Assembly (NCBI GenBank): GCA_018607905.1
Contig: JABBAP010000070.1
Span: 1 to 38,672 of the forward strand
Source of the DNA: Paracoccaceae bacterium
Lineage (GTDB): Bacteria; Pseudomonadota; Alphaproteobacteria; Rhodobacterales; Rhodobacteraceae
Length of the DNA stretch: 38,672 bases
Direction: 5' to 3'
Below the pieces are notes generated by a model, which did not search any database, had not been told where the DNA came from, and saw only the letters and a program-made list of their open reading frames with translations. Numbering within the stretch: the stretch's first letter is position 1; the number at the start of each line of letters is the position of its first letter. Shown here one piece after another: positions 1 through 38,672 of this stretch. A program made the translations under genes and the position numbers.

Positions 1-77
1 GCGGTTGTAGCTCAGCTGGTTAGAGTGCCGGCCTGTCACGCCGGAGGTCGCGGGTTCGAGCCCCGTCAACCGCGCCA
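1..77 (+). tRNA. tRNA-Asp (anticodon GTC)
   Basis: A full cloverleaf is readable. The acceptor arm gcggttg pairs with caaccgc at 67-73, the discriminator is G74 and the CCA is encoded at 75-77. The anticodon stem cggcc/ggccg-like arm encloses the loop with GTC at 35-37, and the TpsiC arm carries gttcgag. The gene begins at the very first base of the window, so its promoter lies outside. tRNA 3' ends are common integration sites, and the next gene downstream is atypical, but I see no second copy of this 3' end in the window. Confidence 0.97.
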
Positions 78-91
78 CCAAACCTATTTAC

Positions 92-118
92 AAAAGCGTT
101 CCGCAAGGGGCGCTTTTT
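92..118 (+). terminator. Rho-independent terminator after tRNA-Asp
   Basis: The hairpin aaaagcgttcc-GCAA-ggggcgctttt has an 11-bp stem (two G-U pairs), a GNRA tetraloop, and runs into a T tract. It lies 15 bases after the tRNA 3' end. Confidence 0.88.
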
Positions 119-252
119 GTGGTTTTAGGGGTGTGGGATATTATTTGAGATTATTATTTCCGATTGGATCGGCAGGTTGCCTTTTGGTGCGGACTTTGAG
201 AGGCAGGTTTGGTGGGCCAAAGCGGAAATTTGGGTTTCCAGTCCACCTAGCC

Positions 253-1377
253 TCAAAGGATACCGAGCAGTTTCTTTGCAGCTTCAATCACCGTTACCAA
301 TTTCTCTGGATTGAGCGCGAGGTAACCCGTGCCACTCGCAGGGATTGCCCATTTAATCGCGGTGTCGACAATCAGATTGCCTTTCTTCAAGCACCAAGCG
401 AAACCTTTTTTCATTACTGTAACCAGCGTCTTGATGATCGTTTGCAGGTGTTTTGGGTCAGGATCTTCTTTGGAGATTTCCTCTTTGAGGTCTTCCAATG
501 GCTGCCAAACAATGATCAGTTCCTGCGCGATGGGTGATTTGTCGAGCATTTCTGGTGGCTTGTTGCCGCCAATCCCATGTCTGTTGACAGTAGCGCGGCG
601 CAGCTCGGCTTCAAGATTTTCGATGCGTTTTTCGAGGTCGAATTTGGCACGAATCTTCTCGATTTCCTCGGCGACCGCTTCCGGGCCAGCTTTCCAGATC
701 GCGTCGTCTATTAGAGCCACCCGTCGTTGCAGCTCCCAATCCAAGGGCTTACCGTCGAGAAACCCTTGGTACCACTCACGCCAAAAGGCACCGTTCTTTC
801 CTGCCCATTCGTACCAATTATCAAAAAATCTGAGTGCATCGGCTTGATCTTCCGAAATCAAGTCTCGCCACAGTTTCTCGTTTCGAAGAGCCACTGCACG
901 CCGATCCGCCAAAACTTTTGTAGTCAAGCTAACATTCTTTGCAACCGCATGAATTTCAAAACTAAGCAAACCATCTTCCACAGAGATTTCATTAGAGTTT
1001 TCAAATCCAAAACCGCTTCCTTTTCCAAAATGGAAATGAATGTCGGGCATCCCACTAGCAATCGAAGCGCTAAAAATCCGTTCTTTGCGTTTGTAGGCCA
1101 AGTGATGTGTTTCTGGACGATTTATTGGATCATATGGACTTGAGAATTGTTGGGTATCGCGATTCACACCAGCCAAAATAGTGATGGAACACCTGAACAA
1201 GTCGAGTGCGAAGTCGCCAGGAACGGAGCTGAGAATGTCATCAGGATGCGAGATAGCTGCGAAGCTTCTTAGTAGGTGTCTCGCCATCAAAACTTGCCGA
1301 GAATAAGCTGACAGCCAACCAAGTCGTCGCAGCGCATTTTCAAATTCTTTAGCAGGTTTTGCTTGATCTAAAGCCAT
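253..1377 (-). CDS. Uncharacterised alphaproteobacterial protein with IGGNKPPE motif
   Basis: This 374-residue protein has no fold I can name. A tryptophan-rich stretch at about 187-235 (FFDNWYEW, FWREWYQGFLDG, PLDWELQRRVALI, then GPEAVAEEI) and the motif IGGNKPPE at 269-276 resemble a module I remember from uncharacterised alphaproteobacterial proteins, where the second motif is usually IGHNNPPE. Residues 236-262 are charged and probably a short coiled coil. The C-terminal 90 residues hold two hydrophobic helices, so membrane contact is possible. The start ATG has GAGG six bases upstream. By eye the gene is more A+T-rich than its neighbours, and it sits next to tRNA-Asp, which would fit an island remnant. 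No integrase or attachment repeat is visible. Confidence 0.75.
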   Translation of the reverse strand: MALDQAKPAKEFENALRRLGWLSAYSRQVLMARHLLRSFAAISHPDDILSSVPGDFALDLFRCSITILAGVNRDTQQFSSPYDPINRPETHHLAYKRKERIFSASIASGMPDIHFHFGKGSGFGFENSNEISVEDGLLSFEIHAVAKNVSLTTKVLADRRAVALRNEKLWRDLISEDQADALRFFDNWYEWAGKNGAFWREWYQGFLDGKPLDWELQRRVALIDDAIWKAGPEAVAEEIEKIRAKFDLEKRIENLEAELRRATVNRHGIGGNKPPEMLDKSPIAQELIIVWQPLEDLKEEISKEDPDPKHLQTIIKTLVTVMKKGFAWCLKKGNLIVDTAIKWAIPASGTGYLALNPEKLVTVIEAAKKLLGIL

Positions 1378-1385
1378 GGGCTACC

Positions 1386-1472
1386 TCACAATTTCACATC
1401 ATGAATTTCATCATGACTGAGATGTGCCAAATCTGCAATTTCTCTATCATCAAACGTATCGATCACGAGCAT
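1386..1472 (-). CDS. Possible 28-residue leader ORF or gene remnant
   Basis: The ORF starts MLVIDTFDDREIADLAHLSH and ends eight bases before the ATG of the 374-residue protein gene, so its stop codon lies within the ribosome-binding region of that gene. The frame stays open nine more codons upstream of the ATG, up to a TGA. The composition is protein-like (acidic, no rare strings), but there is no convincing Shine-Dalgarno sequence. It could be a coupled leader peptide, or the tail of a gene whose front was lost. Support is weak. Confidence 0.2.
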   Translation of the reverse strand: MLVIDTFDDREIADLAHLSHDEIHDVKL

Positions 1473-1547
1473 TCCAGTGAGGTCGCCCGGCAAGCCAAAT
1501 CACTGCCAACCGTCAATATGGGCTATAACCAAACGCCTCTCCCCCCC

Positions 1548-2381
1548 TCAACTCTTCTTCAGCGCGTCTGGCAGGTTGATCCCTGCGACTTGTTCTGGGA
1601 TTGGATCTTGGGACAGGGGGTGCGTGTCGAGTTTGAATTCGGACGGGTTGTCGAGCGGGGTCCATTGGCGGCCCAAAAATATTTCGAGCGCGGAGAAGTT
1701 GGCTTTGTATTGCATTTTGGGCGAGCCGGGCACCCAGTAGCCCAAATACACGTAGGGCAGGCCTGCTTCGCGCGCAATTTCGATGTGATCGAGGATCATG
1801 TAGGTGCCAAGCGAGCGGGCGTGCAGATCGGGATTGAAGAAGGAATAGACCAGCGACAGGCCGTCCTCGAGCACGTCTGTGAGGCAAACGGCGGTGAGTT
1901 CTTCGCGCAACTGCCCCTCATGTGGTGGGGTATGGTATTCGACCACGCGCGAACGCACGGGGGTTTCTTCGATCATGGAGGCAAATTCGAACACATCCAT
2001 ATCGGCCATGCCGCCTTCGGCGTGGCGGGTGTTTAGATAGGTGCGGAACAGATCGAACTGTTCTTCGGTGGCCCAAGGCGACGTCGCGGTGCGCACAAGG
2101 TGGTTGTTCTTGCGGATAATGCGACGGTGGCTTTTGCGGGGTTTGAAATCGGCAACGCGAATGCGCGCGGAAAGGCAGGCGTTGCACTCCGCACAGGACG
2201 GACGGTACAGCACGTTTTGCGAGCGGCGAAAGCCTTGGCGCGAGAGGGCGTTGTTGAGGACGGTGGCGTGTTCGCCTTGCAGTGCGGTAAACAGTTTGCG
2301 TTCCACGCGCCCATCAAGATAGGGGCAGGGCTGGGGGGCAGTGACGTAAAACTGCGGAGCCAAGGGAAGCGTGTGGCGCAT
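1548..2381 (-). CDS. bpt: Aspartate/glutamate leucyltransferase (Bpt)
   Basis: Bpt moves leucine from Leu-tRNA to proteins beginning with Asp or Glu and so marks them for ClpS/ClpAP degradation (N-degron pathway). The 277-residue length is normal. Visible family features are the cysteine motif [11 protein letters not shown] at about 59-69 and the C-terminal core [27 protein letters not shown] and KMQYKANF, which belong to the GNAT-like ATE domain. A clear AGGA precedes the ATG by five bases. It is followed on the same strand by the uncharacterised 374-residue gene, with a gap of 170 bases. The related arginyltransferase ATE1 is the only real alternative; bacterial members of this length are Bpt. 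Confidence 0.93.
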
Positions 2382-2480
2382 TATTGTCCTAGAAAATTGC
2401 TTGAGGTTGAGCCTAGCGCGGTGGCGGTTGCATTGGCAAGCCGCGATTGGCGGCGTTTGCGCGGGCTAGCGTTACGCGGA

Positions 2481-2921
2481 TTAGTCTAAGGGACGGTTAA
2501 TCGCCGTGGTGCCAAGGATCAGATCGTGCAGGCCTTGGCCGCGCTCCGTGACCAGCATGGCAAGGGCGCTGGCAGGAATGCCGAGCCCTGTGAGCGTGAG
2601 AAAGATGTAAAGGCCTGTGTGAAAGCTGGCCTCGCGCTGATCAATGCGGTCGCCTTGCATGTTGCGGATTTCGATACCCAAGACCCGCATGCCGAGCGTC
2701 GCGGACCATTTCGTGAGGCAATAAATGCGGTAGATGATGTTTGCGACGAAAGCGAGCAGCGGGAAGATAAACGCGCCAAAGCCGACGGTGATAACCACAA
2801 GGCCGATGCAGATCGCGAAGATCAGGGTCGCGTCGATCACCCAAGCGAATAGGCGCTTGAAGGGCACGCCGTCGTAGAATTGGGAGTCGAGTTTGGGGTC
2901 GGGGAGGTGTGATTTTTGCAT
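2481..2921 (-). CDS. RDD family membrane protein
   Basis: The 146-residue protein shows the RDD signature: an early Arg (FKRLFAWVIDATLIF, residues 22-36), Asp within the first transmembrane segment, and a later Asp near GLHDLILGTTAI. Three to four hydrophobic segments are visible (about 28-50, 51-70, 104-124), with the conserved TLGMRVLGIEI between the second and third. RDD proteins are small inner-membrane proteins; some have been linked to ion exchange, but no substrate can be given here. The gene is alone, 99 bases downstream of bpt on the same strand. The ribosome-binding site is weak. Confidence 0.88.
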   Translation of the reverse strand: MQKSHLPDPKLDSQFYDGVPFKRLFAWVIDATLIFAICIGLVVITVGFGAFIFPLLAFVANIIYRIYCLTKWSATLGMRVLGIEIRNMQGDRIDQREASFHTGLYIFLTLTGLGIPASALAMLVTERGQGLHDLILGTTAINRPLD

Positions 2922-3013
2922 AATATCTTACTTAAAGATGCGCCGCCCTTTTGCAAGAGCAGCGCGGCAAGGTCAGTGTAGGGGAGAGGGGATCGGCCTT
3001 GGTTTTGAACCGC

Positions 3014-3421
3014 TTACGCGGATTTCGCGTCTTGGACGTCGCTTGACGTGTCGCTGACCTCATTGGCGCGCTCATCCATGAATTCATCGAATTCAGTTTT
3101 GTCCTTGGCATCGCGAAGGCGTTGCAAAAAGCCTTGGAATGCGTGCTGTTCGTCCTCTAGGCGTTTGATGGTGTCATCGCGATACGCATCAAATGCAAGG
3201 TTGCCAGAGGAGCCACGTGGCGGGGCCACAGGGCGGGATTGCGAACGATTACAGAAGAAAGAACCAGACATGCGATTGCTCCAAATCATGTAGAATAGGA
3301 TGGCGAGGCCGACGGGCCAGATGAAGATAAAGCCAAGGACCATTGCAGCGATCCAAGCGCCTTTGCCGCGATCATCGAGCCAACCTTCGGTGTTGGAAAA
3401 CCAAGTTGCGGGCGTTGACAT
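3014..3421 (-). CDS. DUF2852 membrane protein
   Basis: This 135-residue protein has one strong transmembrane helix at about 22-46 (IAAMVLGFIFIWPVGLAILFYM within it), then a Ser/Pro/Arg linker, and a charged, helical, probably coiled-coil C-terminal half (about 78-125, rich in Asp, Glu, Lys, Arg). The layout and the GFIFIWPVGL segment match DUF2852, a family of unknown function common in Rhodobacterales and Rhizobiales. The start ATG is preceded by a ribosome-binding site reading aaaggacc. It appears to be a single-gene unit with its own upstream region of 178 bases, which contains a perfect 10-bp inverted repeat. Confidence 0.85.
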   Translation of the reverse strand: MSTPATWFSNTEGWLDDRGKGAWIAAMVLGFIFIWPVGLAILFYMIWSNRMSGSFFCNRSQSRPVAPPRGSSGNLAFDAYRDDTIKRLEDEQHAFQGFLQRLRDAKDKTEFDEFMDERANEVSDTSSDVQDAKSA

Positions 3422-3480
3422 ATGTAGGTCCTTTCAGTGGGTTTGTATGTTAATGTGATTTACATTTACATTCGCGCGCG

Positions 3481-3512
3481 ACGATTTTCAAGGGGATTTG
3501 GATGAAAATCGT
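3481..3512. promoter_or_regulatory. Perfect 10-bp inverted repeat upstream of DUF2852
   Basis: ACGATTTTCA at 3481-3490 is followed after 12 bases by its exact reverse complement TGAAAATCGT at 3503-3512. It lies about 60-90 bases upstream of the DUF2852 start. There is no T tract on the minus strand, so it is a poor terminator for the tetR gene at 3600; an operator is as likely. The regulator is unknown. Confidence 0.45.
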
Positions 3513-3599
3513 AAAATTTATTTTGGGGAGGGGCGCAGGGTGAGTGCGTTCAACGGTTTTAGCATTGATAGTTAAGGATAAAGTGGGCGGGGCGCGTGG

Positions 3600-4277
3600 C
3601 TACTTTTCAATCACGCCAAGGCCGCGCAGGTAAACACCCATGCCGCTTTCGAGCAGGTCTTCGGGGGAAAACGGGCTGCGGGCACCCGGTTCACCGCGGG
3701 CAAACAGCTCGACGACGCCGTGGGACATGGCCCAGATGTGGTGGCTGATCATGCTGGCTGGCGGGCGTTCATCGGCGGGGAGGTGTTTGCATAAATCCTC
3801 GGCCGCTTGGGTCAACACGTTCATGGCGCGGTTGGCGACATTGGCCAGGTCTGGATTGGCGGAGATTTTCACGCCGCTTTCGAACATCGCGATGTAATGG
3901 CCGGGGTATTTGCGGGCAAAAGCAAGATATGCGCGGCCTGTGGCCTCGAATGCGGCGAGGGCGGAGGGTTGGCTTTTGCGGTGGGCAAACTCCATCAAAT
4001 CGCCAAATATTTCAAAGCCTTGGCGGGCAATTTCGGCGATGATTTCATCGCGCCCTGAAAAGTGGCGATAGGGGGCGGCGGCGGATACATTGGCGGCCTT
4101 TGCGGCCTCGGCCATGGTGAAACCTGTTGGACCTTTATCTTCGATCAGGGCGATTGTGGCCTTGATCAAAGCCTCTTTTAGGTTGCCGTGATGGTATCCT
4201 TTACGGGCCAAATCCTGCGCTGCCTTTGTTTGTTTCGTGCTTGGTGCGGGATAGCCTGTTACGGGGCTTGGGATCAA
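3600..4277 (-). CDS. TetR/AcrR family transcriptional regulator
   Basis: A 225-residue regulator. The N-terminal DNA-binding domain is clear: GYHHGNLKEALIKATIALI (28-46), then the helix-turn-helix FTMAEAAKAANVSAAAPYRHF (53-73). The GYHHGNL start and YRHFSGRDEI ending are typical of the TetR subgroup with a WHG-type ligand domain (about 105-205). The ligand cannot be read from the sequence. The gene follows ppk2 by 22 bases on the same strand, so the two are probably co-transcribed and the regulator may respond to conditions that induce ppk2. The start chosen gives a 27-residue tail ahead of the HTH domain, and a later start is possible. Confidence 0.9.
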   Translation of the reverse strand: MIPSPVTGYPAPSTKQTKAAQDLARKGYHHGNLKEALIKATIALIEDKGPTGFTMAEAAKAANVSAAAPYRHFSGRDEIIAEIARQGFEIFGDLMEFAHRKSQPSALAAFEATGRAYLAFARKYPGHYIAMFESGVKISANPDLANVANRAMNVLTQAAEDLCKHLPADERPPASMISHHIWAMSHGVVELFARGEPGARSPFSPEDLLESGMGVYLRGLGVIEK

Positions 4278-4299
4278 GCGGGGAAATTAACATGCTGAT

Positions 4300-5172
4300 T
4301 TATTTGATAAATTCAGGGCCACCTGTGATGGATGCGTCGGGTTCGCCGACGATTTTGGTGTCTTTGCCCGCGTAGGGGATTTGCCCAAGAATGGTGCGCA
4401 TGGCAGCGATGCGCGCACGGCGTTTGTCGTCTGATCGGATCACATGCCAGGGCGCGTGGGGGCTGTGGGATTTGGCATGGGTTTCCTGGATCGCTTTGGT
4501 GTATTCATCCCATAAATACAGGCCTTTGACGTCTATTCCTGACAGTTTCCACTGCTTTAGACGATCACTTTCGCGGTCCAGAAAACGGCGCAGTTGTTCG
4601 GCGCGACCAACGGTGAGCCAGAGTTTTGTGAGGATGATATCATCGTCGCTCAGCATCTTTTCAAAGCCGTTCACCTGGTCGAAAAAATGGGCGCGTTGGT
4701 CTGGGGTGCAAAAGCCAAAAACTTGTTCCACAACGCCGCGATTATACCAGCTGCGATCAAACAAAGTGATCTGCCCGCCGTTGGGTAAGTGTTTGATATA
4801 GCGTTGAAAATACCACTGCGTTTGTTCATCGTCAGTGGGTTTGGAGAGGGCGACTGTTTTGGCAATTCGTGGGTTTAAAAATTCCCTAACCCGCTTGATT
4901 GTGCCGCCTTTTCCTGCGGCGTCGCGGCCCTCGAACACCACGGCGATGCGGGCACCCGTTTCGGCCACCCATGCCTGCATTTTAACCAGTTCTACTTGTA
5001 AATCCTTTAACGTGTCTTCGTATTCATCGGTATCCATACGTTTTTCATAGGGATAACCATCATCGAGAATACGGTTTTTCTTTGCGTTTTCAAGGGCCTC
5101 ACGTATTTCTGCGGGTGCATCGTCGGTGAAAAATTTGGTGATTGCGCCGTCAAAAGGTTTGCTGCTGGCCAT
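4300..5172 (-). CDS. ppk2: Polyphosphate kinase 2 (PPK2)
   Basis: PPK2 moves phosphate between polyphosphate and nucleoside diphosphates, generally favouring GTP/ATP synthesis from polyphosphate. The 290-residue protein carries the Walker A motif EGRDAAGKGG (81-90), the Walker B region ITLFDRSWYNRG (135-146) and the arginine-rich lid RRFLDRESDRLKQW. These are the hallmarks of single-domain class I PPK2. The frame stays open 63 codons further upstream, but that part would be cysteine- and arginine-rich, has no family similarity, and would run through the Pho-box-like array. I therefore start at the ATG reading MASSKPF. It heads a ppk2-tetR unit. Confidence 0.94.
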   Translation of the reverse strand: MASSKPFDGAITKFFTDDAPAEIREALENAKKNRILDDGYPYEKRMDTDEYEDTLKDLQVELVKMQAWVAETGARIAVVFEGRDAAGKGGTIKRVREFLNPRIAKTVALSKPTDDEQTQWYFQRYIKHLPNGGQITLFDRSWYNRGVVEQVFGFCTPDQRAHFFDQVNGFEKMLSDDDIILTKLWLTVGRAEQLRRFLDRESDRLKQWKLSGIDVKGLYLWDEYTKAIQETHAKSHSPHAPWHVIRSDDKRRARIAAMRTILGQIPYAGKDTKIVGEPDASITGGPEFIK

Positions 5173-5295
5173 TGGTCGTTCCCTTTTCTTTTGGCGGAGT
5201 ATGGCGTGGAAAACGGAGCCGCGCAACGGGGCGTACGGGCGAGTAAGGTTTGGGCGAAAACAGCGTTTTTTGGGGCCAAAAAATGTCCGCAAAGT

Positions 5296-5337
5296 GTATG
5301 CAATTGGTATGCAAAGCGTATGGCACCTGTATGGCAG
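5296..5337 (-). promoter_or_regulatory. Four-copy Pho-box-like array upstream of ppk2
   Basis: Read on the minus strand, four heptamers follow each other at exactly 11-bp spacing: CTGCCAT, GTGCCAT, TTTGCAT, ATTGCAT. Each is followed by AC. PhoB boxes are tandem CTGTCAT-like heptamers with 4-bp spacers, that is, the same 11-bp period. The array is 124 bases or more upstream of the ppk2 start and lies wholly between ppk2 and the hydrolase stop codon. The heptamers are imperfect (CTGCCAT rather than CTGTCAT), and I see no clean -10 element downstream. Function in phosphate control is an inference, supported by the nature of the target gene. Confidence 0.55.
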
Positions 5338-5367
5338 TTTTGACGTTAACACATCGCGCAACGCTTC

Positions 5368-6309
5368 TTAGGGATTGGTTAACCGCGCAACGGAGGCCAA
5401 GATTTCGTCGTGGGCGTAGTGGTGCACAGAATGGCCGACATTTGGGACAAGTGTGTAAATGGCATGGGGCAGTTGTTTGGCCAAAACATCGGCGTGAATG
5501 GAGGGTGGGATCGAAACGTCAGCCGCGCCGTGGATGATTTCAATCGGCATTTTCAATTCGGGATAGCGCACCGATTGGGATTCGATATGGGGCAGCAATC
5601 CGTTCACTTGGCGACCATTGGCGCGAATTGCGGTTTTGCTGAGCGTCAGGCCTGAACCGATGTAATCGAGGTAGCCTTTTGGCGTGGGTTGGGGTGCAAA
5701 CAGCGATTGCATCGTATCCTCCACCAAAGAGGCGGGCGCAAATGCAGACAGCGCCGTTGCGATGATCGGGCCTGTGTAGGGACCAGCGGCAAGCTCATAC
5801 AATTTGGAGGGCGGCACGGTCCACGGATTTGAAACTGCGTTCATCAGCAGAATGCCGTTGGTGGTGTTTGGATATTCCAGCCCCCAAGCCAGCGCGACTG
5901 CGCCACCGTAGGAATAGCCCGCAACAATGGCAGAGGGATGGCCAAGCGCATCTGTCGCGGCTTTGAGCAACGCCGCCTGTTCGATCAGGGTTTCGCCGCG
6001 ATCATGGATTGTGTCTGTGTAGCCGTGGCCCGGGCGATCAAATGTGATGACGGTGTGGGTTTTCGCCAGTTTGCCCGAGAGTGCAAAGGTGAAATCACGC
6101 AGGTTGCCGCCCGCGCCGTGGATGAGCACGAGGGTCGGGCCAGAGCCTTCGATTAAATAGTGAACGCGAGTGCCATCAATGGTGATGAAATCGCCAAGGG
6201 GCGGGTGTGTTTTCATCGTGCGCGCATCGTTGCGATGGCTTTTGAATGCGGCAAGCCCCGTGGCCAGCGCCACGGCGAGCCCCGCCGTGAACGCAGCTTT
6301 CTTGATCAT
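5368..6309 (-). CDS. Alpha/beta hydrolase, probably membrane-anchored or exported
   Basis: A 313-residue alpha/beta-hydrolase fold protein. The oxyanion-hole motif LIHGAGG is at 62-68, the nucleophile elbow GYSYGG places Ser133, and the likely acid and base are Asp264 ([10 protein letters not shown]) and His293 (VGHSVHH). The N-terminus ([20 protein letters not shown]) is a hydrophobic signal or anchor without a lipobox. The substrate cannot be told. Its start overlaps the metA stop by four bases (ATGA), so translation is likely coupled to metA. The family includes many esterases and haloperoxidase-like enzymes. A direct role in methionine synthesis is not implied by sequence. Confidence 0.88.
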
Positions 6310-7226
6310 TCAGCGGTTCCGATTTTGGAGAGATCGAAATTGGTAGTGCGGTAAATTTCGTTGACCCAATTGCCGTAGAGCAGATGCCCGTGGCTGCGCC
6401 ACCGATTTTGCGGCGTTTGGGACGGATCATCATTTGGGTAATAGTTGTCGGGCACGTTTATCGGCGTGCCGTTTTCCACATCGCGGTCATATTCTTGTTT
6501 CAGCGTGTCGCGGTCGTATTCAAAGTGGTTGAACACATACAGTGCGCGGTGCGCATCATCTTGGATAAGGCAGGGGCCTGTGTCATCGGATGTGAGCAAG
6601 GTTTTGAGGCCAGCAGCATCAAGTTCGTCTTGGCGCACTTCGGTCCAGCGCGATACGGGGATCACCATATCATCGGAAAACCCGCGCAAATAGGGCGAGC
6701 CTGCGCTGGTGCGTTTGTGGCGAAAACAGCCGAAGGCTTTGGCATCGAGCATGTGTTTTGCGACACCGTGAAAATGGTTGATCATCGCCATGCCACCCCA
6801 GCACACGCCAAAGGTGGAATGCACGTTGGTTTGGGTCCAATTCATCACCTCGACCATTTCATCCCAATAGCTGACATCGGGAAAATCGAGGTGTTCGATG
6901 GGCGCGCCTGTGATGACAAGCCCGTCAAATTTGCGGTGCTTTATCTCATCAAAAGAGGAATAAAACGCCTCCATGTGGTCTGCGGCCGTGTTTTTGGATT
7001 GATGTTCGGTCATGCGAATAAGCGTGAGGTCGATCTGCAACGGCGTCGCCCCGATCAGACGCGCGAACTGTGTTTCGGTCGCGATCTTTTTGGGCATCAG
7101 GTTCAGCAGGCCGATTTGCAGCGGGCGGATATCTTGGCGCGCGGCTTGGTCTTCGGACATGACAGAGACGCCTTCGGTTTGAAGGACGTCAAAGGCGGGC
7201 AGGTCGTTGGGAAGTTTAATGGGCAT
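6306..7226 (-). CDS. metA: Homoserine O-acyltransferase MetA, predicted acetyl-CoA type
   Basis: MetA activates homoserine for methionine synthesis in the cytoplasm. At 306 residues it is standard length. The nucleophile Cys142 is in FGVCWGG, and the His234-Glu236 pair is in NHFEYD. Position 111 decides the acyl donor in this family: Gly favours succinyl-CoA and Glu favours acetyl-CoA (established for bacterial MetA). Here the motif is GAPIEHL with Glu111, so I predict homoserine O-acetyltransferase activity although databases usually name the family succinyltransferase. The gene lies 28 bases downstream of the ATPase gene and overlaps the hydrolase gene. No SAM riboswitch fits in the 28-base gap, and I see none upstream of the ATPase. 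Confidence 0.95.
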
Positions 7227-7254
7227 GATGGGTCACCTATGGTGAGATGTGCGA

Positions 7255-8106
7255 TCAGGCAAGGGTGCGGGCGATAAGATCGTTGAAATCATCGGTGGTG
7301 CGGACCAGCGCCATGTCGTCAGCCTGAACGGTGACACCCCAGCGTTCCGCAATTTTGCGGTAACGGGGGAGGCGGTGGTCCAACAACATTCGATAGCCCC
7401 AAAGGATGAAATCATCGGGATCCACATCGGGTTCGGTGAGCGCGTTGTTTGAGAGGTATTCAGACCAGAGTTGCTCAAGGAAATCTGGTTTGTAGTACAT
7501 CGGTTTTGGCGCTTTGGCGAAGCGTTTGACGAGTTCTTCGACGTGGGCCTCTGAGCCCTCGATCCAGACGGGCAGAACGTGTTCGGAAAGTTCGACCATC
7601 ACTGGGTCTGCGGGGCTGTTTGCCTCGATCACCTCGACCATTGAACCTGACGTGTCGCAGATGAAATTGTCGTAGCCGTAGAGTTTTTGGGCGCGATCAA
7701 TGAAGTGCACCGTGTCGAGCATGGCGTTGGTTTCGGCGTGTTGGTGCAGCCCTTGGCGGCGGGTGTATTCGGGGAAGGGAATGCCGCCTTTTGCTGAGTT
7801 GCCCGGCTTGCCGAGGTAGGTGGACAGGGGCGCGAGGTTATCAAAGGTGATGTTGGAGCCGATGTAGATGCTGTCATCGCGCAAGAGTTCGGCGAGGAAC
7901 GGATTTTTCATCGCCTCGGCTTTAAAGTTATCGACGATGTGTTCGCCCATGTAGCGCGTGCCGATGCGGTAATCGACGGAGTAGTGGAACCAACCAGAGG
8001 CGCGCAGGATGTTGGACACGTAGGTTTTGCCCAAGCCAGACATGCCAAAGAGCATCACGCGTTTTTGCGACGCGTTGGTCCAATCAGATGCGGAGTTGTA
8101 GAGCAT
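7255..8106 (-). CDS. P-loop ATPase/kinase of unknown role
   Basis: A 283-residue soluble protein with a Walker A motif GMSGLGKTY at 21-29 close to the N-terminus, as in small-molecule kinases and shikimate-kinase-like P-loop proteins. Further along are DTSGSMVEV (a possible Walker B/substrate region) and a Trp/Tyr-rich C-terminal half (YYKPDFLEQLW, ILWGYRMLLDHRLPRY). I recognise it only as a conserved protein annotated ATPase in Rhodobacterales. It lies 28 bases ahead of metA on the same strand, so it is probably in the same transcript. A kinase acting on a nucleotide or cofactor is possible but unproven. Confidence 0.78.
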   Translation of the reverse strand: MLYNSASDWTNASQKRVMLFGMSGLGKTYVSNILRASGWFHYSVDYRIGTRYMGEHIVDNFKAEAMKNPFLAELLRDDSIYIGSNITFDNLAPLSTYLGKPGNSAKGGIPFPEYTRRQGLHQHAETNAMLDTVHFIDRAQKLYGYDNFICDTSGSMVEVIEANSPADPVMVELSEHVLPVWIEGSEAHVEELVKRFAKAPKPMYYKPDFLEQLWSEYLSNNALTEPDVDPDDFILWGYRMLLDHRLPRYRKIAERWGVTVQADDMALVRTTDDFNDLIARTLA

Positions 8107-8233
8107 GGGTGCGGCCTGTTGTTCTGTGTTGGGTGAGTGTTAGCGTGAAAGGCGTGGGGCGTCTAGTTTTGTGGTGGGTGTTGCGCGGCGGTGTTGCGCT
8201 TGAGTATTTGAGGACAAAAGAAGCGAGAGGCGC

Positions 8234-9127
8234 CTAGGTTTGGGCCGCGCGGCGTTTGTTGGCACGGTTTTCTTCGCGGATGTTGAGGGCGTTGGCGCCA
8301 AACACGATGATCGCGCCGATAAAGACGGTGGCGAGCAGGGGTTCGTCGTAGAGGATAAATCCGACCACCGCGATGAGGGGCAGGCGCAGAAATTCCAGCG
8401 GCGCGACGATGCTGGCGGGCGCGATTTTTAGGGCCGTGGTGATGCAATAATGGGCGAGCAGGCCGCCAAAGCCGACGATTGCGACCCAGTGGAGGAGGTG
8501 TGCGGGCGGGATCGCGATATCTCCGTCGTAGCCCGCGCAAACGATGCCGAGGATGCCTTGGATGACGGTGAGCCAGAACAGGATCGACATGGTGGGTTCG
8601 GTTTTGCCCAAATGCTTGGTGCAGATGGTGGTAAAGGCGAACATCAGCGCGCAGGTGGCGGCGGCGAATGTGGCAAAGGTGATTGGCGCACTTTCGGGGC
8701 GCGCAACGATAAGCACGCCGATGAAACCAAGCGCGAAGGCGAGGATGCGGGTGCGGGTCATAACTTCGCCAAGGAAGAACGGGGCGAGGATGGCGATCCA
8801 GAGCGGGTTGGTGAATTCAAACGCGAAAAGTTGCGACAGCGGGATGTAGATGAGGGCGTAGAACCACAGGTTTTGCCCCGTGAAGTGAAAGATATTGCGG
8901 ATGGTGTGCAGGCCGAGGCGGTTTGCCGAAATCTCACCCCGTTTGCCGTAGATCGTGGCGACGCTGAGTACGATGATGACGCCGATAAACGAGCGGTACA
9001 TCATGATTTCAAAGGTATCGAGCGTGCCCGCCAATTCGCGCCCAGCCACGGCCATTGCGGTAAAGGACACCATCGCGCCGACCATGAAAAGGGCTGCCTT
9101 TAGGGGCTGGGATTGTTGTTCGATCAT
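8234..9127 (-). CDS. DMT-superfamily EamA-type exporter
   Basis: The 297-residue protein has ten hydrophobic segments arranged as two EamA repeats of five helices (about 10-140 and 150-285). Typical features are an early Glu/Arg pair after helix 1 (MAVAGRELAG), the FALGFIGVLIVARP end of repeat 1, and the LEFLRLPLIAVVGFILYDEPL segment of repeat 2, which carries the common D/E-P pair. Members export metabolites or amino acids; the substrate cannot be told from sequence. It is seven bases downstream of the small secreted-protein gene, so the two probably form one unit. Confidence 0.9.
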   Translation of the reverse strand: MIEQQSQPLKAALFMVGAMVSFTAMAVAGRELAGTLDTFEIMMYRSFIGVIIVLSVATIYGKRGEISANRLGLHTIRNIFHFTGQNLWFYALIYIPLSQLFAFEFTNPLWIAILAPFFLGEVMTRTRILAFALGFIGVLIVARPESAPITFATFAAATCALMFAFTTICTKHLGKTEPTMSILFWLTVIQGILGIVCAGYDGDIAIPPAHLLHWVAIVGFGGLLAHYCITTALKIAPASIVAPLEFLRLPLIAVVGFILYDEPLLATVFIGAIIVFGANALNIREENRANKRRAAQT

Positions 9128-9134
9128 GGTGCGT

Positions 9135-9482
9135 TCATTCTGGGGGGATGCGGCAACACCCTGTGAGCAAGACGGCTTCGCTGCGGTCTTGGGTCAGGAT
9201 GTGGGCGATGTTTTCTGCGGTATTACAGCGGCCGGGGTGCACGATCAGGATGGCGGTGTCTGTGGCACCGATCAGGGTGTAGGCGGTTGTGTCTGGATCA
9301 TTCAGGGCGGGTGTTGTCAGTTTCACGTCGTACTCTTGCACACGCTCGCGCAGCTGAAAGGTTGCTGTTTCACCGTTGAGGTCTGCGCTCCAATTTGGGT
9401 GAGAGCCAGAGCATTGCATCACATCCGCTGTGGCGGGGATGGCAAGGGCGATAAACGCGGCGAGGCAGAGCGGGCGAAACAT
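9135..9482 (-). CDS. Small secreted protein, unknown function
   Basis: The 115-residue precursor has a Sec signal peptide (hydrophobic LCLAAFIALAIPATA, cleavage near residue 19). The mature part is a small, mostly beta-like domain with four or more cysteines (MQCSG near its start, GRCN, GCCRIPPE at the C-terminus), which suggests disulfide bonds in the periplasm. I do not recognise a family. It is the first gene of a two-gene unit with the DMT exporter and is divergent from the lipoprotein gene at 9569, with 86 bases between them. Confidence 0.75.
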   Translation of the reverse strand: MFRPLCLAAFIALAIPATADVMQCSGSHPNWSADLNGETATFQLRERVQEYDVKLTTPALNDPDTTAYTLIGATDTAILIVHPGRCNTAENIAHILTQDRSEAVLLTGCCRIPPE

Positions 9483-9568
9483 GCGTTAGCAGTATTGGAA
9501 CGTCGCGGGCTGTGCAACGCCGCTTTGGCGTTAGCGTTTCTTTGATGAATTGCTGGTAGGTACGCGGG

Positions 9569-10420
9569 ATGAGCTGGACCGTAGCGAAACCTATCCGTGT
9601 AATTCTTTGCGCTTTGATTGCGTTGCTTGCGCTGTCGGGCTGCGTGATCGAATCTGAAACGGCTTTGCACGAGGCGGCTGACGAAGTGCCGGTTCAAACG
9701 ATCATGACAGGCCAAAGTGCTGCGTTTCGATCTAACGCGGGTGATTACATTTTTTTACGCCGCGCACAGGGGCGGATGACGGTCATTCTAACCAAGTTTT
9801 CTGGGGCGATTGGCGCGGATAACACGTTTTCGACGGCGTTGTACAAAATGGATGGCTTGCCCCGTTCGGTTTACGTGGCGGTGCGTTCGCGTGATAGCGG
9901 GCATGAATATTTGCCGTTTCATTACGACAAACGGGGCGTGTTGATTTTGGCCCCAAAGACCCGCGTGAAAGTTTCGGACATGGAGGAATTTCGCGCAGCG
10001 TTGCTGAATGTAAAGGGAACTCCGTTGTTTTATGAACGGTTGAGCGTGGCAGATGCGGGGGCGGCGTACAAACGATATGCAACGCGCAAGGTGCAAAAGA
10101 AAAAGGCGGCTAAGGCGCGCGAGCATGAATATGTGAACCCGTTTCGCACCTTTGATCAGGGGATCCGCCGCATGGCTGTTGGCGATGCGGTCTACTGGCT
10201 GCGTGCGGCCTCGACCGATGTGATGACGGTGACGGTGACGGGGATCAATATTTCGACGGGTTACATAATGGTGCGTCGCGAAACAGATTATGTGACAGCC
10301 AAGGTGCACCATTCCCGTTTGATGACGGTAAAACAGGCCAGCAAAAACGGCATTAAACACGGGGCGTCCTCTGCGCGAAGTGCGTTTTGCCTGTCGCAGC
10401 CATCGGAATGTGAATGGTAA
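9569..10420 (+). CDS. Predicted lipoprotein, unknown function
   Basis: The 283-residue protein starts with a basic n-region and a lipobox LSGC placing the lipidated Cys at 25. The mature protein shows beta-rich segments (QSAAFRSNAGDYIFLRRAQG, MTVILTKFSG) and a lysine-rich linker around 172-182 (KVQKKKAAKAR). After that is a second beta-rich segment with a tandem TVTVTG run. It looks like a two-domain lipoprotein attached to the inner or outer membrane. No enzyme motif is visible and I do not recognise the family. It is a single-gene unit, convergent with the RidA-family gene with 21 bases between the stops. Confidence 0.8.
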   Translation: MSWTVAKPIRVILCALIALLALSGCVIESETALHEAADEVPVQTIMTGQSAAFRSNAGDYIFLRRAQGRMTVILTKFSGAIGADNTFSTALYKMDGLPRSVYVAVRSRDSGHEYLPFHYDKRGVLILAPKTRVKVSDMEEFRAALLNVKGTPLFYERLSVADAGAAYKRYATRKVQKKKAAKAREHEYVNPFRTFDQGIRRMAVGDAVYWLRAASTDVMTVTVTGINISTGYIMVRRETDYVTAKVHHSRLMTVKQASKNGIKHGASSARSAFCLSQPSECEW

Positions 10421-10441
10421 CGGGCGGCAATGTAAGGCGGT

Positions 10442-10795
10442 TTAGGATCGCGCGGCGAACACCACACCCTCGATAAGCGACGTGCCGTCGTCCATGCTGG
10501 CCTGAATGCAGGCGCGTTGGGGCCAGTTTTCTTTGGGGCCGATCCATGCGGTCCAGACCGTATCCATTTCGGATTTCATGGAGATGTCGTGTAGGTACAC
10601 GGTGGCTTGGATCAAATTCGCTTTGGAACTACCTGCTTTGGCGAGGTTTTCGTCAAGGAATTTGAGGGTGTTTTGGGTTTGTGCGATGATACCATCGGCA
10701 GCGTTCGGATCATAAGACACCGCATAAACGAGGCCTGCGTGACAGGACACTAGGCTGCGCCCGAGTGCGGGTCCATAAACGCGATCTATTGTCAT
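10442..10795 (-). CDS. RidA-family (YjgF/YER057c/UK114) protein
   Basis: RidA proteins hydrolyse reactive enamines and imines formed by PLP enzymes. The 117-residue length is normal. The key Arg is present (Arg94 in WPQRACIQA, equivalent to Arg105 of E. coli RidA), as is the matching acid Glu109 (SLIEGVVF). The central TLKFLDENLAKAGS is the typical helix. The N-terminus is less conserved than in archetypal RidA, so this is probably a Rid subfamily member, and activity cannot be assumed beyond the arginine. It lies downstream of rne on the same strand, separated by a strong terminator. Confidence 0.88.
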   Translation of the reverse strand: MTIDRVYGPALGRSLVSCHAGLVYAVSYDPNAADGIIAQTQNTLKFLDENLAKAGSSKANLIQATVYLHDISMKSEMDTVWTAWIGPKENWPQRACIQASMDDGTSLIEGVVFAARS

Positions 10796-10826
10796 TGGGT
10801 TTCTTTCGGCGTTTGGTAGCTGCCAC

Positions 10827-10856
10827 GAAAAAGGGCCAACCCGTTGGGTCAGCCCT
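10827..10856 (-). terminator. Rho-independent terminator of rne
   Basis: On the minus strand an 11-bp stem AGGGCTGACCC / GGGTTGGCCCT with an AAC loop is followed by TTTTT. It lies eight bases after the rne stop codon and before the RidA-family gene. Confidence 0.93.
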
Positions 10857-10864
10857 GTGATGAT

Positions 10865-13657
10865 TTACCCTTTGCTCGTGGCGCGTGACCACCAGCCAGC
10901 GCGTTTCGGCTTTGGCTTGGCGGGGGGCGCTTCTGGCTCTGGTGCAGGCGCAGGCTCGGCTGCGACAGGTTCTGGTGTTGGCTCTGGTGCAGGTTCCGCA
11001 ACAGGCTCAGTAGCAGGGGCCGTTTCAATCGGGATTTCAACGACTTCTGCTTTGGGTTTTGGCTTTGCGCGTGATTTGCGCGCAGGCTTAGCTGGTTTTT
11101 CTTCAACCGCGGCTTCGCCTGATACCTCAACTGCTGGTTCTGCAACCGCTTCGGCCTTTGGCTTGCGTGCGCGTGGTTTGCGCGCAGGTTTCGCAGGTAT
11201 TTCGTCTGCCGTTTCTGCCACTGCTTCCGCTGGTGCTTCGCTTACCGCTTCTGCTTCAACTGGGGCATCTGTGGAGGCCTCTGCTGGCGCTGCGTCTTCG
11301 TCGGTTTTCTTGGGTGAGCGACGACGGGTTGTGCGCGATTTCTTTGGCTTTTCGTCAGCCGCAGCTTCGGGAGCCGCTTCTGCTGCTGGAGTTGCGTCAG
11401 CTACAGGTGCATCAGCGGGTGTCGCTTCTGCGCCATCGGCGGGGGCGGCTTCGCCTTCCGCTGCGACTGCGCTTTCACCGTTTTCGGCCGCGCCATTTTG
11501 GTTTTCGTTGCGATCTTTGCCACCGCGACGCCGACGCCGACGGCGCTTTTTCTTGGGTTGATCATCGGATGGCGCAGTGTCCACGACGGTTGGTGTTGTC
11601 GCTTCTTCCTCTTCATCCATCACGAACGGCTCGATGCTGTCGATTGTGACAGCCGCTTGTGCAGGTGCTTTTGGAATGTGACGCGAGGAGGTTTTGAATT
11701 TCTCCATTTTATGATCAGGGGAGATCATGTGCGGGTCACTTTCAATGCGGATCGCCATGGCGTAGCGGGCCTCTAGCATTGTGATGTGTTCGCGTTTTTC
11801 GTTCAGCAGGTAGTTGGCGATCAGCACAGGGGCCGTGACCAATACTTCGCGTGAGCGTTTGCGTGTGCCTTCTTCTTCCAGCTCGCGCAGGATCAACAAT
11901 GCCATGCTGTCGCTGGAACGGGTCAGGCCCGTGCCGTGGCAAACGGCGCAAGGCTGTGTTGTTGCCTCGAGCATGCCAGGGCGGAGGCGTTGGCGAGACA
12001 TTTCCATCAGACCAAAGCCCGAAATACGGCCCACTTGGATGCGGGCGCGATCGTTTTTGAGGCGATCTTTCATGCGTTTTTCAACGGCAGAATTGTTACG
12101 GCGCTCTTCCATGTCGATAAAGTCGATCACGATCAAACCTGCGAGGTCGCGCAGTTTGAGTTGGCGGGCAACTTCTTCGGCGGCTTCTAGGTTGGTGCGA
12201 ACGGCTGTGTCCTCAATCGAACCTTCTTTGGTGGATTTGCCAGAGTTCACGTCAATGGCGACCAAAGCTTCGGTGATGCCGATGACGATATAGCCGCCAG
12301 ATTTCAACTGCACAGTCGGATTGAACATACCATCGAGGTAGGTTTCGACCTGAAAGCGAGAGAACAGGGGCAGGGATTCGCGGTAGTGTTTGACCACGGC
12401 CGAACGGGTCGGCATCAGCATGTTCATGTACTCTTTGGCGACTTTATAGCCTGCATCGCCTTCGACCAAAATCTCGTCAATCTCGCGGTTGTACAGATCG
12501 CGGATGGAGCGTTTGATTAGGTCGCCTTCTTCATAGATGGCGGCAGGTGCAATGGATTTCAGGGTCAGATCACGAACCTGTTCCCATTGGCGCAAAAGGT
12601 ATTCGTAGTCGCGTTTAATTTCAGTTTTCGTGCGTTTTGCACCCGCTGTGCGAATGATAAGACCCGCGCCTTCTGGCACTTCGATTTCGCCGGCAATTTC
12701 CTTGAGCTTTTTGCGGTCCGGTGCGTTGGTGATTTTGCGGGAAATCCCGCCACCGCGCGCCGTATTTGGCATCAGAACACAGTACCGACCCGCGAGGGAC
12801 AGGTATGTTGTGAGGGCTGCGCCTTTGTTGCCGCGCTCTTCTTTTACGACTTGAACCAGTAGGATTTGGCGTACTTTGACGACTTCTTGGATTTTGTAGC
12901 GACGTGGGCGTGGTTTGCGCGGGCGGAATTCGGCACGGGCGTGATCGTCGTTGTCGTCTTCGTCGTTTGTTTCAGCGTCGTCATCGGAAACTTCGCCGAC
13001 GGTTTCAGCTTCTATTGGGGCTTCGCCGTCTGTCTCTGCTTCTGTTTCAGCTTCTGTTTCTGTGGCGTCAGCGGCGGCTTCTTCAGTTGGGGCGTCTGCC
13101 TCAACCGCTTCTGCAACGTCTTGTGCAACAGCATCTGCTTCAATCACTTCTGGTGCAGCGGCGGCTTCTTCTACGTCATCAGGTGTTTCGATGACTTGGG
13201 CTTCTGGCACGTCCACAAGGCCGTTGTCTTCGCCGTCTGCGTCGATGTCGATGACGTCGGATGTGACAACATCATCGGTGTTTGCCGCGGCTTCGGATTT
13301 ACGACGACGCGGACGGCGCGATTTGCGTGATTTTTCACGACGCTCGTCTTCCTCGGCCATTGCTTGGGCGTATTCTGCTTCCTCTGCCAGCAGCTTTTCA
13401 CGGTCTGCAACAGGGATTTGGTAATAATCTGGGTGGATTTCTGAAAACGCGAGAAAGCCGTGGCGATTGCCACCGTAATCAATGAAGGCCGCCTGTAGGG
13501 ACGGTTCAACGCGCGTTACTTTTGCGAGGTAAATGTTGCCAGCAAGCTGGCGTTTGTTTTCGGATTCAAAATCGAATTCTTCTACTTTGTTTCCATCAAC
13601 CACAACAACGCGGGTTTCTTCCGCGTGGGTGGCGTCGATAAGCATCTTTTTAGCCAT
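10865..13657 (-). CDS. rne: Ribonuclease E
   Basis: RNase E is the main endonuclease of mRNA decay and rRNA processing and the scaffold of the degradosome. Counting from MAKKMLIDATH it is 930 residues. The S1 domain begins at about 40 but is interrupted by about 165 residues (about 85-250) of acidic Ala/Glu/Asp sequence before it resumes at KVRQILLVQVVKEERGNKG. The catalytic Asp residues are in AIDVNSGK (469) and IVIDFIDM (512); the zinc-link is CAVCHGTG (570/573). After about 690 the tail is disordered: an Arg-rich block, then Ala/Glu/Pro/Lys repeats. Both the S1 insert and the tail are known features of alphaproteobacterial RNase E. The open frame extends 10 codons upstream, but the internal ATG fits the family start. 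Confidence 0.97.
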   Translation of the reverse strand: MAKKMLIDATHAEETRVVVVDGNKVEEFDFESENKRQLAGNIYLAKVTRVEPSLQAAFIDYGGNRHGFLAFSEIHPDYYQIPVADREKLLAEEAEYAQAMAEEDERREKSRKSRRPRRRKSEAAANTDDVVTSDVIDIDADGEDNGLVDVPEAQVIETPDDVEEAAAAPEVIEADAVAQDVAEAVEADAPTEEAAADATETEAETEAETDGEAPIEAETVGEVSDDDAETNDEDDNDDHARAEFRPRKPRPRRYKIQEVVKVRQILLVQVVKEERGNKGAALTTYLSLAGRYCVLMPNTARGGGISRKITNAPDRKKLKEIAGEIEVPEGAGLIIRTAGAKRTKTEIKRDYEYLLRQWEQVRDLTLKSIAPAAIYEEGDLIKRSIRDLYNREIDEILVEGDAGYKVAKEYMNMLMPTRSAVVKHYRESLPLFSRFQVETYLDGMFNPTVQLKSGGYIVIGITEALVAIDVNSGKSTKEGSIEDTAVRTNLEAAEEVARQLKLRDLAGLIVIDFIDMEERRNNSAVEKRMKDRLKNDRARIQVGRISGFGLMEMSRQRLRPGMLEATTQPCAVCHGTGLTRSSDSMALLILRELEEEGTRKRSREVLVTAPVLIANYLLNEKREHITMLEARYAMAIRIESDPHMISPDHKMEKFKTSSRHIPKAPAQAAVTIDSIEPFVMDEEEEATTPTVVDTAPSDDQPKKKRRRRRRRGGKDRNENQNGAAENGESAVAAEGEAAPADGAEATPADAPVADATPAAEAAPEAAADEKPKKSRTTRRRSPKKTDEDAAPAEASTDAPVEAEAVSEAPAEAVAETADEIPAKPARKPRARKPKAEAVAEPAVEVSGEAAVEEKPAKPARKSRAKPKPKAEVVEIPIETAPATEPVAEPAPEPTPEPVAAEPAPAPEPEAPPAKPKPKRAGWWSRATSKG

Positions 13658-14121
13658 AGTTTGTCTTTCGCACGCACATCCGCACAATCAGGCCCCCTGT
13701 TTCCAGGAGGCGAATTTGTAGAGTTTGCGTGGTAAATTGAGGCGATTTGAGTGGCGCTGCGGTTAGAAATGCACAAATGGGGCGCAGGTATTGAGCCTGT
13801 CCCGTATGCTTTTCTAATCGTCTCTACGCGCTTCATCGCGGTTTTCTCCAGCATCGTTTGACGGATGCCAAGCTCTGGCGCATATCGTGTTTAACACAAC
13901 ACGCGCAATTCGGGTGGCCAGATGGCCCTGCCAAAGGATCGGGTTCGGGGTGCGGGCGCTTTTGCTGCCCTGAACGTCACCGCGATCCGCTGGCGAAACT
14001 GTTAAAACGGCGGCGAGTTGCCTGTCCGTTACAAAGAGTCTTATGGACTGCATTGGGGAATTACAATCAGTTTTTGGTTAGGGTATGGTAAACATAATGA
14101 AATCAAGATCTCTTTAGAGAC
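13658..14121. other. 464-base gap between divergent rne and amidase genes
   Basis: No convincing gene is present here. The gap must hold two promoters, and it probably contains a long 5' leader for rne, as RNase E genes often regulate themselves through their leader. Visible structure: a stem CGTGTT/AACACG with a 6-base loop at 13886-13903, and a stem with an inner part, AACGG..GGC/GCC..CCGTT, at 14006-14030. Neither has a T tract. The AT-rich 14041-14110 part next to the amidase gene is the most promoter-like, but I cannot choose -35/-10 pairs with confidence. Confidence 0.5.
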
Positions 14122-15381
14122 ATGCTAAAGGCGGGCGGCAAGATGGTACGACAGGCGTTTAAGGTGATGGCTGTGATGGTGTGTGGCGCATTTAGCGTGC
14201 CCGCCACTGTGATGGCCCAAGATTTGCAGGCTTTGGCGCGTGTGGATGTTGAAAACTCCAGCATTACGGATGAACGCAGCGGGGGCGTTGCGCTGAACCT
14301 GCAGCTGTCCCAACCCGTACCGTTTCGCGTGTTCACGCTGGATAATCCGCCCCGTCTTGTGCTCGATTTCAAAGAGATTGATTGGACTGGGTTTGATAAA
14401 GTCGCCGTGGATCAAAGCGAGGCTGTTACGGATTTACGGTTCGGTATTTTCCGCCCCGGGTGGTCGCGCTTGGTCTTGGATTTGGCCACGCCTGTGTTGC
14501 CAGACCAAACAGAAATGCGGGTCGATGAAACACGCGGCACGGCGACGTTGAGCATTCAGATGATTGCAGCAAATGCTGAGGAATTTTCCGATTTTAGCCA
14601 GTTGCGCGAAGAAGATGGCTGGGCCTTGCCAAAATCTACTGTGGCAGGGCAACCCAAGGAACGCCAGTTGGGGGATCGCCCTGTGATGGTGGTGATTGAT
14701 CCCGGGCACGGCGGTGTCGATAGCGGTGCCGAACGCGAAGGATATGAGGAAAAACTCCTTGTCATGCAATTCGCGCTGGAGTTGGAAGAAGCTTTGATCC
14801 GCACGGGGCGTTACAAGGCGGAATTAACCCGCAAAGACGATGTGTTTATGTCGCTTCCAGACCGGATTTCAAAGGCGCGCAGTTTGGGCGCGGATGTGTT
14901 CCTATCGATCCATGCGGATGCGTTGTCAGAGGGCAGTGCAACGGGGACGACCGTGTACACTTTGTCCAACAAAGCATCAGACAATATGGCGGCAGAATTA
15001 GCCGCAGGGCATGATCGCGGTGATCTGCTCGCGGGGGTGGATTTATCGGAACAAGACGATCAAATCGCCAGTGTTTTGATGGATATGGCGCGGCTAGAAA
15101 CCGATGTGCGCAGCGAAATGCTTGCGGATTTTATGGTAAATGGGATCGCGCAATCGGTGGGGCGCATTCGCAAACGGCCGCATCTAGGGGCAGGGTTCAC
15201 GGTGCTGAAAGCGCCTTATATTCCATCGGTTTTGATTGAATTGGGCTTTATGTCGAATAAATCAGACTTGGTTAATCTGCTGACGGAAGGCTGGCGCAAT
15301 AAAGTGACGCGCGGCATTATTGATGCGCTGGACAATTGGACAGTGGAAGACGCGGCGCAGGCACGATTGTTGCGCCAATAG
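14122..15381 (+). CDS. N-acetylmuramoyl-L-alanine amidase (AmiC type)
   Basis: A periplasmic zinc amidase that cuts the peptide stem from glycan during daughter-cell separation. The 419-residue precursor has a signal peptide ending near Ala-Gln at 32-33, an AMIN domain (about 40-150, with PFRVFTLDNPPRLVLDF) that localises it to the envelope, and an Amidase_3 domain (about 187-405). Zinc ligands are His196 (DPGHGG), Glu210 (GYEEK region) and His264 (SIHAD); the catalytic Glu is 373 (LIELGFMSN). The inserted segment around 300-345 is probably the autoinhibitory helix of EnvC/NlpD-controlled amidases. A second ATG at 14143 is an alternative start with a slightly better upstream purine stretch. 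It lies upstream of pbp1A, with the kinase gene between them. Confidence 0.94.
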   Translation: MLKAGGKMVRQAFKVMAVMVCGAFSVPATVMAQDLQALARVDVENSSITDERSGGVALNLQLSQPVPFRVFTLDNPPRLVLDFKEIDWTGFDKVAVDQSEAVTDLRFGIFRPGWSRLVLDLATPVLPDQTEMRVDETRGTATLSIQMIAANAEEFSDFSQLREEDGWALPKSTVAGQPKERQLGDRPVMVVIDPGHGGVDSGAEREGYEEKLLVMQFALELEEALIRTGRYKAELTRKDDVFMSLPDRISKARSLGADVFLSIHADALSEGSATGTTVYTLSNKASDNMAAELAAGHDRGDLLAGVDLSEQDDQIASVLMDMARLETDVRSEMLADFMVNGIAQSVGRIRKRPHLGAGFTVLKAPYIPSVLIELGFMSNKSDLVNLLTEGWRNKVTRGIIDALDNWTVEDAAQARLLRQ

Positions 15382-15534
15382 CGGCTTTATCTTTTAAATT
15401 TAGTTAAAATGATCTTGAAACGCCGCTGATTTCCAGTGGGCGACGACCCATTTCACCCAATCCTTATCGGTTCATTAAACATTGCTGCATAGCTTTGTCA
15501 GTGACGGCTCGCTGCGAATTAGGAAAACCCCAAA

Positions 15535-16776
15535 ATGATTAACAACACCCACATGACGACGGCCTTAGCGCGCAGGAACAGAGTCGGGGTTGCGCAGCAT
15601 CTTGAGAGCAAACGCTTGTCGCCAAATCCATCAGAAATGATCGTGGAATTGGCCGCAGTGAGCGTGCAAGGCATTATCGTTTTGGGGGAGCAGAACGTCG
15701 AGTTTTGCAACAAGCGGGCGCGGGAGCTGACGGGCGTTCCGAAATCTGTGTTGGCTGAAGGCGTGCCCTGGATACAATTTCTTGAATATCAAAAAGATCG
15801 AGGTGATTTTGGGCAAGGTGAAACGGCGCAGGGTCATGTTGATGGTTTTATCGCGAATTTTAAAAAACGTCAGGTGATGCAGGTCGAGCTGATGGTCGAG
15901 GATGGGCGGATCATTCGTTCGGATCGTATCCCCAACTCGATTGGTGGCATGACCCTGACGATGACGGACATTAGCGAATTGAAAGCGCGCGAAGCAGAAT
16001 TGACCGAGATTAGCCGTATTGCGCAAACTGCGGAAAAGGCGAAATCGGATTTCTTGGCGAATATGAGCCATGAAATGCGTACCCCGTTGAACGGTGTTTT
16101 GGGCATGGCCGAGGTGCTGGGTGCGAGTGATTTGTCGCCTGAGCAACGCGAAGCTGCGGATGTTATCCTCGCGTCAGCAGAGGCGTTGGTTTCCGTTGTC
16201 GAAGATGTTCTGGAGGTGTCGCGCCTTGATCTTGGACAATTGTCAGTAGAGGTAGAACCGTTTGATTTATCGGTTCTGGTCACAAATCTGGTGGCGGAAT
16301 ACGCGGCGGCTGCATCGGCTGCGGATGTTGAATTGCGGCTTCGATTGGCGGATGAAATGCCAAATGTGGTTGGGGACGGTCGATTGTTGCGACAGGCGGT
16401 TTTGCATGTGTTGGACAATGCCATTCGGTTCACGCAAAAGGGCCAAGTAGACGTGATTGTTAAATGCGATGACGCGGGCACCGACAAAGACGGTGCTGAC
16501 AAAGTTGCAGTGTCGTTGATTGTCCGTGACACTGGGATCGGCATCGAAGAAAAACATTTGGGCGAAATATTCGAGCGGTTCAAACAAATCGACAGCAAAG
16601 TGCTGCGATCCCATTCGGGATCTGGCTTGGGGTTGTCATTGGCAAAATCTTACGCGGATTTGATCGGCGGCCAGATCGAAACCCAAAGCGTGTTTGGTGA
16701 GGGAAGCACCTTTAGCATCAACGTAACCTTGGCACGCACGGATCGTGATGCAAAACAGGGCGCGCAAAAAATGTGA
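15535..16776 (+). CDS. Soluble PAS sensor histidine kinase
   Basis: A 413-residue kinase without transmembrane segments. A PAS-like sensor (about 33-150) precedes HisKA with the phospho-acceptor His179 in ANMSHEMRTPLNG. The HATPase domain has the N box Asn295 (HVLDNAIRFT), G1 DTGIGI (332-337), an F box (EIFERFKQID) and G2 GSGLGLSLAK. No receiver domain is attached and no response regulator is encoded nearby, so it is an orphan kinase whose partner is elsewhere. The signal is unknown. It sits between two cell-wall genes, and its own 153-base upstream region suggests separate transcription. AGGA lies ten bases before the chosen ATG, and a second ATG follows six codons later. Confidence 0.93.
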   Translation: MINNTHMTTALARRNRVGVAQHLESKRLSPNPSEMIVELAAVSVQGIIVLGEQNVEFCNKRARELTGVPKSVLAEGVPWIQFLEYQKDRGDFGQGETAQGHVDGFIANFKKRQVMQVELMVEDGRIIRSDRIPNSIGGMTLTMTDISELKAREAELTEISRIAQTAEKAKSDFLANMSHEMRTPLNGVLGMAEVLGASDLSPEQREAADVILASAEALVSVVEDVLEVSRLDLGQLSVEVEPFDLSVLVTNLVAEYAAAASAADVELRLRLADEMPNVVGDGRLLRQAVLHVLDNAIRFTQKGQVDVIVKCDDAGTDKDGADKVAVSLIVRDTGIGIEEKHLGEIFERFKQIDSKVLRSHSGSGLGLSLAKSYADLIGGQIETQSVFGEGSTFSINVTLARTDRDAKQGAQKM

Positions 16777-16929
16777 TCAGGGTACTGGTTTAAATTTCCA
16801 AGAAACGCCCTAACTTCTACGTCATATACGGTGGGATGCGCGCGTTTGCGCCAAATCCGTCAAATCCCTGCTTTGACCCTGCAATTGTGGAGCGGTACAA
16901 AGGCGGGGAGTAGAGTTAGGGATTCGTTG

Positions 16930-19464
16930 GTGCTGCGGTTCATTTTAAACATATTTGGCTGGCTTTTTAGCGCGGCGACGATTGGCGCGGTGTTTGTCGT
17001 GATGATCTTGGGCGCTGTGTTCTGGATGTATGGTCGCGATTTGCCTGACCATCAGGCGCTGGCCAGTTATGAACCTGCCACAATCAGCCGTGTGTATTCC
17101 ATCAACGGTCAAGTGATGGACGAGTTTGCCCACGAGCGGCGCATGTTCACCCCTGCGGATGAAATTCCCGATATCGTGAAATTTGCGTTTGTAAGTGCCG
17201 AGGATAAGCATTTCTACGAGCACAAGGGCTATGACATTCAAGGGATTATCAAAGCGGGTTTGGACGCAGCGCAGGGCGGGCGATTGCGCGGCGCATCCAC
17301 CATTACCCAACAGGTGATGAAGAACTTTTTGCTGGATGGATCGCGATCCTTTGAACGTAAAATCAAAGAGATCATTCTGGCGAGTCGTCTGGAGACAACG
17401 CTGAGCAAGGATCAAATCCTCGAGCTGTATTTGAACGAGATTTTTCTGGGCCAGAATTCTTATGGCGTGACCGCTGCTGCCGATACGTATTTCGGCAAAA
17501 ACCTAGAGGAATTAACCCCAGGTGAAGCTGCGTATTTGGCCAGCCTGCCGAAATCGCCGTCAAACCGACACCCCGTTCGACAGCGCGCGGATGCTTTGTT
17601 TTGGCGCAACAATACGCTGCGTTTGATGAACGAAAATAGATACATTGATGCGCAAACCTACGAGCTAGAAAAAAACAGCGAGCTGCGCTCTGTTCAGGGC
17701 GGGGAGTACGCCTCTACGCGGTCCGAACGCCCGCCGCGTGATTATTTCACCGATGAAATTCGTCGTCAGTTGTCGGGCGATTTTGGCGAGGAAGAATTTT
17801 TTGGCGGTGGTTTAACCATTCGCGCAACGATGGACCCCGTGTTGCAAGACGAAGCGGCCAAAGCATTGCGCGCGGGTTTGGAAAAATACGACCGCAATTT
17901 GGCGATTTATCGCGGTGCGATAGAAAAGCTAGATCCTGCCGTGTTGGGTGATGAAGCCAGCTGGCGCGAGGCGTTGGGCGGCACGAAGGCGTCGCGCGAC
18001 ATTGACAGTTGGAAGCCCGCAGTGGTTTTGGATCTGTCGGATAAATCGGCCCGCATCGGTATTGAAGGCGAAGACGAGGACGCCGACGGGCATTTCCTGT
18101 CGATGAAAGATTTGGGGCGCTGGCGTCCTGTTCAAGAAAATGGCCGTGGCGGCAAAAAGGCCCGCAAGCCCGCCGATTTGCTGGCCGTTGGCGATGTGAT
18201 CCACATTCGCGCGGTGACAAGTGATGCGGATGGTTCGTTCGTGCGTTGGTCGCTGCGCCAAATCCCCCGCATTCAGGGCGGGTTCATGGCGATGGATACA
18301 AATACCGGTCGTGTTTTGGCGATGCAGGGCGGGTTTTCATATCAGCATTCGGTGTTTAATCGCGCCACCCAAGCAGCGCGTCAGCCGGGCTCCAGTTTTA
18401 AACCGTTTGTTTACGCCTCCGCGCTCGACAGTGGGTATTCCCCTGCGGCCATCGTTGTAGATGCCCCAATCGAAGTGCAAACGCCCCAAGGGTTGTGGCG
18501 TCCGCAAAATGCTTCGAAAAAGTTTTATGGACCAGCACCGTTGCGAACGGGGATTGAACGGTCAAGAAACTTGATGACCATTCGTTTGGCCCAAGACGTT
18601 GGCATGAATGTTGTGGCCGATTACGCCGAACGGTTTGGCGTTTACAAAGACATGAACGAAGTGCTGGCAAACTCGCTCGGGGCGCAAGAAACCACGCTGT
18701 TCCGCATGGTTGCAGCCTATGCGATGTTTGCAAATGGCGGCGAGCGGGTGGAGCCAACGCTGGTGGACCGCGTGCAAGATCGCTGGGGCAAAACGATTTA
18801 TCGCCACGATCAGCGCCAGTGCGAGGGCTGTAAGTTGGCATCGCTTGAGGCGGGGATTTCGCCAAAAATCGTATCGGATCGCGAACGGGTGATGGACGCG
18901 GTGACGGCCTATCAGTTGACGTCGATGATGCGCGGCGTTGTGGAACGGGGCACGGCCAGCGGGTCGGTAAAACTCGGCGTTCCAGTGGCGGGTAAAACAG
19001 GCACGACAAATGATGCAAAAGACGTTTGGTTTGTTGGATTTACGCCCAATATCGTGGCTGGATGTTACATGGGCTATGACCGCCCACAATCGCTCGGGCG
19101 CGGTGCGTCAGGTGGCGGGATGTGCGGCCCAGTATTCAATCGGTTCATGAAAAAGGCGATTGCTGAATACGGATCGAGCGATTTTGAAGTGCCGCCAAAT
19201 ACTTATTTCTTGAAGTTTGATCGCTTTTCTGGCGCGCGTTTGCCAAATGATGCGACGGGGGATCACGTGGTTGCGGAGTTGTTTCGCGAAGGCGAAGAGC
19301 CGCAGTTCGGCATAAGCATTATTGATGGTGGTTTTGCCATGGGCGAAGATTTGCAGCTGTTCAGCGGCGGCGACGATACACAAATCACGACGTCGACGGG
19401 CAAGAAGAAAACCATCGCAAAGAAGGCGACGTTTGGGTCGCTGTCTTCGGGTGGTTTATACTAG
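16930..19464 (+). CDS. Penicillin-binding protein 1A (bifunctional)
   Basis: A class A PBP that polymerises and crosslinks peptidoglycan at the inner-membrane surface. Using the GTG start (AGGGA seven bases upstream) it is 844 residues; a longer frame to 16831 adds 33 unlikely residues before the membrane anchor. The anchor is about 5-33. The glycosyltransferase domain has catalytic Glu91 in SAEDKHFYEHKG, GASTITQQ, and RKIKEIILA. The transpeptidase domain has Ser488 (SSFK), SRN at 545 and KTGTT with Lys689. The insert between the domains (about 310-460) is an OB-like region as in gram-negative PBP1A. I see nothing missing. The 102 bases to the next gene include a small AAAGGC/GCCTTT hairpin at 19526-19542. 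Confidence 0.95.
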   Translation: MLRFILNIFGWLFSAATIGAVFVVMILGAVFWMYGRDLPDHQALASYEPATISRVYSINGQVMDEFAHERRMFTPADEIPDIVKFAFVSAEDKHFYEHKGYDIQGIIKAGLDAAQGGRLRGASTITQQVMKNFLLDGSRSFERKIKEIILASRLETTLSKDQILELYLNEIFLGQNSYGVTAAADTYFGKNLEELTPGEAAYLASLPKSPSNRHPVRQRADALFWRNNTLRLMNENRYIDAQTYELEKNSELRSVQGGEYASTRSERPPRDYFTDEIRRQLSGDFGEEEFFGGGLTIRATMDPVLQDEAAKALRAGLEKYDRNLAIYRGAIEKLDPAVLGDEASWREALGGTKASRDIDSWKPAVVLDLSDKSARIGIEGEDEDADGHFLSMKDLGRWRPVQENGRGGKKARKPADLLAVGDVIHIRAVTSDADGSFVRWSLRQIPRIQGGFMAMDTNTGRVLAMQGGFSYQHSVFNRATQAARQPGSSFKPFVYASALDSGYSPAAIVVDAPIEVQTPQGLWRPQNASKKFYGPAPLRTGIERSRNLMTIRLAQDVGMNVVADYAERFGVYKDMNEVLANSLGAQETTLFRMVAAYAMFANGGERVEPTLVDRVQDRWGKTIYRHDQRQCEGCKLASLEAGISPKIVSDRERVMDAVTAYQLTSMMRGVVERGTASGSVKLGVPVAGKTGTTNDAKDVWFVGFTPNIVAGCYMGYDRPQSLGRGASGGGMCGPVFNRFMKKAIAEYGSSDFEVPPNTYFLKFDRFSGARLPNDATGDHVVAELFREGEEPQFGISIIDGGFAMGEDLQLFSGGDDTQITTSTGKKKTIAKKATFGSLSSGGLY

Positions 19465-19565
19465 GCTGTTTTCGGTTTTTCTGTGTTTGGTCTTGAATTT
19501 AGCACCCTAATACCCAAATGTAGCTAAAGGCGTTAGGCCTTTGGGACCAAAAACAGGAGAGACTG

Positions 19566-19987
19566 ATGGGACTTTGGAATTTTGTAAAAGGGGCAGGGAA
19601 ATCCCTGTTTGGCGCGGCTGAAGCAGCCCCTGCGAAAGATGCATTGATAAAAGAAATCGAAGCCTTGGCTTGGATGCCACGGGGCTTGATATTGAAATCG
19701 ACGGAGACAAAGTGTCCGTTGGTGGTTCGGCTGTAAGCCAAGAAATGAAAGAAAAGGTCATTCTGGCTGTGGGCAACGTCGAGGGCGTGGCCGCGGTTGA
19801 TGACACGGCGGGCGGCGATGATCCTGTGTTCCACACAGTTGAAAAAGGCGACACGCTTTGGGCGATTTCGTCCAAGACGCTGGGCAACGGCAGCCGTTAC
19901 AACGAAATCTTTGAGGCAAACAAACCGATGTTGTCGCACCCAGATAAGATTTATCCAGGTCAGGTTCTGCGGATTCCTGCCAAATAA
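19566..19987 (+). pseudogene. BON-LysM protein (YgaU/Kbp-like) with one-base frameshift
   Basis: The gene starts with a good AGGAGA ribosome-binding site and reads MGLWNFVKGAGKSLFGAA, matching the N-terminus of the YgaU/Kbp family (E. coli begins MGLFNFVKDAG). After Leu34 (TTG at 19665-19667) the frame goes off. Restoring one G in the GG at 19667-19668 gives the expected EALGLDATGLDIEIDGDKVSV and then the BON core and LysM domain (HTVEKGDTLWAISSKTLG, then SHPDKIYPGQVLRIPAK) to a stop at 19985-19987. Both halves are otherwise intact, so this is either a sequencing error or a fresh inactivation. E. coli Kbp binds potassium; a similar role is inferred. No canonical slippery heptamer is present. 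Confidence 0.8.
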
Positions 19988-20019
19988 TTTCGCGCCAGAA
20001 ATGGCGTATGTTTTCTTCG

Positions 20020-20054
20020 AAAGCCCTGCCAATTTGGTGGGGCTTTTGTTTTTT
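20020..20054 (+). terminator. Rho-independent terminator after the BON-LysM gene
   Basis: An 11-bp stem AAAGCCCTGCC / GGTGGGGCTTT (two G-U pairs) with an AATTT loop leads into TTTTGTTTTTT. It lies 32 bases after the stop codon. Confidence 0.93.
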
Positions 20055-20177
20055 GCCTGAGGTATTTGAACGGGTTAAAAGTTTTCCTAGCGTAACGCTT
20101 GCTCTTATTTGGTTTTGGCCGCATTCTTTGGGCCGAAAATAAGGGCGCGAGAAGCGCTATTCTGGGAGGAAAAACAC

Positions 20178-22070
20178 ATGGCCATCACTGATCTGGCGTC
20201 TGTCGTCGCGGTTGAAACCGAAATGCCTGTTGAGGACCGTTGGACGGCGAAAACCGTTTATCAGCAGTTGGAACAGACTTGCGAAAAGTTTGGCACCAAA
20301 GATGCGGTGAGTTTTCAGCTGTTGGGGGGGCCGAATGACCCAAACATCACGCTAAGCTGGAACGAGACCAAGGATCGCATTACGCAAGCGGCGAACCTGT
20401 TTCGCTCGCTCGGTGTGGGGCCAAAAGATGTAGTGGCGTATTTGTTGCCAACGACTCACGAGACCGCGATCACCATGATGGGCGGCATGACGGCGGGCAT
20501 TGTTGCGCCGATCAATCCAACCCTGCAACCAGACCAGATATCAGCATTGTTGCGCGAAACAGGGGCCAAGGTTTTGGTGACCTTGAAGGCATTTCCAAAG
20601 ACAGAAGTCGCACAATTGGCAGCCCAAGCGGTTGCGGGTGCGCCCAATGTGACGACCGTAGTAGAAATTGATTTGCTGGCGCATTTGACGGGTTTGAAGA
20701 AGTTTATCGTGCCGCTGGTGCGCCCGAAGGTGGAAACCAAGCACCATGCAAAGGTGATCGAATTTAACGCGGCATTGGCAAGCCAGCCAAAAGACAAGCT
20801 GACGTTCGAGGAAGATTTGAACGATCCCTATTGCGCGTATTTCCACACGGGTGGAACGACGGGCATGCCAAAGATTGCGCAGCACAAACATTCTGGCATT
20901 ATTTTCAACGGCATGTTGGGCAATATTCTGTCGCTTGACGAAAGCTCGGTGGTGATTTGTCCGCTGCCGATGTTCCACGTTATGGCGGCGCATGTGTTCT
21001 GGTCTGCGGTGCTGTTTGGGGGCGGGCACATCGTGTTTCCGACCCCTGCGGGGTATCGCGGTGACGGTGTGTTCGACAATTTCTGGAAGTTGGTCGAGCG
21101 GTATAAAGCCACGTATATGGTGACGGTTCCGACCGCAGCGGCGGCGTTGCTGCAACGGCCAGTTAATGCGGATATTTCATCATTGAAGGGCGCTATGTGT
21201 GGCTCTTCGCCGTTGCCAATCGAGTTGTTCAAGCGTTTCCAAAGCGTTACGGGCGTTGATATTCTTGAAGGCTATGGCATGACCGAAGCCACGTGTTTGG
21301 TGTCTGGCAACCCTGCGGACGGTGAAAAGGTGATCGGTTCCGTTGGTTATCGGTTCCCGTATACCGACATCAAGATTTTGGATTGCGCCGAAGATGGCAG
21401 CATTCTGAAAGAGATGGGTCCAGATGAAGTGGGCGAGATTTGCGTGCTGAATGCGGGTGTGAATGTGGGCGAAACCTATACAGATCCGACCAAGAATGTT
21501 GGGTTGTATGCGGGTGGAACACATTTGCGCACGGGTGATTTGGGGCGGATTGATGGCAATGGGTACCTTTGGATCACGGGGCGTGCGAAGGATTTGATTA
21601 TTCGGGGTGGTCACAACATTGACCCCGCGATGATCGAAGAGGCGCTTGCGGGGCATCCTGATGTTGGGTTTGCGGGCGCGATTGGCCAGCCAGATGCACA
21701 TGCGGGCGAGGTGCCTTGCGCGTTTGTGGAATTGGTTGAAGGCGCGACGGCCAGCGTTGATGATTTGCTGGCGTTTTGTAAGGAAAATGTCCACGAGCGG
21801 GCGGCGCAACCAAAGTATCTGGAGATCATGGACGAGCTGCCGAAAACCGCGGTTGGCAAAATCTTTAAGCCTGATTTGCGACGTTCGGCGATTACGCGGA
21901 TTTACAACGCGGCGTTGGCGGATGCGGGTGTTGGTGCATCGGTTATGAAGGTGGTTGAAGACAAGAAACGCGGCTTGGTTGCGCAGTTGGAGAAATCTGA
22001 TGCGGCTGTGACTGACGACGCGGTGAAAGCGGTGCTGGGCGCGTTCATCAATCAGTGGGAATGGGCGTAA
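20178..22070 (+). CDS. AMP-forming acyl-CoA synthetase
   Basis: A 630-residue ANL-superfamily enzyme that activates a carboxylic acid with ATP and CoA. The phosphate loop YFHTGGTTGMPK, the A5 motif EGYGMTEAT, the A7/A8 region LRTGDLGRIDGNGYLWITGRAKD and the C-terminal Lys motif KTAVGKIFKPDLR are all in place. The overall layout resembles long-chain or general acyl-CoA synthetases of Rhodobacterales, but chain-length preference cannot be read. The start at MAITDLASV is chosen because GGGAGGA precedes it by seven bases; the frame extends 23 codons upstream without family similarity. It is a single-gene unit between two strong terminators. Confidence 0.92.
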   Translation: MAITDLASVVAVETEMPVEDRWTAKTVYQQLEQTCEKFGTKDAVSFQLLGGPNDPNITLSWNETKDRITQAANLFRSLGVGPKDVVAYLLPTTHETAITMMGGMTAGIVAPINPTLQPDQISALLRETGAKVLVTLKAFPKTEVAQLAAQAVAGAPNVTTVVEIDLLAHLTGLKKFIVPLVRPKVETKHHAKVIEFNAALASQPKDKLTFEEDLNDPYCAYFHTGGTTGMPKIAQHKHSGIIFNGMLGNILSLDESSVVICPLPMFHVMAAHVFWSAVLFGGGHIVFPTPAGYRGDGVFDNFWKLVERYKATYMVTVPTAAAALLQRPVNADISSLKGAMCGSSPLPIELFKRFQSVTGVDILEGYGMTEATCLVSGNPADGEKVIGSVGYRFPYTDIKILDCAEDGSILKEMGPDEVGEICVLNAGVNVGETYTDPTKNVGLYAGGTHLRTGDLGRIDGNGYLWITGRAKDLIIRGGHNIDPAMIEEALAGHPDVGFAGAIGQPDAHAGEVPCAFVELVEGATASVDDLLAFCKENVHERAAQPKYLEIMDELPKTAVGKIFKPDLRRSAITRIYNAALADAGVGASVMKVVEDKKRGLVAQLEKSDAAVTDDAVKAVLGAFINQWEWA

Positions 22071-22126
22071 CGTCTGGACTGGGGATTTTATCCCCAGACC
22101 CCTAGGATGTATGAGGCCAAAAGAAG

Positions 22127-22153
22127 AGGGGCGGCGGTGGCTGCCCCTTTTTT
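22127..22153 (+). terminator. Rho-independent terminator after acyl-CoA synthetase
   Basis: AGGGGC at 22127-22132 pairs with GCCCCT at 22143-22148 and a run of six T follows, ending two bases before the metG stop codon on the other strand. Confidence 0.85.
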
Positions 22154-22154
22154 G

Positions 22155-23867
22155 TTAGCTGTCGCCTGCGAATTTGGCCTGCATTTCATCGCGGGCGTCG
22201 TCGGTGATTTTGGCGAAGGTGATTTCGGGTACACTAAAGGCGTGGCCGACGGGCAGCAGGTTTACGGCCGCTGCTACGTTTTCGGGCCATGCCAGCGGCG
22301 TGTTCATCGCATCAGACAGCGCGTCGGCGGCGTCTGGGATGAAGGGTTCGGATAGGGCAGCGTAAAACGGGACCAGGTTTAGCGCGAAACGGATTTGGGT
22401 GGCGGCGGCGGCCTCGTCTGTTTTGAAAACGGACCAGGGCGCTACCTCTTGCAGGTATTCGTTGCCGAGCGACCAGATTGCGCGAAGTTCGGACGCGGCT
22501 TTGCGGATTTCCATGTCGGCCATGTAGGTTTCGTAGGCAGTTAGGCGGGTTTGCAGCGCGTCAATCACCGCCTGTTCGGCAGGGCCGTAATCATTGCCAG
22601 CAGGAATTTCTTCGCTGAATTTAGAGCGACAGAATTTGGTGACGCGCGAGACGAAATTGCCGAGCACGTTGGCGAGGTCGGAGTTTACGCAGGCTTGGAA
22701 ATCGTCCCATGTAAATTCGGAATCTGAGGATTCTGGAGTGTGGGACAGCAGCCACCAGCGCCAGTAATCGGACGGCAGAATGGCAAGCGCTTGGTCCATA
22801 AAGACGCCGCGCCCTTTGGATGTTGAAAACTGACCGCCGTCGTAATTGAGGTAGTTGAAGGATTTGATGTAATCCACCAGCTTCCACGGTTCATCTGATC
22901 CCATGATTGTGGCAGGGAAAGACAGTGTGTGGAACGGCACGTTGTCTTTGCCCATGAATTGCACGTAAGTCACGTCATCCGCGCCTTTGTCTGTGCGCCA
23001 CCAGCGTTCCCAATCCGCATCGACCTTGCCGTTGGCGTCTGCCCATTCAGCGGTGGCTGCGATGTATTCAATGGGGGCGTCGAACCAGACGTAGAAGACT
23101 TTGCCTTCCATGCCGGGCCAGTTTTCTGTGCCACGCTTGACGGGGATGCCCCAATCGAGATCGCGGGTGATGCCGCGATCGCGCAGGCCTTCGCCGTCGT
23201 GCAGCCATTTTTTGGCGATGGAGGTGGTGAGGATCGGCCAATCGGTTTTTGAGGAAATCCATGCGTCGAGTTTGTCTTTTAGCGTCGATTGGCGCAGGTA
23301 CAGGTGTTTTGTGTCGCGCACTTCGAGATCTGTGGAGCCTGAAATGGCGGAGCGGGGATTGATCAGATCGGTCGGGTCGAGCTGTTTTGTGCAGACCTCG
23401 CATTGATCGCCGCGCGCGTCTTCACTTCCGCAGTTGGGGCAGGTGCCCTCGATGTAGCGGTCAGGCAGGAAGCGGCCATCGGCGTTGGAGTAGACTTGCG
23501 TTTCAGAGACTTCTTCGATCAGGCCCGCATCGGCGAGTTTACCCGCAAAATGTTGCGTGAGCCTGTGATTGCGATCAGAGGAGGAACGGCCGTAGTGATC
23601 AAATGACAGGCGGAACCCATCGGCCAATTCGGACTGAACGGCGTGCATTTCTTTGCAATATTCTTCGACGGGTTTGCCAGCTTTGGCGGCGGCCAATTCG
23701 GCGGGTGTGCCGTGTTCATCGGTGGCGCAAATGAACATCACCTCGTTGCCACGGGCGCGGTGGTAGCGCGCGAACAGATCGGCGGGCAATTGCGAGCCGA
23801 CCAGATTGCCGAGGTGTTTAATCCCGTTGATGTAGGGAATTGCGGAGGTGATGAGGATACGGGCCAT
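22155..23867 (-). CDS. metG: Methionyl-tRNA synthetase
   Basis: A class I aminoacyl-tRNA synthetase charging tRNA-Met. The 570-residue length fits MetG without the C-terminal EMAP dimerisation domain. The HIGH-type motif is HLGN at 18-21, following [10 protein letters not shown]. The zinc knuckle is CPNC plus CEVC around 143-158. The KMSKS-type motif is the variant FSTSKGRG (about 344-351). The anticodon-binding helical domain includes [13 protein letters not shown] and [14 protein letters not shown]. It converges on the acyl-CoA synthetase gene and is divergent from the lipase gene. No T-box-like leader is visible. Confidence 0.97.
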
Positions 23868-24043
23868 GATGTGCGTCTTTGATTACTGCGTGTTTTGCAG
23901 ATGTAGCGGATGTGGCGAAAGGGCGGAAGGGGCAATGCGTCAGCTGCGCGAGATTGGTGGCCTGTTTACCATTTTGTTGCGTAATTTTTGGAATTCGCGC
24001 TAGGGTGGTGGCGTATCTTATATTTGAAATTTGGAATCATGAA

Positions 24044-24700
24044 ATGAAATTATCTATCGCACATTGCGCCGATTTGGTCGCGGGAAGTTACACTGCCGTA
24101 AAACACAAGAAACGCGGAAGGCTGACAAAAGGCGTGGTGGAGTATTTTGACGACAAGGGCGCGCAAGCCTTGATGTTGGATCATAATGTGATGGTGATCC
24201 CTGGCTCAAATGAGCTGTTGGATTGGATGCGCAACGTCAACGTCTATAATATTTTGGGTAAGAAATACAAAGCCAAGTCGCAGGCGAAATCCAAAACGGG
24301 TGCGATTTTGCATTCAGGGTTTAATCGCCATGCGAATTTGCTGGGGATTTTTGCCAAAGAACATGATGCAAAGTTTATTATCGGGCATTCTTTGGGCGGT
24401 GCGGCGGCGCAGATTTTGGGCAGCTGGATGGGGGTTCCAGCGGTTGGGTTTGCATCACCGCGCGTGAAGTTGGGCGAGCGTAAAGTAAAGAACGAGAGGC
24501 TGATTTTGAACATCTGCCGGTTAGATGATTTTGTCACCCATGTGCCGCCAAGCGAGGTTGGATTTCGCCGCTTGGGTAAGACTGTTCAGTTGATACCGCC
24601 AACAACAAACCCCGGGCTTGATCATTCGATGCCGAATTACATCAAGGCGTTGGGGTATGACACGCTGGATGAAAAACTGCCCAAAACTTGGGGCAAGTAG
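24044..24700 (+). CDS. Class 3 (Lipase_3) lipase-like hydrolase
   Basis: The 218-residue protein has the nucleophile elbow IIGHSLGGAAA with Ser116, followed by VGFASPRVKLG, then Asp161 or Asp162 in CRLDDFVTHVPP and His194 in GLDHSMPNY. This Ser-Asp-His order and the surrounding motifs are those of Lipase_3 (fungal lipase-like) proteins. There is no signal peptide, so it probably acts in the cytoplasm or is a phage-like or effector-type lipase. The substrate is unknown. The start at MKLSIAHCAD is chosen because the longer frame back to 23879 is cysteine-rich and not family-like. Its stop is one base from the trpA stop on the other strand. Confidence 0.85.
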   Translation: MKLSIAHCADLVAGSYTAVKHKKRGRLTKGVVEYFDDKGAQALMLDHNVMVIPGSNELLDWMRNVNVYNILGKKYKAKSQAKSKTGAILHSGFNRHANLLGIFAKEHDAKFIIGHSLGGAAAQILGSWMGVPAVGFASPRVKLGERKVKNERLILNICRLDDFVTHVPPSEVGFRRLGKTVQLIPPTTNPGLDHSMPNYIKALGYDTLDEKLPKTWGK

Positions 24701-24701
24701 C

Positions 24702-25493
24702 TTAGGCGCTGTGGGCACCGTCAGCCAAGGTTTTCACAAAGGCGAGCACGTCTGCGACGGGTTCGCCAGCGCCCATTTTTTCCACGATTGCAGAGCCAAC
24801 GACTGCGCCGTCTGATACGGCGGCCATTTCGGCGGCTTGCTGAGGCGTTTTGATGCCAAAGCCGATGCAGACTGGTAGGTCGGTGGATTGTTTGATGCGC
24901 GCTACCTCAACGCCGACGGTTTGCGCATTGGCAGAGCCTGCGCCCGTGATGCCCGCGATTGCGACGTAATAGATGAAGCCAGAGGTGTTTTGCAGCACTT
25001 TGGGGAGGCGTTTTGCATCTGTTGTCGGTGTTGCAAGGCGGATTGGGTGCAGGCCTGCGGCGATGGCTGGGATGGCCAGCTCAACGTCTTCTTCGGGTGG
25101 TAGATCAACGATGATGAAGCCGTCGATGCCCGATGCTTTGGCATCCGCGAGGAATTGATCGACGCCGTGATGATAGATCGGGTTGTAATAGCCCATCAGC
25201 ACGATTGGCGTTGTGTTGTCTGATTTGCGAAATTCAGCGGCCATTTGCAGGGTTTTTTTCAGCGTCATGCCGCCTTCGAGCGCGCGTTGACCTGCAAGTT
25301 GGATGGTTTCGCCGTCGGCCATTGGATCGGTGAAGGGCACGCCGAGTTCGATGATGTCGACGCCAGCGGCAGGCAGGCCTTTCATCAGTTCGAACGTCGC
25401 ATCATAGTTTGGATCACCCGCCATAATGTAGGAAACAAATGCGGATTTGCCGCTTGCTTTGAGTTCGGCGAATTTTGCGTCGATGCGTGACAT
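24702..25493 (-). CDS. trpA: Tryptophan synthase alpha subunit
   Basis: TrpA cleaves indole-3-glycerol phosphate and passes indole to TrpB. At 263 residues it is full length. The catalytic Glu49 ([12 protein letters not shown]) and Asp60 (MAD) are at the same positions as in Salmonella TrpA. The phosphate-binding GITGAGS loop and [10 protein letters not shown] are also clear. It stands alone here with no other trp gene in the window, and lies divergent from ychF with 142 bases between the starts. The stop codon nearly abuts the lipase stop, and there is no terminator between these convergent genes. Confidence 0.97.
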
Positions 25494-25635
25494 GATTGAT
25501 CCTTACGTTCAGTTGGCTTCCAATTGCGCGAATAGGGGGGGGAAATCAAGGGTTGGTGGCGGTTTTTCTTGACCTTGGGCGCATGACTGGTAGGGGATGC
25601 GACAACTTTTAATCAAATGATACGAGGGCGTGCAA

Positions 25636-26733
25636 ATGGGCTTTAAGACTGGGATCGTGGGTATGCCGAATGTGGGGAAATCCACATTGTTCAATGCGCT
25701 GACCAAAACGGCGGCTGCACAGGCGGCGAATTTCCCGTTTTGTACGATTGAGCCGAACGTCGGTGAAGTGTCTGTTCCTGATAAACGGTTGGACACGCTG
25801 GCCAAGATTGCTGGGTCCAAATCCATCATTCCTGCGCGTATGACGTTTGTGGATATTGCGGGCCTTGTGAAGGGCGCAAGCAAGGGCGAGGGACTGGGCA
25901 ACCAGTTTTTGGCCAATATCCGTGAATGCGACACGATTGCCCACGTGTTGCGGTGTTTTGAAGACGACGACATCACCCATGTTGATGGCCGTGTGAACCC
26001 TGTTGAAGACGCGCAAACCATCGAGACGGAGCTGATGCTGGCGGATTTGGAAAGCATCGACAAGCGGATCGCGGGTTTGGTGCGCAAGATGAAGGGCGGC
26101 GACAAGGAAGCTGTTCTGGCCAATGAGCTGTTGGCGCGTGCCAAGGCGGTTATCGAAGAAGGTAAGCCTGCGCGGTTTGTCGAGATTGCGGATGATGAGC
26201 GCAAGGCGTGGGATATGCTGCAACTGCTGACCAGCAAGCCGGTTTTGTATGTGTGCAATGTTGAGGAAGAAAACGCAGCCAACGGCAATGCGCATTCGGA
26301 TGCGGTGGCCAAGATGGCAGCAGACGAAGGCGCGGCGGCTGTCGTGATTTCAGCGGCGATTGAAGAAGAGATCAGCCAGCTGGACGATGACGAAGCGGCG
26401 ATGTTTCTGGAAGAGATGGGTCTGGAAGAAGCGGGCTTGGATCGTTTGATCAAAGCGGGCTATACGCTATTGGCGTTGCAAACCTATTTCACGGTTGGCC
26501 CCAAAGAGGCCCGCGCATGGACGATTGCAAAGGGGACATCTGCACCAAAAGCGGCGGGTGTGATCCACGGTGATTTTGAACGCGGGTTCATTCGCGCTGA
26601 AACGATTGCCTATCAGGATTTCGTTGATAACAACGGCGAGCAGGGTGCCAAAGAAAAGGGCAAGATGCGGGCCGAGGGTAAAACCTATGTGGTTTTGGAC
26701 GGCGATGTGCTGCACTTCTTGTTTAACACCTAA
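25636..26733 (+). CDS. ychF: Redox-regulated ATPase YchF
   Basis: YchF (Obg-family) binds ATP rather than GTP and associates with ribosomes and 20S/30S components. The 365-residue protein has the G1 motif GMPNVGKS (9-16), the G3 region DIAGLVKGASKGEGLGNQFL, the ATP-type NVEEEN in place of NKxD, a helical insert rich in acidic residues, and the C-terminal TGS-like domain ending GKTYVVLDGDVLHFLFN. An in-frame GTG six bases earlier is less likely, because GAGGG is spaced seven bases from the ATG. Upstream, TTGACC at 25569-25574 could serve as a -35, but the partner -10 is poor. Confidence 0.97.
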   Translation: MGFKTGIVGMPNVGKSTLFNALTKTAAAQAANFPFCTIEPNVGEVSVPDKRLDTLAKIAGSKSIIPARMTFVDIAGLVKGASKGEGLGNQFLANIRECDTIAHVLRCFEDDDITHVDGRVNPVEDAQTIETELMLADLESIDKRIAGLVRKMKGGDKEAVLANELLARAKAVIEEGKPARFVEIADDERKAWDMLQLLTSKPVLYVCNVEEENAANGNAHSDAVAKMAADEGAAAVVISAAIEEEISQLDDDEAAMFLEEMGLEEAGLDRLIKAGYTLLALQTYFTVGPKEARAWTIAKGTSAPKAAGVIHGDFERGFIRAETIAYQDFVDNNGEQGAKEKGKMRAEGKTYVVLDGDVLHFLFNT

Positions 26734-26787
26734 CCAGAACCTGATCAGAGAAAATACGCCGGTTTGGCGGGGTGAAACACCGAATTT

Positions 26788-26812
26788 AGGGCTGCTTTTG
26801 CGGCCCTTTTTC
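26788..26812 (+). terminator. Rho-independent terminator after ychF
   Basis: AGGGC at 26788-26792 pairs with GCCCT at 26803-26807 and a run of T follows to 26811. It lies 55 bases after the ychF stop. Confidence 0.8.
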
Positions 26813-26849
26813 GTGGGGTTTTGTTAACATTTAGCGAGTCGAAACATGG

Positions 26850-26865
26850 TTAATGCGTTTTTAAC
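26850..26865 (+). promoter_or_regulatory. CtrA-type box 1 (TTAA-N7-TTAAC)
   Basis: TTAA at 26850-26853, seven bases, then TTAAC at 26861-26865. This is an exact match to the alphaproteobacterial CtrA consensus. It lies 31 bp upstream of the second box, about three helix turns, so both would sit on one DNA face. Confidence 0.65.
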
Positions 26866-26880
26866 CACCCCGATTCGTGG

Positions 26881-26896
26881 TTAAGCACCTGTTAAC
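26881..26896 (+). promoter_or_regulatory. CtrA-type box 2 (TTAA-N7-TTAAC)
   Basis: TTAA at 26881-26884, seven bases, then TTAAC at 26892-26896, again an exact match. Its right half overlaps the candidate -35 element, a position typical of CtrA-activated promoters. Confidence 0.65.
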
Positions 26897-26919
26897 ACTA
26901 GCTTTTATTTGGCTAACAT
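26892..26919 (+). promoter_or_regulatory. Candidate promoter of the RTX gene
   Basis: TTAACA (26892-26897) and TAACAT (26914-26919) are spaced 16 bp apart. Both hexamers are imperfect, as expected for an activator-dependent promoter. The call rests mainly on its overlap with the second CtrA box. Confidence 0.4.
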
Positions 26920-27156
26920 TCGTACAAATTGAGCCAATTCTGTTAGGTTTTGATGTTAACTGACGTTGAAAACATTGAATAATTTCGAGTTTTGGTCAGA
27001 TAAACTGAATTTTTAGAAATCCTAACGAAACATGAATTTCTAACCTTCATATCCCGTTCACATTTAGCGCCCATTCCTGATGACGGTGGTAATGCGCTGA
27101 TGTCCTCTTGGGTGGAAACACGAGGCTCGGCGTGAGTGGAAAAAGTGGAGCTGAAA

Positions 27157-28635
27157 ATGTTGTCCTTCGAGGTAACGAACGTAGTAGTTGACGGACCAAG
27201 CACAGAGTTGTTGGGCCTTTCGGATGTTGAATTTGTACAGGTGAACGGCAGCTGGAATGTTGTTGTTGCAAGCGAGGCAGAAGGCGCGATCACAACATTC
27301 GGTTTTGAAAATAACGCTCTTACAGGTGTATTAGACACACAGTCATACTCCAGCACATCAGGCACACGCATGATTAGCTATTTGACGATTGCTGAAATCA
27401 ACGGCGAAACAATGTTGCTGCCAGCCACACGCTATGAAGACCAAACAAACCTTTACAGCATTTCCGGCACCGGCATTTTGGGGGCTGGCGTAAATTCAAA
27501 CGGCATCGGCCAATTGACCCTGAACACTGCCGTGACAGTGGGCGCAAACACGTTCGTTTATTCCGCAAGCAACAACGGCATCACCGCCTATTCAGTTGAT
27601 GCGAGCCTGAACTTTACCCAAGTGGACCAAGAATTAGACACGGGCGCGACATACCTTGGTGATGTAAGCGCATTTGCAAACGCAACTGTTGCTGGGATCG
27701 AGTATTTGTTCGTAGCCTCCGCATATGATGCAGGCGTAAGCAGCTATGTTATCGATGCAAACGGCGCATTGAGCCTGGCAGACACAGTAACACCGGGCGA
27801 GTTTTCAGGCTTTTATTTGGTGCAAGATCTGATCACGTTGGAAGTTTCTGGCCAAGATTACTTGGTCATGGCATCCGCAGGAACATCTAGCCTGACCGTT
27901 TATTCAGTATCTGCAAACGGCGCGTTGTTTGAAACAGATTTCCTGATCGACAGCTTGGACACACGGTTTGAAGATGCGTCTGTTTTGGAGAGCTTTGTTT
28001 ACGATGGTCGTTCATTTGTAATTGCAGCAGGCAGCGACGATGGCATTACAATTTTGGAACTGACAGCAACAGGCCAATTGTGGGAAATGGCGTCTTTGGC
28101 TGACACATACGATACAACATTGGCAAACGTAACGGGCATTAGCGCCGAAGTGATCAACGGTTCAGTTGAGATTTTGATCAGCTCTGCAACAGATCACGGC
28201 TTCACACAGATCACGCTGAACACGTCGTTGATGGACAGCGCAATTACAGGTAGCGCAGGGAACGATTTCATTCGCGGCACGTCTTCTTCTGATTTGATTT
28301 ACGGTCTGGACGGAAACGACAACTTGGTTGGGGGCAGTGGTGCGGATACTTTGGTTGATGGCGCTGGCATTGATTATCTAACAGGTGAGGGCGGGCGCGA
28401 CGTGTTCATGTTTGTAGAAGACGGCGAATTGGATATCATCTGTGATTTCAGCGTTGGCGATGACCAAATTGATTTGTCCCATTTTGCTGGCGTGTTTGGC
28501 CTGAACGACATCGAAATCCGCGATTGGTGTAACGGCGTGATCATCATCGTAAACGAAGACGCGATCATCGTTCAAAACCAAGACAGCCGTGAATATTTTG
28601 CAGAAGATTTCGGAGCATCTGACTTTTTGTTCTAA
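27157..28635 (+). CDS. RTX-type secreted protein with propeller-like body
   Basis: A 492-residue protein. Residues about 1-360 consist of repeating blocks with a pattern like VYSVSANGALF, TVYSVSANG and ITAYSVDASLN, which resembles a lactonase/YVTN-type beta-propeller. Residues about 362-425 hold calcium-binding RTX nonapeptides (GSAGNDFIRG, GLDGNDNLVGGSGADTL, GEGGRDVF), then a domain like the C-terminal end of serralysins (DFSVGDDQIDLSHF). The end DFLF fits a type I secretion signal. There is no N-terminal signal peptide, and no type I secretion genes are in the window. Thr codons are mostly ACA here while neighbours prefer ACG, which may reflect transfer or selection. GGAG six bases before the ATG decides the start; an upstream in-frame GTG is less likely. 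Confidence 0.85.
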   Translation: MLSFEVTNVVVDGPSTELLGLSDVEFVQVNGSWNVVVASEAEGAITTFGFENNALTGVLDTQSYSSTSGTRMISYLTIAEINGETMLLPATRYEDQTNLYSISGTGILGAGVNSNGIGQLTLNTAVTVGANTFVYSASNNGITAYSVDASLNFTQVDQELDTGATYLGDVSAFANATVAGIEYLFVASAYDAGVSSYVIDANGALSLADTVTPGEFSGFYLVQDLITLEVSGQDYLVMASAGTSSLTVYSVSANGALFETDFLIDSLDTRFEDASVLESFVYDGRSFVIAAGSDDGITILELTATGQLWEMASLADTYDTTLANVTGISAEVINGSVEILISSATDHGFTQITLNTSLMDSAITGSAGNDFIRGTSSSDLIYGLDGNDNLVGGSGADTLVDGAGIDYLTGEGGRDVFMFVEDGELDIICDFSVGDDQIDLSHFAGVFGLNDIEIRDWCNGVIIIVNEDAIIVQNQDSREYFAEDFGASDFLF

Positions 28636-28642
28636 GAACCAC

Positions 28643-28672
28643 CGCATGCATATGCTTTCCACAGCGCATGCG
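28643..28672. other. Inverted repeat CGCATGC/GCATGCG
   Basis: A 7-bp stem with a 16-base loop directly after the RTX gene stop. It precedes the larger hairpin and has no T tract, so it may help protect the mRNA end. Confidence 0.4.
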
Positions 28673-28677
28673 ACCTT

Positions 28678-28711
28678 GCCGGATCGGGATTTTTTCACTC
28701 CTCGATCCGGC
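28678..28711 (+). terminator. Terminator-like hairpin after the RTX gene
   Basis: GCCGGATCG (28678-28686) pairs exactly with CGATCCGGC (28703-28711), a 9-bp stem with a 16-base T-rich loop. The following sequence ATAATTCGTTTTA is only loosely T-rich, so termination may be weak. Confidence 0.6.
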
Positions 28712-28813
28712 ATAATTCGTTTTAGGGGCTGGTTTTTAAAGATGAGGAATTCGCTGGAACCTGTTTCAAATCGGCGTAAGTTGGGGACAAACGAAACGAA
28801 TGAGAGGTGCGAC

Positions 28814-29257
28814 ATGCGCTATTTACATACGATGGTACGGGTTACGGATTTGGATGCGTCGATTGATTTTTGGTGCGATAAAATGGGCATGGTTGAGACG
28901 CGCCGCATTGACGTGCCAGAGGGCAAGTTCACACTGGTATTTTTGGCGGGTGATAAAGACGAGGCCAATGCCAAGGCCAATAACGCGCCAGAGCTGGAGC
29001 TGACCTATAATTGGGGCAGCGAGGAAAAGTATGAAACAGGGCGCAGCTGGGGGCATTTAGCCTATAAGGTTGATAACATTTACGAAACTTGTCAGGCGTT
29101 GATGGACAAAGGTGTTGTGATCAACCGCCCGCCGCGTGATGGGCGCATGGCATTTGTGAAATCGCCAGACAATATTTCCGTGGAATTGCTGCAAGAGGGC
29201 GAGAGCCTTGCACCTGCTGAGCCTTGGGCCAGCATGGAAAACACAGGCGATTGGTAA
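28814..29257 (+). CDS. gloA: Lactoylglutathione lyase (glyoxalase I)
   Basis: GloA converts the methylglyoxal-glutathione hemithioacetal to S-lactoylglutathione. The 147-residue protein aligns well with E. coli GloA: it starts MRYLHTMVRV, and the metal ligands are His5, Glu62 (LELTYNWG), His81 (WGHLAYKV) and Glu124 (ISVELL). A short insertion (DKDEANAKANNAP) is present before the second ligand, and the C-terminal tail is longer than in E. coli. GAGAGG lies five bases before the ATG. The next gene starts two bases after the stop, so it is the first gene of a two-gene operon with the aminotransferase. Confidence 0.95.
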   Translation: MRYLHTMVRVTDLDASIDFWCDKMGMVETRRIDVPEGKFTLVFLAGDKDEANAKANNAPELELTYNWGSEEKYETGRSWGHLAYKVDNIYETCQALMDKGVVINRPPRDGRMAFVKSPDNISVELLQEGESLAPAEPWASMENTGDW

Positions 29258-29259
29258 CC

Positions 29260-30189
29260 ATGAGCACGGACACGCACACGACGCACGCGGCAGAGGAAGA
29301 CGCGCGCAACCGCGACATCAAAATCTGGGTGAACGGCGATATCGTTCACCGTGATGAGGCCAAGGTGTCTGTGTATGACAGCGGGTTCATGCTGGGCGAT
29401 GGCATGTGGGAAGGCATGCGCCTGTACGATGGGGTCTGGACGTATTTCGATCAACACATGGATCGGCTGTTTGAAAGCTGTAAGGCGGTTAGCCTCGATA
29501 TCGGGATGGATCGCGCGGGGGTGGCCGATGCGCTGCGCCAAGTTCAAGACGCCAATGATATGCACACGGATGTGCATTGCCGTTTGATGGTGACGCGGGG
29601 TGTGAAGGTAAAGCCGTTTCAGCATCCATCATTGTCCCAATCTGGGCCGACTGTGGTGATTATCATGGAACATTCCAAACCTGTGAGCACGTTGCAGGGT
29701 AGGGGTATTGTGTTGGCAACAGTGCCCCAAGTGCGTGGTTTGCCGATGGCGCAGGACGCGAAGTATAACTCTCATTCCAAGCTGAACTGTGTAATTGCCT
29801 GCCTTCAGGCCGAACAGGCGGGGGCGGATGAGGGGCTGATGTTGGATCCGAACGGGTTCGTGAACACGACAAATGCCTGCAACTTTTTTATCGTACGCAA
29901 AGGGCAGGTTTGGACCAGTTCTGGCGATTACTGCATGAACGGCGTGACGCGCCAACGGGTGATTGATCTGTGCCGCGCCGATGGCATCCCGGTGTTTGAA
30001 AAGAACTATTCCTTGGTGGAGGCGTATGGCGCAGAGGAAGCGTTTTTAACTGGCACGTTTGGGGCGCAAACCCCTGTGGCAGAGATTGATGGCAAAGAGA
30101 TTGGCGAGGGGGATCGGCCCATTACGGCGCGGATACAGGCGCTGTATAAACAGGCGATCTTGGATCATGTGGCAGCACGAAAATCTTAA
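29260..30189 (+). CDS. Class IV aminotransferase (PLP fold type IV)
   Basis: A 309-residue PLP enzyme of the branched-chain/D-amino-acid aminotransferase family. The domain starts KIWVNGDIVHRDEAKVSVYDSGF (21-43). The PLP lysine is most likely Lys174 in AKYNSHSKLNCVIA. GVTRQRVIDL and EAFLTGTFG are conserved later motifs. The position that normally carries a Glu contacting the PLP ring nitrogen (E.xxxN before the F) reads TTNACNFF, with Thr203 in its place. This makes the exact reaction uncertain; BCAT, D-amino-acid aminotransferase and a lyase are all possible. It is coupled to gloA with a two-base gap, and converges on the channel gene. Confidence 0.85.
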   Translation: MSTDTHTTHAAEEDARNRDIKIWVNGDIVHRDEAKVSVYDSGFMLGDGMWEGMRLYDGVWTYFDQHMDRLFESCKAVSLDIGMDRAGVADALRQVQDANDMHTDVHCRLMVTRGVKVKPFQHPSLSQSGPTVVIIMEHSKPVSTLQGRGIVLATVPQVRGLPMAQDAKYNSHSKLNCVIACLQAEQAGADEGLMLDPNGFVNTTNACNFFIVRKGQVWTSSGDYCMNGVTRQRVIDLCRADGIPVFEKNYSLVEAYGAEEAFLTGTFGAQTPVAEIDGKEIGEGDRPITARIQALYKQAILDHVAARKS

Positions 30190-30201
30190 TATTTCAGAGT
30201 G

Positions 30202-31263
30202 TTAATAGGCATTGCCAAACCATTTTCTGACCAATTCACCGTAGGTTCCATTTTCGCGCAAACGCAGCAGGCTTTGGTTGATTTCTTCGCGCAACGGGCT
30301 GCCTGTTGGCAGGGCAATGCCGTAGTTTTCGGGCTTGAACACTTTGTCCATCAAGCGCGCCCTGCCGCGACCTTTGTTGTTCACGTAATAGGCCAAGATA
30401 GGACCGTCAAACACCACGGCTTGCAGGGTGTGGGCCTCAAATGCGGCGATCATGGTGTCCAGATCGGTGTAGAGAACATAGCTGATGCCGCGCTGATCTA
30501 GGAAGGCGGCAGAGGTGCTGCGCTCGATTGTGCCAACGGCGCGGCCATCCAAATCGCTGAGGGATTGGACGTTGGATTGGATCGCCTCGACCGTAAGGGC
30601 GGCGGTGATGCGGGCCACGAAGATGGACACGATAAACAGGCTGGAAATGACCATCACTACGCCAAGGCCACGGCCAAGGGGTGAACGGGGCATGCGTTCT
30701 TCAAAACCGCCGTTGACCACAAGGTTGAGCGCCCACCAGAAGGAGGGGAACAAGGCCTGATAAAACGGGCGGTCGAAATATTCTTGGCGGTTGCGTTCAA
30801 AGGCCCACATGATCATGCCACAGGCGAACAGAATGCCGAACGCAAGCACCACGGCGAGGCCGATTTCACGCGTTAGGATGGTTGTGAAAAGCGCGTTTCG
30901 CGAGCTGTCGGCGGGCAACATGACCTGAACGCCGCTGGCGAAAATTGGCAGGGTGAAATCCATATCTGCTTCGCGGGCGGCGGTGATCGAGATGTTTGCG
31001 ATTGCGCCGTCAACATCAGAGGATTGCACCGCGCCAAGCATATCGCCAAAGCTGTCTTTGCGATCAAGGGCGACGGTTTTGTCCAAATCTTTGGCCAAAG
31101 CGCGGATAAGATCGACGGAAAAGCCAGTTTCTGCACCGCCCTGTGCGCTGCTTTCAAGCATTGAAAACGGCTCGCGTGAAACGGTTGCAAAGGTTAGGTC
31201 TTGGGCGTGGGCCTGATTTTGCGCCACAAACATCATCGTCAAGATCGCAAAAATAAATCGCAT
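30202..31263 (-). CDS. Glutamate-receptor-like ligand-gated channel
   Basis: The 353-residue protein has a signal peptide (cleavage near AHA-Q, 20/21) and a periplasmic amino-acid-binding domain split in two lobes (about 22-130 and 228-350). The split is made by TM1 (133-154), a pore-loop-like re-entrant segment (172-192) and TM2 (199-226). This is the architecture of GluR0-type prokaryotic ionotropic glutamate receptors, not of an ABC binding protein. ISITAARE and DFTLPIFASGV are the usual ligand-lobe motifs. The K+ filter TVGYGD of GluR0 is replaced by VVNGGFEE. The start at MRFIF is chosen because GGGGA is eight bases upstream; an earlier ATG adds five residues. The ligand and ion are unknown. 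Confidence 0.85.
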   Translation of the reverse strand: MRFIFAILTMMFVAQNQAHAQDLTFATVSREPFSMLESSAQGGAETGFSVDLIRALAKDLDKTVALDRKDSFGDMLGAVQSSDVDGAIANISITAAREADMDFTLPIFASGVQVMLPADSSRNALFTTILTREIGLAVVLAFGILFACGMIMWAFERNRQEYFDRPFYQALFPSFWWALNLVVNGGFEERMPRSPLGRGLGVVMVISSLFIVSIFVARITAALTVEAIQSNVQSLSDLDGRAVGTIERSTSAAFLDQRGISYVLYTDLDTMIAAFEAHTLQAVVFDGPILAYYVNNKGRGRARLMDKVFKPENYGIALPTGSPLREEINQSLLRLRENGTYGELVRKWFGNAY

Positions 31264-31636
31264 GTTTAGAATCCCCATTCCGCAAAATGTCTTTTGCGCA
31301 AATTGGTTGAAAATGCAACGAAAAATGCAACGAAAAATGGCCGGAAGAGACGGGGCCGTTCTGTCGCTTAACGATGCTTAAGCAACGATAGCCTACTTTA
31401 GCAAAAAAATTAGTGGCGACGGGTTGGGATCAACCATGGGTACCTGGGTCTTGGTGTTCTGCAAGATTTAGGGCGGGTAACGACAAGATCGTGTTGGTTG
31501 GATTTTGCGTGTTTTTAGGCGGTTGCAAAGTTGGAAAATTTCATTGGGAAAGCGCGCGGCGCGGGGCCGAAACGAGCACAGATCCGCCGCTTGCGCCTAA
31601 ATACGGACTGCCTTTTGGGCAGCATAGGAGACAAAT
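31264..31636. other. 373-base gap upstream of the small membrane-protein pair
   Basis: No secure gene lies here. It contains a 12-bp tandem repeat near the channel gene start, and a small hairpin CTGCC/GGCAG at about 31608-31622. It also holds the front of a weak lipoprotein-like ORF, described separately. The sequence between 31370 and 31400 has two TTAA words six bases apart, one short of the CtrA spacing. Confidence 0.5.
31311..31339 (+). repeat. 12-bp tandem repeat, two and a half copies
   Basis: AAATGCAACGAA occurs at 31311-31322 and 31323-31334, followed by a partial AAATG. It lies about 50 bases upstream of the channel gene start, so it may lie in its promoter. Slippage is the simplest origin. 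Confidence 0.8.
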
Positions 31637-31664
31637 ATGGACGAAGAAGAACGCAAAATGCTGA
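31491..31664 (+). CDS. Possible small lipoprotein (57 residues)
   Basis: From a GTG the frame reads MLVGFCVFLGGCKVGKFHWE and later STDPPLAPKYGLPFGQ. The stretch ending LGGC would be a very short signal with a lipobox. The ORF overlaps the next gene by 28 bases in another frame. No well-placed ribosome-binding site is visible and the n-region lacks positive charge, so support is weak. Confidence 0.22.
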   Translation: MLVGFCVFLGGCKVGKFHWESARRGAETSTDPPLAPKYGLPFGQHRRQIWTKKNAKC

Positions 31665-31858
31665 GAGATGTGCATGACGCGCTGTTTGCGGTGCCGATTG
31701 GATCGCCAAGCGATCGGGAGCCGCTGATTATCCGTGCGAATGCAGCACTTGATAAGCTGGATAGGGGATCTTGGACGGTTCGAACATTGATCTGGTTGTT
31801 GCCCGTTTTAGCGGGTTTGGGAATTGCATTTAAGGAAATAACGGGGTGGATCAAATGA
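31637..31858 (+). CDS. Small membrane protein, phage-protein-like
   Basis: The 73-residue protein has a charged N-terminal half (MDEEERKMLRDVHDAL) and one transmembrane segment (about 48-66, TLIWLLPVLAGLGIAF). The layout recalls small phage or prophage membrane proteins encoded next to lysis genes, but I do not recognise a family. GGAG lies seven bases before the ATG. It overlaps the next gene by four bases (ATGA), so the two are translationally coupled and probably act together. Confidence 0.65.
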   Translation: MDEEERKMLRDVHDALFAVPIGSPSDREPLIIRANAALDKLDRGSWTVRTLIWLLPVLAGLGIAFKEITGWIK

Positions 31859-32352
31859 AGGATTTTTTCACACGTTCAAAGTGGTCAAAGGTTGATTTAT
31901 TCGCGGCAGTTGCTGCAACGGGTTTTCTGATTTGGGCCGTATCGCCTAAGCTGTTTCCCGCATCACAGTTTATCCAACTTCATGAGGTTCGTTTTGGGGA
32001 TAGCGGTGTTGGAGAAACGATCCCACTGCATGCGGATCGAACGGTCTATCAACACACAGGGCGGGCGTATTACGAAGTGGATGTGTTGAGCGCAAACACT
32101 GGGTTTCGGGAATGTTACGCCAAACGGCATGTGCCCTATGCGGTGAACAAACGCGCCGTTTTGCCTGATCGCCGCGAGATTACCGGCAAAAGCCTAAAGT
32201 GGTGGGCGTATTCAGATGATGGGGAATGCCAACGCTGGAAGAGCCATGCCGGCAGGTTTTATGTAAAGACCCGCCATTGTTGGAAGCGGTTTTGGTGGGC
32301 GCGCACGAGTTGCAATCCTTGGCATATTTCCAAGCCGTTTGAGGTGAGTTGA
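31855..32352 (+). CDS. Membrane-anchored protein with basic Trp/Cys-rich tail
   Basis: The 165-residue protein has one N-terminal transmembrane helix (about 14-32) and an outside domain of about 130 residues. Cys residues occur in FRECYAK, DGECQRW, TRHCWKRFWW and TSCNPW, and the last 40 residues are strongly basic and tryptophan-rich. I do not recognise a family. The start is set by the ATGA overlap with the preceding gene; an in-frame GTG nine bases earlier is less likely. A strong terminator follows. Together with the upstream gene it forms a compact two-gene cassette next to tRNA-Arg, which suggests accessory or phage-derived DNA. Confidence 0.65.
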   Translation: MKDFFTRSKWSKVDLFAAVAATGFLIWAVSPKLFPASQFIQLHEVRFGDSGVGETIPLHADRTVYQHTGRAYYEVDVLSANTGFRECYAKRHVPYAVNKRAVLPDRREITGKSLKWWAYSDDGECQRWKSHAGRFYVKTRHCWKRFWWARTSCNPWHISKPFEVS

Positions 32353-32359
32353 TTTGAGG

Positions 32360-32389
32360 AGCCTCGCGCCGATGGTGTGGGGCTTTTTT
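32360..32389 (+). terminator. Rho-independent terminator of the two-gene cassette
   Basis: An 11-bp stem AGCCTCGCGCC / GGTGTGGGGCT (three G-U pairs) with a GAT loop runs into TTTTTT. It starts seven bases after the stop codon. Confidence 0.92.
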
Positions 32390-32444
32390 GTGGGTGTATG
32401 GTTTGGTGTGGGGGGATTGATTGCGGGGCTCTCGATGTTTGTTC

Positions 32445-32537
32445 CAAACATCTGCCGCGTGATTGGTGCGGCGGTTTGGCCTTTCTGGTGAAAGGCCTTT
32501 CAAAACACCTGCCGCGCGGCCTTTCTGGTGAAAGGCC
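32445..32537. repeat. Two copies of a hairpin element beside tRNA-Arg
   Basis: Each copy contains CAAA(A)CAyCTGCCGCGyG followed by the self-complementary GGCCTTTCTGGTGAAAGGCC. The hairpins are at 32478-32497 and 32518-32537, each with an 8-bp stem and TGGT loop. The first copy has an extra 16 bases with their own potential stem (CTGCCGC/GCGGC). They follow the tRNA-Arg 3' end on the minus strand and may act as its terminator or 3'-end structure. Confidence 0.7.
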
Positions 32538-32539
32538 GT

Positions 32540-32616
<77 letters not shown>

Positions 32617-32625
32617 TTGGGGCGC

Positions 32626-32654
32626 GGTATAGGGGGTTCTGGGGTGTGGTTCAA
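32626..32654 (-). promoter_or_regulatory. Promoter of tRNA-Arg
   Basis: On the minus strand TTGAAC (32654-32649) and TATACC (32631-32626) are spaced by exactly 17 bp, followed by a GC-rich discriminator (GCGCC) typical of stringently controlled tRNA promoters. The start of transcription would be a few bases before the tRNA. Confidence 0.75.
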
Positions 32655-32692
32655 TTGGGTATTTGCGCTGGTTTGGAAAAAACTCGCAATTG

Positions 32693-33427
32693 TTAGCCCG
32701 CGTGGGGTTTGCGGTTGTCGGCCACTTCTTGCGCGAGTTCCAGAGTGTGTGTCGCAAGGTTGGCGAGGGCGGTTTCGGTTTCTTCGGCGTTTTGTGCTTC
32801 GAGCGCGTCGGCGATTTTTGTGTGTAGATCAACGATTTTCTCGCGTTTTCGCGCTGTAAACGTGATCATGTTCATGAGGGGTTCGATGGCTTCTACTGCG
32901 CCAGCGAGTTGGTAGGACATCACTGGGTTTTGGGCGCTGTCGACCAGTGCGCGGTGGAATGCAACGTCAGAGGCGCAGAAACTTTCGTCTGTGAGGCCTG
33001 GTTGGCCTTGGCGGTGAATTTCGGCGCGCATGGCGGCGAGTTGATCGGGCGTGCGACGCTGTGCGGCGAGCGGGATGCAAGCGCGTTCCAGCGCAAAGCG
33101 GGCTTCGCAGGCGGTTTCAAAGCTGACGGCGTTCATGGACAACAGCAGCGTGGAAGTGGTGATTTGCTGGCCGTAGGCGTCTTCAAAGCTGAGTTTGTTC
33201 ACAAATGCGCCCCCCGTTGCACCGCGTTGGGTGCGGATCAGGTTTTGCGCGGCGAGGCGTTTGAGGGCTTCGCGTACTGTAGGACGGGAGACGTCGAATT
33301 GATCGCAAAGTTCGGATTCAGAGGGCAGGCGTTGGTTCACGATCAATTGGCCGTTCACGATGCTGTCGCGGATGGCGGTTGCGATCTGGGCTGAAAGCTC
33401 TTTGGCTTGGTCGAGTTCGTATTTCAT
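32693..33427 (-). CDS. GntR/FadR-family regulator with FCD domain
   Basis: A 244-residue repressor-type protein. The winged helix (about 7-75) contains [20 protein letters not shown] and [11 protein letters not shown]. The FCD ligand domain (about 100-230) keeps the metal/ligand residues Asp154 and His158 in [16 protein letters not shown]. It is divergent from the DUF2182-to-acuI operon, and a FadR-type palindrome lies between them, so it very likely controls both itself and that operon. From memory a GntR-family repressor (DmdR) that responds to acrylyl-CoA has been described for dmdA-acuI in roseobacters; this gene could be its counterpart, but I cannot confirm orthology. The start at MKYELDQ has GGGG six bases upstream; the longer open frame runs through the operator. 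Confidence 0.9.
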
Positions 33428-33450
33428 TTGCAGCCCCAGAATTAAATGTA

Positions 33451-33482
33451 AGACAATTGACGATTTTAATTGTCTGACAATT
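33451..33482. promoter_or_regulatory. FadR-type operator between gntR and the DMSP operon
   Basis: TTGTCTGACAA at 33470-33480 matches the TNGTNNNACNA consensus of FadR-subfamily GntR regulators. It is nested in the palindrome AATTGTC-T-GACAATT (33468-33482). A third half-site GACAATT at 33452-33458 forms a second inverted repeat with AATTGTC at 33468-33474. Confidence 0.8.
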
Positions 33483-33502
33483 AAATCTCGCTTAGTCATA
33501 TC
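33474..33502 (+). promoter_or_regulatory. Candidate promoter of the DUF2182-acuI operon
   Basis: CTGACA (33474-33479) and CATATC (33497-33502) are spaced 17 bp apart. The -35 lies within the operator palindrome, so repressor binding would block RNA polymerase. The first gene starts 30 bases downstream. Confidence 0.6.
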
Positions 33503-33531
33503 ACAAGAATCCTGTTCGTAAAGGCTGCCTC

Positions 33532-34305
33532 TTGTCCGTTCTTGCCCATCATTCTGTTCGCACGACCCTGTGGCTCGCATTTTTTGCGGCTATCGTTGTG
33601 GCGTGGTGGATGATGTATTCCATGGCGGGGCAGATGGGGCTGAACTGGTACGGTGCGCGGGTTGGCATGATGGATATGGCGGGAATGCCGCCGATGAACA
33701 GCCTGCAAATGCTGGTGCCGATGTGGGCGATTATGATGATCGCGATGATGGGGCCGACCTTTGTGCACACGATGACCACGTATGAGGCGCTGATGCGGTC
33801 TGCCAATGGCACGTGGGCTGGGTTGATCGGTGTTGTTGCTGGGTATTTCATTGTTTGGGTTCTGTTTGGTGCGGGTATTGCGCTGGTGCAGGCGGGGCTG
33901 ATGCGGCTCGGTTGGCTCGATATGTTTGGGCAATCCACGGGGTTGTGGGCCACGGCGGCGCTGTTGATTGTGGTGGGCTGGTTTCAGTTCACGTGGATCA
34001 AAGAGGTATGCCACGGGGTGTGTCATGCGCCGATGCAGTATTTTCTGGGCAACTGGCGCACGGGTGGCCTTGGTGGGCTGCGCATGGGGCTGGGCCTTGG
34101 GGCGTTCTGTGTGGTGTGTTGCTGGGGGTACATGGCGCTGGGGTTTGTTGGCGGGTCCATGAACCTGTTGTGGATGGGGCTGGCGACAGTTCTGATGGTG
34201 TTTGAGAAGCTGCCACAGGTGGCGCATTACGTTATGCGCCCTGTGGGGGTGTTGTTGATCGTTGCGGGGCTGGCGGTTGCTGGTTGTGCTGGTGGGGTTT
34301 GGTGA
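33532..34305 (+). CDS. DUF2182 metal-binding-like integral membrane protein
   Basis: A 257-residue protein with six or seven transmembrane segments. The family hallmark is the methionine-rich stretch MPPMNSLQMLVPMWAIMMIAMM (52-73), then CHGVCHAPM (Cys160, Cys164) and CVVCCWGYM (Cys193, 196, 197). These pairs suggest soft-metal (for example copper) binding, but no biochemical role is established to my knowledge. Translation must start at TTG (AAGG seven bases upstream); the first in-frame ATG would remove the first helix, and a stop blocks earlier starts. It is the first gene of the operon and is followed after two bases by a small membrane-peptide gene. Confidence 0.88.
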   Translation: MSVLAHHSVRTTLWLAFFAAIVVAWWMMYSMAGQMGLNWYGARVGMMDMAGMPPMNSLQMLVPMWAIMMIAMMGPTFVHTMTTYEALMRSANGTWAGLIGVVAGYFIVWVLFGAGIALVQAGLMRLGWLDMFGQSTGLWATAALLIVVGWFQFTWIKEVCHGVCHAPMQYFLGNWRTGGLGGLRMGLGLGAFCVVCCWGYMALGFVGGSMNLLWMGLATVLMVFEKLPQVAHYVMRPVGVLLIVAGLAVAGCAGGVW

Positions 34306-34307
34306 AG

Positions 34308-34487
34308 ATGGCAAACTCTGTTAAGCTATTGATAATAATTGCGATCATAGCGGTGCCCGCCTTGCTTTATCTTACAGGAAATGCAGACGATCATGGTTTC
34401 AAGATAGCTCTCTACTATGTGGTTCTAGGTGGGCTAGCAATTTACACTTATCGAAATAAACTGAAGGGAGGCCCTAAAAATGGCTGA
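34308..34487 (+). CDS. 59-residue membrane peptide
   Basis: The peptide MANSVKLLIIIAIIAVPALL... has two hydrophobic segments (about 5-21 and 31-46) with a short polar loop GNADDHG between them and a basic end (RNKLKGGPKNG). It starts two bases after the DUF2182 stop and overlaps the DUF1326 gene by eight bases, so it is embedded in the operon. The local sequence is more A+T-rich than the flanking genes. No family is recognised; a small partner subunit of the DUF2182 protein is an inference from position. Confidence 0.7.
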   Translation: MANSVKLLIIIAIIAVPALLYLTGNADDHGFKIALYYVVLGGLAIYTYRNKLKGGPKNG

Positions 34488-35181
34488 GAAGAAAACTAAG
34501 GCTGCGGCTGATCGTATTGAGGTTATGAACAAGCTCGATCAACGCATGACGCCAACGCGGCGTCGTAAGGAAGCGACGAATTGGAGCATTAAGGGAGAGC
34601 TGTTTTTGAACTGTTCTTGCGAAGTGTTCTGCCCGTGTGTTGTATCATTGGGTAAGCACCAGCCGACCGAAGGGTACTGTCATGCTTGGATGGCTATTCG
34701 TATTGATGAGGGCCACTTTGAGGGTGAAGACCTAAGCGGGCTGAATGTTGGCTTGCTGGCGGATATTCCGGGTAAGATGGCAGAGGGCGACTGGAAGGTT
34801 GCCGCGTATATCAGTGAAGAAGCCACGCAAAAGGCCTATGACGGGTTGCTGAAGATTTTCAGTGGTGCGGCTGGCGGGACAACGGGTTTGTTCACGATGC
34901 TGGTGTCCACGATCATTCATGCAGAGCGCACCAAGGTTGAGATCGAAACCAATGGGCGTCGTCGCTCCATCAATATCGGTAAAAAGATCAATGGTGAGAT
35001 CGAAACTATCGGAGGTGCGAACCCTGATGAGGCTGTTGTGATCTCGAACTCTCGCTATTGGATGGGTCCAGACATTATCGCGGCTGTTGGCCTGCGGAGC
35101 CGTGTGCGTGATCACGGTCGCAACTGGGATTTCGGTGGCAAGTCTGCCGAGATTTGCCCGATTGAGTGGTCTGGTCCTTAA
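34480..35181 (+). CDS. DUF1326 cysteine-motif protein
   Basis: A 233-residue soluble protein of DUF1326. The signature is NCSCEVFCPCVVS (44-56) with Cys45, 47, 51 and 53, followed by Cys67 (GYCHAW), which could bind a metal ion. The domain usually begins close to the start of the protein; here about 34 charged residues (MAEKKTKAAADRIEVMNKLD and on) precede it. The central and C-terminal parts (KVEIETNGRRRSINIG, NSRYWMGPDI) are typical of the family. The function is unknown; DUF1326 genes often accompany DUF2182 genes, from memory. A good GGAGG precedes the ATG. The next gene starts 23 bases after the stop. Confidence 0.9.
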   Translation: MAEKKTKAAADRIEVMNKLDQRMTPTRRRKEATNWSIKGELFLNCSCEVFCPCVVSLGKHQPTEGYCHAWMAIRIDEGHFEGEDLSGLNVGLLADIPGKMAEGDWKVAAYISEEATQKAYDGLLKIFSGAAGGTTGLFTMLVSTIIHAERTKVEIETNGRRRSINIGKKINGEIETIGGANPDEAVVISNSRYWMGPDIIAAVGLRSRVRDHGRNWDFGGKSAEICPIEWSGP

Positions 35182-35204
35182 GCCAAACTGGGAGAGGTAG
35201 GCTC

Positions 35205-35705
35205 ATGTCTGTAACACCTGATTGGGTGCGCATGATGGCGCAGTATAATGCTTGGCAGAACGGGTGGATGATCCCTGCGGCCAGTGGATTGTCTGTGGAT
35301 GCGCGCCAACTTGATCGCGGGGCGTTCTTTGGGTCGATTCACGGCACGCTAAGCCATCTTTTGTGGGGTGACAGTCTGTGGATGGGCCGTTTTGACGGGG
35401 GCGATGCGCCTGACGCGCCGATTGAAGCAGGCACGCAGAACTTTCCGGATTGGGATGGGTATGTTGCGGCACGCGGGGCGATGGATCAGCGGATTACGCG
35501 CTGGGCTGCGTCCTTGGGTGACGGCGACGTGCTCGGGGAGTTAACATTTTGGTCAGGTACAAAACAGGCCGATTTGGTGGTCCCCAAGGCCAAGGTGTTT
35601 ACCCACTTCTTTAATCATCAGACCCATCACAGGGGTCAAGTCCACGGTATGTTGACGGGCGCAGGTGTAACCACCCCAGATACCGATCTTTTATTTATGG
35701 AGTAA
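35205..35705 (+). CDS. DinB-family protein
   Basis: A 166-residue four-helix DinB-fold protein. The metal-binding triad is complete: His51 in GTLSHLLWGD, and His138 and His142 in FNHQTHHRGQ. DinB-like proteins include thiol-dependent transferases and isomerases (mycothiol, bacillithiol or glutathione linked), so a role in handling an electrophile such as acrylate or acrylyl-CoA, or a sulfur product of DMSP, is conceivable but unproven. The start has GGGAGAGG upstream; the longer frame back to 35166 overlaps the DUF1326 gene. dmdA follows after four bases, which implies tight coupling. Confidence 0.9.
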   Translation: MSVTPDWVRMMAQYNAWQNGWMIPAASGLSVDARQLDRGAFFGSIHGTLSHLLWGDSLWMGRFDGGDAPDAPIEAGTQNFPDWDGYVAARGAMDQRITRWAASLGDGDVLGELTFWSGTKQADLVVPKAKVFTHFFNHQTHHRGQVHGMLTGAGVTTPDTDLLFME

Positions 35706-35709
35706 CGGG

Positions 35710-36813
35710 ATGGCTTTATTGTCACCTTCGCGTCGTCTGCGGCGCACACCTTTTTCTGACGGCGTAGAGGCCGCTGGGGTAAAGGCCTACACGATTTACA
35801 ATCACATGTTGTTGCCAACTGTGTTTCGGTCTGTCCAAGAGGATTATCATCATCTGAAATCTGCGGTGCAGATATGGGATGTGTCGTGCGAGCGCCAAGT
35901 CGAGCTGCGCGGCCCTGATGCGGGTCGTCTGATGCAGATGCTAACGCCGCGTGATCTGCGCAAGATGCAGGTAGGCCAGTGTTTTTATGTGCCTATCGTG
36001 GATGAAACGGGGGGCATGTTGAATGACCCTGTCGCGGTAAAGGTAACAGAGGATCGCTGGTGGATTTCGATTGCTGATAGCGACCTGCTGTACTGGGTCA
36101 AAGCGATTGCCCATGGCTGGCGGCTCGATGTGTTGGTGGATGAGCCTGATATTTCACCGCTGGGGATACAGGGGCCAAAGGCAGAAGAGCTGATGGCGCG
36201 TGTGTTTGGCGACAGTATCAAGGGCGTTGGCTTCTTTCGCTTTGGCTGGTTCGAGTTTCAAGGACGTGATCTGCTGATTGCGCGGTCTGGCTATTCCAAG
36301 CAGGGCGGGTTCGAGATTTACGTAGAGGGCAGTGATATCGGCATGCCGTTGTGGAACGCGCTGATGGAGGCGGGCAAGGATCTGGATGTGCATGCAGGCT
36401 GTCCGAACCTGATTGAACGCATTGAGGGCGGATTGCTGTCGTACGGCAATGACATGACCGATGATAACACGCCGCACGAATGTGGGTTGGGTCGGTTCTG
36501 TGATACGCAAACGGCCATTGGCTGTATTGGGCGCGATGCGTTGCTGCGGGTGGCCAAGGAAGGCCCGATCCAGCAAGTGCGCGCCATTGCCATTGACGGG
36601 GATGCCGTTCCTGCCTGTGATCGGTGGTGGCCGATACTGGCAAAGGGCAAAAAGGTCGGGCAGGTGACGTCGGCTGCGTGGTCGCCTGATTTCAACACAA
36701 ACGTTTCGATTGGCATGGTGCGTATGACCCACTGGGATGCGGACACGGCCATTCAAGTACAAACGCCAGACGGGCTGCGCGATGCGGCCGTCTATGAAAA
36801 ATTCTGGATTTAA
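35710..36813 (+). CDS. dmdA: DMSP demethylase DmdA
   Basis: DmdA transfers a methyl group from dimethylsulfoniopropionate to tetrahydrofolate, giving methylmercaptopropionate, the first step of the demethylation pathway. It belongs to the glycine cleavage T (GcvT) fold. The 367-residue protein starts with the DmdA-like PSRRLRRTPFSDGVEAAGVKA and has the DmdA-type segments YNHMLLPTVF, GGMLNDPVAVK, SGYSKQGGFEIYVEGS and LLSYGNDMT, which I remember from roseobacter DmdA. A glycine-cleavage T protein or dimethylglycine-dehydrogenase-like domain is the alternative, but acuI directly downstream makes DmdA firm. It starts four bases after the DinB stop, with the preceding GGAG weak. Confidence 0.94.
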   Translation: MALLSPSRRLRRTPFSDGVEAAGVKAYTIYNHMLLPTVFRSVQEDYHHLKSAVQIWDVSCERQVELRGPDAGRLMQMLTPRDLRKMQVGQCFYVPIVDETGGMLNDPVAVKVTEDRWWISIADSDLLYWVKAIAHGWRLDVLVDEPDISPLGIQGPKAEELMARVFGDSIKGVGFFRFGWFEFQGRDLLIARSGYSKQGGFEIYVEGSDIGMPLWNALMEAGKDLDVHAGCPNLIERIEGGLLSYGNDMTDDNTPHECGLGRFCDTQTAIGCIGRDALLRVAKEGPIQQVRAIAIDGDAVPACDRWWPILAKGKKVGQVTSAAWSPDFNTNVSIGMVRMTHWDADTAIQVQTPDGLRDAAVYEKFWI

Positions 36814-36825
36814 TTGGAGAGAGAT

Positions 36826-37815
36826 ATGTTTAACGCATTGATGGTGAATAAAGACGAAGAGGGTAAGACATCCGCGTCGGTAGAGCAGATTAATGAAGAT
36901 CAGCTGATGGAGGGCAATGTGACCGTTGCGGTGGAATATTCCACTGTGAACTACAAAGACGGTTTGTGCATTGGGCCAGGGGGCGGGTTGGTGCGCAATT
37001 ATCCCCATATTCCGGGTATTGATTTTGCAGGGACTGTCGAGAGTTCATCTGATGATCGCTACAAGGCTGGTGATAAGGTTGTTCTGACAGGTTGGCGCGT
37101 GGGTGAGGCCCACTTTGGTGGGTATTCCCAAAAGGCGCGGGTCAATGGCGATTGGTTGGTTCCATTGCCTAAGGGTTTGGACACACGCACGGCGATGGCT
37201 GTGGGGACGGCGGGCTTTACGTCTATGTTGTCAGTTATGGCGCTGGAAGATCACGGGCTGAAGGCGGGCAATGGTCCTGTGCTGGTAACGGGGGCTGCTG
37301 GCGGTGTTGGTTCCGTGGCTGTGGCGCTGTTAGCAGCGCTGGGCCACGAGGTTGCTGGTGTGACGGGGCGCCCTGAAACGGCGGATTACCTGAAATCACT
37401 GGGTGCGACACAGATCGTGGCCCGTGAAGAGATCAACGAGACAATCAAACGCCCAATGGAAGCGGAAACTTGGGCTGGCTGTGTGGATGCGGTTGGTGGC
37501 GACATGCTGGCGCGGGTTCTGGGCCAGATGAAATACGGCGCGTCTGTTGCCGCTGTTGGTTTGGCTGGCGGCGCTGGGCTGCCTGCGACGGTGATCCCGT
37601 TCTTGCTGCGCGGTGTGAACCTGCTGGGCATCGACAGTGTGATGCAGCCTTACGACAATCGTCTGCGCGCGTGGGAGCGGATTGCACAAGATCTGCCGAT
37701 GGACAAGCTGGAAGACATGGTGCGCCCTGCGGTGTTGTCAGACCTTCCCGCGCTGGGAAAAGACATCCTGAAAGGCCAAGTGCAGGGCCGTGTGGTTGTT
37801 GACGTAAACGCCTAA
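36826..37815 (+). CDS. acuI: Acrylyl-CoA reductase AcuI
   Basis: AcuI reduces acrylyl-CoA to propionyl-CoA with NADPH, which removes the toxic intermediate of DMSP breakdown. The 329-residue medium-chain dehydrogenase/reductase shows the YhdH/AcuI features: YSTVNYKDGL (39-48), HIPGIDFAGTV, RVGEAHFGGYSQ and the Rossmann loop VTGAAGGVGSVA (154-165). No zinc-binding pattern is seen, as expected for this group. GGAGAGAG lies just ahead of the ATG; a TTG twelve bases earlier is less likely. It follows dmdA after 12 bases. The dmdA-acuI order is the known roseobacter arrangement. Confidence 0.94.
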   Translation: MFNALMVNKDEEGKTSASVEQINEDQLMEGNVTVAVEYSTVNYKDGLCIGPGGGLVRNYPHIPGIDFAGTVESSSDDRYKAGDKVVLTGWRVGEAHFGGYSQKARVNGDWLVPLPKGLDTRTAMAVGTAGFTSMLSVMALEDHGLKAGNGPVLVTGAAGGVGSVAVALLAALGHEVAGVTGRPETADYLKSLGATQIVAREEINETIKRPMEAETWAGCVDAVGGDMLARVLGQMKYGASVAAVGLAGGAGLPATVIPFLLRGVNLLGIDSVMQPYDNRLRAWERIAQDLPMDKLEDMVRPAVLSDLPALGKDILKGQVQGRVVVDVNA

Positions 37816-37820
37816 AATAA

Positions 37821-37852
37821 GCCGCGTGCGAAGGGTGGTCTTTGCACGCGGC
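37821..37852 (+). terminator. Strong hairpin ending the operon
   Basis: A 13-bp stem GCCGCGTGCGAAG / CTTTGCACGCGGC (one G-U pair) with a GGTGGT loop begins six bases after the acuI stop. It is followed by CCCC rather than T, so it may be a weak terminator or protect the mRNA end. Confidence 0.6.
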
Positions 37853-37939
37853 CCCCATAACACTGGGAATTGATACAAAGTGTGTACCAATGCTTCGCGA
37901 CTTGGCTACTCTGATCCTAAATTGAGAAGGATTAGGTTC

Positions 37940-38413
37940 ATGCTGCGTATTTTTTTAATAATCGGGTTTGTTCTGGGCAGCGTGCCTGCGCTGGCACAAG
38001 ACGATCTGTCAGTTGGGTATTATTATCCCGAGATCACCAGTCAAGAAACCTTCACGCGGGTTCTGGGGCTGGATTTCAAAGCAAGCGCGAAACTGCGCAG
38101 CACGTTCGTCACGGCGATTACCAAATCGCGTTTTGAAAGCCCCGCAAACCCGAATTACGTTATTTTTGCCAAAGGCACGCAACCCCAAAAGCTGGTGATT
38201 GTAGCGTTGGATGATGATGTGTTCAAAACGCTGTACCGTGCGCGTGCAGTGCTGGCACAACTGTCGTCTAACTTGCGCGCTGGGCTGTTCAAAGACGATG
38301 AAAACCTGAGGGTTGCTGGCACGTTTTATGATTTGATGCAGATCATGGAATTCAAAACGCTGGTGATTACTGACGGTGAAAACTGGTCCCACAAAGTGCT
38401 TTTCTCACAGTAA
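37940..38413 (+). CDS. Secreted protein, unknown function
   Basis: The 157-residue precursor has a signal peptide (LRIFLIIGFVLGSVPALAQ, cleavage after ALA-Q near residue 20). The mature part, about 137 residues, begins with YYYPEITSQETFTRVLG and contains NPNYVIFAKGTQPQKLVIVALDD, giving a mixed alpha/beta look. No cysteines or enzyme motifs are visible. I recall similar proteins in Rhodobacterales of unknown role. It is probably a single-gene unit: the hairpin after acuI and about 90 bases separate it from the operon. The shorter start (ATG at 37940) is chosen for the signal peptide, with AAGGATTAGG upstream. Confidence 0.8.
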   Translation: MLRIFLIIGFVLGSVPALAQDDLSVGYYYPEITSQETFTRVLGLDFKASAKLRSTFVTAITKSRFESPANPNYVIFAKGTQPQKLVIVALDDDVFKTLYRARAVLAQLSSNLRAGLFKDDENLRVAGTFYDLMQIMEFKTLVITDGENWSHKVLFSQ

Positions 38414-38513
38414 TGCCAAAGTAGCTTCATAAGATTTTTGTCTCTTTAGTTGGTTGCTCAATTTCGGTTGAGAATATTTGAGTCAAAATGTCGCATCCTT
38501 TGGTGTATAGGTC

Positions 38514-38531
38514 GTTCACGTCCGCGTGAAC
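38514..38531. promoter_or_regulatory. Perfect 7-bp inverted repeat upstream of the edge gene
   Basis: GTTCACG-TCCG-CGTGAAC lies 51 bases upstream of the transporter-like start. No T tract follows, so an operator or leader hairpin is more likely than a terminator. Confidence 0.45.
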
Positions 38532-38581
38532 ACGTCGCGTCGGACCAATAAAAGTCGGATGACACAACAAGGGGACACCTA

Positions 38582-38672
38582 ATGTCACTAAAACCACCGA
38601 TAACAGACCTGAATATCCCGACCGAAAGCTCGGGCTTCTATGAGGGCTTTTCAAAGTTCGTTGCAATTGGAT
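38582..38672 (+). CDS. Partial gene, probably BCCT-family transporter
   Basis: Only the first 30 codons are in the window: MSLKPPITDLNIPTESS, then GFYEGFSKFVAIG. AAGGGGA lies nine bases before the ATG. The KPP and GFYxGF pattern matches the cytoplasmic N-terminus I remember for roseobacter betaine/carnitine/choline transporters, which also include DMSP carriers. The transmembrane part lies outside the window, so this rests on a short stretch. A BCCT carrier beside dmdA-acuI would make biological sense. Confidence 0.5.
   Translation, partial: MSLKPPITDLNIPTESSGFYEGFSKFVAIG

Follow-up and report, generated by a model that had tools for sequence, protein, structure and literature searches.

In many marine roseobacters, the well-studied dmdA-acuI operon, which serves to degrade algal DMSP, opens with two or three genes that appear to be undescribed in the literature we searched, and two of these, encoding DUF2182 and DUF1326 proteins, probably form a pair that handles a metal, with copper as the candidate. 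We propose that AcuI, a DinB-fold protein and this putative Cu(I)-handling pair belong to an acrylate-responsive electrophile-tolerance operon, in which dmdA would be a frequent but optional member; we put the probability of this reading at roughly 40%. The window analysed here is the whole stretch of 38,672 nucleotides of contig JABBAP010000070.1 from a Paracoccaceae bacterium.

Organization of the dmdA-acuI locus

The six tightly packed plus-strand genes described in the initial annotation were recovered when the spacings were recomputed from the open reading frames and the sequence, with a gap of 2 bases, an overlap of 8 bases, and gaps of 23, 4 and 12 bases. The last gap separates dmdA (35710-36813, plus strand) from acuI (36826-37815, plus strand, ATG start). 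The dmdA product matched the DMSP demethylase model NF009133 with 688 bits (cut-off 410) and the solved chain 3tfh with E 9.9e-110 in a phmmer search. The acuI product matched the acrylyl-CoA reductase family TIGR02823 (449.6 bits, cut-off 297.25) and solved chains named AcuI (5gxf; phmmer, E 3.9e-183), and scored slightly under the cut-off of the AcuI equivalog NF051456 (424.3 bits, cut-off 440). Immediately 3' of acuI lies a strong plus-strand hairpin (37821-37852; -26.3 kcal/mol, z -4.5) that has no T run and was not flagged by a simple terminator scan; it possibly marks the end of the transcription unit.

Upstream of dmdA, the run begins with a gene for a predicted membrane protein of the DUF2182 family (33532-34305, plus strand, TTG start), assigned by profile match and structure model. 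It is followed by a hydrophobic open reading frame of 59 residues (34308-34487, plus strand, ATG at 34308; 67 residues from an earlier TTG), a DUF1326 gene (34480-35181, plus strand) assigned by profile match, alignment and model, and a gene for a DinB/STL-fold protein (35205-35705, plus strand, ATG start). The initial annotation had read all four as one accessory module, which does not hold for the small peptide: it was found in 1 of 120 genomes of the family, the window's own, and among the loci examined only in those from that genome. Among 117 loci, the window also has the longest stretch between the DUF2182 stop and the DUF1326 Cys motif. The 59-residue frame is an orphan and probably lies outside the conserved unit.

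The module is widespread and dmdA is optional

Conservation was assessed in a sample of 120 family genomes, one per genus, of which 49 carried dmdA; genomes with two dmdA genes were counted once. In 37 of the 49, DUF2182 and DUF1326 genes preceded dmdA in the same orientation, and among the best 80 named DUF1326 loci the run included dmdA at 64 and only acuI at 10 more. Results of this neighbourhood search showed that the unit DUF2182-DUF1326-dmdA-acuI is widespread and conserved, and that the module beside dmdA is not limited to this strain. The module was missing at dmdA in the other 12 dmdA genomes and is therefore dispensable.

The link that the initial annotation drew to DmdA or its products found no support in a survey of the module loci themselves. 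The survey used a hand-made list of 52 family-level loci in which a DUF1326 gene follows DUF2182 in the same orientation; it leaves out fragments, pairs in reversed order and the mixed triple on contig 24 of G036. Of the 52, 15 had no intact dmdA in the operon, and these were scattered on the tree. Eleven of the 15 kept acuI, ten downstream on the same strand and one (G004) divergently with the GntR gene between, and acuI was not found nearby in two (G090 and G092). Clustering had proposed a gene beside the module in G090 as acuI; a search with the window AcuI found no match at that locus, and it was therefore not counted. Supported branches of the module tree, from which the contig-end loci G030 and G060 were left out, forced at least six changes of dmdA state, the tree giving no direction of gain or loss; in G014, dmdA is broken, which argues for loss there. 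In two operons (G032 and G056), an inserted AMP-binding ligase was considered as DmdB; it reached 294 bits, where the model for 3-(methylthio)propionyl-CoA ligase has a cut-off of 822, and passed the general acyl-CoA synthetase model NF006020, and was therefore not called dmdB.

The same distribution bears on whether the upstream genes are hitch-hikers, that is, a separate metal-housekeeping pair that an ancestral roseobacter joined to the GntR promoter and that descent retains. The pair does exist elsewhere without dmdA or acuI, frequently in reversed order, and the 12 dmdA genomes without the module at dmdA fit such an origin. Against it, the genes of the operon are found in 34 to 46 of 61 clustered loci (DinB in 16) and no flanking cluster exceeds 21, and the unit survives repeated absence of dmdA. 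In another family (G491) the module again stands upstream of dmdA, and a second family (G344) has a decayed remnant in that position. We regard simple hitch-hiking as doubtful.

A divergent GntR regulator and a shared predicted operator

A gene for a GntR/FCD-family regulator (32693-33430, minus strand; PF00392 67.5 bits, PF07729 70.1 bits) diverges from the operon. Between them lies a predicted GntR operator, the perfect palindrome AATTGTCTGACAATT (33468-33482), which is the sole perfect match genome-wide; a second, weaker operator-like site (33444-33458) has two mismatches to AATTGTCWGACAATT and lies 24 bp from the main site. A divergent GntR gene was present in 99 of 128 loci examined, and the palindrome TTGTCWGACAA occurred in 98 of the 99 GntR spacers at 9 or more of 11 positions (shuffled mean 7.3); the palindrome had been derived from the spacer of the window itself, and the spacers are related by descent, which the shuffles ignore. 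It also precedes dmdA or DinB in the module-less loci L074, L075, L078 and L080. Since the palindrome is present even where dmdA or DinB is the first gene, the operon genes are likely a single GntR-controlled unit with one probable operator, as predicted from sequence.

A GntR gene neighbours dmdA in Ruegeria pomeroyi as well; in the window it is divergent. The dmdA-acuI operon of R. pomeroyi and other roseobacters likewise has acuI directly after dmdA, and in R. pomeroyi it is induced by DMSP and acrylate and not by MMPA, with acuI giving protection from acrylate, according to PMC3338564. The arrangement found here differs in that, in many genera, two or three extra genes stand between GntR and dmdA, and no description of these was found in the literature searched, including the available part of that article.

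The near-obligate DUF2182-DUF1326 pair and its candidate metal-binding residues

The window DUF2182 protein matched PF09948 (PpoB2), which we take to be the Pfam accession of DUF2182, with 175.4 bits (cut-off 28.7), and DUF1326 matched PF07040 with 167.8 bits (cut-off 25). The pairing is near-obligate: across the 120 family genomes, 64 of 67 DUF2182 matches had a DUF1326 match within 5 kb, and outside the family this was so at 19 of 20 loci. Residue conservation was counted in proteins picked by length: 37 of the 48 DUF1326 proteins that had been clustered, and 39 of the 40 for DUF2182. Five Cys (NCxCxxxCPC and one later C) are shared by all 37 aligned sequences of DUF1326, which appears from its sequence to be soluble. 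In DUF2182, M64, M68, M72, M73, K157, C164, C193 and M201 were present in 39 of 39. Seven membrane helices are predicted for DUF2182 by our reading of the model, and the K+R and Met/Cys counts of its loops mostly fit an inside N terminus; from these we infer a Met-rich outer face and a Cys/His inner face. CTR1 copper importers carry MxxxM in a membrane helix, with Met outside and Cys/His inside; the likeness is an analogy only and no homology is claimed. CTR1 has three helices and DUF2182 seven. Taken together, the families and conserved residues of the upstream genes suggest a metal.

The family PF09948 bears the name of PpoB2 of Marinomonas mediterranea, which PMC2855505 describes as a copper chaperone that hands copper to the tyrosinase PpoB1. 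The window differs from that operon in that DUF1326 is the partner of DUF2182, and no tyrosinase gene was present among eight proteins scanned at 32693-38413. Sequence searches of solved structures gave no match for DUF1326 or DUF2182 at E 0.01, and a fold search with DUF2182 gave none under E 0.001 (best 0.25). In other contexts, no copper enzyme was found beside the pair among the families listed (25 of 30, for 32 of 51 operon-neighbour proteins), nor among ten pair neighbours scanned. This lack, within the families and proteins covered, counts against copper.

The DinB protein and the choice of metal

The window DinB protein matched PF05163 with 78 bits (cut-off 23), as did 30 of 30 aligned members, and its profile found the solved chains YizA (E 0.0026) and another DinB-like chain (E 4e-5). 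Its His triad, H64, H151 and H155 (numbering from 35166), was present in 74 of 75 sequences at each position. Roseobacters use glutathione. The STL/DinB S-transferases (BstA-BstH and mycothiol S-transferase; PMC5815605, PMC10950700) belong to the same DinB fold family and have the His triad, with the same four-residue spacing of the last two His as in the window protein; STL proteins are described as metal-dependent S-transferases, BstA having the same kind of triad (PMC5815605).

This raises another metal, for example zinc for the DinB protein, as the cargo of the pair in place of copper. DinB/STL enzymes require a divalent metal (PMC5815605), and DinB stood in the run at 57 of the best 80 named DUF1326 loci. 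It is, however, missing from many operons in which the pair persists, and the Met-rich membrane sites together with the PpoB2 precedent favour copper, so we consider another metal unlikely.

Among dmdA genomes, the module tracks neither MtoX nor cupin DMSP lyases

If the metal is copper, a possible recipient is the methanethiol oxidase MtoX, to which the pair would supply copper for the removal of methanethiol from the demethylation pathway. PMC5739008 describes MtoX as copper-dependent, and DUF2182 falls in the PpoB2 copper-chaperone family. SBP56 matches were found in 42 genomes, of which 38 were used (G023, G031, G037 and G075, at 88 to 150 bits, were left out). Among dmdA genomes, 24 of the 39 that carry the module have SBP56, as do 5 of the 10 that lack it (p 0.72; p 0.47 and 1.0 when counted in two other ways), so a methanethiol role through MtoX finds no support there. 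In dmdA-less genomes the difference was borderline, at 4 of 13 with the module against 5 of 58 without (p 0.052; p 0.108 with all 42 SBP56 genomes and 0.156 with unbroken genes only). An SBP56 gene adjoins the module's GntR gene in G043 and lies directly 3' of dmdA in G066, but G066 has no module, and its SBP56 reached 108.8 bits against an MtoX model cut-off of 650. In the window genome, SBP56 is on another contig than the operon. The mtoX-SCO1-mauG operon (PMC5739008) is similar in that it too is a set for copper-linked maturation and is connected with a product of DMSP, but mtoX has its own partners in SCO1 and MauG, which are other proteins than those found here. As the module also persists without dmdA, supply of MtoX seems quite improbable.

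Cupin DMSP lyases (PF16867) showed no association with the module either, among dmdA-less genomes (4 of the 13 with the module, 16 of the 58 without) or among dmdA genomes (table 24/5/15/5); the latter table is identical to that for MtoX and comes from a different set of genomes.

There is very little chance that DUF1326 is an acetoacetate-decarboxylase-like enzyme acting on a C3 acid of DMSP or acrylate breakdown with DUF2182 as its transporter: all eight Foldseek matches with E < 0.001 (best E 1.4e-5, probability 1.00) were to acetoacetate decarboxylases or to the related MppR, but these are weak, with TM-scores of just 0.34-0.43, and the invariant residues in 37 sequences of DUF1326 are Cys, Gly, Pro and Trp only, with no invariant Lys, Glu or His. 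Acetoacetate decarboxylases use a catalytic Lys.

Discussion

What stands of the accessory-module reading is a conserved unit, a common probable operator and residues that point to a metal; the count of four genes, the tie to DmdA and a methanethiol role through MtoX are not supported. The electrophile and metal-supply readings of the upstream genes are the ones we favour.

In the electrophile-tolerance operon proposed here, one GntR-controlled transcription unit would span the module, dmdA and acuI. DUF2182 and DUF1326 would act as two partners in handling a metal, which is most likely Cu(I): DUF2182 would be a seven-helix inner-membrane protein with Met facing the periplasm and CxxxC/His facing the cytoplasm, and the ion may pass to or from the cytosolic five-Cys DUF1326. 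AcuI would reduce acryloyl-CoA, the DinB protein may act as an STL-type, metal-dependent S-transferase that traps thiol-reactive products, and the pair would protect or replenish the copper bound by thiolates at times when thiols are under attack from acryloyl-CoA. These three would constitute a protective arm, with dmdA sharing the same signal as an optional member. In its most specific form, the proposal would have roseobacters couple copper trafficking to acrylate/acryloyl-CoA defence, since copper-holding thiols are a target of the electrophile: an acrylate-sensing GntR would turn on a Cu(I) conduit (DUF2182) with its partner DUF1326, the DinB S-transferase and AcuI, in an operon devoted mainly to electrophile tolerance and often carrying dmdA; this form is tentative and, taken whole, rather unlikely, and if true it would give DUF1326 its first function.

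The dmdA-acuI operon bears on the share of oceanic DMSP sulfur taken up into the food web; dmdA itself serves widely as a marker gene. If the pair handles copper, the turnover of DMSP and acrylate would be tied to metal supply, and a testable role would follow for DUF1326 and for its pairing with DUF2182. Polar mutations in the dmdA-acuI operon, and expression data on it, may reflect more than demethylation.

Two neighbours of the pair in the wider survey are recorded separately. One, at L060, gave an HlyD/CusB-type match of 28 bits, under its cut-off of 30, and one outer membrane efflux protein occurred among pair neighbours in other contexts.

The module adjoins dmdA in many genera of the family

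The initial annotation had read positions 33427-37815 as a plus-strand run of six genes. Its ORFs, order, strand and gaps were reproduced from ORF calls and the sequence, and its gene families were confirmed by profile searches, with phmmer used for dmdA and acuI. PF09948, which we take to be the accession of DUF2182, now carries the name PpoB2 ('Copper chaperone') in Pfam. A GntR/FCD regulator gene (32693-33430) is divergent from the operon, and a strong hairpin that lacks a T run (37821-37852; -26.3 kcal/mol, z -4.5) lies 3' of acuI; a simple promoter and terminator scan returned nothing exceeding its shuffles. The downstream ORF (37880-38413, 177 aa), in which an inner ATG opens a signal-peptide-like start, had no match in Pfam or NCBIfam.

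One genome per genus of the family, 120 in all, was searched with NF009133 (dmdA), DUF2182 and DUF1326, and the coordinates were compared. Results showed that the adjacent DUF2182 and DUF1326 genes (the module) stand by dmdA in many genera, not in the window strain alone. dmdA exceeded the cut-off with 54 genes in 49 genomes, and in 37 of these 49 both module genes lay upstream on the same strand, with 47 to 1,691 bases between the end of the DUF1326 profile match and the dmdA match. The remaining 12 had no module at dmdA, and two of them (G001 and G090) carried it elsewhere. Named genomes were also scanned with the DUF1326 alignment, which gave at least 585 relatives, of which the best 80 were kept. 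Among these best 80, dmdA belonged to the same gene run in 64, the module was followed by acuI without dmdA in 10, and the run stopped after DinB in 4 and after DUF1326 in 2; five of the six short runs were near a contig end, the exception being locus L104. DinB was present in 57 of the best 80, and their genera include Litoreibacter, Yoonia, Roseovarius, Ruegeria, Sulfitobacter, Tateyamaria and Amylibacter.

The module persists without dmdA, mostly together with acuI

Reading of the fetched loci showed a module of the DUF2182-then-DUF1326 type in 52 of the 120 family genomes, and an intact dmdA was missing from the operon in 15 of them, with dmdA elsewhere in the genome in two (G001, G090). 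At 10 of these 15 loci acuI lay downstream on the same strand. Among the named genomes, Roseobacter sp. GAI101 (L123) has the order module-DinB-acuI, with dmdA missing from that operon. In G004 acuI was divergent with GntR in between, at the G090 and G092 loci it was not found, and the G030 and G060 loci run into the contig end. The dmdA-less loci were scattered over a quickly built tree of 54 DUF1326 proteins, with 12 changes for 13 rows, a count blind to gain versus loss, and were no more clustered than shuffled labels. At least six of these changes were forced by well-supported branches, in a tree whose inner support is often weak and where two long branches meet. In G014 a broken or interrupted dmdA (L084, 4343-5438) still stands between DUF1326 and acuI, which argues for loss of dmdA from that operon.

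Module and dmdA co-occurred strongly when descent was ignored (both 39, module only 13, dmdA only 10, neither 58; p = 1.6e-11). An old neighbourhood kept together simply by descent is a serious rival to the acrylate-operon reading given below.

A common operator-like palindrome precedes the operon

The GntR gene was divergent from an operon gene in 99 of 128 loci examined, facing DUF2182 in 94, dmdA in 3, DinB in 1 and acuI in 1. The spacer motif TTGTCNGACAA had a best match of at least 9/11 in 98 of these 99 spacers. Counted in the same way, 100 dinucleotide shuffles gave 7.3 on average and 16 at most; the motif was derived from the spacer of the window itself and all the spacers share descent, so the shuffles overstate independence. 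The perfect 15-mer palindrome occurred once in the window genome, with a two-mismatch copy 24 bases off, the two together spanning 33444-33482, and sites at up to three mismatches numbered 78 versus 35 for the pattern read backwards. At loci lacking the module the same palindrome precedes dmdA (L074, L078, L080) or DinB (L075). The palindrome is therefore probably, as judged from sequence, the local operator of dmdA-acuI, and the module would sit downstream of it.

Methanethiol oxidase and DMSP lyases do not track the module among dmdA genomes

According to the available part of one report (PMC5739008), MtoX is copper-dependent and is encoded next to SCO1/MauG. An SBP56 (MtoX-family) match was found in 24/39 dmdA genomes with the module versus 5/10 without (p = 0.72), and in 4/13 versus 5/58 dmdA-less genomes (p = 0.052). 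The p values were 0.47 and 0.11, respectively, with all 42 SBP56 genomes counted, and 1.0 and 0.16 with unbroken SBP56 genes only. Cupin DMSP lyases (PF16867) showed no association with the module either (dmdA genomes, 24/39 vs 5/10; dmdA-less genomes, 4/13 vs 16/58). A methanethiol oxidase link of the module thus has little support. These tests, together with the modules that lack dmdA and keep acuI, suggest that the module is tied less to DmdA than to AcuI and the regulator that they share.

The module proteins carry conserved Met and Cys residues, and DinB conserved His

DUF2182 and DUF1326 almost always occur as a pair: a DUF1326 match lay within 5 kb of 64 of 67 DUF2182 matches, and two of the three exceptions were fragments. 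In DUF1326, Cys 45, 47, 51, 53 and 67 were kept in 37/37 aligned sequences, among which no Lys, Glu or His was invariant. Its structural model was good (pLDDT 84.8), and its best solved fold relatives were acetoacetate decarboxylases, at a weak match (E 1.4e-5, TM about 0.4).

In DUF2182, M64, M68, M72, M73, K157, C164, C193 and M201 were present in 39/39 aligned sequences, and C160, C196, C197 and M210 in 38/39. The model (pLDDT 90.5) had no significant match in a fold search, and by our reading of its helices it is predicted to span the membrane seven times. Mean Lys+Arg over the 39 sequences was 2.8 at the N-terminus. Loops 2, 4 and 6 averaged 1.6, 3.6 and 1.7, and loops 1, 3 and 5 averaged 1.5, 0.9 and 0; this charge pattern is weakest at loop 1, the longest outer loop. 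The highest Met count was that of loop 1 (3.5), and loop 4 had the most Cys (2.0) and His (1.6). Because of these distributions, we infer an inner N-terminus, a Met face outside and a Cys/His face inside.

DinB His 64, 151 and 155 were each found in 74/75 sequences; Pfam DinB was matched by 30/30 members and mycothiol-S-transferase by 3/30. Bacillus STL/DinB proteins are described, in the available parts of two reports, as S-transferases that depend on a metal and conserve three His (PMC5815605; PMC10950700). For PpoB2, the accessible text states that its copper goes to the tyrosinase PpoB1, not PpoA (PMC2855505). A literature search of partial coverage returned nothing on DUF2182 or DUF1326 and nothing relevant on dmdA with DinB or COG names.

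In R. pomeroyi, DMSP and acrylate induce dmdA and acuI and MMPA does not, acuI protects against acrylate, and acuI lies immediately 3' of dmdA in 24 of 26 dmdA-bearing roseobacters studied, as far as the available part of that report goes (PMC3338564); the linkage is restated in a review, also available in part (PMC5395565). The conserved unit and its common operator-like site are well supported. The metal handled, what induces the operon in strains that carry the module, and its role in the cell are inferred: the parts fit an operon in which AcuI, an S-transferase and a pair that handles copper would be the answer to acrylate, and which often includes dmdA.

Distribution beyond the family and other neighbourhoods

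In a class sample of 289 genomes, dmdA exceeded the cut-off in 26, of which 22 were outside the family. An intact DUF2182-DUF1326 pair upstream of dmdA was found in one of the 22 (G491), with loci read up to 1.5 kb each side, so that at most loci modules farther away would escape the reading; the seven also read over about 12 kb contained no further module. acuI adjoined dmdA in 2/22 (G409, G553). In G344, also among the 22 and of another family, decayed DUF1326 remnants in differing frames (L258, about 5150-5671) precede an intact dmdA. Across the phylum, DUF1326 was found in 21/200 genomes. We fetched 20 of its 23 out-of-family matches, several from one genus; DUF2182 stood beside DUF1326 in 19/20, and none of the 20 had a dmdA or acuI match that reached 80 bits.

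Reversed-order DUF1326-DUF2182 pairs form a second class (L054-L063), of which one genome (G036) carries several; dmdA was not found in the loci read. In G043 an SBP56/MtoX-family gene (L034, 7432-8859) adjoins the GntR gene that belongs to the module-dmdA cluster, and in G066 such a gene (L035, 6674-8101) lies directly 3' of dmdA. Each is followed by a gene called as a 329-aa and a 218-aa ORF, respectively, whose relative in the window genome had no Pfam match. To the right of acuI (L034-L093), class-V aminotransferase, BCCT transporter, DNA photolyase, cyclopropane fatty acid synthase and universal stress protein genes recurred. In G056 (L041, 5788-7380) and G032 (L042, 5098-6765) an acyl-CoA synthetase gene (NF006020 type) separates DUF1326 from dmdA, and a window ORF at 20109-22067 belongs to the same cluster.
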